Shown piece after piece: positions 1-64,000 of a DNA stretch of 64,000 bases (positions within the stretch are counted from its first letter, which is position 1; the number at the start of each line of letters is the position of its first letter). The translations under genes and the position numbers were made by a program. The notes below the pieces were generated by a model. The model was given only the letters and a program-made list of their open reading frames with translations, was not told where the DNA came from and ran no database searches. This stretch comes from Paracidovorax anthurii (GTDB lineage Bacteria > Pseudomonadota > Gammaproteobacteria > Burkholderiales > Burkholderiaceae_C). Where the stretch lies: contig NZ_QLTA01000009.1 in NCBI RefSeq assembly GCF_003269065.1, positions 62,001 to 126,000 of the forward strand, written 5' to 3'.

Positions 1-1062
1 GCGCCCCAGGCGCTCCTCGGGCACGAAATGCAGGCCCAGCGCGCGGCGCCCGCGCGGGCCCAGGCGGCCGGCCTCGCGCCCCGCCACGCGCACCATGGCG
101 GGCGCGGCGCGCGTGTCCTCGCCCGAGAGCGCGTAGAGCAGCTCCTTCTGGCCGTTGCCCGACACGCCCGCGATGCCCACCACCTCGCCCGCGCGCACCT
201 CGAAGCCGACATCGGCCAGGTCCACGCCGAACGGCTCGGCGCGCGGCAGGCTCAGCGCCTCCACCCGCAGCACGGCATCGCCCGTGCGCGCGGGGCGGTG
301 CTCCAGGGCCGGCGGCTCCGCGCCGATCATGAGGCGCGAGAGCGAGGCGTTCGACTCCTCGGCCGGGTTGCACACGCCCGTCACCTCGCCGCCGCGCAGC
401 ACCGTGCAGGCGGTGCACAGCGCGCGGATCTCGTGCAGCTTGTGGCTGATGTAGAGGATGCTGCAGCCCTCGGCACTGAGCTGGCGCAGCACCACGAAAA
501 GCTTCTCGACCGCCTGGGGCGTGAGCACCGAGGTGGGCTCGTCCAGGATCAGCAGGCGCGGCGCGGTGAGCAGCGCGCGGATGATCTCCACGCGCTGCAT
601 CTCGCCCACCGAGAGCGTGTGCACGGGGCGCTGCGGATCGATGTCCAGCCCGTACCGCGCGGCGGTGCCCTGGATGCGGCGCGCGACCTCGGCGAGCGCC
701 AGGCCCTTGTCCAGCCCCAGCCACACGTTCTCGGCCACGGTGAGCGTGTCGAACAGGCTGAAATGCTGGAACACCATGGCGATGCCGAGCTGGCGCGCCT
801 CCTGCGGGTTGCGGATGTGCACGGGCCGGCCGTCGAACCACAGGGCGCCCTCGTCGGGCTTGACCGATCCGTAGATGATCTTCATCAGCGTGGACTTGCC
901 GGCACCGTTCTCGCCGAGCACCGCGTGCACCTCGCCGGGCTGCACGGAGAGCGACACGCCGCGGTTGGCCACCACGGACGGATAGCGCTTGGTGATGCCC
1001 GCGAGCCGCAGGCGCGGCGGCGCGCCGGCGGGGGCTGGGCGGGTGGGAGGGGCCTCATTCAT
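1..1062 (-). CDS. ABC transporter ATP-binding protein, nucleoside/simple-sugar type (3' end off window)
   Basis: Cytoplasmic ATPase of an importer. Reading leftward from the ATG at 1062, 354 residues are present. The first nucleotide-binding domain is complete: Walker A GENGAGKST, Q-loop FQHFSLF, signature LSVGEMQRVEI, Walker B LLILDEPT and switch His in SHKLHE. A second domain starts (EVVGIAGVSGNGQKEL) and runs off the edge. The double-domain layout and degenerate second Walker A are those of the roughly 510-residue ATPases paired with BmpA-type binding proteins (YufO/NupO, RbsA class). It is divergent from xdhA with about 220 bp between them, so purine nucleoside or nucleobase uptake is a reasonable inference. 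The substrate is not shown by the sequence. Confidence 0.85.
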   Translation of the reverse strand, partial: MNEAPPTRPAPAGAPPRLRLAGITKRYPSVVANRGVSLSVQPGEVHAVLGENGAGKSTLMKIIYGSVKPDEGALWFDGRPVHIRNPQEARQLGIAMVFQHFSLFDTLTVAENVWLGLDKGLALAEVARRIQGTAARYGLDIDPQRPVHTLSVGEMQRVEIIRALLTAPRLLILDEPTSVLTPQAVEKLFVVLRQLSAEGCSILYISHKLHEIRALCTACTVLRGGEVTGVCNPAEESNASLSRLMIGAEPPALEHRPARTGDAVLRVEALSLPRAEPFGVDLADVGFEVRAGEVVGIAGVSGNGQKELLYALSGEDTRAAPAMVRVAGREAGRLGPRGRRALGLHFVPEERLGR

Positions 1063-1280
1063 GCGGGCAATTGTCCATGGGTTTGGAAGGCCGGCGCCGG
1101 AGGGCGCCCGCCGCGCGCAGCCGCATGCAAGCCCCGTGCCGTGCCCTCGGCCACCGCCACGGCGCATGGCACCGAATTTGCGATGGCAAAGGGCAGGTGG
1201 ACGCGATACCCTCATGTCCACGGCGCCCCGCCCGCCCCTCCTCCCGGAGGCCGGGCCCAGCCCCCACGAAAGCCCCACGC

Positions 1281-2819
1281 ATGACCCCTTCCCGCCCGAT
1301 CCGCTTCATCCGCCGGGGCCAGCCCGTGGCGCTGGACTCCGTGCCGCCCGACCGCATGCTGCTGGAGGTGCTGCGCGAGGACCTGGGCGACTGCGGCACC
1401 AAGGAAGGGTGCGGCGAGGGCGACTGCGGCGCGTGCACGGTGGTGCTGGGCTCGGCCGGCGAGGACGGCCGCGTGCGCTTCCAGGCCGTGAACAGCTGCA
1501 TCCGCCTCGCGCACTCCATCGACGGCATGGCGCTGTGGACCGTGGAAGACCTGGCGCACGACCCGCTCATCGCCCCCGCCCCCGCGCCGGACGCGGGCCT
1601 GCACCCGGCGCAGGAGGCCCTGGTGCGCTGCCATGGCTCGCAGTGCGGCTTCTGCACGCCGGGCTTCGTCATGAGCCTCTTCGGCATGTACCAGAACCAC
1701 GCCTGCCGGGGCCGCGCCATCACGCGCGAGCTGGCGGCCGAGGAGCTGTCGGGCAACCTCTGCCGCTGCACCGGCTACCGGCCCATCCTGGAGGCCGCCC
1801 AGCGCATGGCCGAGCTGCCGCCACGGCCGGTGGACGAACCCCTTCTGCTACAAAAACTAGAGCAAATTGCCCAGAAAACACGGCGACCTGGGGCCGATTC
1901 ACCCCCGGAAACCGACGAAGAGGGTTACTGGGCGCCCCCCACGCTGGCCGGGTTGCTGGCCGCCCGCGCCGCCCTCCCCGGCGCGCAGGTGGTGGCCGGC
2001 GCCACCGACGTGGGCCTGTGGATCACCAAGCAGCACCGCCGCTTCGCGCAGGTACTGGACGTGACCCGCGCGCAAGAGCTGCGCCGCATCGCCACCGAGC
2101 CCGGCCACCTCGCGATCGGCGCGGCCGCCACGCTCGCCGATGCCTTCGCGGCGCTCGCCGCGCACTGGCCGGTGCTGCGGCGCTTCGCGGCGCGCTTCGC
2201 GGGCCTGCCGGTGCGCAACTCGGGCACGCTGGGCGGCAACATCGCCAACGGCTCGCCCATCGGCGATTCGATGCCGGTGCTGATCGCGCTGGGCGCGCGC
2301 CTCGTGCTGGCCAGCGTGCGCGGCGAGCGCACGCTGGCGCTGGAGGATTTCTACACCGGCTACCGCCGCAACCTGCTGGCGCCCGACGAGATCGTGGCGG
2401 GCGTGCGGGTGCCGCTGCCCGCGCCCGGCGGGCGGCTGGCGGCCTGGAAGGTGTCCAAGCGCTTCGACGACGACATCTCGGCCGTGTGCCTGGCCGTGCA
2501 CCTGTCGCTGCGGGACGGCGTGGTGCAGTCGGCGCGCATCGGCGCGGGCGGCGTGGCCGCCGTGCCGGCGCGCGCGCGGGCCGCCGAGGCCGCCCTGGCC
2601 GGCCAGCCCTGGAGCGAGGCCACGGCGCTGCGCGCGGGCGAGGCGCTGCAGGCGGAGTTCTCGCCCATCTCGGACATGCGCGCGAGCGGCGCCTACCGCC
2701 GCGAGGTGCTGGCCGCGCTGCTGCGCCGCTGCTGGCTCGAAAGCCCCGAGGCGGGCGACGACCGGCCCACCCCGCTCGACCAGCTGGCCCCGCTGTCCTG
2801 GGCGGAGGTCCGGCCATGA
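1281..2819 (+). CDS. xdhA: xanthine dehydrogenase small subunit XdhA (2Fe-2S/FAD)
   Basis: Electron-transfer subunit of molybdenum xanthine dehydrogenase, which oxidises hypoxanthine and xanthine to urate. 512 residues. The N-terminal plant-type 2Fe-2S motif is CGTKEGCGEGDCGAC, the second cluster motif is HGSQCGFC then LCRCTGYRP, and the FAD-binding part follows (VVAGATDVG, NSGTLGGNIANGSPIGD). The start at 1281 gives the canonical short N-terminus; the frame is open further upstream, but that extension is not XdhA-like. The stop overlaps xdhB by ATGA. A low-GC stretch at residues 189-207, in the linker between the iron-sulfur and FAD domains, is a copy of dispersed repeat R1. Confidence 0.95.
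   Translation: MTPSRPIRFIRRGQPVALDSVPPDRMLLEVLREDLGDCGTKEGCGEGDCGACTVVLGSAGEDGRVRFQAVNSCIRLAHSIDGMALWTVEDLAHDPLIAPAPAPDAGLHPAQEALVRCHGSQCGFCTPGFVMSLFGMYQNHACRGRAITRELAAEELSGNLCRCTGYRPILEAAQRMAELPPRPVDEPLLLQKLEQIAQKTRRPGADSPPETDEEGYWAPPTLAGLLAARAALPGAQVVAGATDVGLWITKQHRRFAQVLDVTRAQELRRIATEPGHLAIGAAATLADAFAALAAHWPVLRRFAARFAGLPVRNSGTLGGNIANGSPIGDSMPVLIALGARLVLASVRGERTLALEDFYTGYRRNLLAPDEIVAGVRVPLPAPGGRLAAWKVSKRFDDDISAVCLAVHLSLRDGVVQSARIGAGGVAAVPARARAAEAALAGQPWSEATALRAGEALQAEFSPISDMRASGAYRREVLAALLRRCWLESPEAGDDRPTPLDQLAPLSWAEVRP
1847..1903 (+). repeat. dispersed repeat R1, copy A, inside xdhA
   Basis: Begins GCTACAAAAACTAGAGC, with core CGGCGACCT exactly 34 nt after the first base, then GGGCC and ATTC. 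It is read in frame as xdhA residues 189-207. It is AT-rich compared with flanking DNA and closely resembles copy B in xdhB. Confidence 0.8.
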
Positions 2820-5179
2820 ACCAGCGCGACGACCTCCCCCCGGTCCGCGCTGCGGAGGCCCCCGTGGCCGACCGGGGCGCGCCGCGCGCCGTGGGCGCAT
2901 CGCACGCCCACGAGAGCGCCCGCGCCCAGGTGACCGGCACGGCCCACTACATCGACGACCTGCCCGAGGCACGGGGCACGCTGCACGCCGCGCCCATCCT
3001 CTCGCCCGTGGCCCACGGGCGCCTGCGGGGCGTGGATGCCGATGCCGCGCTCGCCCTGCCCGGCGTGCGCGCCGTGGTGCTCGCGCGGGACGTGCCCGGC
3101 GACCCGGTGCTGGCGGCCTTCGCGCGCGACGAGCCGGTGTTCGCGCAGGACACGGTGCAGTTCGCGGGCCAGGTGGTCGGCCTCGTGGTGGCCGGCACCG
3201 CGATGCAGGCGCGGCGCGCGGCGCGGCAGGTGCGGCTGGACATCGAGCCGCTGCCGCCCGTGCTCACCGTGGAGGACGCGCTCGCGCAAGAAAGCTACGT
3301 GCTGCCGCCGGTCTTCGTGCGCCGGGGCGATGCGGCCGCCGCCCTCGCCGCCGCGCCGCACCGGCTGCGCGGCACGCTGGAGGTGGGCGGCCAGGAGCAC
3401 TTCTACCTCGAAGGCCAGATCGCCTACGCCCTGCCGCAGGAGCAGCGCCAGTGGCTCATCCATTCGAGCACCCAGCACCCCGGCGAGGTGCAGCACTGGG
3501 TGGCGCACGCGCTCGGCATCGACAGCCACGCCGTCACCGTGGCCTGCCGGCGCATGGGCGGCGGCTTCGGCGGCAAGGAGACGCAGGCCGGCCACCTCGC
3601 GGTATGGGCCGCCGTGGCCGCGCACAAGACCGGCCGGCCGGTGAAACTGCGCCTGGACCGCGACGACGACTTTCTCATCACCGGCAAGCGCCACCCCTTC
3701 GCCTACGACTGGGAGGTGGGCTTCGACGGCGCGGGCCGCCTCCACGGGCTGCGGCTGCGCATGGCCGTGAACTGCGGCTTCTCGGCGGACCTCTCGGGCC
3801 CCGTGGCCGACCGCGCGGTGTTCCACTGCGACAACGCCTACTTCCTGGAAGACGTCGAGATCGCCTCGTACCGCTGCCGCACGAACACGCAGAGCCACAC
3901 CGCGTTCCGGGGCTTCGGCGGGCCGCAGGGCGTGATCGCCATCGAAACCATCCTGGGCGACATCGCCCGCGCGCTGGGCCGCGACCCGCTGGACGTGCGC
4001 CTGGCCAACCTCTACGGCACCACGGAGCGCAACACCACCCACTACCAGATGGCGGTGGAGGACAACATCCTCCACGATTTGCTACCAAAACTAGAGCAAA
4101 CTTCGCAGTATCGACGGCGACATGCGGCCATTTCTGCCTGGAATTCGGCCCACGCGACGCTCAAGCGCGGCCTGGCGCTCACGCCCGTGAAGTTCGGCAT
4201 CAGCTTCACCGCCACGCTGTTCAACCAGGCCGGCGCGCTGGTGCACGTCTATACCGATGGCAGCGTGCAGGTGAACCACGGCGGCACCGAGATGGGCCAG
4301 GGCCTGCACACCAAGGTGGCGCAGATCGTGGCCGACGAGCTGGGCGTGCCGCTGGCGCGCGTGCTGGTCACCGCCAGCGACACCAGCAAGGTGCCCAACG
4401 CCAGCGCCACGGCGGCCTCCAGCGGCACCGACCTCAACGGCCGCGCCGCGCAGTTCGCCGCGCGCCACGTGCGCGACAACCTCGCCGCCTTCGTCGGCGG
4501 CCTGGACGGCTGCGGCGCGGGCGCGGTCCGCTTCGAGGATGGCGAGGTCGTCTCCCCGAAGGCCACGCGCCCCTGGGCCGAGGTGGTGAGGGCGGCCTAC
4601 GCCAACCGCATCCAGCTCTGGAGCGACGGCTTCTACCGCACGCCCAAGATCCACTACGACAAGGCCACGCTCACGGGCCGGCCGTTCTACTACTTCGCCT
4701 ACGGCGCGGCCTGCACCGAGGTGGCCATCGACACCCTGACCGGCGAGAGCCGCGTGCTGGCCGTGGACATCCTCCACGACGTGGGCCGCAGCATCAACCC
4801 GGCCATCGACGTGGGCCAGATCGAGGGCGGCTTCGTGCAGGGCATGGGCTGGCTCACCACCGAGCAGCTCGTGTGGGACGGCCAGGGCCGGCTCGCCACC
4901 CACGCGCCCAGCACCTACAAGATCCCGGCCACGGGCGACATCCCCGCGCACTTCCGCGTGGCGCTCTGGCACGAGGCCAATCGCGAGGACAACGTGGGCG
5001 GCAGCAAGGCCGTGGGCGAGCCGCCGTTCATGCTGGCGATCAGCGTGTACGAGGCGCTGCGCGATGCCGTGGCGGCGGCGCGGCCGGATGGCGGGGCCAG
5101 CGGCCCGGTCCGCCTCGCCGCCCCGGCCACGGCCGAGAACGTGCTGCGCGCACTGGGTCGCGTGCGCGAGAGCCCGTAG
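2816..5179 (+). CDS. xdhB: xanthine dehydrogenase large subunit XdhB (molybdopterin)
   Basis: Catalytic molybdenum-cofactor subunit of xanthine dehydrogenase; 787 residues, translationally coupled to xdhA (ATGA). Family landmarks are GGGFGGKETQ, the substrate-channel Arg region TAFRGFGGPQG, GGTEMGQGLHTK, and the C-terminal VGGSKAVGEPPFML holding the catalytic Glu. The start was set by the overlap and by MNQRDDLPPVR leading into the TGTAHYIDDLPE domain. Residues 422-441 (LLPKLEQTSQYRRRHAAI) are encoded by an R1 repeat copy. From memory of the family the length there looks normal, so the repeat seems to replace rather than lengthen the protein. XdhC, needed for cofactor insertion, is encoded at 16367. 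Confidence 0.95.
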   Translation: MNQRDDLPPVRAAEAPVADRGAPRAVGASHAHESARAQVTGTAHYIDDLPEARGTLHAAPILSPVAHGRLRGVDADAALALPGVRAVVLARDVPGDPVLAAFARDEPVFAQDTVQFAGQVVGLVVAGTAMQARRAARQVRLDIEPLPPVLTVEDALAQESYVLPPVFVRRGDAAAALAAAPHRLRGTLEVGGQEHFYLEGQIAYALPQEQRQWLIHSSTQHPGEVQHWVAHALGIDSHAVTVACRRMGGGFGGKETQAGHLAVWAAVAAHKTGRPVKLRLDRDDDFLITGKRHPFAYDWEVGFDGAGRLHGLRLRMAVNCGFSADLSGPVADRAVFHCDNAYFLEDVEIASYRCRTNTQSHTAFRGFGGPQGVIAIETILGDIARALGRDPLDVRLANLYGTTERNTTHYQMAVEDNILHDLLPKLEQTSQYRRRHAAISAWNSAHATLKRGLALTPVKFGISFTATLFNQAGALVHVYTDGSVQVNHGGTEMGQGLHTKVAQIVADELGVPLARVLVTASDTSKVPNASATAASSGTDLNGRAAQFAARHVRDNLAAFVGGLDGCGAGAVRFEDGEVVSPKATRPWAEVVRAAYANRIQLWSDGFYRTPKIHYDKATLTGRPFYYFAYGAACTEVAIDTLTGESRVLAVDILHDVGRSINPAIDVGQIEGGFVQGMGWLTTEQLVWDGQGRLATHAPSTYKIPATGDIPAHFRVALWHEANREDNVGGSKAVGEPPFMLAISVYEALRDAVAAARPDGGASGPVRLAAPATAENVLRALGRVRESP
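4081..4137 (+). repeat. dispersed repeat R1, copy B, inside xdhB
   Basis: Begins GCTACCAAAACTAGAGC, with core CGGCGACAT 34 nt from the start, then GCGGCCATTTC. It is read in the same codon phase as copy A, so both proteins show LL.KLEQ..Q..RR. Confidence 0.85.
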
Positions 5180-5618
5180 CCGGCGCGGGACCCGAGCCCT
5201 GATGGGCCGCGGGGCCGCGCTATGGGTTCAGGCTCCGGGAGAGCGCTTCCAGATCATTTTGCTGTACCGGGAATGCGTCTCCAACGGCGCTGCCCGGTGG
5301 AGGCGGGTTCAGCAGTTCCTGCCTGCACAGATCCATGTTGCGCAAGATGGCCGTACGGGGGGCAGCGGGAACCGGATGCCGGTCTTCCTGCGCGAAACAG
5401 AGGCAGTTGGACAGCGTGAAATGCGCGCACTGCGTCAGCCGGGGAAGCCGTGCTCCGGCCTTGTCGATCTGGATGTGCAGATTCCAGTCCTCTTGAACGT
5501 GCGATGACGCGCTGGGCGGTCATGTGCCCCGTGCATCGGGGCTTTGCAGCCCCAATGGATTACCACAAGCACCGGACCTGTTCCATCAGCGGCCACAGGA
5601 TCGTGCGGGATGCGGCAG
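5180..5618. other. gap between xdhB and the TetR gene
   Basis: This 439-bp stretch has no intact gene. G+C drops after about 5240 and it appears to mark the left edge of a foreign segment reaching about 7770. A long minus-strand open frame without a start (5220-5519) is listed separately as a possible gene remnant. I see no terminator or convincing promoter. Confidence 0.5.
5220..5519 (-). pseudogene. possible gene remnant, about 99 codons, no start
   Basis: The minus strand is open from a TGA at 5520-5522 to a TAG at 5220-5222. Part of it reads EDWNLHIQIDKAGARLPRL, then TQCAHFTLSNCLCFA. The residue mix looks protein-like, unlike the Arg/Pro/Ala-rich shadow frames of this genome. No in-frame ATG or GTG with a ribosome site precedes it, so it looks like the C-terminal piece of a decayed gene, possibly with a frameshift near 5505 where another frame supplies MTAQRVIARS. 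I do not recognise the family. Confidence 0.3.
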
Positions 5619-6248
5619 CTAGCGACTCGCGCCGTAGCGTAGTCCGTCGATGAAGAGAGCCACCATCCTGCGGGGGTCGGGCTGTTCAGCATATTCAGAA
5701 GGAGTGCAGAGGGCCCCCACACCGCATAGGAGTTCCTCCGACTTGATCCCCTCACGAATTTGGCCCGAAGCCATCGCCGCATCCAAAAGGTCTTGAACGA
5801 CAGGGCGGAGCCTTTCCTGGAAATGTGGGGCCAACGCTTTGAAAGCAGGATCGTCCGAACTCAGGGAGGCTGCAAGCCCGCGCCTGGCTGTTACAAATTC
5901 AACATAGCATTCGACCCATTGAACCAGTGCCTCACCCGGCTTGTACTGGGCGGCAAGTTCAATTCCAGCGTTTGCACAGGCATCCACCTCGTTGCAGAGT
6001 ACCGCCGCGATCAAATCCGAACGTCTTGGGAAGTGGCGATAAATCGTACCGACCCCCACGCCCGCTTTCTGAGCGATCTCACGTACCGGCGCATCCACTC
6101 CAGAAGCGTCAAACACCTCTAGCGCGGTTCGCAAAAGCGTATCGAGGTTGCGTTGTGCATCGGCTCGCATGGGACGGGGAGCATTTTCCTTGATGGTCTT
6201 GTTGTTCTTGCTATTCAATTCGACTCCTCTCTGAGATCCAATTTCCAA
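5619..6248 (-). CDS. TetR/AcrR family transcriptional regulator
   Basis: 209-residue DNA-binding repressor. The TetR helix-turn-helix lies at about residues 38-75 (LLRTALEVFDASGVDAPVRE, then AGVGVGTIYRHFPRRSDLI), followed by an alpha-helical ligand domain. The first 26 residues are polar, so translation may start at the internal Met of MRADAQRN (about 6170). Codon use and G+C are lower than in neighbours, as in the divergent SDR gene at 6859. A palindromic operator candidate lies inside a promoter at 6707-6735, so it probably represses the SDR gene. The ligand cannot be read from the sequence. Confidence 0.85.
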   Translation of the reverse strand: MEIGSQRGVELNSKNNKTIKENAPRPMRADAQRNLDTLLRTALEVFDASGVDAPVREIAQKAGVGVGTIYRHFPRRSDLIAAVLCNEVDACANAGIELAAQYKPGEALVQWVECYVEFVTARRGLAASLSSDDPAFKALAPHFQERLRPVVQDLLDAAMASGQIREGIKSEELLCGVGALCTPSEYAEQPDPRRMVALFIDGLRYGASR

Positions 6249-6618
6249 TCATTTGGATTCCATGAACACCCTGTCACGCCCCCGGCCTGGTATGCAATCA
6301 GCCTGAAGCGGGGCCGGCGATCGAAGCAGCAGACGGGGTCGTGCAGAACTTGCCCCGGCACCCCGCACGCCGCCCCAGGCGCGCTGGTTGCACTCGCCTT
6401 CAACATCATTGATCTCCCACGCCTGCGCCGCGAAGTCCACAGGATCGGCCACGTTGCACAGCGCTTCACCGATCTTGTCGAGCCCGCTTTCGGGTGACTG
6501 CGCTGCAAACAGGCGGGCCTTGATCACCACCATGCTCTCGCCACGTCATGCACCCAGGTCATGCCCCGCGGCTGGCTGGGCCTCGGGCCGTTCGAGGGCC
6601 CCCTGACCAACCAACCTC

Positions 6619-6637
6619 AGAACGTGTTCACGATCTC
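6619..6637 (+). repeat. solitary M-element end fragment
   Basis: AGAACGTGTTCACGATCTC is identical to the terminal sequence of the full M element at 58106-58373. No second end is present nearby. Confidence 0.6.
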
Positions 6638-6706
6638 AGGGCCCTCGACGTTGTCTTTTTTTGACAGCGCACCCCAGGAACCCGCGAGCACGGTCAGCGA
6701 TAGGGC

Positions 6707-6735
6707 TTGAAAAACGGAACAACGTTCCGCATAAT
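6707..6735 (+). promoter_or_regulatory. promoter with TetR-type operator in the spacer
   Basis: TTGAAA (6707-6712), exactly 17 bp, then CATAAT (6730-6735). The spacer contains the palindrome CGGAACAACGTTCCG at 6715-6729, with 6-bp arms and a 3-bp centre. A weaker copy, CGGATCGATGTTCCA, lies at 6743-6757. Placement fits repression of the downstream SDR gene by the divergent TetR protein. The leader is roughly 115 nt. Confidence 0.6.
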
Positions 6736-6858
6736 TCAAAAGCGGATCGATGTTCCAGTTAAATTCTAGCCTGAGCACGCTGGTTCCATCTACCGCTTCA
6801 AGGGCCACTTGTCGCTCACCAGTTCACATCAAACACGCTCACCGCGTTGGAGAAGATT

Positions 6859-7608
6859 ATGGGTAAATTGGATGGTAAGGTCGCTGTCATCACTGGCGGC
6901 AGCGATGGAATGGGGCTGGCAACAGCCAGGCTGTTCGCCCGCGAAGGCGCCAAGGTCGTCATCACCGGCCGCGATCAGGCAAGGCTGGATGCCGCAGTTC
7001 AAAGCATCGGAAATGGTGTCGACGCGATCGGCTGCGATATTTCCAAGATGGCGGATATTGAGAGACTGCGCGAATTCGCCAAGCGAAAATACGGCCGCGT
7101 CGATATCCTTTTTGCCAATGCGGGTGCGGCGCGACCGAACATGTTCGAATACATGTCGGAGGAAGAATTCGACTTCACGATCGCTTGCACATTCAAGGGA
7201 ACGTACTTCACGGTGCAAAAGCTCCTGCCGCTGATGGCTTCTGGCGGCTCGATCATCCTCAATACCACGACGCTGACAACAAAAGGTCTTCCCTATGTCA
7301 GCGTTTATTCGGCGGGGAAAGCGGCCATTCGCTCGCTGGCCCGATCACTCGCGGCGGAACTCACCCACAAGGGCATCAGGGTGAACGCCATGGCACCCGG
7401 CTACATCGATACGGACCAAGCGCGCAAATCGGGCGTAAGCGAGGAAATGATCGAGCAGACGAAGGCCCATGTACACACCCAAATTCCGATGCACCGCAGC
7501 GGCACCGTCGATGAAATCGCGAGTGTCGTCCTATTTCTCGCCTCCGACGATTCGTCCTACATGACGGGTAGCGAACTGTGCGTCGATGGTGGCTGGAATC
7601 AGGTCTAG
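6859..7608 (+). CDS. SDR family NAD(P)-dependent oxidoreductase
   Basis: 249-residue classical short-chain dehydrogenase. TGGSDGMGLA forms the cofactor glycine motif (TGxxxGxG), NAG is at about residue 88, and the catalytic YSAGK supplies Tyr-x3-Lys. The C-terminus ends SELCVDGGWNQV, typical of FabG-like enzymes. ATG 6859 is preceded by GGAGAAG; a TTG four codons upstream is less likely. It lies in the lower-GC island with the divergent TetR gene, suggesting an acquired regulator/detoxification pair. The substrate is unknown. Confidence 0.88.
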   Translation: MGKLDGKVAVITGGSDGMGLATARLFAREGAKVVITGRDQARLDAAVQSIGNGVDAIGCDISKMADIERLREFAKRKYGRVDILFANAGAARPNMFEYMSEEEFDFTIACTFKGTYFTVQKLLPLMASGGSIILNTTTLTTKGLPYVSVYSAGKAAIRSLARSLAAELTHKGIRVNAMAPGYIDTDQARKSGVSEEMIEQTKAHVHTQIPMHRSGTVDEIASVVLFLASDDSSYMTGSELCVDGGWNQV

Positions 7609-7774
7609 CATGCAGAACGCTTCTCGTGAGTGAGATAGCCCGCTGATTCCCCGGCCCCGTCCTGTCACTTTTATCTTTAGAGATAGGAACAGGGCCGTGC
7701 ACATGGCCAGGCATGCAGAGTCAATAGGGGCACCTCTCAAAATCCCGAACTCGGCCGTTCGGCATCCTTGGGAA

Positions 7775-8065
7775 TCAATAGGTTATGGTGCCGAGAAGTG
7801 CGAATCCGGAGGTTTTGAGAGGTTCCCAGATATCCGGGAATCCCTTTTTTCTTAGGCCGGAAAGGTATGGCACCTTGTCTCCAGGCTGAATCAGGATGGT
7901 CTTTTTTCGAACCGGATCGACCGTGGCGATCTTGCCGACGGGTCTTTGGAGTTCATCCCGCCCCGGGAAAACCAGCTTCGGCCACCCTTTCCCCGGCCCG
8001 TATTGAATCCGCCCATCCTCGATGGGCTCCGCAGATCCCTCCCGGAACCAGGGGGCAAGTGGCAT
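7775..8065 (-). CDS. hypothetical protein, 96 residues
   Basis: Unrecognised small protein (MPLAPWFREGSAEPIEDGRI at the N-terminus, ending SGFALLGTITY). The ATG at 8065 follows AGGAAGAAAAG, a plausible ribosome site. It is rich in Lys, Gly and Pro, has no membrane segment or signal, and its composition resembles real coding sequence more than the other frames here. It lies between the SDR gene and the diguanylate cyclase at the right edge of the low-GC island. Function unknown. Confidence 0.45.
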   Translation of the reverse strand: MPLAPWFREGSAEPIEDGRIQYGPGKGWPKLVFPGRDELQRPVGKIATVDPVRKKTILIQPGDKVPYLSGLRKKGFPDIWEPLKTSGFALLGTITY

Positions 8066-8337
8066 TTTTCTTTTCTTCCTGAGCCATGCACGGGATGGCG
8101 GCCTCGTTGCCGCCCGCCTCGGGCGCCGGTCCGCAGGGGCCCGGCGCGGCACGCACTGTGCATGAAGCGGCCGGCTTTTCGGGCCCACCCGCCGCCTCCG
8201 CTCCATCGAACAGCATGTTTCCATGCAGCCTGTGGACAAGAGCGGCTTTGCTGTTCGCTTCCCATGCCCGCGGCCATTGCCGGCCCCGTTGCGGGCGGGG
8301 GCCTCCGTCAGACCTCCGGGATGTTCCCGCCACCCCC

Positions 8338-10518
8338 TCACGGCGTGCCGGAGCCCTCGCCGCGCGCCAGCGCGCGCACCTCGACCCGGTCGCGGCCAGC
8401 GCGCTTGGCCTCGTAGCAGGCCATGTCGGCCGCGTGCAGCACGGCCGTGACGTCGTACACGTGGCCGTCGAGCGGCACCATACCGATGCTCACGCCCAGC
8501 GTGTAGCTGCGTCCCTGGTACCACGGCTCCCAGGCGCGGATGGCGGCGCACAGCTGCTCGGCGATGGCCCGGCCGCGCGCGATCGTGCAACTGGGCAGCA
8601 CCACGGCGAACTCGTCCCCGCCCAGCCGCGCCGCCCAGCCCACATGGCGGACCTGGTTCTCGATGAGCCGCCCCACGTGGCGCAGCACGTCGTCGCCCGC
8701 GTCGTGCCCGGCGATGGCATTCACCACCGTGAAATGGTCGAGGTCGAGGAACAGCATCACGCCCTCGGCGGGCTCGCCGGCATGGGCCGGGTCCTGCGCG
8801 TCCGGCGCCGGCGCGGGCGCCCCGTCCTGGTGCCCCGGCGGCGCCCCGAAGGGGCGCTGCGCGCGGTCCGCGAGCAGCGTGTGCAACCGCTGCTGGAAGG
8901 CCTCGCGGTTGGCCAGCTGGGTGAGCGGGTCGTGCCCGGCCGGCCAGTTCTGCTGCCGCCGCGCCTCGCGCGCGGCCGTGAGGTCCTCCAGCATCCAGAC
9001 CGTGCTCGCCGCGTCCGGCGGCGCGCCGTCGCGCAGCGCGCGGCCCAGCACCCGCGCCCAGATGGCACCGCCGTCCTTGCGCACGAAGCACACGTCGCCG
9101 TCGAAGGCACCATGGGCCTCGAACTCCGCGCGCACGCGGCGGCCCACGTGCGCATAGGCCGCGTCGCTCGCGTAGAGCATGCGCGCGGGCTGACCCAGCA
9201 GCTCGTGAGGCTCGTAGCCCAGCATGCGGCAGGCCTCCAGCCCCACCACCTCCAGGCCGCCGGCGCGCGTAATGACGATGCCCGCAGGCGCATGGTCGAG
9301 CACGGCCTGGAAGTGGTCCTGCAGCACGTCGGCGCGCCGCTGGACGCGGCGGCGCTCATCGATGAGGCTGCGGCAGGCGTGGGCGAGCGCATCCACCTCG
9401 CCCCGGCCGCTCGGCCAGGGTGCGTCGTCGGGCATGCCCGGGCCGGCGGCGCGGGCCGCGCGGCGGCACAGCCGCGCCAGGGGCTGCGCCAGCAGCGCGA
9501 TCCCGGCGGCGGCCAGCAGCGCCACCAGCGTGGCGGCGGCGGCGGCTCGCCATGCGCCGACCTGCCGCGCGCCCGCGAGCGGCTGCAGCGCCGAGCGCGA
9601 ATCGCTCACCCGCGCCACCAGCCACTGCGGCAGCGGCAGGCCCGCCACGCTGACCACGTGCTCCGGCAGCACCTCCGAGAACCCGCGCCCCGCCACCACG
9701 GCCTGCCCGCCCTGCAACGCGCGCTCATAGACCTGCGCCAGCCCCGGCTCGTCGCGCACCTGGCCCAGCACCCGCGACGGATCGGGGTGAGAGAGGATGG
9801 TGCCGTCGCGCGCGAAGACCACCAGCCGCGAATCGGCGCGCGCGGGCAGCGCCATCGAAGGCGGCAGCAGCCCCTGCGACTGCAGCCGCAGCGTGCCCGC
9901 GAGCGCGCCGGCCACGCTGCCCCCGTCCGCGCGGTGCAGCGGCAGGGTGAACATCACGCGGCCGTCGGACGGGCCGCTGCCGATCACGCCCGACACCAGC
10001 GGCTTGCCCTCCAGCAGCGTGCGGCGCAGCTGGTCGCGCTCCTGCGGCTCCAGCTCCCCGCCCTGCTGCGGTCGGCCGTTCTGCCACTGCAGGCTGAGCC
10101 GCCCGTCCTGCCGCGCGATCTGCATGGCGTCGAAGAAACGCGCGCCCGGCAGCCCCTGGCGCAGCAGCCCGTCCAGCGGCTCGGGCGATTCGAGCATCGC
10201 GGGCGTGATGCCCTCGGCCACGGTGGCCAGCACGCGCTGGCTCTGCTCGATCTTGCTGGAGAGCAGCCGCGCGATCGCCTCGACCTCGTCGGTCTGCCGG
10301 TCCACCAGCCGGTGCAGCGTGTCCTGCTGGGCCGCGCGCGCCACCAGCCAGGCCGACAACCCGCCCGCCAGCAGCACGGCCAGCACGGCGATGGCGATGG
10401 TGCGCAGCACGAGCGTGCCGGGCAGCGCCCATCGGCCCTCGTGCCCTTCGTCGTGCACGGTGGCAAAGGCACGCAGGCGCGTGCGCGCGTCCGGTGGGGC
10501 GATGGGTGGCGCGGTCAT
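8338..10518 (-). CDS. membrane diguanylate cyclase with sensor, PAS and GGDEF domains
   Basis: 726-residue inner-membrane enzyme that would make cyclic di-GMP from two GTP. The ATG at 10518 gives a cytoplasmic tail, a first membrane helix at about 36-60, a large periplasmic Cache-like sensor ending near ARVSDSRSALQPL, a second membrane segment around residues 290-310, a PAS domain (FQAVLDHAPAGIVITRAGGL) and the GGDEF domain with intact RLGGDEFAV at 633-637. The product-inhibition RxxD site is absent (RHVG), so feedback control may be lacking. The gene is monocistronic. Confidence 0.9.
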   Translation of the reverse strand: MTAPPIAPPDARTRLRAFATVHDEGHEGRWALPGTLVLRTIAIAVLAVLLAGGLSAWLVARAAQQDTLHRLVDRQTDEVEAIARLLSSKIEQSQRVLATVAEGITPAMLESPEPLDGLLRQGLPGARFFDAMQIARQDGRLSLQWQNGRPQQGGELEPQERDQLRRTLLEGKPLVSGVIGSGPSDGRVMFTLPLHRADGGSVAGALAGTLRLQSQGLLPPSMALPARADSRLVVFARDGTILSHPDPSRVLGQVRDEPGLAQVYERALQGGQAVVAGRGFSEVLPEHVVSVAGLPLPQWLVARVSDSRSALQPLAGARQVGAWRAAAAATLVALLAAAGIALLAQPLARLCRRAARAAGPGMPDDAPWPSGRGEVDALAHACRSLIDERRRVQRRADVLQDHFQAVLDHAPAGIVITRAGGLEVVGLEACRMLGYEPHELLGQPARMLYASDAAYAHVGRRVRAEFEAHGAFDGDVCFVRKDGGAIWARVLGRALRDGAPPDAASTVWMLEDLTAAREARRQQNWPAGHDPLTQLANREAFQQRLHTLLADRAQRPFGAPPGHQDGAPAPAPDAQDPAHAGEPAEGVMLFLDLDHFTVVNAIAGHDAGDDVLRHVGRLIENQVRHVGWAARLGGDEFAVVLPSCTIARGRAIAEQLCAAIRAWEPWYQGRSYTLGVSIGMVPLDGHVYDVTAVLHAADMACYEAKRAGRDRVEVRALARGEGSGTP

Positions 10519-10960
10519 GCGCGCTCCGCGCGGAGCGCGCCTGCAAAACCGGGGAAACAGGTGTCGCGGAGCATGCGGGGGCGTACGTCGTCGTTGGCAG
10601 GCGGATGCCCCGTGGGTGCGGGGGCCTGTCAGCCAATATACGCAGCGCCTCCCGGACCGGCGTTGGGTGGAACCCGGGGAGGCCGCCCCGGGAGAACCCG
10701 GATGGCGGAGCGCCCCGCGGACCGATCCCCGAATGCCCCAATGCCCACGCCCGATGGCCCGCCGCGCCCACACCCGCGACCCCATGCAAACAGGTATTTA
10801 TTGCAAGCCGATACGGAAACCACATCCGTCGGCAGCCACGGACGTGGCGACGGCCGATGGCTGGATCAAGGGGCTGCGCATTTCCGTCAGCGGCAACACC
10901 ATCGCCGTGCGCCCCGAAAAGCCGGAGGGCGACCGATGCCGCCTGCCGGGCTGCGGGCGG
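10519..10960. other. 442-bp intergenic region
   Basis: Lies between the start of the diguanylate cyclase gene and the end of the Crp/Fnr gene, both on the minus strand. Open frames here show no domain or ribosome site. The pocket around 10790-10830 (TATTTATTGCAAGCC) is AT-richer. I see no convincing gene, RNA or terminator. Confidence 0.4.
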
Positions 10961-11593
10961 TCAGCCACCCGCCACCATGCGCAGCTCCACGGGCTGCGGC
11001 AGCGTGAGCACGTTGCCCGTGCCCGCGATGAGCCCGTGCTCGCGCAGGTGGCGCAGCACGCGCGACAGGGTTTCCGGCGCGATGCCGAGCTGCGCCGCGA
11101 TGAGGCGCTTGCGCTGGCTCAGGGTGACGCGCAGGGCGCCCGCGCCGTCCTGCTCCGCGTGGCGCAGCAGCCACTGCGCGCAGCGGGCCTCGGCATCCTG
11201 GGCCAGCCGGCTCACGGCCAGTTCGGTCTGCTGGAGATAGCCCGAGGCCATGTCGCGCACCAGGCCCTGGGCCGGCGACGGCAGGGCCGACACCCCGCGC
11301 AGAAACGCGGCCAGCGGCACGCGGCGCAACTGCACGCGGGAATCCGCCACCATGTCCACCGGACACGGCTGGCCGAGCAGCGCCGAGGCCGCGTCGAGCC
11401 AGAACGGCCCCTCCGCCACCCCGAGCTGGTGCCGCAGTTGCCCTTCCTCGCGCACGCCGAACACCACGCGGCCACTGTCGAGGTACAGCACCGAGGCGGA
11501 CTGCTCGTGGCGCTGGCGCAGCACCTGGCCGGCGGCGGCCACTTCGCAGGGCGTGGAGGGGTCGCTGGAAGGGATGGGGAACATGGGCCGCAC
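10961..11593 (-). CDS. Crp/Fnr family transcriptional regulator
   Basis: 210-residue activator/repressor. An N-terminal cyclic-nucleotide-like beta-barrel (SASVLYLDSGRVVFGVREEG) is followed by a dimer helix and a C-terminal winged helix (RLIAAQLGIAPETLSRVLRH). The N-terminal Cys cluster of oxygen-sensing FNR is absent, so it is not a 4Fe-4S FNR. Translation may begin at 11593 or at the next Met, 11584. It is divergent from the porin gene, and a TTGAN-type palindrome at 11621-11634 suggests autoregulation or control of the porin. Confidence 0.85.
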   Translation of the reverse strand: MRPMFPIPSSDPSTPCEVAAAGQVLRQRHEQSASVLYLDSGRVVFGVREEGQLRHQLGVAEGPFWLDAASALLGQPCPVDMVADSRVQLRRVPLAAFLRGVSALPSPAQGLVRDMASGYLQQTELAVSRLAQDAEARCAQWLLRHAEQDGAGALRVTLSQRKRLIAAQLGIAPETLSRVLRHLREHGLIAGTGNVLTLPQPVELRMVAGG

Positions 11594-11620
11594 TGTGGCG
11601 CCACGCCGGCGCGCGCGTGT

Positions 11621-11634
11621 TGAGCAAGGTCAAA
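11621..11634. promoter_or_regulatory. FNR/DNR-like box
   Basis: TTGAGCAAGGTCAA matches the TTGA-N6-TCAA pattern of Crp/Fnr-family sites. It lies 28 bp before the regulator's start codon in the region divergent to the porin. Confidence 0.4.
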
Positions 11635-11845
11635 GGCGCCACGTGGCCCAGCCGTGCCTGCGAGTCGCGGGCGCGCGGCATCACGCTCCGCGCCGGGGTC
11701 GGCAGTCTTCGGCACGCTAGTTGCTTGCCAAGCCTGGGCCTCCTCAGGCACCCTCCGCCCCGCAGCCCCGATGCCTCGCGGTGGTGCATGGCGGCCCCTT
11801 CCGCCGTTCCTTTTTTCTTTTTGTGTCGTTGTGGACAGGAGTCTT

Positions 11846-12871
11846 ATGAAAAAAAACCTGATCGCTCTGGGCGCCGCGCTGCTGTGCGCCGCCGGAGCCC
11901 ACGCCCAGAGCACGGTTCAGCTCACGGGGCTGGCCGACCTCTATGTCGGCTCCATGAAGATGGCCGGCGACGCGGGCCGACAGTCCGTGGTCAACAGCGG
12001 CGGCATGACCACGTCCTGGTTCGGCTTCAAGGGCTCGGAGGACCTGGGCGGCGGCCTCAAGGCCGAGTTCCAGCTGACCTCGTTCTTCCAGGCCGACACG
12101 GGCACGCCCGGCCGCTTCACGAACGACACCTTCTTCTCGCGCGATGCCAACGTGAGCCTCGCGGGCGATTTCGGCTCGGTGCTCGTCGGCCGCTGGATGG
12201 CGCCCAACTTCCTGCCCTCCGTGGTGGGCAACCCGCTGGGCGACTCGTTCACCTTCTCGCCGCTGATCCTGCACATGAACGTGCCGCTCTTCAACGGCAC
12301 CGGCTGGGCCGCGACCACGCCCGCCGACACGGGCTGGAGCAACCAGATCGTCTACAGCACGCCCAAGATCGGCGGCTTCTCGGCCAACCTGCAGTACCAG
12401 TTCGGCGAACAGGCGGGCAACAACGGCCGCAAGAACGTGGGCGCGAACTTCTTCTACTTCGGCGGCCCGCTCACGCTGACCGGCTTCTATGAACGCGACC
12501 AGATCGGCAACCCCGGCCAGGGCGCCTACCTGGGCACCACCCGCAAGGACTGGATGCTCCTGGGCGCCTACGACTTCCAGGTGGTCAAGCCCTTCCTGAG
12601 CTACGGCGAGGCCAAGGCCGACAACACCACCAACAAGGCCAAGACGGTGCAGTTGGGCGCGTCCATCCCCACCGGCCCGTCGGGCAAGGTGCTGGTGGAA
12701 TGGGTCAAGACCGAGATGTCGCAGACCGACATCGACCGCAAGACCTTCACCGTGGGTTACGACTATTTCCTCTCCAAGCGCACCGACGTGTACGCCATGC
12801 TGATGAACGACCGCATCACCGCGCAGACCAAGGGCAACAGCTTCGGCGTGGGCATCCGCCACCGCTTCTGA
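11846..12871 (+). CDS. Gram-negative porin, Omp32-like
   Basis: 341-residue trimeric outer-membrane channel precursor. A Sec signal peptide, MKKNLIALGAALLCAAGAHA, precedes mature QSTVQLTGLADLYVG, the usual first strand of betaproteobacterial porins. The chain is beta-rich with the L3-type acidic/aromatic loop region and ends GNSFGVGIRHRF with the terminal Phe needed for BAM recognition. ATG 11846 follows AGGAG at a 4-nt distance. It is divergent from the Crp/Fnr gene. Confidence 0.92.
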   Translation: MKKNLIALGAALLCAAGAHAQSTVQLTGLADLYVGSMKMAGDAGRQSVVNSGGMTTSWFGFKGSEDLGGGLKAEFQLTSFFQADTGTPGRFTNDTFFSRDANVSLAGDFGSVLVGRWMAPNFLPSVVGNPLGDSFTFSPLILHMNVPLFNGTGWAATTPADTGWSNQIVYSTPKIGGFSANLQYQFGEQAGNNGRKNVGANFFYFGGPLTLTGFYERDQIGNPGQGAYLGTTRKDWMLLGAYDFQVVKPFLSYGEAKADNTTNKAKTVQLGASIPTGPSGKVLVEWVKTEMSQTDIDRKTFTVGYDYFLSKRTDVYAMLMNDRITAQTKGNSFGVGIRHRF

Positions 12872-12962
12872 AACCGGCCCGGAGCACGGGAGGCGCCCGC
12901 CGGTGTCATTCCGTTGTCACATCCACCTTCTACCGTGTGCGGGTTTGTATGGGGATGTAACG

Positions 12963-14873
12963 ATGAATGATGCGCCGTATCCGGCCCTGCGGGAGGGCGT
13001 GCTCGCCGCCCTGTCGCCGGCGGTTCGCGAGAGCGACAGCCCGCTGGCGCAGCTGATGCGCGGCGATGGGTTGCATTGCGTCTTCCAGCCCCTGGCCGAT
13101 CTGCGCGAGGGCGGCATCTACGCGCACGAGGCGCTCATCCGCGGCCCCGCGGACTCGCCCCTGCACACGCCCGACGCCCTGCTGGCAGCCGCGCGGCAGG
13201 AGGGCATCCTGCAGGATTTCGAGCTGCTGTGCGCCTTTGTCGCGCTGCGGCAGTGGGGCGGGCTCGGCGCGCCCGGGCGCCTCTTCATCAACATCAGCGC
13301 GGACGCCCTGGTGCAGGGCGTGGCGCTGTGCGCCGGCATGCCGGTGGGGGCCTCCATGCAGGCCACGGGGGTGCCCGCCGACCTCGTGGTGCTGGAGATC
13401 ACCGAGCACGAGCGCGTGACCGACATGGCCTCGCTGCGCGACGCGCTGCGGCAGGTGCACGCCAGCGGCGCGCGGCTGGCGCTGGACGATTTCGGCGACG
13501 GGCGCTCCAGCCTGCGGCTGTGGTCCGAGGTCAAGCCCGACTTCGTGAAGATCGACAAGTTCTTCGTGCGCGACATCAGCGCCCAGCCCGGCAACCTGCA
13601 GATGCTGCAGGCCATCAAGGGCATCGCCGACGTGTTCGGCACCACCCTCATCGCCGAGGGCATCGAGACCCGCGAGGACCTGCGCGCGGTGCGCGACCTC
13701 GACATCCCCTTCGGCCAGGGCTACCTGCTGGGCCGCCCCGCGCCCGCGCCGCGCGAGGCCATCGAGGCGCCGGCGCTCGACGTGCTGCGCGACCGCCGCG
13801 TGGCCGTGCTGCCGCACCGGGGCCAGAACGCACGCCCGGGCATCCTGCGCAACCTGCTGGTGGCGCACGCGCCCACCGCCGCGCCCGACACCCACAACGA
13901 CGAGGTGGCGGGCTTCTTCAAGACGCATCCCGAACTGCACGCGATCGCCGTGGTGGACGGCACCCGCCCCCTGGCGCTCATCAACCGCCAGCAGTTCATG
14001 AACCACTACGCCACGCTCTACTTCCGCGAGGTGCACGGGCGCAAGCCCTGCATGGCCTTCGCCAACCACGCCCCGCGCGTGGTCGAGCTCGATTGCGACG
14101 TGGACCAGCTCGTGGGCATCCTGACCTCGCAGGACCAGCGCTACCTGAGCGACGGCTTCATCGTCACCGACAACGGCCGCTACGCCGGCCTAGGCACGGG
14201 CGAGCAGCTCGTGCGCAGCGTGACCGAGGCGCGCATCGAGGCCGCGCGCCACGCCAACCCCCTCACCTTCCTGCCCGGCAACATCCCCATCAGCCTGCAC
14301 ATGCAGCGGCTGATCGACAGCGGCACCGGGTTCGTCGCCTGCTATGCCGACCTGAACCACTTCAAGCCCTTCAACGACTACTACGGCTACTGGCGCGGCG
14401 ACCAGATGATCCGCCTCGTGGCGCGCCTGGCCGTGGCCCACTGCGACGCGCAGCGCGACTTCATGGGCCACGTGGGCGGCGACGATTTCATGCTGCTGTT
14501 CCAGAGCGACGACTGGCTGCAGCGCTGCCAGCGCATCGTGGACGACTTCGGCCGCGAGGCGCTGAACCTCTTCGACGACGCCGCGCGCAAGGCCGGCGGC
14601 ATCTGGGCCGAGGACCGCCACGGGGTGAAGCGGTTCTTTCCGTGCACCACCCTCGCCATCGGGGCGGCCCGCATCGCGCCCGGCTCGATCCGCCGCGCCG
14701 AGGAGGTGGCCAATTTCGCGGCCCTGGCCAAGCACGACGCCAAGCGCTCGGCCAACGGGCTGGCCTGGCGCACGGCCGAGCCGCCCACGGCGTCCGCATC
14801 CGGGCATGCCGCCGGCCGCGCCGGCCCCTGGAGCCCGCAGCGCCACGCCGTGACGGGCAGCGCCATGCGCTAG
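12963..14873 (+). CDS. EAL-CBS-GGDEF cyclic-di-GMP phosphodiesterase
   Basis: 636-residue cytoplasmic protein that would hydrolyse cyclic di-GMP. The EAL domain comes first, with catalytic motifs intact: HEALIRG at 55-61, NISADAL, EITEHE, LALDDFGDG, TLIAEGIE and GQGYLLGRP. The middle region, around residues 295-420, resembles paired CBS modules. The C-terminal GGDEF-like domain reads HVGGDDFMLLF, Glu replaced by Asp, so it may be regulatory. No signal or membrane helix. The ATG at 12963 is preceded by GGGGATGTAACG. Confidence 0.9.
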   Translation: MNDAPYPALREGVLAALSPAVRESDSPLAQLMRGDGLHCVFQPLADLREGGIYAHEALIRGPADSPLHTPDALLAAARQEGILQDFELLCAFVALRQWGGLGAPGRLFINISADALVQGVALCAGMPVGASMQATGVPADLVVLEITEHERVTDMASLRDALRQVHASGARLALDDFGDGRSSLRLWSEVKPDFVKIDKFFVRDISAQPGNLQMLQAIKGIADVFGTTLIAEGIETREDLRAVRDLDIPFGQGYLLGRPAPAPREAIEAPALDVLRDRRVAVLPHRGQNARPGILRNLLVAHAPTAAPDTHNDEVAGFFKTHPELHAIAVVDGTRPLALINRQQFMNHYATLYFREVHGRKPCMAFANHAPRVVELDCDVDQLVGILTSQDQRYLSDGFIVTDNGRYAGLGTGEQLVRSVTEARIEAARHANPLTFLPGNIPISLHMQRLIDSGTGFVACYADLNHFKPFNDYYGYWRGDQMIRLVARLAVAHCDAQRDFMGHVGGDDFMLLFQSDDWLQRCQRIVDDFGREALNLFDDAARKAGGIWAEDRHGVKRFFPCTTLAIGAARIAPGSIRRAEEVANFAALAKHDAKRSANGLAWRTAEPPTASASGHAAGRAGPWSPQRHAVTGSAMR

Positions 14874-14890
14874 CACCGGGTCGGTCGGTC

Positions 14891-16126
14891 TCAGGGCACC
14901 GGCGCGCCGCCCTCGAACCAGCGCCGCACCAGCGCGCGCTCCTCGTCCGTCATGCCGGTGGCGTTGTTCATGGGCATGAGCTTGAGCACGGCGGCCTGCT
15001 GGTAGATGGCCTGCGCGTGCTGCTTCACCGACTCGGCGGAATCCAGGCGCAGGTTCTTCATCTGCACCGTCTCGCCGTGGCACAGCGTGCAGCGCTGCGC
15101 CAACACGGGCTGCAGCGCCGCGTAGCCGATGGGCATCGGCGCTCCTGAAACAGGAGCACCTTTCGCAGCATCCACGCCGACATGGAGCGCTTTTTCAGGC
15201 ATGGGACGCATCCAGGCGATGGTGCCGGCGATCACCGCCACCCCGGCGAGCGCATAGGGCAGCGGATGGCGGTTGCGCCCGAGCTTCCAGCCGTGGCGCA
15301 TCACGAAGAACTGCCGGACGGCCGCGCCCGCAAACATCATGAGGATGAGCACCAGCCAGTTCTGCGGGTGGCTCCAGGTGAAGCTGTAGTGGTTGGACAG
15401 CATCGCGAACAGCACCGGCAGCGTGAAGTACGTGTTGTGCACGCTGCGCTGCTTGCCGCGCTGGCCGTGGACGGGGTCCACCGGCTGCCCGGCGCGGATG
15501 GCCGCCACCATCTTCCGCTGGCCCGGGATGATCCAGAAGAGCACGTTGGCGCTCATGGTGGTGGCGATCATCGCGCCCACCAGCAGGAAGGCCGCGCGGC
15601 CCGCGAACCAGTGGCAGGCCAGCCACGAGGCCACGCACACCAGCCCGAACACCAGCGCCCCCACGATGGCGTCGCCGTGCCGGCGCGGCCCGAAGGCGCG
15701 GCAGACGGCGTCGTAGAGCAGCCAGAACACCACCAGGAAGCCCAGCGCCGCCGCGATGGCGGCGGCGGGCGCCCAGTCCATGCGCGACTTGTCGATGAGG
15801 TAGGTGCTCGCGCTCCACAGGTAGGAGACCGTGAAGAGCGCGAAGCCGCTCAGCCAGGTGCTGTAGCTCTCCCAGTAGAACCAGTGCAGGTGCGCGGGCA
15901 GCTTCGGCGGCGAGACGGCGAACTTGACCGGGTGGTAGAAGCCCCCGCCGTGCACGGCCCACAGCTCGCCGCTCACGCCCTGGCGCTTCAGGTCCTCGTC
16001 CTGCGGCGGCGTGAGGCTGGAGTCGAGGAAGACGAAGTAGAACGACGACCCCACCCAGGCGATCGCGGTGATGACGTGGACCCAGCGCAGCAGCAGGTTG
16101 GCCCAGTCGAGGAGATAGCTTTCCAT
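14891..16126 (-). CDS. puuD: membrane urate oxidase with cytochrome c domain (PuuD)
   Basis: 411-residue enzyme that oxidises urate to 5-hydroxyisourate, passing electrons to the respiratory chain without the H2O2 made by uricase. The N-terminal region has about eight membrane helices with conserved His/Trp (WVHVITAIAWVGSSFY, HHYSFTWSHP region) and is the urate hydroxylase domain. The C-terminal cytochrome c has CTLCH at 346-350 and a Met-rich axial-ligand segment (LKLMPMNNATGM). ATG 16126 begins MESYLLDWANLLLRWVHV. The linker at residues 310-329 is encoded by an antisense R1 repeat copy. xdhC lies about 240 bp upstream on the same strand. Confidence 0.92.
   Translation of the reverse strand: MESYLLDWANLLLRWVHVITAIAWVGSSFYFVFLDSSLTPPQDEDLKRQGVSGELWAVHGGGFYHPVKFAVSPPKLPAHLHWFYWESYSTWLSGFALFTVSYLWSASTYLIDKSRMDWAPAAAIAAALGFLVVFWLLYDAVCRAFGPRRHGDAIVGALVFGLVCVASWLACHWFAGRAAFLLVGAMIATTMSANVLFWIIPGQRKMVAAIRAGQPVDPVHGQRGKQRSVHNTYFTLPVLFAMLSNHYSFTWSHPQNWLVLILMMFAGAAVRQFFVMRHGWKLGRNRHPLPYALAGVAVIAGTIAWMRPMPEKALHVGVDAAKGAPVSGAPMPIGYAALQPVLAQRCTLCHGETVQMKNLRLDSAESVKQHAQAIYQQAAVLKLMPMNNATGMTDEERALVRRWFEGGAPVP
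15141..15197 (+). repeat. dispersed repeat R1, copy H, inside puuD (antisense)
   Basis: GCTCCTGAAACAGGAGC is a perfect 7-bp-arm palindrome. The core CGCCGACATGGAGCGC follows at the same 34-nt spacing. It codes for puuD residues 310-329 on the opposite strand, the linker before the cytochrome domain. Confidence 0.7.
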
Positions 16127-16366
16127 GAATGCTCTCGGCCCGGGCGGCCCGCGCTGGCCGCGCGCCGCCCCGGCAAGCTGCTCACCACTGCGGGCGCTTT
16201 GAGCAGTCGGAAAAAAGGCCGCGCACCTGGGCGCGCCCCGGCCCCGGCGAGGGGGCGTGGCGCGCGGGAGCACCGCTGCGGCCCGTGGATGCAGGCCAGT
16301 GTATGCACGTTCCGTTCCCGCCGACAGCGGGTTTCACCCACGCCGGGGCGGCCCCGCTCCCGGCGC

Positions 16367-17194
16367 TCATGCGGGATCCGGCGGCGCCAGCGTGGCCAGC
16401 AGCTGCGCGGCCACCGAGACCGCGATCACCTCCGGCTCCTTGCCCGCGATGCCGGGCATGCCGATCGGGCAGGTCACCTGCCGCAGCTCGTCCCGCGAAA
16501 AGCCCCGCGCCTCCAGGCGGTGCGAGAAGGTCGCCCATTTGGTGCGGCTGCCGATGAGGCCGATGAAGGGCAGGTCGGCCCGCGCCCGCTGCCGCGCGAG
16601 GCAGGCGGCCACCACGTCGAGGTCTTCCGCGTGGCTGAAGCTCATGACCAGCACGCGCGAGCCCGGCGCCAGCCCCGGCACCGCCGCCTGCACGGGCTCG
16701 GAATGCTCGCAGCGGGCCTGCGCGCCGGCCTCCTGCGGGAACACGCTGTCGCGGCTGTCGATCCAGGTGAGCGCGAACGGCAGCGGCGCCAGCACCCGTG
16801 CCAGGGCATGCCCCACGTGGCCCGCGCCGAACAGCGCGACCGGCGCGAGCGCGGGGGCGAGCCGCCGCGCCAGGGCCTCGCGGTCCTGCGGGCCGGCGAG
16901 CGTGAAGCGCAGGTGCACCACGCCGCCGCAGCACTGCCCCAGGCTGGGGCCCAGCGCGAAGCGCGCCACCGCCGGCCCCTCGCCGCCCGCGAGGCGCCGC
17001 AGCGCCTCGCGGTGGGCATCCCATTCGAGCCGCCCCCCGCCGATCGTGCCCACCAGCGCCCCGCCGGGAAAGACGGCCATCCACGCGCCGCGCCCGCGCG
17101 GCACGGAGCCTTCGGTAGACTCCACCTCCACCACGCAGGCCGGCCCGGCGGCCAGGCCTTCGAGCAGCGCGCGCCACGCCGGCGTCAACCCCAT
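16367..17194 (-). CDS. xdhC: xanthine dehydrogenase accessory protein XdhC
   Basis: 275-residue cytoplasmic chaperone that binds sulfurated molybdenum cofactor and inserts it into XdhB. Diagnostic motifs: GSVPRGRGAWMAVF, GTIGGGRLEWDAH, the Rossmann segment VALFGAGHVGHALA, and GLIGSRTKWATF with CPIGMPGIAGKEPEVIAVS. The start MGLTPAWRALLEG at 17194 gives the family-sized protein; the frame is open upstream with Met at MCRAVG about 14 codons earlier. It is separated from xdhAB by over 11 kb. Confidence 0.92.
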   Translation of the reverse strand: MGLTPAWRALLEGLAAGPACVVEVESTEGSVPRGRGAWMAVFPGGALVGTIGGGRLEWDAHREALRRLAGGEGPAVARFALGPSLGQCCGGVVHLRFTLAGPQDREALARRLAPALAPVALFGAGHVGHALARVLAPLPFALTWIDSRDSVFPQEAGAQARCEHSEPVQAAVPGLAPGSRVLVMSFSHAEDLDVVAACLARQRARADLPFIGLIGSRTKWATFSHRLEARGFSRDELRQVTCPIGMPGIAGKEPEVIAVSVAAQLLATLAPPDPA

Positions 17195-17271
17195 GGCGTG
17201 CCCCAGCGTTTCGCAACCCACCGCCCGGCACATGCCGGCCCCCCGCTTCCGTACCCAGCCCACGCCCCTCC

Positions 17272-17814
17272 ATGCACCCCTCTCCCACCCCCCGAAAAGG
17301 CGCGGCGCGCGGCCGCCACTGGTTCCTGGCCGGCCTGATGGCGGCCGTGGCCTCGCTGATCGCGGCCTGCAAGTCGGCCCCCGAATCGGCCACGGCGCCG
17401 GACGGCGGCACCTCCGTGCCGGCCAGCACGGGCGTGGCGGGGCCCGAGCCCGCCGCGCGCGGCTCGGCACGCGCCTCGGCCGCCGACAGCCCGCGCGCCT
17501 ACCGCCAGGACGCGGCCACGCACCTCTATGGCCTGAACCAGTCGCGCATCTACCCCGGCAAGCTGCCGCCCATGCTCTATGCCATCGGCACGCTGCAGGT
17601 GGACATCGACCGCAACGGCCAGGTCACGCGCCTGCACTGGATGCGCGCGCCGCGCCACGCGCCCGAGGTCGTCGCCGAGATCGAGCGCACCGTGCGCGCC
17701 GCAGCGCCCTACCCCGTGCCCACGCGCCTGGGCCGCGTCACCTACACCGACACCTGGCTGTGGGATAAATCCGGGCGCTTCCAGCTCGACACGCTGACCG
17801 AGGGCCAGCTCTGA
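17272..17814 (+). CDS. TonB C-terminal-domain-like lipoprotein
   Basis: 180 residues. A signal anchor WFLAGLMAAVASLIAAC ends in a lipobox-like LIAAC at about residue 33, followed by an Ala/Pro/Ser-rich linker. A C-terminal domain resembles the TonB/TolA C-terminus (LPPMLYAIGTLQVDIDRNGQ, TRLHWMRAPRHAPEVVAEIE, then AAAPYPVPTRLG). Without neighbouring exbB/exbD a transport role is doubtful; energy-transducer-like protein is the safe label. Its TGA stop overlaps the first base of an M-element fragment. Confidence 0.75.
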   Translation: MHPSPTPRKGAARGRHWFLAGLMAAVASLIAACKSAPESATAPDGGTSVPASTGVAGPEPAARGSARASAADSPRAYRQDAATHLYGLNQSRIYPGKLPPMLYAIGTLQVDIDRNGQVTRLHWMRAPRHAPEVVAEIERTVRAAAPYPVPTRLGRVTYTDTWLWDKSGRFQLDTLTEGQL

Positions 17815-17858
17815 GAACGTATTCACGGTCCCGCAGGGGTCGCCCTGAACGTGCTCAG
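17814..17858 (+). repeat. degenerate M-element end fragment
   Basis: AGAACGTATTCACGG then TCCCGCAGGGGTCGC matches the left arm of the full element at 58106. It is followed by a second GAACGTGCTCA. It fills the gap between the convergent TonB-like and uraH genes and touches both stop codons. Confidence 0.6.
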
Positions 17859-18205
17859 GAGCCACGGTAGGTCGAATAGCTCCACGGGCTGACCAGCAGC
17901 GGCACGTGGTAGTGCTGGTCGGCGTGGGCGATGCCGAAATCCAGGCTCACGCAATCCAGGAAGTTCGGCTCGGGCAGCGCCACGCCGCGCGCCCGGAAAT
18001 ACGCCCCCACCTCGAACGCGAGCCGGTAGGTGCCCCGGCGCACGCCGGCGTGGTCGAAGAGCGGCGCATCGGGGCGGCCGTCGGCGTTGAGCACCAGCGC
18101 CTTGAGCAGCCGGGCCTGGCTGCCGTCCGTGGCGTAGAGCGACACGGCCATGCCCGCCGCGGGGCATCCGTGCATGGTGTCGAGAACGTGGGTGCTGAGG
18201 CCCAT
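17855..18205 (-). CDS. uraH: 5-hydroxyisourate hydrolase (transthyretin-like)
   Basis: 116-residue enzyme that hydrolyses 5-hydroxyisourate, the product of urate oxidation, to OHCU. It starts MGLSTHVLDT, where the His is an active-site residue, contains the Arg-bearing segment GVRRGTYRLAFEVG, and ends with the family signature YSTYRGS. ATG 18205 is preceded by AAGGAG at an 8-nt gap; a GTG two codons upstream is less suitable. It follows the xdhC/puuD step in the pathway. Confidence 0.95.
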   Translation of the reverse strand: MGLSTHVLDTMHGCPAAGMAVSLYATDGSQARLLKALVLNADGRPDAPLFDHAGVRRGTYRLAFEVGAYFRARGVALPEPNFLDCVSLDFGIAHADQHYHVPLLVSPWSYSTYRGS

Positions 18206-18444
18206 GGGCACATCTCCTTCGCAAACAGCGGGGCACGCGGCCCTGCGCAGCAGTGTATTCAGCGCCGCGCAGGCGCAGCACGCAGGGTCCGTGCCCGCGG
18301 GCGGGCGGGCCCGGGAATGTCCCGCGCCTGTAACGAACCGTGACGCCCTGTTTCACGGTACGTTCTACACTGGCCGCCCCTCCGGTGGCGCCCGGCGCAC
18401 CGGCTCGACAGATCCGACAGGAAGAAAGGAAAGGGCTTCGACCG

Positions 18445-20262
18445 ATGACCACCCCCCGTCTCCACCGCCCCTGGCTGCTCGCTGGAAGCAGCGCGCTCGC
18501 GCTGCTGACCATCGCGGGATGCGCGAACCTCCCGGACGGCTCGCCCGTGGCCGCGGGCACCGCCCCGGCCGCGGCCAGCGCGCCCGCGCAGACCCCCGCC
18601 GCGCGCGCGGCGGGCGCCGCCTACGACATGGACATGGACGTCTTCCACCCGGTGGTGGCGCGCAACGGCATGGTGGCCTCGGAGCAGGAACTGGCCTCCA
18701 AGGTGGGCCTGGACATCCTGCGCGCGGGCGGCAACGCGGTCGATGCCGCCGTGGGCGTGGGCTTCGCGCTCGCGGTGGTGCTGCCCAACGCGGGCAACCT
18801 GGGCGGCGGCGGCTTCATGATGCTGTACGACGCCAAGAGCGGCAAGAGCATCGCGCTCGACTTCCGCGAGGTCGCGCCGCGCCAGGCACGGCGCGACATG
18901 TACCTCGACGAGAAAGGCAACGTCGTGGACGGCAAGTCGCTCTACACGCACTACGCGGTGGGCGTGCCCGGCACCGTGGCCGGGCTGGAGCACGCGCTCA
19001 AGACCTGGGGCACGATGCCGCTGGCCAAGGTGATCGCCCCGGCCGTCGCGCTCGCGGACAAGGGCTTTCCCGTGAGCCTCACGCTGGCCAAGACGCTGGC
19101 GCAGGAGCGCGAGACCATGGGCCGCTGGCCCGCCACGCGCCAGATCTTCTGGCGCGGCGACGCGCCGCTCAAGATCGGCGACCGGCTGGTGCAGAAAGAC
19201 CTCGCCCAGTCGCTGCGCCTCATCTCGCAGCAGGGCGCCAAGGCCTTCTACCAGGGCCCGATCGCGCGCCGCATCGCCGCCGAGATGGCGCCCTACCCCG
19301 GCGCCATCACGCTGCAGGACCTGCGCGACTACGAGGTGGTGGAGCGCAATCCCGTGCGCGGCACCTACCGCGACCACGAGATCGTGACCATGCCACCGCC
19401 CTCCTCCGGCGGCGCGCACCTGGTGCAGATCCTCAACATGCTCGAGCCCCAGCCGCTCGCCCAGTGGGGCCCGGGCAGCGCGCAGACCATCCACACCATG
19501 GCCGAGAGCATGAAGCTCGCCTACGCCGACCGCTCCGAATACCTGGGCGACCCCGACTTCGTGAAGGTGCCGCTCAAGGGCCTGACCTCCAAGGCCTACG
19601 CCGCCTCGCTCGCGAAGACCATCGACCCCAACAGGGCCCGCCCCGCCAAGGACATCAAGCCCGGCCAGCCCCAGCCCTACGAAAGCGACCAGACCACGCA
19701 CTTCTCGGTGGTGGACAAGGCCGGCAACGCCGTGGCCGTGACCTACACGCTCAACACCAACTTCGGCAGCGGCATCGTCGCCAAGGGCACGGGCATCCTG
19801 CTCAACAACGAGATGGACGATTTCGCCGCCAAGCCCGGCGTGGCCAATGCCTACGGCCTCGTGGGCGGCGACGCCAACGCGGTGGCCGGCGGCAAGCGCC
19901 CGCTCTCGTCGATGACGCCCACCATCGTGCTCAAGAACGGCAAGCCCATGCTGGTCACGGGCAGCCCGGGCGGCGCACGCATCATCACCACCGTGCTGCA
20001 GACCGTGGTCAACGTGGTGGACTTCGGCATGAACCCCGCCGAGGCCGCCGCCGCGCCCCGCGTGCACCACCAGTGGACGCCGGACGAACTGCGCATCGAG
20101 AACGGCTTCTCGCCCGACACGCTGGCGCTGCTCCAGGCGCGCGGCCACCACCTGGCCCTCAAGCCCTCAATGGGCCGCACGCAGACCATCCAGGTCAAGG
20201 ACGGCATCCTCTACGGCTACTCCGACCCGCGCAACCCGGACGGCCGCACGCTGGGCTATTGA
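18445..20262 (+). CDS. ggt: gamma-glutamyltransferase, lipoprotein precursor
   Basis: 605-residue N-terminal-nucleophile enzyme that cleaves and transfers gamma-glutamyl groups from glutathione. The signal ends in lipobox TIAGC at about residue 33, suggesting lipid anchoring. The autoprocessing and catalytic Thr is in DQTTHFSVVDKAGNAVAVTY. Other landmarks are GGNAVDAAVGVGFALAVV, GGGGFMM, LLNNEMDDFA and PLSSMTPTIV. ATG 18445 follows a run of A/G-rich sequence (GAAGAAAGGAAAGGG). A strong intrinsic terminator follows. No evident link to purine breakdown. Confidence 0.93.
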   Translation: MTTPRLHRPWLLAGSSALALLTIAGCANLPDGSPVAAGTAPAAASAPAQTPAARAAGAAYDMDMDVFHPVVARNGMVASEQELASKVGLDILRAGGNAVDAAVGVGFALAVVLPNAGNLGGGGFMMLYDAKSGKSIALDFREVAPRQARRDMYLDEKGNVVDGKSLYTHYAVGVPGTVAGLEHALKTWGTMPLAKVIAPAVALADKGFPVSLTLAKTLAQERETMGRWPATRQIFWRGDAPLKIGDRLVQKDLAQSLRLISQQGAKAFYQGPIARRIAAEMAPYPGAITLQDLRDYEVVERNPVRGTYRDHEIVTMPPPSSGGAHLVQILNMLEPQPLAQWGPGSAQTIHTMAESMKLAYADRSEYLGDPDFVKVPLKGLTSKAYAASLAKTIDPNRARPAKDIKPGQPQPYESDQTTHFSVVDKAGNAVAVTYTLNTNFGSGIVAKGTGILLNNEMDDFAAKPGVANAYGLVGGDANAVAGGKRPLSSMTPTIVLKNGKPMLVTGSPGGARIITTVLQTVVNVVDFGMNPAEAAAAPRVHHQWTPDELRIENGFSPDTLALLQARGHHLALKPSMGRTQTIQVKDGILYGYSDPRNPDGRTLGY

Positions 20263-20298
20263 CCCTGCGCGGCGTCCACCGCCGCCCCGGGCCCGCGC

Positions 20299-20321
20299 AG
20301 CCGCCTTCGGGCGGCTTTTTT
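20299..20321 (+). terminator. intrinsic terminator after ggt
   Basis: AGCCGCC-TTCG-GGCGGCT hairpin, 7-bp stem and a tetraloop, followed by T6. R3 repeat copies start directly after it. Confidence 0.9.
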
Positions 20322-20470
20322 CATCGTCGGGCCGCCCCAAGATGAAAAACGTCTCCTTGGGGGGCAGCGACCCCGCGCAGCGAGGGAGCGTGGGGCCCTT
20401 TTTCATCGCCAGGCCGCCCCAGGATGAAAAGCGCCCCCTTGGGGGCAGCGAGGGAGCGTGAGGCCCCTCT
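20322..20470 (+). repeat. R3 repeat, two tandem copies
   Basis: Two units of about 70-80 bp. The first has GGGCCGCCCCAAGATGAAAA, CTTGGGGGGCAGCGACC, then a GCGCAGCGAGGGAGCG segment; the second is shortened. CCCCAAG and CTTGGGG pair as a stem. Similar pairs occur at 33573-33740 and a single copy at 38931-39005. Confidence 0.85.
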
Positions 20471-20475
20471 TTCAT

Positions 20476-20532
20476 GCCTTTCGCGCTCCATGTCGCCGTA
20501 TTTATTACCTCTCCAGCTACAAAATCAATAGC
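20476..20532 (-). repeat. dispersed repeat R1, copy C, at the 3' end of the glycerate kinase gene
   Basis: Read on the minus strand: GCTATTGATTTTGTAGC, with core CGGCGACATGGAGCGC at 34-nt spacing. The head supplies the last codons and the TAG stop of the kinase gene (ALLIL-stop). Confidence 0.85.
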
Positions 20533-21869
20533 GCACGGAAGTCGTTCACGTTCGTGTGCGTGGGGCCGGTGACGACGAGGTCGCCCAGCGCGGCGAAGAA
20601 GCCGTAGGCGTCGTTGCGTGCGAGGTGGTCGTCCACGCGCAGGCCGGCGGCGGCGGCGCGCGCCAGGGTGTCGGGCGCCACGGCGGCGCCCGCGTTGTCC
20701 TCCACGCCGTCGATGCCGTCGGTGTCGGCCGCCAGCGCCCAGACGCCTTCCTGCCCCTGCAGCGCCTGCGCGAGGCCCAGGCAGAATTCGCCCGCGCGCC
20801 CGCCCCGGCCGCGCGGCGCGCCCGGGGGGCGCTCGCGCACCGTCACCGTGGTCTCGCCGCCCGAGAGGATCACGCAGGGCCGCGCGAACGGCTCGCCGTG
20901 CCGGGCCACGGCGCGCGCCAGCGCTGCATGCACCTTGCCCACCTCGCGCGATTCGCCCTCAATCTCGTCGGAGAGCACGTGCGCCGCCAGCCCCGCGGCC
21001 CGCGCGGCGCGCGCCGCCGCCTCCAGGGACTGCCGCGGCGTGGCGATGAGCCGCACGGCCTCCCCGTCCGCGCCGGCGCCGGGCTTGGGCGTCTCCAGCG
21101 TGCCGGCCTCCAGCGCCGCGCGCACCGCCGGGGGCACGGCGATGCGGTGGCGGTCGAGGATGCGCAGGGCATCGGCGCAGGTGGTGGCATCGGGCACCGT
21201 GGGGCCGCTGGCGATCACCGCCGGGTCGTCGCCCGGCACGTCGCTGATGGCCAGCGTCACCACCCGCGCCGGCGCGCACGCCGCCGCGAGCCGCCCGCCC
21301 TTGATGCGCGAGAGGTGCTTGCGCACGCAGTTCATCTCCGCGATGCCCGCGCCGCTCTCCAGCAGGGCCTGGTGGATGCGCTGCTTGTCCGCCAGCGCCA
21401 GGCCCTCGGCGGGAAGCGCCAGCAGCGCGGAACCGCCCCCCGAGATCAGGCAGATCACGAGGTCGTCGGCCGTGAGCCCCCCGGCCAGCGCCAGCATGCG
21501 CCGCGCCGCCGCCTCGCCCGCCGCGTCGGGCACGGGATGGGCCGCCTCCACGATCTCGATGCGCGGCGGCACCCCCTCGGGCCGGGGCGGCACGTGGCCG
21601 TAGCGCGTGACCACGAGGCCCGAGAGCGGAGCCTGCGCCGGCCACAGCGCCTCCAGCGCGTGCACCATCGAGCCGCCCGCCTTGCCCGCGCCCAGCACCA
21701 GCGTGCGGCCCCGGGGCGGCGACGGCAGGTGCTCCGCCATGCGCTCCAGCGGCAGCGCGGCCCGCACGGCGGTGTCGTAGAGGTGGCGCAGGAAGCGCAC
21801 GGGCTCGGCGGCCGGATCGGGCGCGGCGAGGGGGGAGGGAGCGTGGTGGCGGGAATCGGCGGCGGTCAT
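20517..21869 (-). CDS. glycerate 2-kinase, MOFRL family (TtuD/GckA-like)
   Basis: 450 residues. This family phosphorylates D-glycerate to 2-phosphoglycerate and is often annotated hydroxypyruvate reductase TtuD. Landmarks: TLVLGAGKAGGSMVHALE, CLISGGGSALLALPAEG, MNCVRKHLSRIKGGRLA, VIASGPTVPD, and the C-terminal MOFRL part with LSGGETTVTV, LAADTDGIDG and DLVVTGPTHTNVND. ATG 21869 (MTAADSRHH) was chosen as the nearest start before the conserved region. Beside the allantoin genes it could recover glyoxylate-derived glycerate. Its stop lies in R1 copy C. Confidence 0.9.
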   Translation of the reverse strand: MTAADSRHHAPSPLAAPDPAAEPVRFLRHLYDTAVRAALPLERMAEHLPSPPRGRTLVLGAGKAGGSMVHALEALWPAQAPLSGLVVTRYGHVPPRPEGVPPRIEIVEAAHPVPDAAGEAAARRMLALAGGLTADDLVICLISGGGSALLALPAEGLALADKQRIHQALLESGAGIAEMNCVRKHLSRIKGGRLAAACAPARVVTLAISDVPGDDPAVIASGPTVPDATTCADALRILDRHRIAVPPAVRAALEAGTLETPKPGAGADGEAVRLIATPRQSLEAAARAARAAGLAAHVLSDEIEGESREVGKVHAALARAVARHGEPFARPCVILSGGETTVTVRERPPGAPRGRGGRAGEFCLGLAQALQGQEGVWALAADTDGIDGVEDNAGAAVAPDTLARAAAAGLRVDDHLARNDAYGFFAALGDLVVTGPTHTNVNDFRALLIL

Positions 21870-21982
21870 GCGCGGATTCTGGCGCAGGGCCCGCCCCTGG
21901 GCGTTGCCATCCGATACAACCTGCCTCCCCACCGCACACACCGTCCCCCCGACAATCCGTCGCCACCAGCGGGAGGGCTGGC

Positions 21983-22570
21983 GTGCCGCAGCTTCGGCAG
22001 CGTCTCCCATTCAAACCCCGAGTCTTCGATGACCCCAACCACCCTGACCTGCCGCCGGGAAGGCAACGGCACGCCGATACGGGCACGATCAGCCATCTGA
22101 TGTTCAAGCTGCGGCAGCTCTACCGCGCATCCACCCTCGCGGCCCACGACGCCGCGCAGTACTGGGCCGACGTGGCCGCCACATCGAAACACCCCCTGGC
22201 ACCCCTGGCGCACGTACCGGGCATGATGGCCGTGCTGTGGACACCGGACGTCGCCCCGACAACGGCCACCGTTCTGGGCGCCGCGGGTTACGGGTTTGCG
22301 GCATTGCCCAGACAACTCATCCACTTCACCACGAAAGCAGGCGCGGCGGGAATAACTCGCAGCGGAGTGATCCATGCCAGTTCTTACGGCCTCGACGGCA
22401 TTTTCGGCGCCGGGGTGTACATGGCTCGGATCGGGCGGCCCTTGAACGGCTTCATCGACAAGGTGTCACGCATCCCCATACACATACCGACTCCAGCGGG
22501 AACAGTGCGGATCGTTCCCTACCTCGTCTATGTCCGCTGGGGCACCCATGGACTGAAGATTGCGCCATGA
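21983..22570 (+). CDS. putative HYD1-like ADP-ribosyltransferase-fold toxin
   Basis: 195-residue protein unlike its metabolic neighbours. GTG 21983 is preceded by GGGAGGG at a 5-nt gap; an ATG at 22100 (MFKLRQLYRAS) is the alternative. Residues 40-105 form a helical/hydrophobic linker (APLAHVPGMMAVLWTPDV) like those before polymorphic-toxin tips. Residues 111-190 carry LIHFTTKAGAAGITRSGVIH and GIFGAGVYMAR, matching the His-motif and GxGVY pattern of the HYD1/ART toxin fold, which transfers ADP-ribose or uses NAD. No signal peptide, Rhs or VgrG part is present. Assignment is from motif memory; the target is unknown. It overlaps the next gene by ATGA. Confidence 0.6.
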   Translation: MPQLRQRLPFKPRVFDDPNHPDLPPGRQRHADTGTISHLMFKLRQLYRASTLAAHDAAQYWADVAATSKHPLAPLAHVPGMMAVLWTPDVAPTTATVLGAAGYGFAALPRQLIHFTTKAGAAGITRSGVIHASSYGLDGIFGAGVYMARIGRPLNGFIDKVSRIPIHIPTPAGTVRIVPYLVYVRWGTHGLKIAP

Positions 22571-22755
22571 CCAAACCACCACCGTCCCGGATTCTCCGCA
22601 GGGCGTCCGTACTGTTCGCCTGGATCTGCTGGGCCATCGCCTACTGGCAATCGCTCTGGTGGCTGGTGCCCGTCTCGTTCATCCCCTACTTCCTCAGCAA
22701 TAGCTACGGACACCTGCTGGACAAGGACCGGGACGAAGACCGCGGCGGACAGTGA
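22567..22755 (+). CDS. small membrane protein, possible immunity protein
   Basis: 62 residues. ATG 22567 overlaps the stop of the ART-like gene (ATGA), so the two are co-translated. A basic N-terminus (MTKPPPSRILRRA) is followed by two hydrophobic helices, about 13-30 and 32-48 (VLFAWICWAIAYW, LWWLVPVSFIPYFL), and a charged tail (LLDKDRDEDRGGQ). Family not recognised. Tight coupling to a toxin-like gene suggests an immunity role, but an integral-membrane immunity protein is unusual for an NAD-using toxin. Confidence 0.6.
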   Translation: MTKPPPSRILRRASVLFAWICWAIAYWQSLWWLVPVSFIPYFLSNSYGHLLDKDRDEDRGGQ

Positions 22756-22810
22756 CAGGCACGGCATCCGCACCACTGCAGTGCGGGCATGCCCCAATCC
22801 GGGCCGCATT

Positions 22811-22838
22811 TTTGGCGCACAAAAACTGCATACAAAAC
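22811..22838. promoter_or_regulatory. candidate GntR operators before the FCD regulator
   Basis: Two sites on the complementary strand fit TTGTRYGC: TTGTGCGCCAA (from TTGGCGCACAA at 22812-22822) and TTGTATGCAG (from CTGCATACAA at 22827-22836). The same pair occurs at 27630-27652. They lie 29-54 bp before the regulator's start codon. Confidence 0.55.
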
Positions 22839-22864
22839 AGCGGATCGCCGGCTATCATGCGCCG

Positions 22865-23530
22865 ATGGAAACCTCCACCACCAGCGCCATCGTCGCGAGC
22901 CTGACCAAGGCCATCGTGGAGCATCGGCTGCTGCCGGGCGCCAAGCTGGCCGAGCAGAAGCTCGCGGACCACTTCGGCGTCTCCCGCACGCTGGTGCGGC
23001 AGGCGCTGTTCCAGCTCTCGCAGAACCGCCTCGTCACGCTGGAGCCGGCACGCGGCGCCTTCGTGGCCGCGCCCTCGGCCGAGGAGGCGCGCCAGGTGTT
23101 CGCCGTGCGCCGCATGCTGGAGGCCGAGATGACGCGCGCCTTCGTGCGCGAGGTCACGCCCGCGCGCATCCGCGCCCTGCGCGAGCACGTCGCGCGCGAG
23201 AAGCAGGCGGTGGAGCAGGCCGACGTGCCGGGCCGCACCGAGCTGCTGGGCGACTTCCACGTGCGCATGGCCGAGCTGATGGGCAACGAGGTGCTCGCGC
23301 AGCTGCTGGGCGAGCTGATCTCGCGCTGCGCGCTCATCACCCTGATGTACCAGAGCGCCGACGAGGCCGCGCATTCGCACGACGAGCACGGCCAGATCGT
23401 GAAGGCCCTGGCGGCCAAGGATGCGGAGCTGGCCGTGCGCCTGATGGACGAGCACCTGCGCCATGTGGAGGCCAGCCTCGCTTTCGACCGCGAGCACCCG
23501 CCCAACGAACTCTCGCGCGCCCTGTCCTGA
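22865..23530 (+). CDS. GntR family (FCD) regulator of the allantoin genes
   Basis: 221-residue regulator. The winged helix-turn-helix (KLAEQKLADHFGVSRTLVRQ) is followed by the all-helical FCD effector domain with metal/ligand residues (DFHVRMAE, HDEHGQIVKAL, MDEHLRHVEASL). It is the first gene of a plus-strand set: puuE starts 25 nt after its stop. Shared candidate operators precede this gene and the symporter gene 27678, so it probably governs both in response to a purine-pathway intermediate. Effector not known. Confidence 0.9.
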   Translation: METSTTSAIVASLTKAIVEHRLLPGAKLAEQKLADHFGVSRTLVRQALFQLSQNRLVTLEPARGAFVAAPSAEEARQVFAVRRMLEAEMTRAFVREVTPARIRALREHVAREKQAVEQADVPGRTELLGDFHVRMAELMGNEVLAQLLGELISRCALITLMYQSADEAAHSHDEHGQIVKALAAKDAELAVRLMDEHLRHVEASLAFDREHPPNELSRALS

Positions 23531-23555
23531 ACCTCCTCCGCCCAAGGCCATCGCC

Positions 23556-24515
23556 ATGACCGCACCGCCGCTCTACGACGCCACCCTGCCCTACCCGCGC
23601 GACCTCGTGGGCTACGGCCGCAACCCGCCCCACGCGCGCTGGCCCGGCGGCGCGCGCATCGCCGTGCAGTTCGTGCTGAACTACGAGGAAGGCGGCGAGA
23701 ACGCCACGCTGCATGGCGACGCGGGCAGCGAGCAGTTCCTCTCCGAGATGTTCAACCCGGCGAGCTATCCCGACCGGCACATGAGCATGGAGGGCATCTA
23801 CGAATACGGCTCCCGCGCGGGGGTGTGGCGCATCCTGCGCGAGTTCGAGCGGCGCGGCCTGCCGCTCACCGTCTTCGGCGTGGCCACGGCCTTGCAGCGC
23901 CACCCCGACGTGGCCACCGCCTTCCGCGAGCTGGGCCACGAGACCGCCTGCCACGGGCTCAAGTGGATCCACTACCAGAACGTGCCCGAGGACGTGGAGC
24001 GCGCCCACATGGCCGAGGCCATGGACATCATCGAAAAGCTCACGGGCGATCGGCCGCTGGGCTGGTACACCGGCCGCGACAGCCCGAACACCCGCCGCCT
24101 CGTGGCCGACCACGGCGGCTTCGCCTACGACAGCGACTACTACGGCGACGACCTGCCCTTCTGGATGAAGGTGAGGAAGACCGACGGCACCGACGCCACG
24201 CAGCTCATCGTGCCCTACACGCTGGACTGCAACGACATGCGCTTCGCGCTGCCCCAGGGCTACTCGCACGCCGACCCGTTCTTCCAGTACCTGAAGGACA
24301 CCTTCGACGCGCTCTATGCCGAGGGCGACCCGGCCAGCGACGATAGGCCCCGGATGATGAGCATCGGCATGCACTGCCGCCTGCTGGGCCGGCCCGGCCG
24401 CATCACGGCGCTGCAGCGCTTTCTCGACCACATCCAGCGGCACGAGCGCGTCTGGGTGTGCCGCCGCATCGACATCGCGCGCCACTGGGCCGCGACACAC
24501 CCCTGCCCGGAATGA
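23556..24515 (+). CDS. puuE: allantoinase PuuE (polysaccharide-deacetylase fold)
   Basis: 319-residue enzyme that opens allantoin to allantoate. It is of the metal-independent PuuE type, not the amidohydrolase AllB type. Landmarks: YPRDLVGYGRNPPHARWPGG, VQFVLNYEEGGENA, SMEGIYEYGSRAGVWRILRE, GHETACHGLKWIHYQ, and GWYTGRDSPNTRRL with SDYYGDDLPFW. ATG 23556 lies after the regulator stop; the next gene starts 4 nt after its TGA, indicating one transcript. Confidence 0.96.
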   Translation: MTAPPLYDATLPYPRDLVGYGRNPPHARWPGGARIAVQFVLNYEEGGENATLHGDAGSEQFLSEMFNPASYPDRHMSMEGIYEYGSRAGVWRILREFERRGLPLTVFGVATALQRHPDVATAFRELGHETACHGLKWIHYQNVPEDVERAHMAEAMDIIEKLTGDRPLGWYTGRDSPNTRRLVADHGGFAYDSDYYGDDLPFWMKVRKTDGTDATQLIVPYTLDCNDMRFALPQGYSHADPFFQYLKDTFDALYAEGDPASDDRPRMMSIGMHCRLLGRPGRITALQRFLDHIQRHERVWVCRRIDIARHWAATHPCPE

Positions 24516-24519
24516 CGCC

Positions 24520-26298
24520 ATGGCCCTGACCCTCGACCACCTCAACGCCGCGCCATTGGACGAGGCCGCGCGCCTGCTGGACGGCCTCTACGAGCATTCG
24601 CCCTGGATCGCCGGGGCGGCGCTGCAGGAGCGCCCGTTCCGCACGCTGGCGCAGCTCCGGCAGGCGATGGTGCGCACGCTGGCCCAGGCGCCGCGCGAGG
24701 CGCAGCTCGCGCTCATCCGCGCCCACCCCGAGCTGGCCGGCAAGGCGATGGTGGCGCAATCGCTCACGGCGGAATCCACCGGCGAGCAGTCGCGCGCCGG
24801 GCTCACGCACTGCACGCCCGAGGAGTTCGAGCGGCTGCAGCGGCTCAACGCCGACTACACCGCGCGCTTCGGCTTCCCGTTCATCCTCGCGGTGCGCGGC
24901 CCGCGCGGCACCGGCCTCTCGCGCCAGGAGATCATCGAGACCTTCGCGCGCCGCCTGGACAGCCACCCGGAGGCCGAGCTGGCCGAGGCGCTGCGCAACA
25001 TCCACCGCATCGCGGAGATCCGCCTGAACGACAAGTTCGGCGTGGAGCCCACCCTCGGCAACGGCGTGTGGGACTGGCAGGAAAAGCTCGCGCAGCACAG
25101 CGACCCGGGCTTCGCCGAGAAAGGCCAGCTCACCGTGACCTACCTCACCGACGCGCACCGCGCCTGCGCGCAGCGCATCAGCCACTGGATGCGCGACTGC
25201 GGCTTCGACGAGGTGGAAGTGGACGCCGTGGGCAACGTGGTGGGCCGCTACCACGCCGCCGCGCCGGATACCCGCTGGCTCATGACCGGCAGCCACTACG
25301 ACACCGTGCGCAACGGCGGCAAGTACGACGGGCGGCTGGGCATCTTCGTGCCCATGGCCTGCGTGCGCGAGCTGCACCGCGCCGGGCGGCGCCTGCCCTT
25401 CGGCATCGAGGTGGTGGGCTTCGCCGAAGAAGAAGGCCAGCGCTACAAGGCCACCTTCCTGGGCTCGGGCGCGCTGATCGGCGACTTCGATCCCGCGTGG
25501 CTCGACCAGCGCGACGCCGATGGCGTGACGATGCGCGAGGCCATGCAGCACGCCGGCCTGTGCATCGACGACATCCCCAGGCTGCGGCGCGACCCGGCCG
25601 ACTATCTGGGCTTCGTGGAGGTGCACATCGAGCAGGGCCCGGTGCTGAATGAACAGGGCCTGCCGCTGGGCGTGGTCACCTCGATCAACGGCAGCGCGCG
25701 CTACGTGTGCGAGATGGTCGGCGTGGCCAGCCATGCCGGCACCACGCCCATGGACCGCCGCCGCGACGCGGCCACGGCCGTGGCCGAGCTGGCGCTCTAC
25801 GTGGAGCGCCGCGCCGCGCAGGACGGCGATTCGGTGGGCACCATCGGGCAGCTGCAGGTGCCCGGCGGCTCGATCAACGTCGTGCCCGGCCGCTGCACAT
25901 TCAGCCTGGACCTGCGCGCGCCCACCAACGCGCAGCGCGATGCGCTGGTGGACGACGTGCTGGCCGAGATGGCCGCCATCGCGGACCGGCGCGGGCTGCG
26001 CGCCACGGCCGAGCGCGCCATGCTGGCCGCCGCCGCGCCCAGCCACCCGGACTGGCAGCGGCGCTGGGAACGCGCCGTGGAGGCCTCGGGCCTGCCGGTC
26101 CTGCGCATGCCCAGCGGCGCCGGCCACGACGCCATGAAGCTCCACGAGATCCTGCCCCAGGCCATGCTCTTCGTGCGCGGCCAGAACGGCGGCATCAGCC
26201 ACAACCCGCTGGAGAGCACCACGAGCGACGACATGCAGCTCGCCGTGGAAGCCTTCTCCCACCTCTTGAACCAACTCGCCACCGAGCACGCCCCATGA
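24520..26298 (+). CDS. bifunctional OHCU decarboxylase / allantoate amidohydrolase
   Basis: 592-residue fusion. Residues 1-175 are UraD, which decarboxylates OHCU to S-allantoin, with catalytic His69 in IRAHPELAGK and STGEQSRAGL. From about residue 185 it is an M20-family allantoate amidohydrolase (AllC) with metal ligands in GSHYDTVRNGGKYDGRLG, GFAEEEGQRYK, VEVHIEQGPVL and ISHNPLEST. The enzyme thus serves the steps before and after PuuE. It ends in an ATGA overlap with the next gene. Such fusions exist in Burkholderiales annotations; this one is intact. Confidence 0.93.
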   Translation: MALTLDHLNAAPLDEAARLLDGLYEHSPWIAGAALQERPFRTLAQLRQAMVRTLAQAPREAQLALIRAHPELAGKAMVAQSLTAESTGEQSRAGLTHCTPEEFERLQRLNADYTARFGFPFILAVRGPRGTGLSRQEIIETFARRLDSHPEAELAEALRNIHRIAEIRLNDKFGVEPTLGNGVWDWQEKLAQHSDPGFAEKGQLTVTYLTDAHRACAQRISHWMRDCGFDEVEVDAVGNVVGRYHAAAPDTRWLMTGSHYDTVRNGGKYDGRLGIFVPMACVRELHRAGRRLPFGIEVVGFAEEEGQRYKATFLGSGALIGDFDPAWLDQRDADGVTMREAMQHAGLCIDDIPRLRRDPADYLGFVEVHIEQGPVLNEQGLPLGVVTSINGSARYVCEMVGVASHAGTTPMDRRRDAATAVAELALYVERRAAQDGDSVGTIGQLQVPGGSINVVPGRCTFSLDLRAPTNAQRDALVDDVLAEMAAIADRRGLRATAERAMLAAAAPSHPDWQRRWERAVEASGLPVLRMPSGAGHDAMKLHEILPQAMLFVRGQNGGISHNPLESTTSDDMQLAVEAFSHLLNQLATEHAP

Positions 26299-27521
26299 GC
26301 ACCTACGCCCACATCGACGCCTGGATCGACCAGCATTTCGACGAGGAGGTGCGGTTCCTGCAGGCCCTCGTGCGCGTGCCCACCGACACGCCCCCGGGCA
26401 ACAACGCGCCGCACGCCGAGCGCACCGCCGAGCTGCTGGAAGAATTCGGCTACACGGCAGAAAAGCACCCCGTGCCCGAGAGCGAGGTACGCGCCTGCGG
26501 CATGGAGTCGATCACCAACCTCATCGTGCGCCGGCCCTACGGCGACGGCGGCCGCACCATCGCCCTCAACGCGCACGGCGACGTGGTGCCCCCCGGCGAG
26601 GGCTGGACGCACGACCCCTACGGCGCCACGATCGACGGCGGCCGCATGTACGGCCGCGCCACGGCCGTGAGCAAGAGCGACTTCGCCTCGTTCACCTTCG
26701 CCGTGCGCGCGCTCGAAGCGGTGGCCCGCCCCGCGCGCGGCGCGGTGGAACTGCACTTCACCTACGACGAGGAGTTCGGCGGCGAGCTCGGCCCCGGCTG
26801 GCTGCTGCGCCAGGGCCTCACCCGGCCCGACCTGCTGATCGCCGCCGGCTTCAGCTACGAGGTGGTCACCGCCCACAACGGCTGCCTGCAGATGGAGGTG
26901 ACCGTGCACGGCAAGATGGCCCACGCCGCCGTGCCGCACACGGGCGTGGACGCGCTGCAGGGCGCGGTGCGCATCCTGAACGCGCTCTACGCCCAGAACG
27001 CGCTCTACCAGGGCATCACCTCGCAGGTGGCGGGCATCCGGCACCCGTACCTCAACGTGGGCCGCATCGAAGGCGGCACCAACACCAACGTCGTGCCGGG
27101 CAAGGTGGCCTTCAAGCTCGACCGCCGCATGATCCCCGAGGAGAACCCCGCCGAGGTCGAGGCCGCGATCCGCCGCGTGATCGACGAGGCCGCCGCGGGC
27201 TGCGAGGGCCTTCGCGTGGAGGTGCGCAGGCTGCTGCTGGCCAATGCGATGACGCCGCTCGCGGGCAACCGCCCGCTCGTGGACGCCCTGCAGCACCATG
27301 CCGAAGCGGTGTTCGGCGAGCGCCCACCGGCCGTGGGCACGCCGCTCTATACCGACGTGCGCCTCTACGTGGAGCGCGGCATTCCCGGCGTGATCTACGG
27401 CGCCGGCCCGCGCACCGTGCTCGACTCGCACGCCAAGCGCGCCGACGAGCGCCTCGAACTCGAAGACCTGCGGCGGGCCACCAAAGTGGTCGCGCGGGCG
27501 CTGCACGACCTGCTCACCTGA
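26295..27521 (+). CDS. M20 family metallohydrolase
   Basis: 408-residue zinc peptidase/amidohydrolase of the ArgE/DapE/carboxypeptidase G2 group. Metal-site motifs are LNAHGDVVPPGEGW (HxD), TYDEEFGGELG (Glu-Glu) and DSHAKRADERL (terminal His); the dimerisation lid contains HGKMAHAAVPHTG. It is coupled to the uraD-allC fusion by ATGA, so its substrate is probably a pathway intermediate, perhaps a ureido or N-carbamoyl compound. The exact reaction is not shown. An intrinsic terminator follows. Confidence 0.85.
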   Translation: MSTYAHIDAWIDQHFDEEVRFLQALVRVPTDTPPGNNAPHAERTAELLEEFGYTAEKHPVPESEVRACGMESITNLIVRRPYGDGGRTIALNAHGDVVPPGEGWTHDPYGATIDGGRMYGRATAVSKSDFASFTFAVRALEAVARPARGAVELHFTYDEEFGGELGPGWLLRQGLTRPDLLIAAGFSYEVVTAHNGCLQMEVTVHGKMAHAAVPHTGVDALQGAVRILNALYAQNALYQGITSQVAGIRHPYLNVGRIEGGTNTNVVPGKVAFKLDRRMIPEENPAEVEAAIRRVIDEAAAGCEGLRVEVRRLLLANAMTPLAGNRPLVDALQHHAEAVFGERPPAVGTPLYTDVRLYVERGIPGVIYGAGPRTVLDSHAKRADERLELEDLRRATKVVARALHDLLT

Positions 27522-27534
27522 CGAACGCATTCCA

Positions 27535-27566
27535 AGCCGGGCCTCGACGACCCGGCTTTTTTTTTC
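27535..27566 (+). terminator. intrinsic terminator after the allantoin operon
   Basis: AGCCGGG and CCCGGCT arms with a 9-nt loop, followed by nine T. It ends the transcript of the GntR-puuE-uraD/allC-M20 set. Confidence 0.92.
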
Positions 27567-27629
27567 GTCCGCCCGCGCCACGACCAGGGATAACCCGCAA
27601 GGTATCCGGCCATTTCGTGCCTACATTTT

Positions 27630-27652
27630 TTGTATGCAAGTTTGGCGTACAA
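27630..27652. promoter_or_regulatory. candidate GntR operators before the symporter
   Basis: TTGTATGCAA at 27630-27639, a near-palindrome, and TTGGCGTACAA at 27642-27652, complement TTGTACGCCAA. They match the pair at 22811-22838, 26-48 bp before the symporter start. Confidence 0.55.
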
Positions 27653-27677
27653 GTTTGCTTTCAGAGAGGACTCTCCC

Positions 27678-28955
27678 ATGCAACGTCTCTTCCGCTCCCT
27701 CTTCGGCCGCGTGGTGCTGGCCCTCGTCGCCGGCGTCATCGTGGGGCTGGTCTGGCCCCAGTGGGCCGTGCAGCTCAAGCCCCTGGGCGATGGCTTCATC
27801 AAGCTGATCAAGATGCTGATCCCGCTCATCGTGTTCTGCGTGGTGGTGCACGGCATCGCGGGCACGGGCGATCTCAAGCGGGTGGGCCGCGTGGGCATCA
27901 AGTCGCTGGTGTATTTCGAGGTCGTCACCTCCATCGCCCTGCTCCTGGGCCTGGTGCTGGCCTTCGTGTTCGAGCCGGGCACGGGCATGAACGTGGACCC
28001 GCGCGCGCTCGATGCCTCGGCGCTGGGCGCCTATGCCGACAACGCGAACAAGCTCGCCGGGGGCGGCTTCAGCGACTTCCTGCTCAAGCTCATGCCCGCC
28101 ACCGCCGTCAGCGCGTTCGCCTCGGGCGACGTGCTGCAGGTGCTGCTGTTCTCGATCCTCTTCGGCTGCGCGCTGGCGCTGGTGGGCGAGCGCGGCGCGC
28201 GCGTGGTGGGCCTGATCGACGATTTCTCGGTGGTGCTGTTCCGGGCCATGGGCCTCATCATCCAGCTCGCGCCGCTGGGCGTGCTGGGCGCCATCGCCTT
28301 CACGGTGGGCAAGTACGGCATCGGCTCGCTCAAGCAACTGGGCATGCTGGTGGGGCTGTTCTACGTCGCCGTGGCGCTGTTCGTGGCGGTGGTGCTCGGG
28401 CTCATCATGCGGCTGTCGGGCTTCAGCCTCTTCAAGCTGCTGCGCTATTTGCGCGAGGAACTGGCCGTGGTCTTCGCCACCACGTCGTCGGACAGCGTGC
28501 TGCCCCAGGTGATGGCCAAGCTCAAGCACCTGGGCGTGCGCGACTCCACCGTCGGGCTGGTGATCCCCACGGGCTACTCGTTCAACCTCGACGCCTTCTC
28601 GATCTACATCACGCTGGCGGCCGTGTTCATCGCCCAGGCCACCAACACGCCCATCGGCATGGCCGACCTGCTGACGATCCTGGCGATCTCGCTGGTCACC
28701 TCCAAAGGCGCGCACGGCGTGCCCGGCTCGGCCATCGTGGTGCTGGCGGCCACGCTGCACGCCATTCCCGCCATCCCGGCCATCGGCCTCGTGCTGGTGC
28801 TGTCGGTGGACTGGTTCATGGGCATCGCGCGCGCCCTGGGCAACCTGATCGGCAACTGCGTGGCCACCGTGGCGATCGCCGCCTGGGAGGGCGACATCGA
28901 CCGGGAGCGGGCCCGGGCGGTGCTGGACGGCCGCGACGTTCCGCCGGCCGCATAG
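27678..28955 (+). CDS. dicarboxylate/amino acid:cation symporter (DctA/GltP family)
   Basis: 425-residue inner-membrane transporter with about eight helices and two re-entrant loops. Signatures: [17 protein letters not shown] (serine-rich hairpin), [20 protein letters not shown] and [21 protein letters not shown] 27678 follows AGAGAGGA; an upstream in-frame start would overlap the operators. Candidate FCD-GntR sites place it in the allantoin regulon, so it may import a ureide, urate-related acid or C4 acid; DctA proper is only its family resemblance. Confidence 0.9.
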
Positions 28956-28982
28956 CAGGTTTGCAACATTTCTCCCTATACG

Positions 28983-29010
28983 TAAACAAAAGAAACAAGC
29001 TTGCGGTGTA
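28983..29010 (+). promoter_or_regulatory. possible FliA (sigma28)-like promoter
   Basis: TAAAC at 28983, then GCGGTGTA at 29003, is close to the TAAA-N15-GCCGATAA pattern of flagellar/chemotaxis genes. It lies 31 bp before the chemoreceptor ATG. Spacing is one base long and the -10 is imperfect. Confidence 0.3.
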
Positions 29011-29040
29011 ATGGCCGGGTCCGTTGCACGAAGGTTCCCG

Positions 29041-30882
29041 ATGATCCAGACCCTGCGCTCCAAAATCCTCGTCATCAGCACCGCCACGGTGGTCTGCGCC
29101 CTGGCGGTGACGGGGGCCGCCACCTACACCATCACCCGCGCCAGCACGTTCCAGACGATCGAACAGGATCTGGACGCCATCACGGCCGGCAACACCATGG
29201 CCATCGACCAGTGGGTGGCCGCCAAGGGCACGGCCGTGAACGCCACCGCGGCCGTGGTGGAACATGGCGACCCGCAGGGCTTCGTGCTCCAGCTCAGCAA
29301 GTCGGGCGGCTTTCCCATCACCAGCGTGGGCTGGGAGGACAAGACCTTCTTCTCCACCACCAAGACCGCGCCGGGCTACGACCCCACGGCCCGCCCCTGG
29401 TACAAGACCGGCGTGCAGGCCGGCAAGCTGGCCGTCACCAAGCCCTACGGCGACTCCACCACCGGCGTGCCCTACGTGGCCTTCGTCGCGCCGATGCTGC
29501 GCGGCGGCAAGCTCGAAGGCGTGGTGAGCGGCGCGGTGCCGCTGGACGGCGTGCGCGAGGTGGTCTCGGCGATCCGCCCCACGCCGAGCAGCCTGGGCTT
29601 CGTGGTCAACAGCGACGGCCAGGTGCTGGCCCACGCCGACGCGAAGCTGGCGCTCAAGCCCGCCACCGACCTCTCGCCCCTGCTCACGCCCGCCGCCATG
29701 GCCTCGCTCGGCAAGGCCTCCAAGCCGCTGGAAGTGGAGCTTGCCGGCTCCGCCAAGCTCCTCAAGGGCCGCCCCGTGCAGGGCACGGACTGGACCCTGG
29801 TGGTGGCGCTGGACAAGGCCGAGGCCACGGCCGGCCTGCGCAGCGTGCTGCAGACGCTGGCCATCGCCATCGTGCTGCTGGCCCTCGCCGCCGCCGGCGT
29901 GGCCGCGCTGCTCACGGCCACCTCGTTCCGCCGCCTCTCGCAGGTGCGCGACGCCATGGACAAGATCGGCTCGGGCGGCGGCGACCTCACGCAGCGCCTG
30001 CCCGTCTCGGGCCGCGACGAGGTGGCGCAGATCGCCTCCTCGTTCAATGCCTTCGTGGACCAGATCGGCACCGTGCTCAAGGACGTGCGCCACGGCGTGG
30101 AGTCGATGAAGACGGCCACCGACGAGATCAAGGCCGGCAACCAGGACCTCTCCAACCGCACCGAAGGTTCGGCCAGCAGCCTGCAGGAGACCTCGGCATC
30201 GCTGTCGCAGCTGACGGTGACCGTCAAGCAGTCCGCCGACGCCGCGGCCCAGGCCACGCGCCTGGCCAACGCGGCCAGTGCCTCGGCGCTCAAGGGCGGC
30301 GAGGTGGTGGCCAGCGCCGTGAGCACCATGGACGACATCTCCAAGGCCTCGTCCAAGATCGGCGAGATCATCGGCGTGATCGACTCTATCGCCTTCCAGA
30401 CCAACATCCTGGCGCTCAATGCCGCCGTGGAGGCCGCCCGTGCGGGCGAGCAGGGTCGGGGCTTCGCGGTGGTGGCCGGCGAGGTGCGCAGCCTCGCGCA
30501 GCGCAGCGCCGAGGCCGCCAAGGAGATCAAGTCCCTGATCGATGCCTCCGGCGCCAGCGTGGTCGCGGGCACCCAGCGCGTGCGCGCGGCCGGCGAGACC
30601 ATGGGCGAGATCGTCGATGGCATCCAGCGCGTGACGCAGATCATCGGCGAGATCAACGGCTCCATGGCCGAGCAGAGCGCCGGCATCGGCCAGATCAACC
30701 AGGCCGTGACCGAGATGGACCGCGCCACGCAGCAGAACGCGGCGCTGGTGGAGGAATCCACCGCCGCCTCTTCCGTGCTCAACGACCAGGCCCACAACCT
30801 CTCGCGCACCGTGGCCGGCTTCACGCTGGACGCACACGGCGCCTCGGACGGCGGCGGCTCCCTGATCGCGCTGCCTCGCTGA
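29041..30882 (+). CDS. methyl-accepting chemotaxis protein
   Basis: 613-residue chemoreceptor. A membrane helix at about 10-30, a periplasmic dCache sensor (about 35-265, with [15 protein letters not shown] and [16 protein letters not shown]), a second helix near 275-297, a HAMP domain and a long cytoplasmic coiled coil with the conserved hairpin tip [20 protein letters not shown]. No CheR/CheB-docking pentapeptide is visible at the C-terminus. It lies just after the symporter gene with its own possible sigma28-like promoter, so it may sense ligands related to the purine/organic-acid genes; that is inference. Confidence 0.93.
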
Positions 30883-31212
30883 ACCCGGGGCCGGCGCGCG
30901 CGGCCCCGGAAGGCGCCGCGCCCCGCGCCCGGCCCCACGGCGGGGCGAATCCGGTATCCTGCGCCCCTCGTTCACTGCCGTGGCACTCCACGTTTTTCTT
31001 CCAATGGCGCCCGTCGCCCTCCTTCCGCGGCCCGCCCGGCCCGCCCCCACCGCACCGTCCGCGCCGCCCGCCATCCGGGGCCGGCTCCACGGCCTGCCGC
31101 CACCGTGGCGGAAAGCGGTGCCCCCATGCACACAACGCATGGTGCGCGAGGCCCGGCGGCCAGGGGCTTGCAGTAAGCTCGGCGGGCTTTTCTCCGCACA
31201 CTCGTCCCTCTT
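30883..31212. other. 330-bp intergenic region before maeB
   Basis: Very GC-rich. Short open frames show no conserved domain. I see no clear promoter, hairpin with T-tract or RNA. The last 30 bases before the maeB start are pyrimidine-rich with no strong Shine-Dalgarno. Confidence 0.4.
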
Positions 31213-33510
31213 ATGACCCAGAACCTGTCCGCCGCGGAAGCGGCCCTGCGCGAAGCAGCGCTCGAATACCACCGCAACCCCAGCCGCGGCAAGATCGCGG
31301 TCACGCCGACGAAGCCGCTGTCGAACCAGCGCGACCTCTCGCTGGCCTATTCGCCCGGCGTGGCCTACCCGTGCCTGGACATCCAGGCCGACCCCTCGCT
31401 GGCGGCCGAGTACACCTCGCGCGGCAACCTCGTGGGCGTGATCACCAACGGCACGGCCGTTCTGGGCCTGGGCGACATCGGCCCGCTGGCCGGCAAGCCG
31501 GTGATGGAGGGCAAGGGGTGCCTCTTCAAGAAGTTCGCGGGCGTGGACGTGTTCGACATCGAACTCGCCGAACGCGACCCCGACAAGCTCGTAGAGATCA
31601 TCGCCAGCCTGGAGCCCACGCTGGGCGGCATCAACCTCGAAGACATCAAGGCGCCCGAGTGCTTCTACATCGAGCGCGAGCTGTCCAAGCGCATGAACAT
31701 CCCGGTGTTCCATGACGACCAGCACGGCACGGCCATCATCTCCAGCGCCGCGCTGCTCAACGGCCTGGAGCTGGTGGGCAAGGCCATCGGCGCCGTGAAG
31801 GTGGCCGTCTCCGGCGCCGGCGCCGCCGCCATCGCCTGCCTGGACGTGATGGTGGGCCTGGGCGTGAAGCGCGAGAACATCTTCGTGTGCGACTCCAAGG
31901 GCGTCATCTACGAAGGCCGCGGCCCGCTGGACGAATCCAAGGCCCGCTACGCCCAGAAGACCGAGGCCCGCACCCTGGCCGACGTGGTGAACGGCGCCGA
32001 CGTGTTCCTGGGCTGCTCGGCCGCGGGCACGCTCACGGCCGACATGGTCAAGACCATGGCCGACAAGCCCATCATCCTGGCCCTCGCCAACCCCGAGCCC
32101 GAGATCCGCCCCGAGCTCGCCAAGGCCGTGCGCCCGGACTGCATCATCGCCACGGGCCGCTCCGACTACCCGAACCAGGTCAACAACGTCCTGTGCTTCC
32201 CCTACATCTTCCGCGGCGCGCTCGATTGCGGCGCCACGAAGATCACGCAGGAGATGAAGCTCGCCTGCGTGCGCGAGATCGCCGACCTCGCCAAGGCCGA
32301 GATGAGCGACGAGGTGGCCGCCGCCTACGCGGGCAAGGAACTCTCCTTCGGCCCCGACTACCTGATCCCCACGCCGTTCGACGTGCGCCTGATCCTGCGC
32401 ATCGCGCCCGCCGTGGCCAAGGCCGCCGAGGAATCCGGCGTGGCCACGCGCCCCATCCAGGACTACGCGGCCTACCGCGAAAGCCTCACGCGCTTCGTCT
32501 ACCAGACCAGCATGTTCATGCGGCCGGTGTTCGCCGCCGCCAAGGCCAACCTGCAGCGCGTGGCCTACGCCGAGGGCGAGGACGAACGCGTGCTGCGCGC
32601 CGCGCAGGTGGCGCTGGACGACGGCCTCGCCAAGCCCATCCTGATCGGCCGCCCCGCCGTGATCGAGGCGCGCATCCAGAAGGCCGGCCTGCGCCTGCAG
32701 CCCGGCCGCGACGTGGAGATCGTGAACCCCGAGGACGACCCGCGCTTCCGCCAGTACTGGGAGGCCTACCACCGCCTCATGGGCCGCGACGGCATCACGC
32801 CCGAGACCGCCAAGGCCGCCGTGCGCCGTTCCAACACGCTCATCGGCGCGCTGATGGTGCACCTGGGCGACGCCGACGCGCTGCTGTGCGGCCTCGTGGG
32901 CCGCTTCGACCACCACCTGGAGCACGTGCGCACGGTGATCGGCCTCAAGGACGGCGCCGCCGGCCTCGCCACGGTGAACGCGCTCACGCTGGACCAGCAC
33001 ACGCTCTTCATCGCCGACACCTACATCCACGAGGACCCGAGCGCCGAGCAGCTCGCGCACATCGCGCAGATGGCGGCCGATGAAGTGCAGCGCTTCGGCC
33101 TGCCGCCCAAGGTGGCCTTCCTCTCGCACTCCAACTACGGCTCCTCCACGCGCCCCTCGGCGCGCAAGATGCGCGCGGCGCGCGACCTGTTCGCGCAGGC
33201 CGCGCCCCACATCGAGAGCGACGGCGAGTTGCACGGCGACTCGGCCCTGTCGGAAAAGATCCGCCAGAACGCGCTGCTGGACAGCACGCTCACCGGCTCG
33301 GCCAACGTGCTGATCTGCCCCAACCTCGACGCGGCGAACATCCTGTTCAACGTGCTCAAGACCACAGGCAGCCACGGCACCACCATCGGCCCGATCCTGC
33401 TGGGCGCGGCCGCCTCGGCCCACGTGCTCACGCCGTCGTCCACCGTGCGCCGCGTGGTCAACATGACGGCGCTGGCCGCCGCCAACGCCGCAGCGGCCAA
33501 GACCCGCTGA
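31213..33510 (+). CDS. maeB: NADP-dependent malic enzyme, MaeB type
   Basis: 765-residue enzyme converting malate to pyruvate, CO2 and NADPH. Residues 1-430 are the malic enzyme ([49 protein letters not shown], and the Rossmann loop [14 protein letters not shown]). Residues 430-765 resemble phosphotransacetylase and act as a regulatory, non-catalytic domain in this family. ATG 33-nt spacing clues are weak, but [20 protein letters not shown] is the usual N-terminus. Monocistronic, with a terminator at 33549. Confidence 0.96.
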
Positions 33511-33548
33511 CCTCCGGCGCGCGGCAGGCGCCGCCAGCCTCGCACCGC

Positions 33549-33573
33549 AAGCCCGGCCATGCCGGGCTTTTTT
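33549..33573 (+). terminator. intrinsic terminator after maeB
   Basis: AAGCCCGGC-CAT-GCCGGGCTT hairpin, followed by a T-run. R3 copies start directly after it, as after ggt. Confidence 0.92.
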
Positions 33574-33740
33574 CATCGCCGGGCCGCCCCAAGATGGAAA
33601 ACGCCCCCTTGGGGGGCAGCGACCCCGCGCAGCGAGGGAGCGTGGGGGCCTTTTTCCATCGCCGGGCCGCCCCAAGATGAAAAACATCCCCTTGGGGGAC
33701 AGCGACCCCGCGCAGCGAGGGAGCGTGGGGGCCCTTTTTC
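33573..33740 (+). repeat. R3 repeat, two tandem copies
   Basis: Two units of about 84 bp (33573-33656 and 33657-33740), each with GGGCCGCCCCAAGATG, a CTTGGGGG block and GCGCAGCGAGGGAGCG. The rest of the gap to 33899 holds no recognisable gene. Confidence 0.85.
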
Positions 33741-33899
33741 ATTTCACCATGGCAGTTGGGTTATCAATCACTTAGGCGAGTCCAACATATGACGGTGCGT
33801 TCCGACACCTGACCCGGCTTTCCTTCTGCGGGCCCCCATGAAACCAGACTTTGGATGCCATGCGATTACCTCAGTGCTGGGAAAAGGACCGTGGGCCTG

Positions 33900-34730
33900 T
33901 CAGCGGGTCTGGCTCAGGATGATGCGGTCGAACATGCGGTCGCCCAGCCAGACGCGCATGCGGATCAGCATCTTGGCGAACTTGCCTGCGGCATAGCGCG
34001 TGCGCGGGTGGCTGCTGGACACCGCCTGGGAGACCACATCCGCGATCACGCCCGGGTCACTGCCCGTGCCATGCCCGTACGTGTTCTTGATCGACTGGGC
34101 CACCCTCTGCATCAGCCGGCCATACGGGCCGCTGGCCGAGCGCCTGACGATGGTGTCGCTGGCAGCGTCGCCAAAGCCCGTCTCGATCACGCCGGGCTCG
34201 ACGATCACGACCTGGATGCCGAACCCGGCGACCTCCAGGCGCAAGCAGTCCGACCAGCCTTCCAGCGCATGCTTGGTTGCGTGGTACCAGGCGCCGAGGA
34301 TGCTGTACATCTTGCCGCCCATCGAGGTGATGTTGACGATGTGCCCGGAGCGCTTGGCGCGCATGGCGGGCAGCAGCAATTGCGTGAGCCGCGCGGCGCC
34401 GAAGAGGTTGACCTCGAACTGGTAGCGCGCCTCGTCAATGCCGATCTCTTCGACCGGCCCGTACAGCCCGAAGCCTGCGTTGTTGACCAGCACGTCCACG
34501 CCGCCCGTCTGGGCAAGAATGGTTTCGACGCCGGCCACGATCTCCTCGTCCCTGGAGACATCCATGCGCAGGGGATGGGCACCCAGCCGGGCCAGATCGG
34601 CCATCTTCTCGACGCCGCGTGCGGCCACATAAACCTGGTAGCCGTCCTTGATCAGACGCTGGGCAATCGCTTTGCCCATGCCCGACGATGCGCCGGTGAC
34701 CAAGGCGGTTTTCTTTCCTTTGACGAACAT
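33900..34730 (-). CDS. SDR family oxidoreductase
   Basis: 276-residue classical short-chain dehydrogenase. TGASSGMGKAIAQ is the cofactor loop, VDVLVNNAGFGLYG follows, and the catalytic set is Ser in NITSMGGKMY and YHATKHALEG (Tyr-x3-Lys). PGVIETGFGD is the usual substrate-loop region. ATG 34730 (MFVKGKKTALVTG) gives the standard N-terminus. G+C and codon use are slightly lower than in the core genes. The START-domain gene lies upstream on the same strand, about 115 bp away. Substrate unknown. Confidence 0.88.
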   Translation of the reverse strand: MFVKGKKTALVTGASSGMGKAIAQRLIKDGYQVYVAARGVEKMADLARLGAHPLRMDVSRDEEIVAGVETILAQTGGVDVLVNNAGFGLYGPVEEIGIDEARYQFEVNLFGAARLTQLLLPAMRAKRSGHIVNITSMGGKMYSILGAWYHATKHALEGWSDCLRLEVAGFGIQVVIVEPGVIETGFGDAASDTIVRRSASGPYGRLMQRVAQSIKNTYGHGTGSDPGVIADVVSQAVSSSHPRTRYAAGKFAKMLIRMRVWLGDRMFDRIILSQTR

Positions 34731-34845
34731 GCTGAACCTCGTTTGTTTGGTAGCCCCCAGCTTCTTTGGAAAAGCCGGAGCATTGGCTAGCGCCATGCGC
34801 CAGGTGGCTTGCAATTTGCGCCACTTTCGCAAACCGCTGTGCCGG

Positions 34846-35460
34846 TCAGCGGGCATCCTGCAGGTGGTTTCTCAGCGCCTTGAGCGTTCCGTAAGGCGTG
34901 TCCACCACCGTCTGGTTGGCCAGCCAGCTGGGAATGGCGCCACCGGGGGACGCATGCATCTGGTAGGTGACGTTCACGCCATCCGTGCCGGGCACCAGCG
35001 TCCATTGGCCTTGGGCCTGCGGGATGCGGACCTTGCCCTCGCGCCGCGGCAGGTAATCGGGAACGGCCTCCACGCGCACGGTGACCGCACCGTCGCCCGC
35101 CTTCGCATAGGTGAAGTGGTAGATGCCGTCGCGGTGGGACACCGGCCACGGCGCCTTGTTGTCCAGGTAGTGGTACTGCTCGGTATCGGTGGCCTTGAGC
35201 AATTCCGAAGCGGCCACGTCGGGCATCCATTGGCGGAAGGCATCGGCGTCGCGCAGCACCTTGACCACGTCGTCCGGAGTCGCCTTGATCTGCACTTCGC
35301 CCCGGAATTCACGCAGGGGCGAGCCCTCGACGGCGCGCACATAGACCTTGATGCCTTCGGACTCCTTGGCCAGTGACCAGCCGTCCTGCGCGAAGGTCGC
35401 TTGGCTGGCCAGCAGCGCCGTCAGCAGGGAGAGGGAAAGAAGATGTCGTTGAGCGATCAT
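34846..35460 (-). CDS. START-domain lipid-binding-like protein, exported
   Basis: 204 residues. A signal peptide (LLSLSLLTALLASQATFA, cleavage near residue 24) precedes a helix-grip START/Bet v1-like domain: GWSLAKESEGIKVYVRAV, EFRGEVQIKATPDDVVKVL, LKATDTEQYHYLDNKAPWPV, HRDGIYHFTY. Bacterial members are periplasmic proteins of uncertain ligand. It begins 110 bp from a full M element and shares orientation with the SDR gene downstream. Confidence 0.82.
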   Translation of the reverse strand: MIAQRHLLSLSLLTALLASQATFAQDGWSLAKESEGIKVYVRAVEGSPLREFRGEVQIKATPDDVVKVLRDADAFRQWMPDVAASELLKATDTEQYHYLDNKAPWPVSHRDGIYHFTYAKAGDGAVTVRVEAVPDYLPRREGKVRIPQAQGQWTLVPGTDGVNVTYQMHASPGGAIPSWLANQTVVDTPYGTLKALRNHLQDAR

Positions 35461-35570
35461 GGTGAAACCTCAGGGAGTGAAGAGGCTTTCACGATAGAAG
35501 GCCAGGCCCTGCGACGAACTCGCCACGCGCGCCAGCGGGGCGGCGATCCGCGCCAGCCCCAACACGTCTC

Positions 35571-35840
35571 AGAACGTGTTCAATGTCTTTTTGGAGATCG
35601 CGTTGGAGCGCAATCGGGATGAGTGGATGCTTCGGATGCGCCGCATGGGCTCGCGCCCATGCAAGCAGCCGGGGCGTCCCATCGCCCGATTTCGCTCCCA
35701 CCCGAAGGGCAAGTGCCTTTTCGGGCGGTCTGCGGCGTTGCGGCGTTTGCCGATAGCCGAGCTATCGGCGGCACCCCGCGCCTTGCATCCCCTCCCGAAA
35801 ACACACTTGCGCGACTCGAAAAAGACATTGAACACGTTCT
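35571..35840. mobile_element. M element, full copy 1 (foldback element)
   Basis: 270 bp bounded by AGAACGTGTTCAATGTCTTT and its inverted copy. Terminal arms of about 31 nt (35571-35602 and 35810-35840) pair with each other. Internal stems: TTTTCGGG/CCCGAAAA (35718-35725 with 35794-35801) and GCCGATAGC-CGA-GCTATCGGC (35749-35769). The interior is about 85% alike to copy 2. No transposase; open frames inside mirror each other through the inverted ends. The right end meets the TAG stop of the gene at 35839. Confidence 0.8.
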
Positions 35841-36375
35841 AAGGTCGCCCTGCGGAGGTATTGACAGGCTGTTGACCTGCGTCGAGCTGCATGAGGGCGG
35901 CCATGTAGGGCTCTGCGCGGCGCTGCGCAAATCCATCGATCAACAGGCCAATGGCTCCCAGCAAGATCAAGGTCGAACCCAGGCCGCGCCCCCACCCCGG
36001 GCCGCCCAGGTAGTGGATCAACAATCCCAGAGCCGACACGAGGCCCAGCACATAGTAGGTGGTACGGAAAGTCGCATTCACTTTTTCCATGCGCGGCAGC
36101 TCTTCCTGCACCAGCGCGGCAGGGCTTCGCTGAAAGCTGCGCTCGAGCTCCGCGACCTGTCTGTCGGTACGCAAGCCCACGCCGGCGCCAACGCCGATCA
36201 GCACGAGCCCGAACAGGATCGAAGGGATGCCCACACCCCAGGCATACCCGCCGCGCTCGGCCTTCAGTGCCGTGATCCCGAAGATGACCAGCGCCAGTCC
36301 GGTGGTGGCGATGAAGAAGAGGGCTTCGATCTTTTCGCCCCGAAAGTACGTATGCATGACGTCGATGAATGGCAT
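35839..36375 (-). CDS. membrane protein of unknown function
   Basis: 178 residues with about four membrane helices (ALFFIATTGLALVIFGITAL, GVGIPSILFGLVLIGVGAGV, YYVLGLVSALGLLIHYLG, STLILLGAIGLLIDGF) and a charged stretch between pairs (TDRQVAELERSFQRSPA). ATG 36375 is preceded by AAGGAG at a good distance. Family not recognised. Its TAG stop lies at the edge of M copy 1. The patatin gene is upstream on the same strand. Confidence 0.75.
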   Translation of the reverse strand: MPFIDVMHTYFRGEKIEALFFIATTGLALVIFGITALKAERGGYAWGVGIPSILFGLVLIGVGAGVGLRTDRQVAELERSFQRSPAALVQEELPRMEKVNATFRTTYYVLGLVSALGLLIHYLGGPGWGRGLGSTLILLGAIGLLIDGFAQRRAEPYMAALMQLDAGQQPVNTSAGRP

Positions 36376-36459
36376 GGTTATCTCCTTGGGTTTCAAAAAA
36401 ATGAGTTCACCGGCGTTGGGGCGTTCGGCGGGAGCACGCCACGCCAGCCACGACAGTCG

Positions 36460-37434
36460 TCAGGGTGGTGCCGACCCCGTTGTGCGGATCGCAATGCCAC
36501 GGTGCAGCAACACGGACGACAGCTCCGGTAATTGCGCTGCAGCGGCCTCGTAGCCCCGTCGCCGGGCCGTTTCGCGGCCCTCGGCATCGTTCACGCCGGT
36601 CAGCGCTATCGCCGGGGCGATCAGCACGTCGGCCGACGACGTCTCGGGGCCGGAGAGCAGGCAGCTCTGCGCCTGCGACACACGCAGCCACATCGATACG
36701 GAAGAGTTCGACGGGTACCGCGGGCCGTGGCAGTAGATGTCCACCGCGATCACAACGTCGGCGCCCAGCGCGCGGGCGGCCCGCACCGGCACCAGGGCGG
36801 CCACGCCGCCATCGACCAGCGTGAGGCCGTTGGCCTGCACCGGCAGGAACACGCCCGGGATCGCGGCCGAGGCGCGCAATGCCTGGCCGGCGTCGCCCTG
36901 CGTGATCACGTAGGGCCGGGAATGGTCCAGGTCCGTGGCCACGGCGGCGAAACGCACCGGAAAGCGCTCGATGGCTTGCCCACCGACCAGGCCGTCGGCC
37001 CAGCGCGCCAGTGCCTCGCCCTTGACGAAGCCTGGGCCGCTGAGCGTGACGTCGGCCAGCGAGCGCACCCGCAAGGTGCTGGCCTGCTGCCAGAGCTGCC
37101 CGGGCGTACGGCCCGACGCATAGGCCGCGCCGATGATGGCGCCGATGGACGTGCCAACGACCAGGTCCGGGCGGATGCCAGCCTCGTCCAGCGCCTGCAG
37201 GACGCCGATGTGCGCGAAGCCGCGCAGGCCGCCACCGCCCAGGACGAGGGCCACCCGCGGTCGGACGGCAGGCGACGGGACAAGCGGCAGGGCTGCTGGT
37301 GCCTGCAAGGCCCCGTCGACCAGCCTGCCGCCCTCGAAGCCGCGTTGCGCCGGTTCGGGCACGCCTGCGCAGGCCGCCAGGAGGCCGGCCAGCAGCAGCA
37401 TGGGCAGGCATCGGCGCAGGACACTCGCGCTCAT
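36460..37434 (-). CDS. patatin-like phospholipase lipoprotein (RssA-like)
   Basis: 324 residues. A signal ends in lipobox LLAAC at about residue 22. The patatin domain has oxyanion loop GGGGLRGFAHIGVL, nucleophile elbow GTSIGA (Gly-x-Ser-x-Gly) and the dyad Asp in LVDGGVAALVPV. It would hydrolyse acyl esters of lipids at the envelope. ATG 37434 (MSASVLRRCLP) sits at the start of the signal; an upstream Met adds 12 residues without a ribosome site. Physiological substrate unknown. Confidence 0.88.
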   Translation of the reverse strand: MSASVLRRCLPMLLLAGLLAACAGVPEPAQRGFEGGRLVDGALQAPAALPLVPSPAVRPRVALVLGGGGLRGFAHIGVLQALDEAGIRPDLVVGTSIGAIIGAAYASGRTPGQLWQQASTLRVRSLADVTLSGPGFVKGEALARWADGLVGGQAIERFPVRFAAVATDLDHSRPYVITQGDAGQALRASAAIPGVFLPVQANGLTLVDGGVAALVPVRAARALGADVVIAVDIYCHGPRYPSNSSVSMWLRVSQAQSCLLSGPETSSADVLIAPAIALTGVNDAEGRETARRRGYEAAAAQLPELSSVLLHRGIAIRTTGSAPP

Positions 37435-37597
37435 CTCACACCCGCACGGCACCGATGCGGGCCAGCACACCGGATGGGAGGATGACCATGCCCTCGGCTG
37501 CGGGCACGGTGCACCAGTGCCGGGGCGACGGCCGGGTTGGCATCGAAATCACCGCGCGGAAGGCCGCCTTGCTGTCCGCCATCATGGGTCGCCGTCC

Positions 37598-38608
37598 TCA
37601 GTTCATGCGCATGGCGCTGCGGGCGGTGTCCGGCGTCTGGCCCGTCCATTCCAGGAAGGCGCGGTAGAAGGAGTTGGGGTCCTCGAAGCCCAGCAGAAAG
37701 GCGATCTCGCCGCCGGTCATCGTGGTGCTGCCGAGGTAGTGGCGCGCAAGGCTTTCCCGGGTGGTGTTGACGAGGGCGCGGAAGTTTTCTCCCTCGTCCT
37801 CAAGACGGCGCTGCAGGGTGCGCTTGCTCATCCCCAGGCGCTCGGCGGCTCTCTCGATGGTGGCCGTGTTGCTGGGCAGGAGTTCCAGCAGCACGGCGCG
37901 CACGCGCTCGGCCGTGGTCGCCGCCGCATCCAGCTCGCTGAGCCGGCGGCGCAGATCGGGCTCGAACACGCGCCACATGCCCTCGTTCACGGTAAGGAAG
38001 GGGCGCAGCGCGTCGGCTGCGGCAAAGCTGATGCTGGGGACATCCCCCCGTTGCACGGGTACGCCGAAGAAGTTCTCATAGCGCCGCGCGCAGGCGTGGG
38101 GCGGAAGCTGTGGCAAGGCCACCCGTAGCGCCTGGACCGGCTCGCGCGTCGCCAACCGGGCGAGGCGCAGGAAGAACGCCACCTCGGCCACCTGCAGCGA
38201 GCAGGGCAGCTCGGTCTGCACCGACAGCCAGCGCGGCGACACCGTCAGCTCCCCCTCGTCGCCGACGTCCACTTCCAGGCCCATGGGCGCCACAAGTTGC
38301 TTGTATTTGGCCAGGCGTTGCACCGCCTGCATCAGGTTGGCGCTGCACAGGGCGGCGAACAGGGGCGGATCGAACACCTCGGCCGACACCTTGTCGACCA
38401 GGTGCAGCGCAAACATGGGATCTCCCGCTTCCTGCTCCAGTGCGCGCCAGAAGCGGAAATACGCGTCCGTGTCGAGACCCCGCTCAGAGCGGGACAACAG
38501 GTCTTCGGGCAGCCCGGCCTTGCGCAGCACGTGTTCGATTTTCAGGCCGAAGTCCGTCAGCAGCGTGCGCCAGCCGATGTCCAATGAAAAGGTGAGGTTG
38601 CGTGCCAT
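37598..38608 (-). CDS. AraC family transcriptional regulator
   Basis: 336 residues. The N-terminal Arabinose_bd-like domain (LTFSLDIGWRTLLTDFGLKI, FWRALEQEAGDPMFALHL) is of the type in OruR/ArgR-like and quorum regulators. The C-terminal AraC pair of helix-turn-helices reads TIERAAERLGMSKRTLQRRL, then AFLLGFEDPNSFYRAFLEWT. ATG 38608 was chosen at MARNLTFSLD. Targets unknown; the patatin gene lies downstream on the same strand with about 165 bp between. Confidence 0.88.
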   Translation of the reverse strand: MARNLTFSLDIGWRTLLTDFGLKIEHVLRKAGLPEDLLSRSERGLDTDAYFRFWRALEQEAGDPMFALHLVDKVSAEVFDPPLFAALCSANLMQAVQRLAKYKQLVAPMGLEVDVGDEGELTVSPRWLSVQTELPCSLQVAEVAFFLRLARLATREPVQALRVALPQLPPHACARRYENFFGVPVQRGDVPSISFAAADALRPFLTVNEGMWRVFEPDLRRRLSELDAAATTAERVRAVLLELLPSNTATIERAAERLGMSKRTLQRRLEDEGENFRALVNTTRESLARHYLGSTTMTGGEIAFLLGFEDPNSFYRAFLEWTGQTPDTARSAMRMN

Positions 38609-38755
38609 GCGAGTGCCCCTGGGTCGATGATGACCAGACTTGGGTCCAGTGCGTGGAGACAGCTTAGCGAGCAACCACGACCGGCGGCATGCAATGCGCG
38701 CCACTTCAATAGCGATACGTGCCAAGCGATGCGGCCCGCGATGTGCAAAGGGGTC

Positions 38756-38779
38756 AGAACGTGTTCACGATCTCCCAGG
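38756..38779 (+). repeat. solitary M-element end fragment
   Basis: AGAACGTGTTCACGATCTCC, then CAGG, matches the right-end sequence (inverted) of the copy at 58106-58373. Confidence 0.65.
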
Positions 38780-38930
38780 CGCCGCGATGGTCTCGTATTG
38801 GCCTCGTATTTCGTGGCCCGTTGCCGCTCGCCCTGGTCCGCTTCGTCGAGCCTCCCATGCGGCTTCTGGTCGAGCGCACGCGCAGTCAACGGCGCGTAGA
38901 AGACAGCGGACATTTAGACAGCAAACATTT

Positions 38931-39005
38931 CTCATCGCCGGGCCGCCCCAAGATGAAAAACGCTCCCTTGGGGGCAGCGACCCCGCGCAGCGCGGGAGCG
39001 CGGGC
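38931..39005 (+). repeat. R3 repeat, single copy
   Basis: One unit with GGGCCGCCCCAAGATGAAAA, CTTGGGGGCAGCGACCC and GCGCAGCGCGGGAGCG. It has no tandem partner and no upstream terminator here, unlike the other two sites. Confidence 0.8.
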
Positions 39006-39013
39006 GCCGCCCG

Positions 39014-39832
39014 TCAGCGCATCGACACGTCCACGAACCCCGCCACCGGCGGCAGGTGCGTCTCCACCCAGGCCGGGTCGAGCTGCAGCGCGGACAGCAG
39101 GTCGGCGGGCAGGGCGCGCACCGTGTCGGCCGCGCTCATGGGCTCCTCCAGGCCGATCTCGGCGAGCAGCGTGGCCACGTGCAGGATGGCGCCCAGCCGG
39201 CAGAACGGCGTGGCGGCGAGCGGGTCGCCCGCCGTGTCGAGCGCGCGCACGATGCCCTCGGGGAAGTTCCAGCGCCGTGCCAGCTCGGCCGTCACCTGCG
39301 CCTCGGTGAAGCCCAGCAGGGCCTGCTCGCGCTCCCAGCGGCCGCCGGCATGGTGCGGCAGGCGCTCGATCGCGGGGATCTGCTCGGGCGCCTTCTGCGC
39401 GATGATGAATTCGCCCAGGCGCACCAGGAAGCCGGCCAGCCAGGACTGCGGCAGGTCCGTGCCCAGCGTGCGCGCCAGCCACTGCGCATAGCCGGCGGTG
39501 GCCATGCTCTCCTTCCAGAACGCGGTGGCGTCCAGGCCCGGCGCGTCCTTGAACAGGCCCACCGTGCAGGCCGCCAGCGCCAGGGTGCGCACCTGGTTGA
39601 GGCCCACCATGGTGATGGCATCGTCCAGCGAGGACACGCTGCGCGGCAGCCCGAAGCGCGCGCTGTTGGCCAGGCGGATCAGCTTGGCCGTGAGCGCCGG
39701 ATCGCGCGCGATCGCGTTGCGCACTTTCTCGAAGGGGATGTCGTCGTCGTGCATGGTGGCGATCAGTTCGCGCGCCACGTTCGGCATCGTGGGCAGTTGC
39801 ACGTTCTCGAAGAAGGCGGTCAGATGGGGCAT
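39014..39832 (-). CDS. HDOD domain protein
   Basis: 272-residue signalling protein. The HDOD fold is recognisable from LPTMPNVARELIATMHDDDI, the AIARDPALTAKLIRLANSA segment, DDAITMVGLNQVRTLALAAC and a later WLAGFLVRLGEFI helix. HDOD proteins are HD-GYP relatives without the metal-binding His-Asp pair and act in regulation of motility, virulence or biofilm. No partner domain is present. Specific role unknown. Confidence 0.88.
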   Translation of the reverse strand: MPHLTAFFENVQLPTMPNVARELIATMHDDDIPFEKVRNAIARDPALTAKLIRLANSARFGLPRSVSSLDDAITMVGLNQVRTLALAACTVGLFKDAPGLDATAFWKESMATAGYAQWLARTLGTDLPQSWLAGFLVRLGEFIIAQKAPEQIPAIERLPHHAGGRWEREQALLGFTEAQVTAELARRWNFPEGIVRALDTAGDPLAATPFCRLGAILHVATLLAEIGLEEPMSAADTVRALPADLLSALQLDPAWVETHLPPVAGFVDVSMR

Positions 39833-40061
39833 CGCAGGCCTTTCTCCAGCCGATATGAAGAGTGGGCTGGCGATTGCTTTTTAGCATGGGGTCCACGCGC
39901 TCCGCGTACGCGTTAGCACTACCGAAGCCCGGCTTCGCGCGACTGTCTGCGCAGGTTCCGCGCAGCGGTTTGAGCTTATGCAGATTCGCATCGAAGCCGG
40001 TTCCTAAGATGCGCCGCGGCGCCCGCCGTCCGGGCGCGTTTTCCCCCCAAGGAGACCCCCC

Positions 40062-41246
40062 ATGACACCACGCTCGCGCCCCGGCTGCGGCCGCCGCCCG
40101 GCGCTTCTCCCCCACCGGCTCGCCGCCCCGCTGACCCTGTGCGCCGCGGCCCTGCTCGCGGGCTGCGCGGGCGCGCCGCCCGCCACCACGCCCGCGCAGG
40201 TCCATGCCCGCCTGCCCGGCGCCGTGGGCGGCATCACCACGCTGCCGGACGGGCGGCTGGTCATCAACTACCACCCCTTCTACGACCCGGCGGAGAAGGT
40301 AGGCCTGCTCAACGCCACGCGCGACGGCACCACGCCCTACCCCGACGCGCAGTGGCAGACCTGCCAGCGCCCCGACGGCACGCGCAAGGACCCGCTCACC
40401 TGCCTCAACTGGGTGCTGGGCCTGCACACCGACGCGAACGGCATCCTCTGGCTGCTGGACTCGGGCCAGGCCGAGCCGCGCATCACCCCCAAGCTCGTGG
40501 GCTGGGACACGCGCGCCCATGCGCTGCACCGGGTGATCCCGATCCCCGCGCCCGCATCGCTGCCCGAGTCGCAGCACAACGACTTCGCGGTGGACCTGCG
40601 GCGCCAGGTGATCGTGATCGCCGACGAGGGCATCGCCACCACGCCGCGCGGCGACAAGGCCGCCCTGGTGGTGGTGGACCTCGCCACCGGCCGCAGCCGC
40701 CGCGTGCTGCAGGGCCACGACAGCGTGCTGCCCGACTTCACGCGGCCGATCACCGTGGACCAGGGCCTGCCCACGGCCCGGAGCATCCCGGTCTTCGTGG
40801 GCGTGGACGGCATCGCGCTCGACAAGAACGCCGAATGGCTCTACTACGCGCCGCTCAACAAGGCCCACGTGTACCGCGTGCGCATGGACGACCTGCTCGA
40901 CGAGCGCCTGGACACGGCGCAGCTCGGCGCGCGCGTGCAGACCTACGCGGCCAAGCCCAACACCGGGGGCCTGAGCATCGACACCGCCGGCAACCTCTAC
41001 CTGACGGAAGTGGGCGAGCGCGCCGTGGGCGTGATCCCGGCCGACACGCGCACCTACCGGCGCCTGGCCAGCGACCCCGGCATGGTCTGGCCCGACGGCG
41101 TGGTCTATGCGCAGGATGGCTACCTCTACACCGGCGCCGCGCAACTGCCGCTGGCCGCGCCCCTGAACGGCGGCAAGGCCGAGAACGCCCCGCCCTACCT
41201 GCTCTACCGCCTCAAGCCCCTGGCGCCGGGGCTGCCCGGATTCTGA
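40062..41246 (+). CDS. yellow/major royal jelly-like beta-propeller lipoprotein
   Basis: 394 residues. A basic signal leads to lipobox LLAGC at about residue 35. The rest resembles the six-bladed propeller of the MRJP/yellow and SMP-30 families: GGITTLPDGRLVINYHPFYD, CLNWVLGLHTDANGILWLLD, VDGIALDKNAEWLYYAPL, GLSIDTAGNLYLTEVGERAV. ATG 40062 follows AAGGAG at 7 nt. Bacterial members may be lactonases or sugar-acid binders; function here is unknown. Its TGA stop overlaps the first base of an M-element fragment. Confidence 0.82.
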   Translation: MTPRSRPGCGRRPALLPHRLAAPLTLCAAALLAGCAGAPPATTPAQVHARLPGAVGGITTLPDGRLVINYHPFYDPAEKVGLLNATRDGTTPYPDAQWQTCQRPDGTRKDPLTCLNWVLGLHTDANGILWLLDSGQAEPRITPKLVGWDTRAHALHRVIPIPAPASLPESQHNDFAVDLRRQVIVIADEGIATTPRGDKAALVVVDLATGRSRRVLQGHDSVLPDFTRPITVDQGLPTARSIPVFVGVDGIALDKNAEWLYYAPLNKAHVYRVRMDDLLDERLDTAQLGARVQTYAAKPNTGGLSIDTAGNLYLTEVGERAVGVIPADTRTYRRLASDPGMVWPDGVVYAQDGYLYTGAAQLPLAAPLNGGKAENAPPYLLYRLKPLAPGLPGF

Positions 41247-41263
41247 GAACGTGTTCACGATCT
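41246..41263 (+). repeat. solitary M-element end at a stop codon
   Basis: AGAACGTGTTCACGATCT begins with the A of the upstream gene's TGA stop, the arrangement also seen at 17814 and 58373. Confidence 0.65.
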
Positions 41264-41485
41264 GATCCCTCCCGGTGCCCCCCGGGTGCACCACCCTGGA
41301 CAAACCGGGCCGGGCCGCCGCACCATCGCGGTGATCGCCCCCACGCCCCGGCGGCCCGCCACCGGCGAAACGGGCATCGTTTTTGCTGAAGTCCGGTGGC
41401 GGATACTCCCCGGCTTCCACCGCGCCGCGCCTCGCCGGCCCGGCGGCCCCGAACCGCCCCCTCTTTTGCCATGACTGGAGCCCCC

Positions 41486-42529
41486 ATGACGAAACGAACC
41501 CTCCTGCGCGCCGCGCTGCTGCTGGCGGCCTCGGGCCTCCTCCTGCCGGCCGCGCGGGCCCAGGCCGCCGCCGCGCCCACGCCCATCAAGTTCCAGCTCG
41601 ACTGGCGCTTCGAGGGGCCGTCCGCGTTCTTCCTGCTGCCCGTGGCCAAGGGCTACTTCAAGGAAGCGGGGCTCGGCGTGGTGGTGGACGCGGGCAACGG
41701 CTCGGGCGGCGCGGTGCAGCGCGTGGCCTCGGGCTCCTACGACATGGGCTTCGCCGACCTCGCGGCGGTGATGGAGTTCCATGCCAACAACCCCGACGCG
41801 CAGAACAAGCCCGTGGCAGTGATGATGGTCTACAACAACACGCCGGCCTCCGTGATGGCGCTCAGGAAGAGCGGCATCGCCAGGCCGGCCGACCTCGCGG
41901 GCCGCAAGCTCGGCGCGCCGGTGTTCGACGCGGGCCGCCGCGCCTTCCCGATCTTCGCCAAGGCCAACCACGTGGGCAGCGTGCAGTGGACGGCCATGGA
42001 CCCGCCGCTGCGCGAGACCATGCTGGTGCGCGGCGACGTGGACGCCATCACCGGCTTCACCTTCACCTCGCTGCTCAACCTGGAGGCGCGCGGCGCCAAG
42101 GCCGCCGACGTGGTGGTGATGCCCTACGCCGACCACGGCGTGAAGCTCTACGGCAACGCGATCATCGCCAGCCCCCGGCTCCTCAAGGAGAACCCCGAGG
42201 CCGTGAAAGCCTTCCTGAAGGCCTTCGCCCGGGGCGCGAAGGAGGTCATCGCCCACCCGGCCGCCGCCATCGCCTTCGTGAAGGAGCGCGACGGCATCGC
42301 GAACGCGCAGCTCGAAACCCGCCGCCTGCAGCTGGCCATCGACACGGTGGTCAACAGCGCCGACGCGCGCGCCGAGGGCTTCGGGCAGGTCCGGCCCCAG
42401 CGGCTCGCGCTGATGGCCTCGCAGGTCTCCGACGCCTACGGCACCAAGACCCGCGTGGACCCCGCCGCCGTGTGGAACGGCAGCTTCCTGCCGGGCGCGG
42501 CCGACCTGAACGTGCTGCCGCGCAAATAG
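41486..42529 (+). CDS. ABC transporter substrate-binding protein (NMT1/SsuA-like)
   Basis: 347 residues. Signal peptide RTLLRAALLLAASGLLLPAA, then the NMT1/THI5 fold typical of nitrate, sulfonate, taurine and pyrimidine-precursor transporters: IKFQLDWRFEGPSAFFLLPV, KGYFKEAGLGVVVDAGNGSG, GKLYGNAIIAS-like loop. The DWRFEG start resembles riboflavin/pyrimidine-type (RibY/ThiY) binding proteins. ATG 41486 follows TGGAG. It forms a transporter with the ATPase and permease genes that follow; R1 copy D lies between. Substrate not certain. Confidence 0.88.
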   Translation: MTKRTLLRAALLLAASGLLLPAARAQAAAAPTPIKFQLDWRFEGPSAFFLLPVAKGYFKEAGLGVVVDAGNGSGGAVQRVASGSYDMGFADLAAVMEFHANNPDAQNKPVAVMMVYNNTPASVMALRKSGIARPADLAGRKLGAPVFDAGRRAFPIFAKANHVGSVQWTAMDPPLRETMLVRGDVDAITGFTFTSLLNLEARGAKAADVVVMPYADHGVKLYGNAIIASPRLLKENPEAVKAFLKAFARGAKEVIAHPAAAIAFVKERDGIANAQLETRRLQLAIDTVVNSADARAEGFGQVRPQRLALMASQVSDAYGTKTRVDPAAVWNGSFLPGAADLNVLPRK

Positions 42530-42574
42530 GCGTGCATGCGGCGCGGCCGGCGTGGCCGCAGCACACGCCGCATC

Positions 42575-42631
42575 GCTATGCTTTTAATAGCTGATCAGCC
42601 AGTATTTCCGGCGACATCCGGCCCATTTCGC
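42575..42631 (+). repeat. dispersed repeat R1, copy D
   Basis: GCTATGCTTTTAATAGC, with core CGGCGACATCCGGCCC at 34-nt spacing. Intergenic between the binding-protein and ATPase genes, ending 24 bp before the ATPase start. Confidence 0.85.
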
Positions 42632-42654
42632 TCCGAAAGAGACGCTTCACCCCC

Positions 42655-43479
42655 ATGCAGGCCACCGAATCCCCCTTCGTGGACTTCCGCGACGTCTGGC
42701 TCGCCTACAACGACGAGCTGCTGCGCGCCAACCACTTCGCGGTGGAGGCCATCGACCTGCAGGTGCGCCGGGGCGAGTTCATCGCCATCGTCGGCCCCTC
42801 GGGCTGCGGCAAGTCCACCTTCATGAAGCTGGCCACGGGCCTGCGCATGCCCTCCATGGGCAAGATCCGCATCGCCGGCGAGCCCGTGACCGGCCCGCTC
42901 AAGATCTCGGGCATGGCTTTCCAGGCGCCCTCGCTGCTGCCCTGGCGCACGGCGGTGGACAACGTGCTGCTGCCGCTGGAGATCGTGGAGCCGCACCGCT
43001 CGCGGTTCAAGGCGCGGCGCAAGGAATACGAGGCGCGCGCCCGCGCCCTGCTGCAGAAGGTGGGCTTGGCCGGCTACGAGGACAAATACCCCTGGCAGCT
43101 CTCAGGCGGTATGCAGCAGCGCGCGAGCCTCTGCCGCGCCCTCGTCCACGAGCCGCAGATGCTGCTGCTCGACGAGCCCTTCGGCGCGCTCGACGCGTTC
43201 ACGCGCGAGGAGCTGTGGTGCATCCTGCGCGACCTGCAGGCCGAGCAGCGGTTCAACGTGATCCTCGTCACGCACGACCTGCGCGAGAGCGTGTTCCTGG
43301 CCGACACGGTGTACGTGATGAGCAAGAGCCCCGGCCGCTTCGTCGTGCGCCGCGAGATCGGCCTGCCGCGCCCGCGCGAGCTGGAGGTCACCTACACCAA
43401 GGAATTCACCGACGTCGTGCTGGAGCTGCGCGGCCACATCGGCGCGCTGCGCAAAGCCGGCGGGGAGGTCGCGCAATGA
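42655..43479 (+). CDS. ABC transporter ATP-binding protein (NitT/TauT family)
   Basis: 274-residue ATPase. Walker A GPSGCGKST, Q-loop FQAPSLLPWR, signature LSGGMQQRASLCRAL, Walker B MLLLDEPFGALDA and switch His in VTHDLRESVFLAD. This pattern is that of SsuB/TauB/NrtD. The stop overlaps the permease start (ATGA). It energises uptake of the ligand bound by the 41486 product. Confidence 0.94.
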   Translation: MQATESPFVDFRDVWLAYNDELLRANHFAVEAIDLQVRRGEFIAIVGPSGCGKSTFMKLATGLRMPSMGKIRIAGEPVTGPLKISGMAFQAPSLLPWRTAVDNVLLPLEIVEPHRSRFKARRKEYEARARALLQKVGLAGYEDKYPWQLSGGMQQRASLCRALVHEPQMLLLDEPFGALDAFTREELWCILRDLQAEQRFNVILVTHDLRESVFLADTVYVMSKSPGRFVVRREIGLPRPRELEVTYTKEFTDVVLELRGHIGALRKAGGEVAQ

Positions 43480-44252
43480 ACGCCCGGCACCGCAAGCGGA
43501 TGGAGCGCTGGTCGCCCTGGGTGCTGCTCTTCGCCGTCATCGTGGTCTGGCAGGTGGTGTGCTCGGGCTTCGGTGTCTCGGAGTTCATCTTCCCCAGCCC
43601 CTGGGCCATCGGGACGCAGCTCGTCGAGTTCCGGGAGGTCATCGCCGGGCACGCCTGGCGCACCTTCTGGGTCACGATGGCGGGTTTCGGCCTCGCCATC
43701 GTGGTGGGTGTGCTGCTGGGCTTCGTGATCGGCTCCTCGCGCCTCGCCTACGCGGCCATCTATCCGCTGATGACCGCCTTCAACGCGCTGCCCAAGGCCG
43801 CCTTCGTGCCCATCCTGGTGGTGTGGTTCGGCATCGGCGCGGGGCCGGCGATCCTCACCGCCTTCCTCATCAGCTTCTTCCCGATCATGGTGAACATCGC
43901 CACGGGCCTCGCCACGCTGGAGCCCGAGCTGGAGGACGTGCTGCGCGTGCTGGGCGCGCGGCGCTGGGACGTGCTCACCAAGGTGGGGCTGCCGCGCTCG
44001 CTGCCCTACTTCTACGGCTCGCTCAAGGTGGCCATCACCCTCGCCTTCGTGGGCACCACGGTGAGCGAGATGACGGCCGCCAACGAGGGCATCGGCTACC
44101 TGCTCATCTCCGCGGGCTCGTCCATGCAGATGGGGCTGGCCTTCGCGGGCCTGATGGTGGTGGGCGCCATGGCGATGGCGATGTACGAGCTGTTCAGCGT
44201 GCTGGAGAAGCACACCACCGCCTGGGCGCGGCGCGGATCGCAGGGCGAGTAG
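43476..44252 (+). CDS. ABC transporter permease (NitT/TauT family)
   Basis: 258-residue inner-membrane protein with about six helices and the EAA-type loop that docks the ATPase ([20 protein letters not shown]). Other BPD_transp_1 landmarks: [33 protein letters not shown] and [20 protein letters not shown]. Start set by the ATGA overlap with the ATPase gene. Third gene of the transporter unit. A hydroxypyruvate isomerase gene follows after 60 bp. Confidence 0.93.
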
Positions 44253-44313
44253 GCCCCGGGCCGGCCCGGCGCGGGCGGCACAATGGCGCGCCCCTTCCGC
44301 AGCGCCCACCGCC

Positions 44314-45126
44314 ATGCCCCGATTCGCCGCCAACCTGTCCATGCTCTACGGCGAGCTGGACTTCTCCGACCGCTTCGCCGCCGCCGCCCAGGACGGCTTC
44401 GAGGGGGTCGAATACCTCTTCCCCTACGACCACGCGCCCGACAGGCTCGCCGGCCTGCTGCGGCGCCACGGCCTGCGGCAGGTGCTGTTCAACGCCCCGC
44501 CGGGCGACTGGGACGCGGGCGAGCGCGGCCTCGCCTGCCTGCCGGGCCGCGAGGCCGAGTTCCGCGAGGGCATCGGGCGCGCCATCGCCTACGCGCAGGC
44601 CCTGCAATGCCCGCGCATCCACGTGATGGCCGGCGTGGTGCCCCCGGGCGCGGAGGCCACCGCCGTGCACGCCACCTACGTCGCCAACGTGCGCCATGCC
44701 GCCGCGCAGGCCGCACCGCACGGCATCCGCATCCTGCTGGAGCCCATCAACGGCCGCGACATGCCCGGCTTCTTCCTGAACCGGCAGGCGCAGGCGCATG
44801 CGCTCGTGGCGGAGATCGACCGGCCCGGCGTGCAGGTCCAGATGGACCTCTACCACTGCCAGATCACCGAGGGCGACCTCGCCACCCGGCTCCGCCAGTA
44901 CGTGCCCACCGGCCGCGTCGGCCACATCCAGATCGCCGGCGTGCCCGAGCGCCACGAGCCCGACGTCGGCGAGGTGCATTACCCCTACCTCTTGCGCCTG
45001 CTCGACAGCCTGGGCTACGCCGGCTGGGTCGGCTGCGAATACCGCCCCGCGCGCGGCACGGCAGCGGGCGCCACCCGCCAGGGGCTGGGGTGGATAGCGC
45101 CCTGGCGCGCCGCCCCGGGGGACTGA
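44314..45126 (+). CDS. hydroxypyruvate isomerase family protein (Hyi/OtnI)
   Basis: 270-residue TIM-barrel isomerase. Landmarks: [85 protein letters not shown] and GCEYRP. Metal ligands lie in the Glu/Asp/His of these motifs. Hyi interconverts hydroxypyruvate and tartronate semialdehyde in glyoxylate metabolism, while OtnI works on 2-oxo-tetronates; the sequence does not decide. The former would connect with the glycerate kinase at 20517. Confidence 0.9.
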
Positions 45127-45178
45127 CCGCCGCCCGGGCGGGCGGGCACTCCCGGCAGCGGGCATGCACTTTCCTCTG

Positions 45179-45210
45179 GATTGATTTTCCAATTTATTGG
45201 AAAATCAATC
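45179..45210. promoter_or_regulatory. perfect 32-bp palindrome, probable autoregulatory operator
   Basis: GATTGATTTTCCAAT, TT, ATTGGAAAATCAATC: 15-bp arms, no mismatch. It ends 4 nt before the first ATG of the XRE-cupin gene and so covers the place of the ribosome site. It is very AT-rich in a GC-rich setting. Confidence 0.75.
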
Positions 45211-45214
45211 CATC

Positions 45215-45841
45215 ATGATGGACGAAGACAGCACCCCCTCCCCGGATGACTCGGGCATCAACGAGCGCATCGCCCGGCGCGTGCGCGAGCTGCGGGCGAT
45301 GCGCGACTACACGCTCGACGCGCTCGCCGCGCGCTGCGGCGTCAGCCGGTCCATGATCTCCCTGATCGAGCGCGGTGCGACCAGCCCCACGGCGGTCGTG
45401 CTGGACAAGCTCGCCGGCGGGCTCGGCGTGCCGCTGGCGAGCCTGTTCGGTGGCGAGCGCGAGGGCGAGCCCGCCCAGCCGCTGGTGCGGCGCGCCCGGC
45501 AGTCCCTGTGGCGCGATCCCGAATCCGGCTACGTGCGGCGCGCCCTCTCCCCGCCGGGCTGGCCCTCGCCCCTCCAGCTGGTCGAGGTGAGCTTCCCGCC
45601 CGGCGCGCGCGTGGCCTACGAGACCGGCGGGCGGGAGAAGGCGGTACAGCAGCAGATCTGGGTCCTCCAGGGGCGCATCGACATCACGCTCGGCGCGCAG
45701 CTCCACGAGCTGCACAAGGGCGACTGCCTGGCCCTGCGGCTGGACCAGCCCCTGCTCTACCACAACCCCACCGCCCAGCCCGCCCGCTACATCGTGGCCC
45801 TGTGCGACGCGCCCGCCCCGGCCGGCGCGGGAAGCGCCTGA
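45215..45841 (+). CDS. XRE-family regulator with cupin sensor domain
   Basis: 208 residues. An N-terminal XRE helix-turn-helix (YTLDALAARCGVSRSMISLI, then ERGATSPTAVVLDKLAGGLG) is joined to a C-terminal cupin (VEVSFPPGARVAYETG, VLQGRIDITLGAQLHELHKG, LLYHNPTAQPARYIVAL). Consecutive ATGs at 45215 and 45218 follow the palindrome; no clear Shine-Dalgarno is visible outside it. Such regulators sense small metabolites. The GNAT gene starts 37 nt after its stop, so it probably regulates itself and that acetyltransferase. Confidence 0.92.
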   Translation: MMDEDSTPSPDDSGINERIARRVRELRAMRDYTLDALAARCGVSRSMISLIERGATSPTAVVLDKLAGGLGVPLASLFGGEREGEPAQPLVRRARQSLWRDPESGYVRRALSPPGWPSPLQLVEVSFPPGARVAYETGGREKAVQQQIWVLQGRIDITLGAQLHELHKGDCLALRLDQPLLYHNPTAQPARYIVALCDAPAPAGAGSA

Positions 45842-45878
45842 CTTCTTTCCTTTTTTCCTTCAGCCCACGGGAGCTTTC

Positions 45879-46430
45879 ATGACTTCTTGCGCACCGCACG
45901 GCGGCATCCGCCTGATCGACTGCAACGAGGCCGACCACGCCCAGTCCATCCTGGACATCCTGAACGAGGCCATCGCCCATTCCACGGCCCTCTACGACTA
46001 CGCGCCCCGGCCCCCGGAGGCCATGGCGGCCTGGTTCGCCACCAAGCGCGCCAACGGCTTTCCCGTCGTCGGGGCCATCGATGAGGCCTCGGGCGCGCTG
46101 CTGGGCTTCGCCAGCTGGGGCACGTTCCGCGCGTTCCCGGCCTACAAGTACACGGTGGAGCACAGCGTGTACGTGCACCACGGGCACCGTGGCCGCGGGC
46201 TGGGCCGGCTCCTGCTGTCCGAGATGGTCCGCCGCGCGCGCGAGGCGCAGCTGCATGTGCTGGTGGGCTGCATCGACGCCTCCAACAGCGCCAGCATCGG
46301 GCTGCATGCCCGGCTGGGATTCAGCCATACGGGCACCTTCATGCAGGTCGGGTTCAAGTTCGGCCGCTGGCTGGACGCCGCGTTCTACCAGCTCAACCTG
46401 GAGACGCCCCTGCAGCCGCGGGACGGCTGA
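45879..46430 (+). CDS. GNAT N-acetyltransferase, phosphinothricin-acetyltransferase-like
   Basis: 183 residues, acetyl-CoA dependent. N-terminal IRLIDCNEADHAQSILDILN and YDYAPRPPEAMAAWF are typical of the PAT/Bar/YncA subgroup. The acetyl-CoA loop is VHHGHRGRGLGRLLLSEMV (Q/R-x2-G-x-G/A form), and C-terminal SIGLHARLGFSHTGTFMQVG is conserved in the group. Substrates of this subgroup include methionine sulfone and sulfoximine as well as phosphinothricin. ATG 45879 follows GGGAGC. Likely co-transcribed with the XRE-cupin regulator. Confidence 0.9.
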   Translation: MTSCAPHGGIRLIDCNEADHAQSILDILNEAIAHSTALYDYAPRPPEAMAAWFATKRANGFPVVGAIDEASGALLGFASWGTFRAFPAYKYTVEHSVYVHHGHRGRGLGRLLLSEMVRRAREAQLHVLVGCIDASNSASIGLHARLGFSHTGTFMQVGFKFGRWLDAAFYQLNLETPLQPRDG

Positions 46431-46499
46431 GGCAGCGCCGCGGGTGCGATCGCCGCCGGCGCGGGGTGGCGGAGCGATGGGGCGGCGGAGCGGCGCGCC

Positions 46500-46712
46500 T
46501 CAGCGGCCCTGCGCCTGCCGGCAGATGTTGAGCCCCGTGGCGGTCAGCCGCAGCGCGCCGCCGTTCCACTCCATCCAGAAGCACCGCACGAGGTCGTCGA
46601 TGACGTCCTCGCCGATCTCACCGGCACGGTTGCTGCGCAGCAGGGTCTCGATGCGGGGCAAAGCCTCGCGCAATTCACCCAGTCGGGCAGAGGAGATGGA
46701 CGCGGTAGGCAT
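46500..46712 (-). CDS. small hypothetical protein, 70 residues
   Basis: MPTASISSARLGELREALPR, then IETLLRSNRAGEIGEDVIDD and a C-terminal WMEWNGGALRLTATGLNICR. The ATG at 46712 follows AAGGAA. Charged and soluble with a probable helical N-terminus. The composition is protein-like. No family recognised; convergent with the GNAT gene. Confidence 0.55.
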   Translation of the reverse strand: MPTASISSARLGELREALPRIETLLRSNRAGEIGEDVIDDLVRCFWMEWNGGALRLTATGLNICRQAQGR

Positions 46713-46799
46713 GCGGAATTCCTTGATTGGCGGCTCCGGGTCACACACTAGCACGGCGGGGGAACGGCGTCCTCCCGCCAAAAATCCATCCTATGGAAC

Positions 46800-46856
46800 G
46801 CTATTCAATCAATAGCGAACTGTTCAATGGATATGCCGACCACCTGCCAGGAGGCT
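46800..46856 (+). repeat. dispersed repeat R1, copy E
   Basis: GCTATTCAATCAATAGC head, then TGCCGACCACC at 34-nt spacing; a diverged copy. Intergenic. Confidence 0.65.
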
Positions 46857-46990
46857 ATCGGTAGCGATTGGAAAAATTGACACCGAGGCGTTGCTTTGGG
46901 CCCTCATCCACCGAAAGAGGCCGGTGTTTTCCATGGGACCGGCGGTCAACGCCTCCCTGCGGGCCCGGTGGGGCCCTCCGTCTGCCGATC

Positions 46991-47019
46991 AGAGCGTGTT
47001 CACGATCTCAGACGCTGGG
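46991..47019 (+). repeat. solitary M-element end fragment
   Basis: AGAGCGTGTTCACGATCTC, one change from the element terminus. It adjoins R1 copy I. Confidence 0.55.
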
Positions 47020-47069
47020 CGCACGGACGTCGGCGACTATCATGCGCGACTAGCTCACGAAACGATAGC
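47013..47069 (-). repeat. dispersed repeat R1, copy I
   Basis: Minus strand: GCTATCGTTTCGTGAGC, with CGCCGACGTCCG at 34-nt spacing. It ends 8 bp before the ureD start. Together with copy E and the M fragment it fills most of the 46713-47077 gap, which holds no gene. Confidence 0.7.
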
Positions 47070-47077
47070 AACACCCG

Positions 47078-47908
47078 ATGACCTGGCACGCCCGCCTGCA
47101 ACTGGATTACCGGCGGGAAGGCCCGCGCACCGTGGCCCGCTTCCACCACGACGGGCCGCTGCGCATCCTGCAGAGCCTCTACCCCGAGGGCGACGGCATC
47201 TGCCACAACGTGCTCGTGCACCCGCCCGGCGGCCTGGTGGGCGGCGACACGCTGGACATCGCCGCCACCGTGGCGGAGGGCGCCCACGGCCTGGTCACCA
47301 CCCCCGGCGCCACGCGCTTTTACCGCTCCACCGGCGCGCCGGCGCTGCAGCGCGCGCAGGCCACGCTGGAGGCCGGCGCGCGGCTCGAATGGCTGCCGCT
47401 CGAAGCCCTCTGCTACAGCGCCTGCCAGGCCGAGAACCGGCTCACGCTCTCGCTCGCCCCCGGGGCCGAATGCATCGCCTGGGACGTGACCGCGCTGGGT
47501 CTGCCCCATTCCGATCAGCCCTTCGCGGCGGGCCGCTTCACACAGCACATCGAGGTGCCGGGCGTGTGGCTGGAGCGCGGCGCCATCGACGCCGCCGACG
47601 CGCTCCTGATGGACGGCCGCCTCGGCCTCGCGGGGCACCGCTGCCTGGCCTCGGTGTTCCTCGTGGCCGGCACGGCGCTGCCGCGCGGGCGGCGCGAGGC
47701 GGCGCTGGATGCCGCGCGCGCCGCGATCGACGCGCACGCGCTGCGGGCCACGGCAGGGGCCACCAGCCCGCACCCGCAGGTGGTGACGGTGCGCGTGCTG
47801 GCCCCCGTCGTGGAACCCGCCATGGACCTGCTGCGACAGGTATGGAGCGCATGGCGCCAGCATCTCTGGGATCTTCCGGCCCGGCAGCCACGCATCTGGG
47901 CGATGTGA
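47078..47908 (+). CDS. ureD: urease accessory protein UreD
   Basis: 276-residue chaperone that scaffolds UreF-UreG on urease during nickel activation. Recognisable from MTWHARLQLDYRREGPRTVA, the HHDGPLRILQSLYPEGDGIC region, HPPGGLVGGDTLDI, LVTTPGATRFYRS, EWLPLEALCYSACQAENRL and MDGRLGLAGHRCLASVFLV. In most genomes ureABC and ureEFG follow at once. Here the next gene is the ethylene-forming-enzyme homologue, so the remaining urease genes must be elsewhere or absent. Confidence 0.93.
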   Translation: MTWHARLQLDYRREGPRTVARFHHDGPLRILQSLYPEGDGICHNVLVHPPGGLVGGDTLDIAATVAEGAHGLVTTPGATRFYRSTGAPALQRAQATLEAGARLEWLPLEALCYSACQAENRLTLSLAPGAECIAWDVTALGLPHSDQPFAAGRFTQHIEVPGVWLERGAIDAADALLMDGRLGLAGHRCLASVFLVAGTALPRGRREAALDAARAAIDAHALRATAGATSPHPQVVTVRVLAPVVEPAMDLLRQVWSAWRQHLWDLPARQPRIWAM

Positions 47909-48268
47909 GCCGCGCGCGGCGGCCGCCCTCCGGCGAATATCTCCGCCGCGCCGCCCTATATTCATTCACGGCATGGAGCCATGCAATGAAAATAGTTTCA
48001 TCCATATTCCCATAAAGCTTCGTAATCAGAAGAAATAACCGGGCTCCTGCGGCCCGGCACCTTCTTTTCATTTTGATGACAGATCCGTGTCAGATATCAA
48101 AATGAATCATTCCACCCATTAGCCTCCCTCGCAGACGCAATGGATGACAAATTCCCCGCGCCGCAGAAGAATTCCGCGAAATTCAACGAGGCGAGGGAGG
48201 AAATCCAACACACAGGCCATACCCCATGAAACCCAACGCAATTCCCAAATACTCCATCAATAAAATCC
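47909..48268. other. 360-bp AT-rich leader before the EFE-like gene
   Basis: Markedly AT-richer than its surroundings. Contains a weak terminator-like hairpin (CCGGGC/GCCCGG at 48039-48057 followed by a T/C-rich tract) and a large inverted repeat at 48069-48104. I found no TTCG-N16-TTCG or PIP-type Hrp box. No credible open frame. Confidence 0.5.
48069..48104. promoter_or_regulatory. inverted repeat in the EFE-like gene leader
   Basis: CATTTTGAT and ATCAAAATG are perfect 9-nt arms; inside them GACA pairs with TGTC, leaving a small bulge. It could be an operator or an mRNA hairpin, 165 bp before the start codon. Confidence 0.5.
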
Positions 48269-49348
48269 ATGACGGAACTCACAACATTCCAAATCCCCTC
48301 TGCTGTCGGCGATACCCACTCCGATATTGACCTGGGCCTGGACATCATCCAGGCCTGGCGCAGGGACGGCATCATCCAGATCGCGCTCGACGACGCGCAA
48401 GACGCCCGCACCCGGCAAGCCTTCCAGGCCAGCCGCGATTACTTCGCGCTGCCGCCCCAGGAGAAATCCCGCCACCTGAGCGACCTGAACTACGCGGGCT
48501 ACATCGCCTCGGGCGAGGAGATCACCGCGGGCAAGGCCGACTATTCCGAGATCTACACCGTCTGCAAGGACCTGCCCGAAGACGATCCGCGCGTGCAGCA
48601 GCAATGGCCCTGCCACGGCCCCGCCCCCTGGCCCGGTGCCGGGTTCCAGCGCGACATGACCCTCTTCATGGAGCAGCTCGGCGCGATCGGCGAGAAGCTG
48701 CTGCACCTGACGGCGCTGGGCCTGCGGTCGCTGGGCCGGCTCGACGACATCCACGCCATCAAGCGCCTGACCCACGACGGCTGGCACCACATGCGGGTAC
48801 TGCGCTTCCCCTGCGCCACGCCCGGCAACCAGGGCCGGGGCATCAGCTCCCACACGGACTACGGCCTGCTCGTGATCGCGGCGCAGGACGATGTCGGAGG
48901 CCTCTACATCCGCCCGCCCGTGGAAGGCGAGGCCCGGCGCCGCAACTGGCTGCCCGGCGAGAGCGCGGCGGGCATGTACGAGAACGAGGACCCCTGGACC
49001 TTCGTGCGGCCCACGCCCCGCGTGGTCACGGCGTTTCCCGGCGACATCCTGCAGTTCCTCACGGGGGGATACCTGCTGTCCACGCCCCACAAGGTGAAGC
49101 TCAACACGCGCGAGCGCTTCGCTCTGGCGTATTTCCACGAGCCCCACTTCGAGGCCTCCATCCAGCCGCTGCGCCCGCAGCCGGGCGACGGGCAGATCCA
49201 CTACGGCAGCCACTTCACCAACATGTTCATGCGCTCCTACCCGCAGCGCATCACCACGCAGCGCATCCTGCGCGAAGACCGCCTGAACGCCTGGCTGGCC
49301 GCGCGCGCGCCCGCGCCAGCAAATCAGCCGGAAGCCGTGGAGGCCTGA
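48269..49348 (+). CDS. efe: 2-oxoglutarate/Fe(II) oxygenase, ethylene-forming enzyme (EFE) homologue
   Basis: 359-residue soluble oxygenase. The known Pseudomonas syringae enzyme turns 2-oxoglutarate into ethylene plus CO2 and also oxidises L-arginine to guanidine and pyrroline-5-carboxylate. From my memory of that protein the match is strong along its length: SGEEITAGKADYSEIYTVCK, DGWHHMRVLRFP, SHTDYGLLVIAAQDDVGGLY, NWLPGESAAGM, STPHKVKLNTRERFALAYFH and HFTNMFMRSYPQRITTQR. Iron ligands are His195, Asp197, His274; Arg283 binds 2-oxoglutarate; Glu84, Arg176, Arg322 and Tyr324 correspond to the arginine pocket. Isopenicillin-N-synthase-type oxygenases are the wider family. ATG 48269 gives MTELTTFQIP, matching the EFE N-terminus. 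Confidence 0.88.
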   Translation: MTELTTFQIPSAVGDTHSDIDLGLDIIQAWRRDGIIQIALDDAQDARTRQAFQASRDYFALPPQEKSRHLSDLNYAGYIASGEEITAGKADYSEIYTVCKDLPEDDPRVQQQWPCHGPAPWPGAGFQRDMTLFMEQLGAIGEKLLHLTALGLRSLGRLDDIHAIKRLTHDGWHHMRVLRFPCATPGNQGRGISSHTDYGLLVIAAQDDVGGLYIRPPVEGEARRRNWLPGESAAGMYENEDPWTFVRPTPRVVTAFPGDILQFLTGGYLLSTPHKVKLNTRERFALAYFHEPHFEASIQPLRPQPGDGQIHYGSHFTNMFMRSYPQRITTQRILREDRLNAWLAARAPAPANQPEAVEA

Positions 49349-49408
49349 AAAGGTCGTGAACAGGCCCGCACGCGGGCCCTCGGGTACAGCGCGCGGGCCG
49401 CGGCCCGG

Positions 49409-50239
49409 TCAGTACACGCCGGAATACGCCCCGCCGTCGGCCAGCACGTTCTGCCCCGTCATGTAGCCCGCCGGCACGCTGCAGAGGAACGCGCAGATCG
49501 CGCCGAACTCCTGCGGCGTGCCGTAGCGGCCGGCGGGGATCGCCGCCTGCTGGGCGCGGCGCACCTCGTCCTCGGCCTTGCCCGATTTCTTCATCGCGGC
49601 CTGGATGGTGGCGACGAGCCGGTCGGTGTCGAACTTGCCGGGCAGCAGGTTGTTGATCGTCACACCCCTGGCGGCGATGCCGCTGCGCGCCGCGCCCGCC
49701 ACGAAGCCCGTGAGGCCGCTGCGCGCCCCGTTGGACAGGCCCAGGATGTCGATGGGCGCCTTCACCGCGCTGGAGGTGATGTTGACGATGCGCCCGAAGC
49801 CGCGCGCGGCCATGCCGTCCACGGTGGCCTTGATCAGCTCGATGGGCGTGAGCATGTTGGCGTCCACGGCGCGGATCCAGGCCTCGCGGTCCCAGTCGCG
49901 GAAATCGCCCGGCGGCGGGCCGCCCGCGTTGGTGACCACGATGTCGAAATCCCGGCCCGGCCCGCCGGGCGCCGAGAACGCGGCCTCGCGGCCCTCGGGG
50001 GTGGTGATGTCGGCGGCCACGGCCACCACCTGCGGCGGCGGGCCCTTCTGCCCGGCGGCGGCCGTGATCTCGGCGCCGGCGGAGGCGAGCCGCGCGGCGG
50101 CGAGCCGCAGGTCCTCGGGGTTGCGCGCGTTGATGACCACGTTCACCCCTTCGCGCACGAGCGCCTCGGCGCAGCCGTACCCCAGGCCCTTGCTCGCGCC
50201 GCAGACCAATGCCCATTTGCCGGAGATGCCGAGATCCAT
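49409..50239 (-). CDS. SDR family protein lacking the Tyr-x3-Lys motif
   Basis: 276 residues with Rossmann loop CGASKGLGYGCAEAL, VVTNAGGPPPGDFRDWD and Ser in NITSSAVKAPIDILGLSNGA. At the place of the catalytic YxxxK the sequence reads LSNGARSGL, so Tyr and Lys are replaced by Asn and Arg. The C-terminus is SDR-like (GYMTGQNVLADGGAYSG). It is a member of the FabG-like subgroup with altered active site; a non-canonical or non-catalytic role is possible. ATG 50239 follows AAAGGA. Confidence 0.85.
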   Translation of the reverse strand: MDLGISGKWALVCGASKGLGYGCAEALVREGVNVVINARNPEDLRLAAARLASAGAEITAAAGQKGPPPQVVAVAADITTPEGREAAFSAPGGPGRDFDIVVTNAGGPPPGDFRDWDREAWIRAVDANMLTPIELIKATVDGMAARGFGRIVNITSSAVKAPIDILGLSNGARSGLTGFVAGAARSGIAARGVTINNLLPGKFDTDRLVATIQAAMKKSGKAEDEVRRAQQAAIPAGRYGTPQEFGAICAFLCSVPAGYMTGQNVLADGGAYSGVY

Positions 50240-50406
50240 AGTGCTGTGTCCTTTCGGGCCGCGACGCGCAGCCCCGCAGTGGTGGAGGAAAACGAAAACC
50301 AGAAGGCCGGCACGCCGTGCCCGCCGCCGCCCTCCGATGGTACGGAAGGACCGTGCCGCGGGCGGGATGTGGGGATATCGGAGCGCAGCCGCGGCCGCGG
50401 GGCAGC

Positions 50407-51339
50407 TCACGGCACGGGCCGGCGCGCCGCCATGCGCGTGAACACGAAGATGCCCGCGATCACCAGGGCCGTGCCGGCCGCCACCCACGGCGTGAACGGC
50501 TCGCCCAGCAGCCACACGCCCATGAGGATGGTGGACAGCGGGCCGATCATGCCGGTCTGCGCCGCCAGGCCCGCGCCGATGCGCTCGATGGCCATCATCA
50601 CCAGCAGCACCGGCACCGCCGTGCACAGTACGGCGTTCAGCACCGACAGCCAGAGCACCTCGGGCGCCACCACCGCCGCCGACAGGGGCCGCAGCACCAC
50701 GAACTGCGCGATGCAGCACGCGCAGGCCACCGTGGTGGCCAGCCCCACGAGGCGCAGCGAGCCGATGCGCCGCACCATCTCGCCGCTGTAGACCAGATAG
50801 ACCGCATAGCTCACGGCCGAGAGGAACACCAGCAGCACGCCCCAGGCCACGTGCGGGCCCTGCAGGCTCGCCTCGCGCCCGAACACCAGCACCACGCCGC
50901 AGTAGCTGATCGCCATGCCCAGCACCTGCCCGCGCCGGATGCCGCGCCCGTACAGCATCCAGCCGAGCAGCACCACCAGCGTGGGGTTGAGGTAGAGGAT
51001 CAGCCGCTCCAGGCTGGCGCTGATGTAGGCCAGCCCGGCGAAGTCGAGAAAGCTCGCGAGGTAGTAGCCCGTGACGCCCAGCCCCGCGATGCCGGCCCAG
51101 TCGCGCCGCGTGAGCGGCGGCTTGCCCCGGCTGGCCCACCAGCCCATGGCCGCGAAGATGGGCAGCGCGAACAGCATGCGGTACATCAGCAGCGTGACCG
51201 CGTCCACGCCGTGCCGGTAGGCCAGCTTGACGATGATGGCCTTGCCGCTAAAGGCGACCGCGCCCACGAGGGCGAAGGCCAGGCCGACGGTGATGCGGCG
51301 GGACGCGGCGGGCTCGGGGGGTGGGGATGCAGTGGACAC
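50407..51339 (-). CDS. EamA/DMT-family transporter
   Basis: 310 residues with about ten membrane helices in two EamA repeats (VGLAFALVGAVAFSGKAIIV to VLVFGR, and VAWGVLLVFLSAVSYAVYLV to GIFVFTRMAA). DMT transporters usually export amino acids or metabolites; substrate unknown. A GTG at 51339 (VSTASPPPEP) is the best start, since the next Met is within helix 2 and upstream starts give an Arg-rich extension. No strong ribosome site. Confidence 0.85.
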   Translation of the reverse strand: MSTASPPPEPAASRRITVGLAFALVGAVAFSGKAIIVKLAYRHGVDAVTLLMYRMLFALPIFAAMGWWASRGKPPLTRRDWAGIAGLGVTGYYLASFLDFAGLAYISASLERLILYLNPTLVVLLGWMLYGRGIRRGQVLGMAISYCGVVLVFGREASLQGPHVAWGVLLVFLSAVSYAVYLVYSGEMVRRIGSLRLVGLATTVACACCIAQFVVLRPLSAAVVAPEVLWLSVLNAVLCTAVPVLLVMMAIERIGAGLAAQTGMIGPLSTILMGVWLLGEPFTPWVAAGTALVIAGIFVFTRMAARRPVP

Positions 51340-51544
51340 GGGGCGGCGTTTTTCTTGTCTTGCGGGGCGAAACGGCGGCGGCGGCGCGGGGCCGCCGGCG
51401 CGGGCCTTCGAGTGTCGCACGCACCCCGGCGCGCGGCCTTCGGCGCTGCGCAATGCTGCCAGCGCCATCCGCGAGGGGTGGATGCGCCGCCGCAAGACGC
51501 GATGGCCCGCGCCGGTGGTTCGCGGGGCAGCACAAGCCGCGCCC

Positions 51545-51576
51545 GCCAAAAGGAAAGGCGCCCCGCAGGGCGCCTT
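51545..51576 (-). terminator. intrinsic terminator after tctA
   Basis: On the minus strand AAGGCGCCC-TGCG-GGGCGCCTT with a 9-bp stem, followed by TCCTTTT. Confidence 0.75.
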
Positions 51577-51612
51577 GGACGGGCACGGCCGCGCGGGCCG
51601 GGCGGGAGCCGG

Positions 51613-53124
51613 TCAGTCCTCGACGAAGGCTTCCTCGCGCTTCTTGCTCACGGCCGGCAGCAGCACGATCACGAGCAGCAGCACGGCGGCGGCGAGCAGG
51701 CCGGCGGAGATGGGGCGCGTGACGAACACGGTCCAGTCGCCGCGCGAGAGCAGCAGCGCGCGGCGCAGGTTCTCTTCCATCATCGGCCCCAGGATGAAGC
51801 CCAGCAGCAGCGGCGCGGGTTCGGTGCCGAGCTTGTGGAACACGTAGCCGATGAAGCCGAAGATGCCCACCAGCCACACGTCGAACGTGTTGTTGTTGGT
51901 GCCGTACACACCCACCGCGCAGAACAGCACGATGGAGGGGAACAGCCAGCGGTAGGGCACGGTGAGCAGCTTGATCCACATGCCGATGAGGGGCAGGTTC
52001 AGGATCACGAGCATCGCGTTGCCGATCCACATCGAGGCGATCAGGCCCCAGAACAGCTCGGGGTTGCTGGTCATCACCTGCGGGCCGGGCTGGATGTTGT
52101 GGATGGTCATCGCGCCCACCATCAGCGCCATCACGGCGTTGGGCGGAATGCCCAGCGTGAGCAGCGGGATGAAGGAGGTCTGCGCGCCGGCGTTGTTGGC
52201 CGACTCGGGAGCCGCCACGCCGCGGATGTTGCCCTTGCCGAACGGCACTTCGCCGGGACGCAGCTTGGTCTTCTTCTCGATGGTGTAGGCCGCGAAGGCC
52301 GCCAGCAGCGCGCCGCCGCCGGGCAGGATGCCCAGGGCCGCGCCCAGCCCCGTGCCGCGCAGCACGGCGGGGATCATGCGCTTGAAGTCTTCCTTGGTGG
52401 GGAACAGGCCCTGCACCTTGGCCGTGAACACCTCGCGGTCGTCCTCGGGCTTGGAGAGGTTGGCGATGATCTCGCCATAGCCGAACACGCCCATGGCGAT
52501 CACGACGAAGTTGATGCCGTCGGTGAGTTCAGGGATGTCGAAGCTGTAGCGGGCCACGCCCGAGTTCACGTCGGTGCCCACGAGGCCGAGCAGCAGGCCC
52601 AGCACGATCATGGCCACGGCCTTGAGCAGCGAGCCCGAGGCCAGCACCACGGCGCCGATCAGGCCCAGCACCATCAGCGAGAAGTATTCGGCCGGGCCGA
52701 ACTTGAAGGCCACCTCGGTCAGCGGCGGCGCGAAGGCGGCCAGGATCAGCGTGCCCACGCAGCCCGCGAAGAACGAGCCCAGGCCGGCGGCGGCGAGCGC
52801 CGGGCCCGCTCGGCCCTTGCGCGCCATCTGGTAGCCGTCGATCACCGTGACCACTGAGGATGACTCGCCCGGCAGGTTCACGAGGATGGCGGTGGTGGAG
52901 CCCCCGTACTGCGCGCCGTAGTAGATGCCGGCGAGCATGATGAGCGCGGCCACGGGCGGCAGCGCATAGGTGGCCGGCAGCAGCATGGCGATGGTGGCCA
53001 CGGGCCCGATGCCGGGCAGCACGCCGATGAGCGTCCCCAGGATACAGCCGATCAGGCAGTACATGAGGTTCTGGAAGGTGAAGGCGACGCCGAAGCCGGT
53101 CGCCAGGTTGTCGAACAGTTCCAT
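51613..53124 (-). CDS. tctA: tripartite tricarboxylate transporter large permease TctA
   Basis: 503-residue inner-membrane protein with about 10-12 helices. Landmarks: LIGCILGTLIGVLPGIGPVA, YYGAQYGGSTTAILVNLPGE, GTGLGAALGILPGGGALLAA and APESANNAGAQTSFIPLLTL. TctA moves carboxylates delivered by a periplasmic TctC-type binding protein. It lies 18 bp after tctB. No tctC is next to this pair, so a binding protein is encoded elsewhere, as is common in this family where many Bug proteins exist. Confidence 0.95.
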   Translation of the reverse strand: MELFDNLATGFGVAFTFQNLMYCLIGCILGTLIGVLPGIGPVATIAMLLPATYALPPVAALIMLAGIYYGAQYGGSTTAILVNLPGESSSVVTVIDGYQMARKGRAGPALAAAGLGSFFAGCVGTLILAAFAPPLTEVAFKFGPAEYFSLMVLGLIGAVVLASGSLLKAVAMIVLGLLLGLVGTDVNSGVARYSFDIPELTDGINFVVIAMGVFGYGEIIANLSKPEDDREVFTAKVQGLFPTKEDFKRMIPAVLRGTGLGAALGILPGGGALLAAFAAYTIEKKTKLRPGEVPFGKGNIRGVAAPESANNAGAQTSFIPLLTLGIPPNAVMALMVGAMTIHNIQPGPQVMTSNPELFWGLIASMWIGNAMLVILNLPLIGMWIKLLTVPYRWLFPSIVLFCAVGVYGTNNNTFDVWLVGIFGFIGYVFHKLGTEPAPLLLGFILGPMMEENLRRALLLSRGDWTVFVTRPISAGLLAAAVLLLVIVLLPAVSKKREEAFVED

Positions 53125-53142
53125 GGTGGTCGATGCCCCTGC

Positions 53143-53631
53143 TTAACCCGAAATGAAGCTAGGCCACACGGGGAACTGCAGTTTCAGCGCCCACACGAAA
53201 GCCACGTAACTGCCCACCGCGAGGACGGTGGCGAGAATGAACACTTCCTTGGCCGAGAAGGTGTCGCCCGCCAGGCTCGCGATGAACACGAGCGCGTAGA
53301 TGGCGACGATCAGGCCCATGGCCGGCACGCCGAAGCTCGGCAGGCCGGCGAGCAGCACGCCGAAGGCGAAGTTGGAGGCCAGGATGAAGAACAGTTGCTT
53401 CCATGCCCACTTGCCGATCTTGTCGCCGTCGGCACTCTCGACCGCCGTGGCGTAGAACGTGATGGCGGCGCCCAGAATGGCGAGCAGGATGCCCAGGATG
53501 AGCGGGAAATAGCCCGGGCCCATGCGGGCTCCGCTGCCGATGCTGTAGTTGGTGGCTCCGACCGCAAAGGCCACGCCCACCCCCATGAACATGAGGCCTG
53601 AAAAGAAATCTTTCTGGCTCTTGATTTTCAC
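53143..53631 (-). CDS. tctB: tripartite tricarboxylate transporter small permease TctB
   Basis: 162 residues with four membrane helices (DFFSGLMFMGVGVAFAVGAT, YFPLILGILLAILGAAITF, plus two C-terminal). The segment YSIGSGARMGPGYFP is the usual TctB signature. The GTG start at 53631 is preceded by AAGGAG at 8 nt; an ATG further upstream would add an uncharacteristic N-terminus. Forms an operon with tctA. Confidence 0.9.
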   Translation of the reverse strand: MKIKSQKDFFSGLMFMGVGVAFAVGATNYSIGSGARMGPGYFPLILGILLAILGAAITFYATAVESADGDKIGKWAWKQLFFILASNFAFGVLLAGLPSFGVPAMGLIVAIYALVFIASLAGDTFSAKEVFILATVLAVGSYVAFVWALKLQFPVWPSFISG

Positions 53632-53835
53632 GAAACGACTCCTTACACGAAGTTGACGGGCGATTGTGCAATCCCGCCCTTGACAAGGCGATGTGGATTC
53701 CACCTACCCATGACCTAGGGAAAACCGCAGGGCCGGACGGGGCCCGAAGACGCCCCGCGCACCCCTTCCGCGCGAGGGGCCGCGCCGGCCCGGCGGACGC
53801 GACTATAGGGGCGCCGGGCGGCCCGCCCGGTCACG

Positions 53836-55665
53836 TCACTCCAGCGGCGGCGTGGCGGTGATGACCTCTTCGAGCGTGGTCACGCCCTCGGCCACGCGCA
53901 GCGCGCCCGCGAGGCGCAGCGGGCGCATGCCGTCCTGCACGGCCTGGCGGCGCAGCGAGTCGATGGAGGGGGACTGGTTGATCTTGTCCTTGAGGGCCTC
54001 GCTCACCGTGAGCAGCTCGTAGAGGCCCATGCGGCCATGGAAGCCCGTCATGCGGCAGTCCACGCAGCCCACGGGCTTGTAGGGCTGGTAGCCGCCGTTG
54101 ATCTTCCAGGGGCGCACGACCTCGGCGAGCGACTCGATGCCGGTCGCCTCGTCGCGCTGGCGGCACTGTTTGCACAGCGTGCGCACGAGGCGCTGGGCCA
54201 GCACGCCGAGCAGCGTGGCGTTGATGAGGTAGGGCGGCACGCCCAGCTCCATGAGCCGGCTGATGGCCGATGGCGCGTCGTTGGTGTGCAGCGTGGAGAA
54301 CACGAGGTGGCCGGTGAGCGCGGCCTGCACGGCCATCTCGGCCGTCTCCAGGTCGCGGATCTCGCCCACCATGAGGATGTCCGGGTCCTGCCGCATGAGC
54401 GCGCGCAGCCCCTCCGCGAAGTTGAAGTCGAGCTGCGGCTGCACCTGGGTCTGGTTGAAGCTGGGCTCGATCATCTCGATCGGGTCCTCCACCGTGCTCA
54501 CGTTCACCTCCTCGGTGGCCACGCGCTTGAGCGTGGAGTAGAGCGTGGTGGTCTTGCCCGAGCCCGTGGGCCCGGTCACGAGGATGATGCCGTGCGGGCG
54601 GCGCACGAGCTTTTCCCAGCGCTGCGCGTCGTGCGGCGTGAAGCCCAGCGCGTCGAGGTCCTTCACGGCGTTGTCGGGGTCGAAGATGCGCATCACCATC
54701 TTCTCGCCGAAGGCCGTGGGCAGGGTCGAGAGGCGCATTTCCACCTCGTCGCCGCGCGGGTTGCGGGTCTTGATGCGGCCGTCCTGCGGGCGGCGCTTCT
54801 CGACCACGTCCATGCGGCCGAGCAGCTTCACGCGCGAGACCATGGCGTTGAGCACGCCCATGGGCATCTGGTAGACCGGGTGCAGCACGCCGTCGATGCG
54901 GAAGCGGATCACGCCCTGCTCGCGGCGCGGCTCCAGGTGGATGTCGCTCGCGCGCTGGTCGAAGGCGTACTGCCAGAGCCAGTCCACCACCTTGACCACG
55001 CCCTGGTCGTTGGCGTCGAGCTGCTTGTTGCTCTTGCCCAGCTCCACCAGCTGCTCGAAGCTGCTGCCCGCGCTCGCGCCGCCGGCCTTCTGCGCGGCGC
55101 GCACCGACTTGGCGAGCGCGAAGAACTCGGCCGTGTAGCGGTGGATGTCCTGCGGATTGGCCACCACGCGGCGCACCGAGCGGCGCGCCTGGCGCTCGAC
55201 CTCGGCCACCCAGTCGTCGATGAACGGCTCGGCCGTGGCCACGACCACTTCCTTGGGCGTGACCTGCACGGGCAGCACCTTGTGGCGCTCGGCATAGCTG
55301 GCGCTCATGGTGTCGGCCACGCGGCCCACGTCCACCTTGAGCGGGTCGATGCGCAGGTAGGCGAGGCCGCTGCGGCCCGCCAGGTATTCGGTGAGGCTCT
55401 CCAGGTCCAGCGGCCGGCCGTCGGCCGCGCGCGCCATGGCCACGCTGGCGAGGCGCACCAGCGGGTGCTGGCGGCTCTCGGCCTGCGAGCAGCGGCCGAT
55501 GGTGCGCGTGGCCTCCTCGTCCGAGATCACGCCGTCGGCCTTCAGCCATTCGACGATGCGGCGCCAGTCCAGCGGCCCCGATGCAGAGGATGCGGGCTTC
55601 GCGCCGGCGGGCGGCGGCGGCGGGGTGCTGGCGCCTTCTCGGGTCGGTGGAGTGCTGCGGCTCAT
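53836..55665 (-). CDS. GspE/PilB-family secretion or pilus ATPase
   Basis: 609-residue cytoplasmic hexameric ATPase. An N-terminal MshEN-type domain (SGLAYLRIDPLKVDVGRVAD), then the ATPase core with Walker A GPTGSGKTTTLYS, Asp box STVEDPIEMIEPSFNQTQV, Walker B DPDILMVGEIRD, His box GHLVFSTLHTNDAPSAISRL, and the zinc tetra-Cys CKQC plus CVDC. Powers type II secretion or type IV pilus assembly. ATG 55665 (MSRSTPPTREG) chosen. No pilus or secretin genes adjoin it, so which machine it drives is open. Confidence 0.9.
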   Translation of the reverse strand: MSRSTPPTREGASTPPPPPAGAKPASSASGPLDWRRIVEWLKADGVISDEEATRTIGRCSQAESRQHPLVRLASVAMARAADGRPLDLESLTEYLAGRSGLAYLRIDPLKVDVGRVADTMSASYAERHKVLPVQVTPKEVVVATAEPFIDDWVAEVERQARRSVRRVVANPQDIHRYTAEFFALAKSVRAAQKAGGASAGSSFEQLVELGKSNKQLDANDQGVVKVVDWLWQYAFDQRASDIHLEPRREQGVIRFRIDGVLHPVYQMPMGVLNAMVSRVKLLGRMDVVEKRRPQDGRIKTRNPRGDEVEMRLSTLPTAFGEKMVMRIFDPDNAVKDLDALGFTPHDAQRWEKLVRRPHGIILVTGPTGSGKTTTLYSTLKRVATEEVNVSTVEDPIEMIEPSFNQTQVQPQLDFNFAEGLRALMRQDPDILMVGEIRDLETAEMAVQAALTGHLVFSTLHTNDAPSAISRLMELGVPPYLINATLLGVLAQRLVRTLCKQCRQRDEATGIESLAEVVRPWKINGGYQPYKPVGCVDCRMTGFHGRMGLYELLTVSEALKDKINQSPSIDSLRRQAVQDGMRPLRLAGALRVAEGVTTLEEVITATPPLE

Positions 55666-55726
55666 GGGCGAAAGGGGTTGTGGAGAAAACGGAAACCGGG
55701 AAACCGGGCGGCGGGCCTGTCCGGGC

Positions 55727-56488
55727 TCAATCCACGGGCTTGAACACCCGCAGCCACTTGGGGGCGGGCAGATCCCAGCGCGCCTGCACGGCCTCGGCGC
55801 GGGCCAGCAGCTCGGCCCGCTTGGGCCGCGCGGGCGTGCGCTGCGCCAGGACCACGGTGTTGCCCTCGCGCGTGGGCTTGAAGGCCCACAGCGCATCGGC
55901 GCCGAAGGCCTCGGCCATGCGCGCGAGGCTGTGCTCGTAGCTCGACGAGCGGCCGAAGAGGTTGACGGTCATCGCGCCGTCCTCGGTGAGCAGCGCGCGG
56001 CAGTCGGCGTAGAAATCCGCGCTGTCGAGCACGGGCGCGGCGGCCTCGTGGTCGTACAGATCGACGGCCAGCGCATCCACCGTGCCGTGCCACTCGGGCT
56101 TGCGGATCTCCTGGGCGGCGTCGGCCAGCACCACGCGCAGCTTCGGGCCGTCGGGCGGCAGCTTGAACCACGCGCGGCACACGGCCAGCACCTGCGGGTT
56201 CAGCTCGATGGCCGTGCAGCACATGCGCAGCCGCTTGTGGCAGAACTTGGTGATCGCACCGGCGCCCAGCCCGAGCTGCATGGCGTGGCGCTTGCCCACG
56301 CCGGCGGGCTCCACGAAGAGCAGCCAGGCCATCATGCGCTGCACGTACTCCAGCTCGATCTCGAAGGGCTCGTCGATGCGCATCGAGCCCTGGATCCAGG
56401 GCGTGCCCAGGTGCAGGTGGCGCACGTCGCCGTCATCGGAGACGCTGACTTCGGGCAGCGCGGCGGCTGCGGTGTTCTTGCGGGTCAT
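55727..56488 (-). CDS. spermidine synthase-like methyltransferase-fold protein
   Basis: 253 residues. A Rossmann-type aminopropyltransferase fold: LGTPWIQGSMRIDEPFEIEL, MQLGLGAGAITKFCHKRL, TAIELNPQVLAVCRAWF, LADAAQEIRKPEWHGTVDAL, VDLYDHEAAAPVLDSADFY. The full substrate-binding set of true spermidine synthases is not clear, so the label is family level. ATG 56488 overlaps the stop of the glycosylase gene (ATGA), indicating co-translation. Confidence 0.85.
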   Translation of the reverse strand: MTRKNTAAAALPEVSVSDDGDVRHLHLGTPWIQGSMRIDEPFEIELEYVQRMMAWLLFVEPAGVGKRHAMQLGLGAGAITKFCHKRLRMCCTAIELNPQVLAVCRAWFKLPPDGPKLRVVLADAAQEIRKPEWHGTVDALAVDLYDHEAAAPVLDSADFYADCRALLTEDGAMTVNLFGRSSSYEHSLARMAEAFGADALWAFKPTREGNTVVLAQRTPARPKRAELLARAEAVQARWDLPAPKWLRVFKPVD

Positions 56489-57069
56489 GAATCGAAAAGT
56501 CCAAAGGGTGCGAGGGCCTCGGCCCACGCGGCGCGCTTGCGCTCGAAGCTCCACGACGCGTTCGCGGGGCTGGTGGAGGGCAGGCGCAGCGAGGGCACGG
56601 GCCCCTCGTGCGGGGCGGGGGGCAGCCCCAGGCTGGCGCGCACGGCGCGCGCGTGCCGGAAGCTCTCCCCGCCATTGTGGGCGATGGCCGCCAGGCGCGG
56701 GCAGCGCGCGCGCAGCGCGGCGAAGTCGTTCACCGCCGCGTTGCGGATGCTGGTGTCCAGGCTGCCCTCGCGCTCGCAGGCGGCGTACACGTCCCACAGC
56801 CCCAGGCCGCGCGCCAGCAGCCACGCGCAGCGCTCGGCATAGCGGTCCCGCGCCGGCAGCGGATGCTGCGGCCATAGCGCCTGCAGGATGGGCCAGAAAT
56901 GGTTCTGCGGATGGCCGTAGTACTGCCCGGCGCGCAGCGAGGCCACGCCCGGAAAGCTGCCCAGGATGAGCACCACCGCGCCCTCCGACACGAGCGGCCC
57001 CAGCCCCGCGAGGCGTGCGGGCGCGGCGGGGCCGGGGGCGTCAGGGGTCATGTCGGCGGATGGTGGCAT
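56485..57069 (-). CDS. DNA-deoxyinosine (hypoxanthine) glycosylase, UDG superfamily
   Basis: 194 residues. VVLILGSFPGVASLRAGQYY, then GHPQNHFWPI, is the uracil-DNA-glycosylase family 6 first motif, with the catalytic Asn of HPQN. LWDVYAACEREGSLDTSI and LPSTSPANASWSFERK supply the later motifs. It would remove hypoxanthine from deaminated DNA. Translation may begin at 57069 (MPPSAD) or 57051 (MTPDAPG); neither has a strong ribosome site. Coupled to the spermidine-synthase-like gene. Confidence 0.88.
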   Translation of the reverse strand: MPPSADMTPDAPGPAAPARLAGLGPLVSEGAVVLILGSFPGVASLRAGQYYGHPQNHFWPILQALWPQHPLPARDRYAERCAWLLARGLGLWDVYAACEREGSLDTSIRNAAVNDFAALRARCPRLAAIAHNGGESFRHARAVRASLGLPPAPHEGPVPSLRLPSTSPANASWSFERKRAAWAEALAPFGLFDS

Positions 57070-57122
57070 GCGATCGGGGAGGAAAACGGGAGCCGCGCAG
57101 GGCGTGGCCCGCGCGGCAAATC

Positions 57123-57179
57123 ACTATCAATATCGTAGCTGCTCATGAAGCAAATACGGCGACATGGACGGGATTTCAT
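57123..57179 (+). repeat. dispersed repeat R1, copy F
   Basis: ACTATCAATATCGTAGC head, core CGGCGACATGGAC at 34-nt spacing, ending in TTTCATG. Its far end overlaps the TGA stop of tatD (57176-57178, minus strand). Confidence 0.85.
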
Positions 57180-58045
57180 GCCCGACCGGCGGCACCCGCG
57201 GCAGCGCCGGGCTCGCGCACCAGCCCGGCCAGGCGCGGCAGCGCCGCCAGCGAATTCGCGTGCGCCGCGCGGCCCAGCGCTTCCACCGCGATGCCGCGCA
57301 GCTGCGCCACCACCTGCGCGATGCGCGGCAGCTCGCCCGGCGTATTGCGCGCGGGCGCGGCGCCGGCCTCGCGCTCGGCGGCCGTCACGTAGAGCCAGTG
57401 CGGGGGGATGTCGGGCGCGTCGGTTTCGAGCACGATCGCATCGAGCGGCAACTCGGCCGCGAGCCGGCGCAGCTGCAGCGCGCGCTCGAAGGTCACCGCG
57501 CCGCCGAAGCCGAGCCTGAATCCCAAGTCGATGAAAGCGTGCGCCTGCTGCAGGCTGCCGTTGAACGCATGGGCGATACCGCCCGCCGCCCCCACGTCGC
57601 GCAGGCCCTTGAGCACCTTGTCCACCGCGCGGCGGCTGTGCAGGATCACCGGCAGCTTCGCGTGCCGCGCCAGGCGCAGCTGCTCGCGGTAGAAGCGCTC
57701 CTGCCGGGCCGGGTCCAGGCCGGGCACGAAGCCGTCGAGCCCGATCTCGCCCACGGCCACGAGGCGCGGGTCGCCCGCGTGGTGCGCCAGCGCCTGCGCG
57801 AGCCGCGCCAGGTCGCCGTCGTCCGCGCGGCCCGTGAAGAGCGGGTGGATGCCCAGCGCATAGCTGTCACCATGGCGGTGGGCCGTGGTGCGCACGGCGT
57901 CCCAGTTGCCCCGCTCCACGGCCGGCAGCACGCAGTGCGCCACGCCAGCGCGGGCGGCCTGCGCGCGGGCGCCGTCCAGGTAGTCCAGGCCCGCGTGGGC
58001 CTCGAACTCGTCGAGGTGGCAGTGGGTGTCGATCCAGGTGTCCAT
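57176..58045 (-). CDS. TatD family metal-dependent hydrolase
   Basis: 289-residue TIM-barrel hydrolase, usually a 3'-5' DNA exonuclease or D-aminoacyl-tRNA-related enzyme. Metal ligands: DTHCHLDEFE (HxH), VGEIGLDGF (Glu), VILHSRRAVDKVL (His), GIAHAFNGSL (His) and ETDAPDIPP (Asp). ATG 58045 (MDTWIDTHCH) is the canonical beginning; an earlier Met adds four residues. The stop lies inside R1 copy F. Confidence 0.92.
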   Translation of the reverse strand: MDTWIDTHCHLDEFEAHAGLDYLDGARAQAARAGVAHCVLPAVERGNWDAVRTTAHRHGDSYALGIHPLFTGRADDGDLARLAQALAHHAGDPRLVAVGEIGLDGFVPGLDPARQERFYREQLRLARHAKLPVILHSRRAVDKVLKGLRDVGAAGGIAHAFNGSLQQAHAFIDLGFRLGFGGAVTFERALQLRRLAAELPLDAIVLETDAPDIPPHWLYVTAAEREAGAAPARNTPGELPRIAQVVAQLRGIAVEALGRAAHANSLAALPRLAGLVREPGAAAGAAGRA

Positions 58046-58105
58046 GCCCCGGAGCATGCCAGCCCTGCGCGCGCGGCGCGAGTGCGAGCTGGCGCCGGGG
58101 CTCTC

Positions 58106-58373
58106 AGAACGTGCTCACGATCTCGCAGGGGTCGCGTTGGAGCGCAATCGGGATGAGTGGATGCCTCGGATGCGCCACATGGGCTCATGCCCATGCAAGC
58201 AGCCGAGGCGTCCAATCGCCCGATTTCGCTCCAACCCTTCGGGCAGTGGCGTGTGCGGGCGGTCTGCGGCGTTGCGGCGCTGGCCCATAGCCGGGCTATG
58301 GGCGGCGCACCGCGCCTTGCATCCCGCCCGCACACGCCACTGCGCAACCCCTGGGAGATCGTGAACACGTTCT
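58106..58373. mobile_element. M element, full copy 2 (foldback element)
   Basis: 268 bp with inverted ends AGAACGTGCTCACGATCTCG and, inverted, AGAACGTGTTCACGATCTCC. Internal stems: 58136-58152 with 58219-58235; GCCTCGG/CCGAGGC (58163-58169, 58203-58209); ATGGGC-TCAT-GCCCAT (58179-58194); GTGTGCGGGCGG/CCGCCCGCACAC (58251-58262, 58324-58335); GCCCATAGC-CGG-GCTATGGGC (58283-58303). Four of these pair in copy 1 too despite changed bases. Non-coding; no transposase. The right end overlaps the stop of the DUF2892 gene. Confidence 0.82.
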
Positions 58374-58561
58374 CAACGGCTCCTGCAGGTATTCATGCCC
58401 ACCAGCGGATACAGCGGGCAGAAGCGCAGCACGCCCGTGAGCAGCGGCACCCCGCCCAGCCATCCCCACCAGCCCACCGTGCCGGTGGCGGCCAGGGCGA
58501 TCAGGGCCAGCCCCAGCACGATGCGCAGCCCGCGGTCGAATCCTCCGATATTGCATTGCAT
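58373..58561 (-). CDS. DUF2892 (YgaP-like) inner-membrane protein
   Basis: 62 residues: MQCNIGGFDRGLRIVLGLAL, then IALAATGTVGWWGWLG and PLLTGVLRFCPLYPLVGMNT. The two-helix DUF2892 unit forms the membrane part of YgaP sulfurtransferase and occurs alone beside rhodaneses and sulfide regulators. Cys in RFCPLYPL is conserved in the family. Its TGA stop is provided by the end of M copy 2. It lies on the same strand as the ArsR gene, 80 bp downstream, likely one transcript. Confidence 0.88.
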   Translation of the reverse strand: MQCNIGGFDRGLRIVLGLALIALAATGTVGWWGWLGGVPLLTGVLRFCPLYPLVGMNTCRSR

Positions 58562-58640
58562 GGCGATTTCCTTTCAACGAAAAAACGGGTCGAAACCCAG
58601 GGCAACCGCATCCCGCCCCCGTCCGTGCCGAACCCGCGGA

Positions 58641-58952
58641 TCAGGGACAGAAGATGCGCTTGAGCACGGCCACGAGCTGCGCCACCGCCGGGTCGTCGAT
58701 GCGGTAGTACAGCGTCTGCGCCTCGCGGCGGTAGGTCACGAGCCCGGCCTCGCGCATGCGGGCCAGGTGCTGCGAGAGCGCGGACTGGCTGAGGTCCACC
58801 TGCTCCAGCAGCGTGCCCACCGATGCCTCGCCGTGCTCGATGAGCAGGCACAGCACCAGCAGGCGGTGCTCATTGCCCACCGCGCGCAACAGGGCCGCGG
58901 CCTGCGCGGCGCTCTGCTGCAGCCGTTGCTGGTCGGAAAGTGTGGAGGCCAT
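58641..58952 (-). CDS. ArsR/SmtB repressor, BigR/YgaV-like
   Basis: 103-residue winged-helix repressor: LLRAVGNEHRLLVLCLLIEH, DLSQSALSQHLARMREAGLV, TYRREAQTLYYRI, and C-terminal LVAVLKRIFCP. It lacks the alpha3 Cys-x-Cys metal site of ArsR. It has exactly two cysteines, Cys35 and Cys102, placed as in the BigR/SqrR/YgaV persulfide sensors, which form a di- or tetrasulfide switch. The DUF2892 gene downstream matches the ygaVP arrangement. A probable operator lies at 58982-58997. Confidence 0.9.
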   Translation of the reverse strand: MASTLSDQQRLQQSAAQAAALLRAVGNEHRLLVLCLLIEHGEASVGTLLEQVDLSQSALSQHLARMREAGLVTYRREAQTLYYRIDDPAVAQLVAVLKRIFCP

Positions 58953-58981
58953 GGGATGTCTGGGGGTTGATGCAACTCAAT

Positions 58982-58997
58982 ATTAGCTTTCTCTAAT
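58982..58997. promoter_or_regulatory. candidate ArsR/BigR operator
   Basis: ATTAG-CTTTCT-CTAAT, a palindrome in an AT-rich block (AATATTAG ... CTAATTTAG) 30 bp upstream of arsR and 70 bp before the divergent AhpD-like gene. It resembles ATTAG-type BigR boxes. Confidence 0.5.
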
Positions 58998-59066
58998 TTA
59001 GAAAACAATGATGCATGTCCCCTCGCCCGCAAAAGGGCACCTTCCTTCGTTCCACCAGGAATCCAC

Positions 59067-59435
59067 ATGGCCGACACCTCCTCCTTCCAGACCCTGACCC
59101 GCGACATCTCCCGCCACGTGGGGGCCCTGCGCGCGAGCCAGCCGCAGGCCCTGCAGGCCTTCAGCGCCCTGGGCAAGGCCGCGATGGCGCCTGGCGCGCT
59201 GGACGCCAGGACCAAGGAACTCGTGGCGCTGGCCATCGGCGTGGCGGCGCGCTGCGACGGCTGCATCGGCTTCCACACCCAGGCGCTGGCGCGCCTGGGC
59301 GCGTCCCGGGAAGAGGTGCACGAGGTGCTGGGCATCGCCGTGTACATGGGCGGCGGCCCGGCGCTGATGTATGCCGCCAATGCCGTGGCGGCCTTCGACG
59401 AATGCCGGCCGGCCGCGCCCGGGGCCGCTGCCTGA
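59067..59435 (+). CDS. AhpD/carboxymuconolactone decarboxylase-like protein
   Basis: 122 residues. The core motif VAARCDGCIGFHTQAL holds the AhpD-type Cys-x2-Cys-x3-His redox site, flanked by LDARTKELVALAIGVA and EVHEVLGIAVYMGGGPALMY. Proteins of this type act as peroxidase/disulfide partners. ATG 59067 follows CAGGAA. Divergent from the BigR-like repressor, which may control it. Confidence 0.9.
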   Translation: MADTSSFQTLTRDISRHVGALRASQPQALQAFSALGKAAMAPGALDARTKELVALAIGVAARCDGCIGFHTQALARLGASREEVHEVLGIAVYMGGGPALMYAANAVAAFDECRPAAPGAAA

Positions 59436-59571
59436 CGCGCGCCGGGCGGCGCCCCCGCCCGCCCCCTGAAACAGCCCGACACATGCGCCCGGGAAGGTTC
59501 CGTGCTACCGTGCCCGGAATCGCTTCCCCGGCGCGCCCCGGCGCGCGCAGGCCCCCGACCGAGGTGACCCC

Positions 59572-60507
59572 ATGCCCAGGCCCGCCCGCTACAGCCCTTC
59601 CCGCCGCACGGCGGCCGCAGCGCCCGCGCCGCTCGTGGCCCCGTTGCCGGCGGGCGCGCCCGCCCCGTCCGCCCATCCTTCCGGCGATCCGGAAACCCCC
59701 GCCCCCGTGGCCCCGGCGCGCCGGCGGCCTTGGCTGTGGCCGGGCTGCGCCGTGCTCACCGCCGCGCTGCTCGCGGCGGGCCTGGGCTGGGTGGCCTGGC
59801 GGCTGCCCCCGGATGCGCCGCGCATCACCCAGAAGGACATCGACGCGGCCGTGCTGCGCACGCTGGAAACCCAGCCCCTGCCCTCGGCCGCCGCGCGCGC
59901 GGCCGAGGCCGTGGCCCCGTCGGTGGTGCGGGTGACCGGCTTCGGCCGCAACAAGAAGGGCAAGGAGGAAGAGCGCGGCATCGGCACGGGCGTGGTCATC
60001 GTGGACAAGGGCGTGATCCTCACCAACCTGCACGTGGTGCGCGGCGCCGCGCGCGTCCAGGTCACCTTCGCCGACGGCTCGGACAGCGACGCCACCCTCA
60101 CCGGCGCGCAGCCCGAGAACGACCTCGCCGTGCTGCAGGCCCGCAAGGTGCCCGACGACCTCGTGGCCGCGCCGCTGCGCTCCACCCAGGGCCTGAAGCC
60201 GGGCGACGGCGTGGTGGCCATCGGCTTCCCGTTCGGCATCGGGCCCTCGGTGTCTTCGGGCGTCATCTCGGGCCTGCAGCGCGAGTTCGAGTCGCCCCAG
60301 GGCAAGCAGGAGATGCGCAACCTCATCCAGTTCGACGCGGCCGCCAACCCCGGCAACTCGGGCGGGCCGCTGCTCACGCTCGACGGCGAGGTGATCGGCA
60401 TCGTCACCGCCATCCTCAACCCCACGCCCGCGCGCACCTTCATCGGCATCGGCTTCGCCGTGCCCATCGAGAACGCGGCCCAGGCGGCCGGCATGCCGCC
60501 GTTCTGA
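59572..60507 (+). CDS. membrane-anchored S1C (HtrA-like) serine protease, no PDZ
   Basis: 311 residues. A Pro/Ala-rich N-terminus, one membrane helix at about 52-75 (LWPGCAVLTAALLAAGLGWV), then a trypsin-like domain in the periplasm with catalytic His in ILTNLHVV, Asp in ENDLAVLQ and Ser in NPGNSGGPLL. DegP/DegS relatives normally have a PDZ domain after about residue 310; here the protein ends at the protease domain. A plausible envelope stress or processing protease; substrate unknown. A MoxR-type gene follows after 37 bp. Confidence 0.9.
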   Translation: MPRPARYSPSRRTAAAAPAPLVAPLPAGAPAPSAHPSGDPETPAPVAPARRRPWLWPGCAVLTAALLAAGLGWVAWRLPPDAPRITQKDIDAAVLRTLETQPLPSAAARAAEAVAPSVVRVTGFGRNKKGKEEERGIGTGVVIVDKGVILTNLHVVRGAARVQVTFADGSDSDATLTGAQPENDLAVLQARKVPDDLVAAPLRSTQGLKPGDGVVAIGFPFGIGPSVSSGVISGLQREFESPQGKQEMRNLIQFDAAANPGNSGGPLLTLDGEVIGIVTAILNPTPARTFIGIGFAVPIENAAQAAGMPPF

Positions 60508-60544
60508 ACCGCACGCCCCGCCCCATCCACGCCCAGGAGACCCC

Positions 60545-61553
<1,009 letters not shown>

Positions 61554-61576
<23 letters not shown>

Positions 61577-62603
61577 GGTCGCCCGGCCGGCCACCTCGCC
61601 GCCCGGCACGGGCGCGGCCGAACGCCTGCTGCGCCGCATCGAGTGGACCGTGGTCCGCCGCCTCGACGGGCTGCTGCAGGGCGACTGGCGCACGCTGATG
61701 CGCGGCGCCGGCCTGGACCTGGCCGACCTGCGCGAATACCAGCCGCACGACGACGTGCGCCACATCGACTGGAACGTCACCGCGCGCCTGGCCACGCCCC
61801 ACGTGCGCGTGTTCACCGAAGACCGCGACATCGACGCCTGGTTCCTGCTCGACCTGAGCCCCTCGGTGGACTTCGGCCCGCCGGGCCGCGCCAAGCGCGA
61901 CCAGCTCACGGGCTTCGTCGCCGTGCTCGCGCGCCTGCTCACGCGCCACGGCAACCGCGTGGGCGCGGTGCTCTTCGGCGATGCGGCCCGTGCCGGCCGG
62001 CACCCGCGCGGCGCGCCCGATGCCGTGCTGCCACCGCGCTCCGGACGCACCCACGTGCTGCGGCTGGTCGATGCGCTGCTGGACCCGCGCGGCGGCCCCG
62101 CGGCGCCCCGCACCGCCGCACCGCCGCCCGGCGCCACCGAACTGCACCGCCTGCTGGAGACCGCGGCCCGCACGGTGCGACGGCGCTCGGCCGTGTTCGT
62201 CGTCTCCGACTTCCTCAGCGCCCCGGGGTGGGAACAGCCGCTGGCCCGGCTGGCGCAGCGGCACGACGTGGTCGCCGTGCGCCTGCTCGACCCGCTGGAG
62301 CTGGAGCTGCCCGACGTGGGCCTGCTGCGCCTGCGCGACCCCGAGACCGGCGAACAACTGACCGTGGACACGCGCGACAGGGCCTTCCGCCACCGCTTCG
62401 CGCGGCTCGCCGCCGACCGCGAGGCGGCGCTGCGCGCGGCGCTGGCGCGCGCCGGCACGGACACGCTCGAACTCGCCACCGACGACGACCTGCTGGAGGC
62501 GCTCGTGCGCTTCATGGAACTGCGCGGCCGGCCCGTGCGCGCGCGCCAGCGCGCGCCGCTCGCCCCCGCGCCCCGCGCCGCACCCGCGCTGGCCGGCGGC
62601 TGA
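61554..62603 (+). CDS. DUF58 domain protein
   Basis: 349 residues. DUF58 core: GLLQGDWRTLMRGAGLDLAD, LREYQPHDDVRHIDWNVTAR, then a vWA-like part with WFLLDLSPSVDFGPPG and VVSDFLSAPGWEQPLARLA. The ATG at 61554 lies inside the end of the MoxR gene, so translation is coupled. Members work with MoxR ATPases and vWA proteins, probably at the envelope; the biochemical role is not established. Confidence 0.9.
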
Positions 62604-62642
62604 GAAGGTGTGACAATCCCGCGACCCGAAGGAACCGCCCCC

Positions 62643-63692
62643 ATGGTCTTTCTCTGGCCCACCTTCCTCTGGCTGCTGCTCGCGCTGCCGGTGCTCGTGC
62701 TGCTCTATGCGTGGCTGATGCGCCGGCGCAAGGCCACCGCCCTGCACTACCCCGCGCTGGGCCTCGTGCGCGAAGCCCTGGGCACCCGCGGGCGCTGGCG
62801 CCGCCACCTGCCGCCGCTGCTGTTCCTGCTCGGGATCGCGGCCCTGCTGGTGGCGGCCGCGCGGCCGCTGGCGGTGATCACGCTGCCCTCGCAGCAGCAG
62901 ACCATCATGCTCGCCATGGACGTCTCGGGCAGCATGCGCGCGGCCGACGTGCTGCCCGACCGGCTCACCGCCGCGCAGAACGCCGCCAAGGCCTTCATCA
63001 CCGACCTACCGCGCCACGTGCGCGTGGGCATCGTCGCCTTCGCCGGCAGCGCGCAGCTCGCCCAGCTGCCCACGCAGAACCACGAGGACCTGATCAAGGC
63101 CATCGACAGCTTCCAGCTCCAGCGCGGCACGGCCACGGGCAACGGCATCCTGCTCTCGCTCGCCACGCTGTTCCCCGACACGGGCATCGACATCTCCGCG
63201 CTCGGCGGCCGGCAGGCGATGCGCCCGCAATCCATCGACGAGGTGGGCCGGCCGCAGCAGCGCGGCGCCGGCCGCCCCGCGCCGGTGGCCCCGGGCTCCT
63301 ACACCTCCGCCGCGATCATCATGCTCACCGACGGCCAGCGCACCACCGGCGTGGACCCGCTGGAGGCCGCGCAATGGGCCGCCGACCGCGGCGTGCGCGT
63401 GTACACCGTGGGCGTGGGCACCGTGGCGGGCGAGACCATCGGCTTCGAGGGCTGGTCCATGCGCGTGCGGCTCGACGAGGAAACCCTCAAGGCCGTGGCC
63501 CTGCGCACCAACGCCGAGTACTTCCACGCGGCCACCGCGGCCGACCTGAAGAAGGTGTACGAAACCCTCAGCTCGCGCCTCACGGTGGAGAAGAAAGAAA
63601 CCGAGATCTCCGCCCTGCTCGCGCTGGCCGGCGCGGCGCTGATGGTGCTGGCGGCGGGGCTGTCGGTATGGTGGTTCGGGCGGGTGCTGTAG
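62643..63692 (+). CDS. vWA domain membrane protein (BatA-like)
   Basis: 349 residues. An N-terminal membrane helix (FLWLLLALPVLVLLYAWLM) and a second (HLPPLLFLLGIAALLVAA) precede the vWA domain with intact metal-ion site MDVSGSMRAADV (DxSxS), the Thr-loop GTATGNGI and IIMLTDGQRTTG; a C-terminal helix ends the protein. Forms a MoxR-DUF58-vWA set of the Bat/aerotolerance type. ATG 62643 was chosen; an upstream start within 33 nt lacks a ribosome site. The TAG stop touches R1 copy G. Confidence 0.92.
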   Translation: MVFLWPTFLWLLLALPVLVLLYAWLMRRRKATALHYPALGLVREALGTRGRWRRHLPPLLFLLGIAALLVAAARPLAVITLPSQQQTIMLAMDVSGSMRAADVLPDRLTAAQNAAKAFITDLPRHVRVGIVAFAGSAQLAQLPTQNHEDLIKAIDSFQLQRGTATGNGILLSLATLFPDTGIDISALGGRQAMRPQSIDEVGRPQQRGAGRPAPVAPGSYTSAAIIMLTDGQRTTGVDPLEAAQWAADRGVRVYTVGVGTVAGETIGFEGWSMRVRLDEETLKAVALRTNAEYFHAATAADLKKVYETLSSRLTVEKKETEISALLALAGAALMVLAAGLSVWWFGRVL

Positions 63693-63748
63693 CGTTTCGG
63701 GCCTGATGTCGCCGATTTCATTGAATAGTTCGCTACCAATTCAATAGC
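63692..63748 (-). repeat. dispersed repeat R1, copy G
   Basis: Minus strand: GCTATTGAATTGGTAGC, core CGGCGACATCAGGCCCG at 34-nt spacing. It lies between convergent vWA and NIF3 genes, its far end at the vWA stop. Confidence 0.85.
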
Positions 63749-63804
63749 AAACCACTTTCGGCGGGGCTGACCGTCCCTACTGCGCCAGCACCGCCCCCTG
63801 CCCC

Positions 63805-64000
63805 TCAGGCCGGGTTGTCGATCTCGATGAAGCGGTGCTCCACGCCCAGCGCGTCGGCCACGTGCGCGGCCGCGGCGGGCGCGCCGTAGCGCTCGGTGGC
63901 GTGGTGGCCGGCCGCGATGAAGGCCACGCCGGTCTCGCGCGCCAGGTGGGCCTGCGGCTCGGAGATCTCGCCCGTGATGAAGGCATCGGCCCCGGCCGCG
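63805..64000 (-). CDS. NIF3-like dinuclear metal-centre protein (5' end off window)
   Basis: C-terminal 64 residues only: ADAFITGEISEPQAHLARET, GVAFIAAGHHATERYGAPAA, ALGVEHRFIEIDNPA-stop. ITGE and GHHATE are the conserved metal-binding segments of the NIF3/YbgI (GTP cyclohydrolase I type 2-like) family. Function of the family is uncertain. Confidence 0.88.
   Translation of the reverse strand, partial: AAGADAFITGEISEPQAHLARETGVAFIAAGHHATERYGAPAAAAHVADALGVEHRFIEIDNPA

Follow-up and report, generated by a model that had tools for sequence, protein, structure and literature searches.

The window analysed here, a stretch of 64,000 nucleotides from Paracidovorax anthurii, holds two copies of a short foldback element, designated M, whose paired stems differ between the copies by changes on both sides. 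The locus raises the question of whether such a fold is that of an RNA or of a mobile DNA element, and at which stage it is subject to selection. Both copies named in a preliminary description of the window were found as described there, and their parts are as follows (+ and - denote the strand).

58107..58372, +: element M, copy 2, a 266-bp Y-shaped foldback classed as a MITE, GAACGTG...CACGTTC, with the exact target-site duplication (TSD) TCA on both sides
58104..58106, +: left TSD of copy 2, TCA
58373..58375, +: right TSD of copy 2, TCA
58107..58123, +: left 17-bp terminal inverted repeat (TIR) of copy 2, GAACGTGCTCACGATCT, one letter from the family type GAACGTGTTYACGATCT
58356..58372, -: right 17-bp TIR of copy 2, GAACGTGTTCACGATCT
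58132..58236 (approximate limits), +: arm A hairpin of copy 2, with persistent C-T and G-A mismatches
58239..58347 (approximate limits), +: arm B hairpin of copy 2, holding the conserved motif
58262..58321 (C9:120262-120321), +: arm-B core motif of copy 2, GTCTGCGGCGTTGC...GCGCCTTGCA
35572..35839, +: element M, copy 1, 268 bp, of a different subfamily, with the inner stem CAATGTCTTTTT and the flanks TCA/TAA, an inexact TSD
35728..35787 (C9:97728-97787), +: arm-B core motif of copy 1

The two copies show 83% identity over the aligned part. Their limits, earlier given as 270 and 268 nucleotides, had to be drawn in by the outermost A and T: because both TIRs were located in 112 of 117 loci, these letters are assigned to the duplicated target TNA, and the element itself measures 266-268 bp, from GAACGTG to CACGTTC. 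Four of the open frames that lie within the copies or run across them yielded no Pfam family, and within these frames and this length M contains no transposase or other gene, which is one of the marks of a MITE. (Note that the right TSD of copy 2 coincides with the TGA stop, on the minus strand, of a 62-codon open frame at 58373-58561.)

M is a repeat in its own genome and beyond. Besides the copy at 58106 the genome has 13 main places, about 14 in all, and shorter pieces were also listed. Ten of the 13 are full-length at 95.5-98.5% identity, one is cut by a contig end, and two belong to the second subfamily at 83%, one of these being the copy at 35571. Within the genus, a match to M was obtained in 11 of 17 genomes (own genome included; 3 of the 11 weak matches only), and the richest relatives carry 47 to 84 matching pieces. 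A BLAST draw at the level of the family gave a match in 77 of 299 genomes and 52 of 141 genera.

The flanks of these copies record how M is inserted. Exact 3-bp duplications border 84 of 112 copies, and all of them are TNA (TTA 33, TAA 27, TCA 15, TGA 9). The base preceding the duplication is C in 91 and the base following it G in 77 of the 112 copies; the target is mostly CTNAG. The central base is A or T in 60 of the 84 insertions, opposite to the CTNAG sites of the window, where it is C or G in 47 of 52. In 45 of 83 copies the duplicated TNA shares its reading frame with the longest open frame upstream, as do 18 of 49 control sites (p 0.07); this is a hint that M is inserted onto stop codons. 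A comparison with empty sites was tried for the copy at 58106, but the upstream flank was present in 11 of 11 fetched relative loci and the downstream flank in 0 of 11; an empty site is thus not demonstrated for this copy, and the TSDs carry the argument for insertion. No clear orientation bias relative to neighbouring genes emerged (the four arrangements, defined by greedy open frames, numbered 27, 21, 19 and 16, counts of low reliability, since frames stayed open where they met the element's edge).

A candidate source of transposase is present. The own genome carries IS5-family elements (DUF4096 + DDE_Tnp_1) whose ends, for instance GAACGTGTTTACGATCT and GAGCCTGTTCAAAGTCT, have TNA beside them. 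Their transposase belongs to the Pfam families DUF4096 and DDE_Tnp_1 (PF13340/PF01609), and one of its two frames scored above the cut-off of NCBIfam NF033580 (IS5 family). In the relatives G004 and G012, IS5-family ends agree letter for letter with the M family type over 17 bp, GAACGTGTTCACGATCT. TNA flanks the IS5 ends in the own genome and in the genus, with exact duplications at some of them (L086, L360, L365), and the TNA-duplicating IS5 group of the partner is probably the IS1031 group. As judged from these sequences, the ends of M match those of a putative autonomous element of the IS5 family with the same 17-bp ends within the genus, a second mark of a MITE. By the features tested, M is a MITE. 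Single IS5-type ends (GAACGTGTTCACGATCT or close to it) also occur in the window at 6620-6636, 17815-17831, 38757-38773, 41247-41263 and 46992-47008, with no partner end located nearby; these five are probably remnants of decayed elements.

Within the genus, 7 of the 8 genomes that have clear M copies carry the partner IS subgroup, versus 2 of the 9 others (Fisher p 0.015; the cut-off was picked after the fact, ancestry is uncontrolled, and G001, G002 and G011, whose matches are all weak, were scored as without M). When G011, whose M match has an E value of 5.9e-25, is scored as M-bearing, the figures become 7 of 9 versus 2 of 8 (p 0.057). Genome G008, a single contig of 4.57 Mb with 37 two-ended M copies, contains no member of the partner IS subgroup at E <= 1e-20. 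In one Variovorax draft the element has other ends; these occur in three places, of which two are its own, and the draft showed no partner.

Both copies of M in the window share an architecture of a basal stem, a hinge and two hairpin arms, A and B, which together form a Y. The minimum free energies of the two copies are -209.6 kcal/mol (z -17.2) and -169.2 kcal/mol (z -12.6), and 0 of 200 shuffles were as low in either case. The stem differences that had been named between the copies are real and complementary, and the stem GCTTCGG/CCGGGGC does hold two G-U pairs. Covariation, which the preliminary description had proposed as the check on these differences, was scored against shuffles and slid structures and not with R-scape. 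For this, 155 elements were pooled, comprising the two-ended loci of 262-272 bp and 50 of 55 elements from a motif search (5 badly bounded ones were omitted), and were reduced to 45 clusters of less than 87% identity; alignment A1 uses 44 of these lineages (<87% mutual identity), the reverse duplicate of L274 being omitted, and a further alignment, A2, uses 42 of 51 references. Of the 81 predicted pairs of A1, 69 have both partners changed in one sequence or more, and 93.0% of the cells are paired, whereas the shuffled alignments reach 62.9% and the slid structures 34.9-44.1%. Cells changed on both sides number 1009, as compared with 299 after shuffling (0 of 500 shuffles as high). A structured foldback with true compensatory changes is thus strongly supported by the 81-pair alignment and its shuffle and slid controls. 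The interior of M is a fixed architecture (basal stem, hinge, two arms, arm-B motif) rather than filler, and it is kept by compensating changes between lineages. Homogenisation of the arms by inversion inside the element, the refuting scenario of the preliminary description, was not seen as a rule: within the 25 commonest combinations listed for 112 copies, the main CTCGCAG/CTCCCAG type occurs once with its stem asymmetry reversed, and one variant close to this type is reversed as well.

These counts contradict the view of M as an ordinary MITE whose paired interior is unconstrained and merely a legacy of common ancestry. M does resemble an ordinary MITE in its TIRs, TSDs and copy number, but compensation on this scale between lineages below 87% identity, together with two length clusters that have different TIRs (see below), makes this view very improbable.

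Selection may act on resident copies or on the element as it spreads, and the age of the changes bears on this. Changes private to one copy and changes shared between copies were tabulated in three genomes with 11, 30 and 36 copies (length limits 262-272 bp). The private changes comprise 88 one-sided and 2 compensated ones. Among pair types common to at least three copies, 26 are one-sided, 16 two-sided with Watson-Crick pairing and 2 two-sided and unpaired. Under a looser definition, in which a pair combination is unique to one copy, G008 has 10 two-sided changes (5 of them Watson-Crick) and the other two genomes have none. The arm-B motif received private changes at 9 of 1848 site-copies versus 80 of 13480 at other paired sites (p 0.74), whereas shared changes affect 2 of its 72 sites versus 71 of 526 others (p 0.006). 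Since residents lose pairing while the spreading lineages stay paired, selection for the fold appears to act on the element as it propagates rather than on resident copies.

The same gradient would also fit a palindrome that is kept not by selection but by templated correction, through quasipalindrome repair or template switching, one arm being copied onto the other: compensation grows with age, from 2 of 90 private to 16 of 44 shared changes and then to 93% pairing between lineages, and the equal numbers of G-T and A-C mismatches in the basal stem, given below, agree with it. Blind palindrome repair is argued against by arm A, where a C-T mismatch persists in 16 of 18 lineages and a G-A mismatch in 17 of 18, beside pairs that are formed, albeit in a stretch that is also conserved in sequence. 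The scarcity of shared changes in the arm-B motif likewise does not fit. The three genomes often show a G-G mismatch at 19/248, yet it is present in only 2 of 18 lineages. Slow templated correction could be the source of part of the private/shared pattern; as the explanation of M as a whole we regard it as distinctly improbable.

The kinds of mismatch bear on whether the fold is selected as RNA or as DNA. Under selection on a one-strand RNA, G-U pairs are expected to be tolerated or favoured, and A-C pairs are not. The two G-U pairs mentioned above had been taken to point to structure at the RNA level; this finds no support in the basal stem (G-T 28, A-C 29) or in the changes private to single copies (G-T 26, A-C 27, other kinds 35), and because of this parity the two pairs are not diagnostic. 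The share of transition-type mismatches is equal in the basal stem (57:43) and in the private spectrum (53:35; p 0.66). The base of arm B has 21 G-T and 16 A-C. Arm A leans towards G-T (29 G-T, 14 A-C), 9 of its 29 G-T coming from one poorly aligned and poorly paired column, and the arm-B core has 51 G-T and 15 A-C, 43 of the 51 coming from one near-invariant motif column, 194/244. All variable pairs together give 129 G-T and 75 A-C. In 94 of 112 related copies the + strand gives the stabler fold, and its G-U pairs are the more numerous in 67 of the copies and the fewer in 30; this counts against a reading as DNA, but the copies share ancestry and conserved G-U columns.

An alternative is that M works as a structured RNA, which would be read from one flank or from both and act, for example, as a terminator or stabiliser of mRNA ends, with the MITE ends as a mere vehicle. 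The fold is very stable, the internal motifs are conserved, the + strand is the stabler one in most copies and arm A is rich in G-T. Because arm A of several families bears the motif in reverse orientation, either transcript would hold one, and the in-frame position of the TNA described above would also suit such a role. We nevertheless consider an RNA function unlikely: G-T is not favoured over A-C in the basal stem, where the spectrum equals that of private changes, and no constraint on the motif could be detected among resident copies. Rfam gave no match at the gathering threshold in the whole window; the single weak match in 58080-58400 was P33 (E 0.9, 15.1 bits versus a gathering score of 45). 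On the pattern of substitutions, the fold under selection in spreading lineages is most likely a DNA fold.

We therefore lean, with moderate confidence, towards M being a non-autonomous MITE that is served in trans by an IS5-family transposase and whose interior fold is selected as DNA during spread. An IS5-family DDE transposase acting in trans would move the element. The folded DNA, as a single-strand hairpin or an extruded cruciform, would help its mobilisation or establishment, and selection would act at that stage, not on RNA and not on a host function of each copy. This explanation is weakened by G008 and the Variovorax draft, where the partner IS was not found, by the association of M with the IS, whose p value rises to 0.057 when G011 is moved, by the two-sided changes of G008 under the looser definition, by the rarity of the G-G mismatch across lineages, and by the rise of compensation with age, which also fits slow templated correction. 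A DDE transposase acting on double-stranded ends, moreover, is not known to need inner pairing, which counts against it as well.

M belongs to a wider set of elements that share the arm-B motif. The motif occurs in at least 119 stretches in named genomes, and among the 80 titles listed for such stretches most are Betaproteobacteria and some are oddly assigned metagenome bins. Copies L246, L259, L261, L264 and L219 lie in bins labelled Planctomycetota, Omnitrophota and Desulfovibrionaceae and could be either misbinned contigs or real transfer. The arm-B profile was matched in 105 of 300 genomes of the order and in 43 of 398 genomes of a phylum draw (the large searches with profile R1 used stricter filters, and R1, poor in structure with 17 pairs and the variable apical stem mostly lost, is mainly a sequence profile). 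The invariance of the motif in A1 and A2 is partly by construction, because both alignments were largely collected with it; independent support for its conservation comes from the family-level BLAST draw, in which many distant matches span only positions ~151-220.

A first measure of element length used windows centred on 267 and was biased, and it was redone without a length prior. The 122 motif matches in 119 loci then gave an axis in 82 cases and none in 40, and the lengths fell into clusters at 160-179 (25) and 265-284 (48; the palindromic bases of the target are counted in), leaving 9 outside both (some of these loci repeat the same element). Two size classes, one-armed of about 167 and two-armed of about 267 bases, thus recur with different terminal repeats, of which the wider family has many types. 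In several families part of the arm-B motif recurs in arm A as its reverse complement. At L067:443-709 (G000:C1:117442-117708) lies a second family of Y-shaped elements, 267 bp long, with the ends GAGCGTGTTTACGATCT, the same arm-B motif and otherwise different sequence; it folds similarly to M. The element at L274:1098-1364, in a Thiobacillus bin, has the full motif in each arm, in opposite orientations. The loci L254, L242, L305 and L212 are one-armed, 161 bp long (167-173 bp by another measure in three of them) and bordered by 3-bp TNA duplications. Two foldbacks of about 39 bp, L062:845-883 (G000:C67) and L063:3704-3742 (G000:C51), consist of the basal stem alone and are apparently M elements minus both arms.

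A broader and more tentative proposal is that these one- and two-armed elements (~167/~267) may constitute a foldback superfamily of Betaproteobacteria, in which folded single-stranded DNA or a cruciform, together with the motif, would be the substrate read by a protein during spread and the TIRs would be borrowed from different DDE transposases. With the TIRs borrowed and the core fold kept, the unit of selection would be the folded DNA, not an RNA or a gene. No vehicle for the spread of M was recognised in the plasmid, phage and viral-contig collections: M occurs in one plasmid record at two places, the one place examined lying between annotated genes, and in no phage record; the second 267-bp family is present in one plasmid record, and the arm-B motif in three viral-contig stretches.

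Strong covariation is usually read as proof of a functional RNA. In M it is accompanied by parity of G-T and A-C in the basal stem and by decaying resident copies, the pattern expected if folded DNA is selected during spread. The mismatch-asymmetry and private-versus-shared tests are applicable to other candidate RNAs that lie in repeats, and with M it could be tested directly whether inner palindromes are of importance in MITE transposition.

A search of the literature at the level of titles and abstracts found none on element M, and it was compared with several known systems. With the IS5-related MITEs of bacteria it shares its short length, the lack of any gene found, TNA duplications, many copies and TIRs that IS5-family elements of the genus carry in identical form. 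The interior of MITEs is usually not conserved, whereas M differs from the IS5-related ones in its conserved Y-shaped fold, its compensatory evolution, its narrow size range and a motif found across the order. ERIC, Correia/NEMIS, RUP and YPAL are foldback repeats, imperfect palindromes present in many copies; compared by description, M is set apart from them by two arms, a hinge and two size classes. It resembles the REP/BIME pairs, which are moved by RAYT transposases, in having two inverted hairpins with conserved bases, but it has TIRs and 3-bp TSDs, which REP elements are not known to have. The stem with two small arms also resembles, again by description, the inverted terminal repeats of parvoviruses; unlike these, M shows no regular flip/flop inversion of the arms, given the one reversed copy and one variant. 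On this comparison M is a bacterial MITE of a known kind, but a new and unusually structured one.
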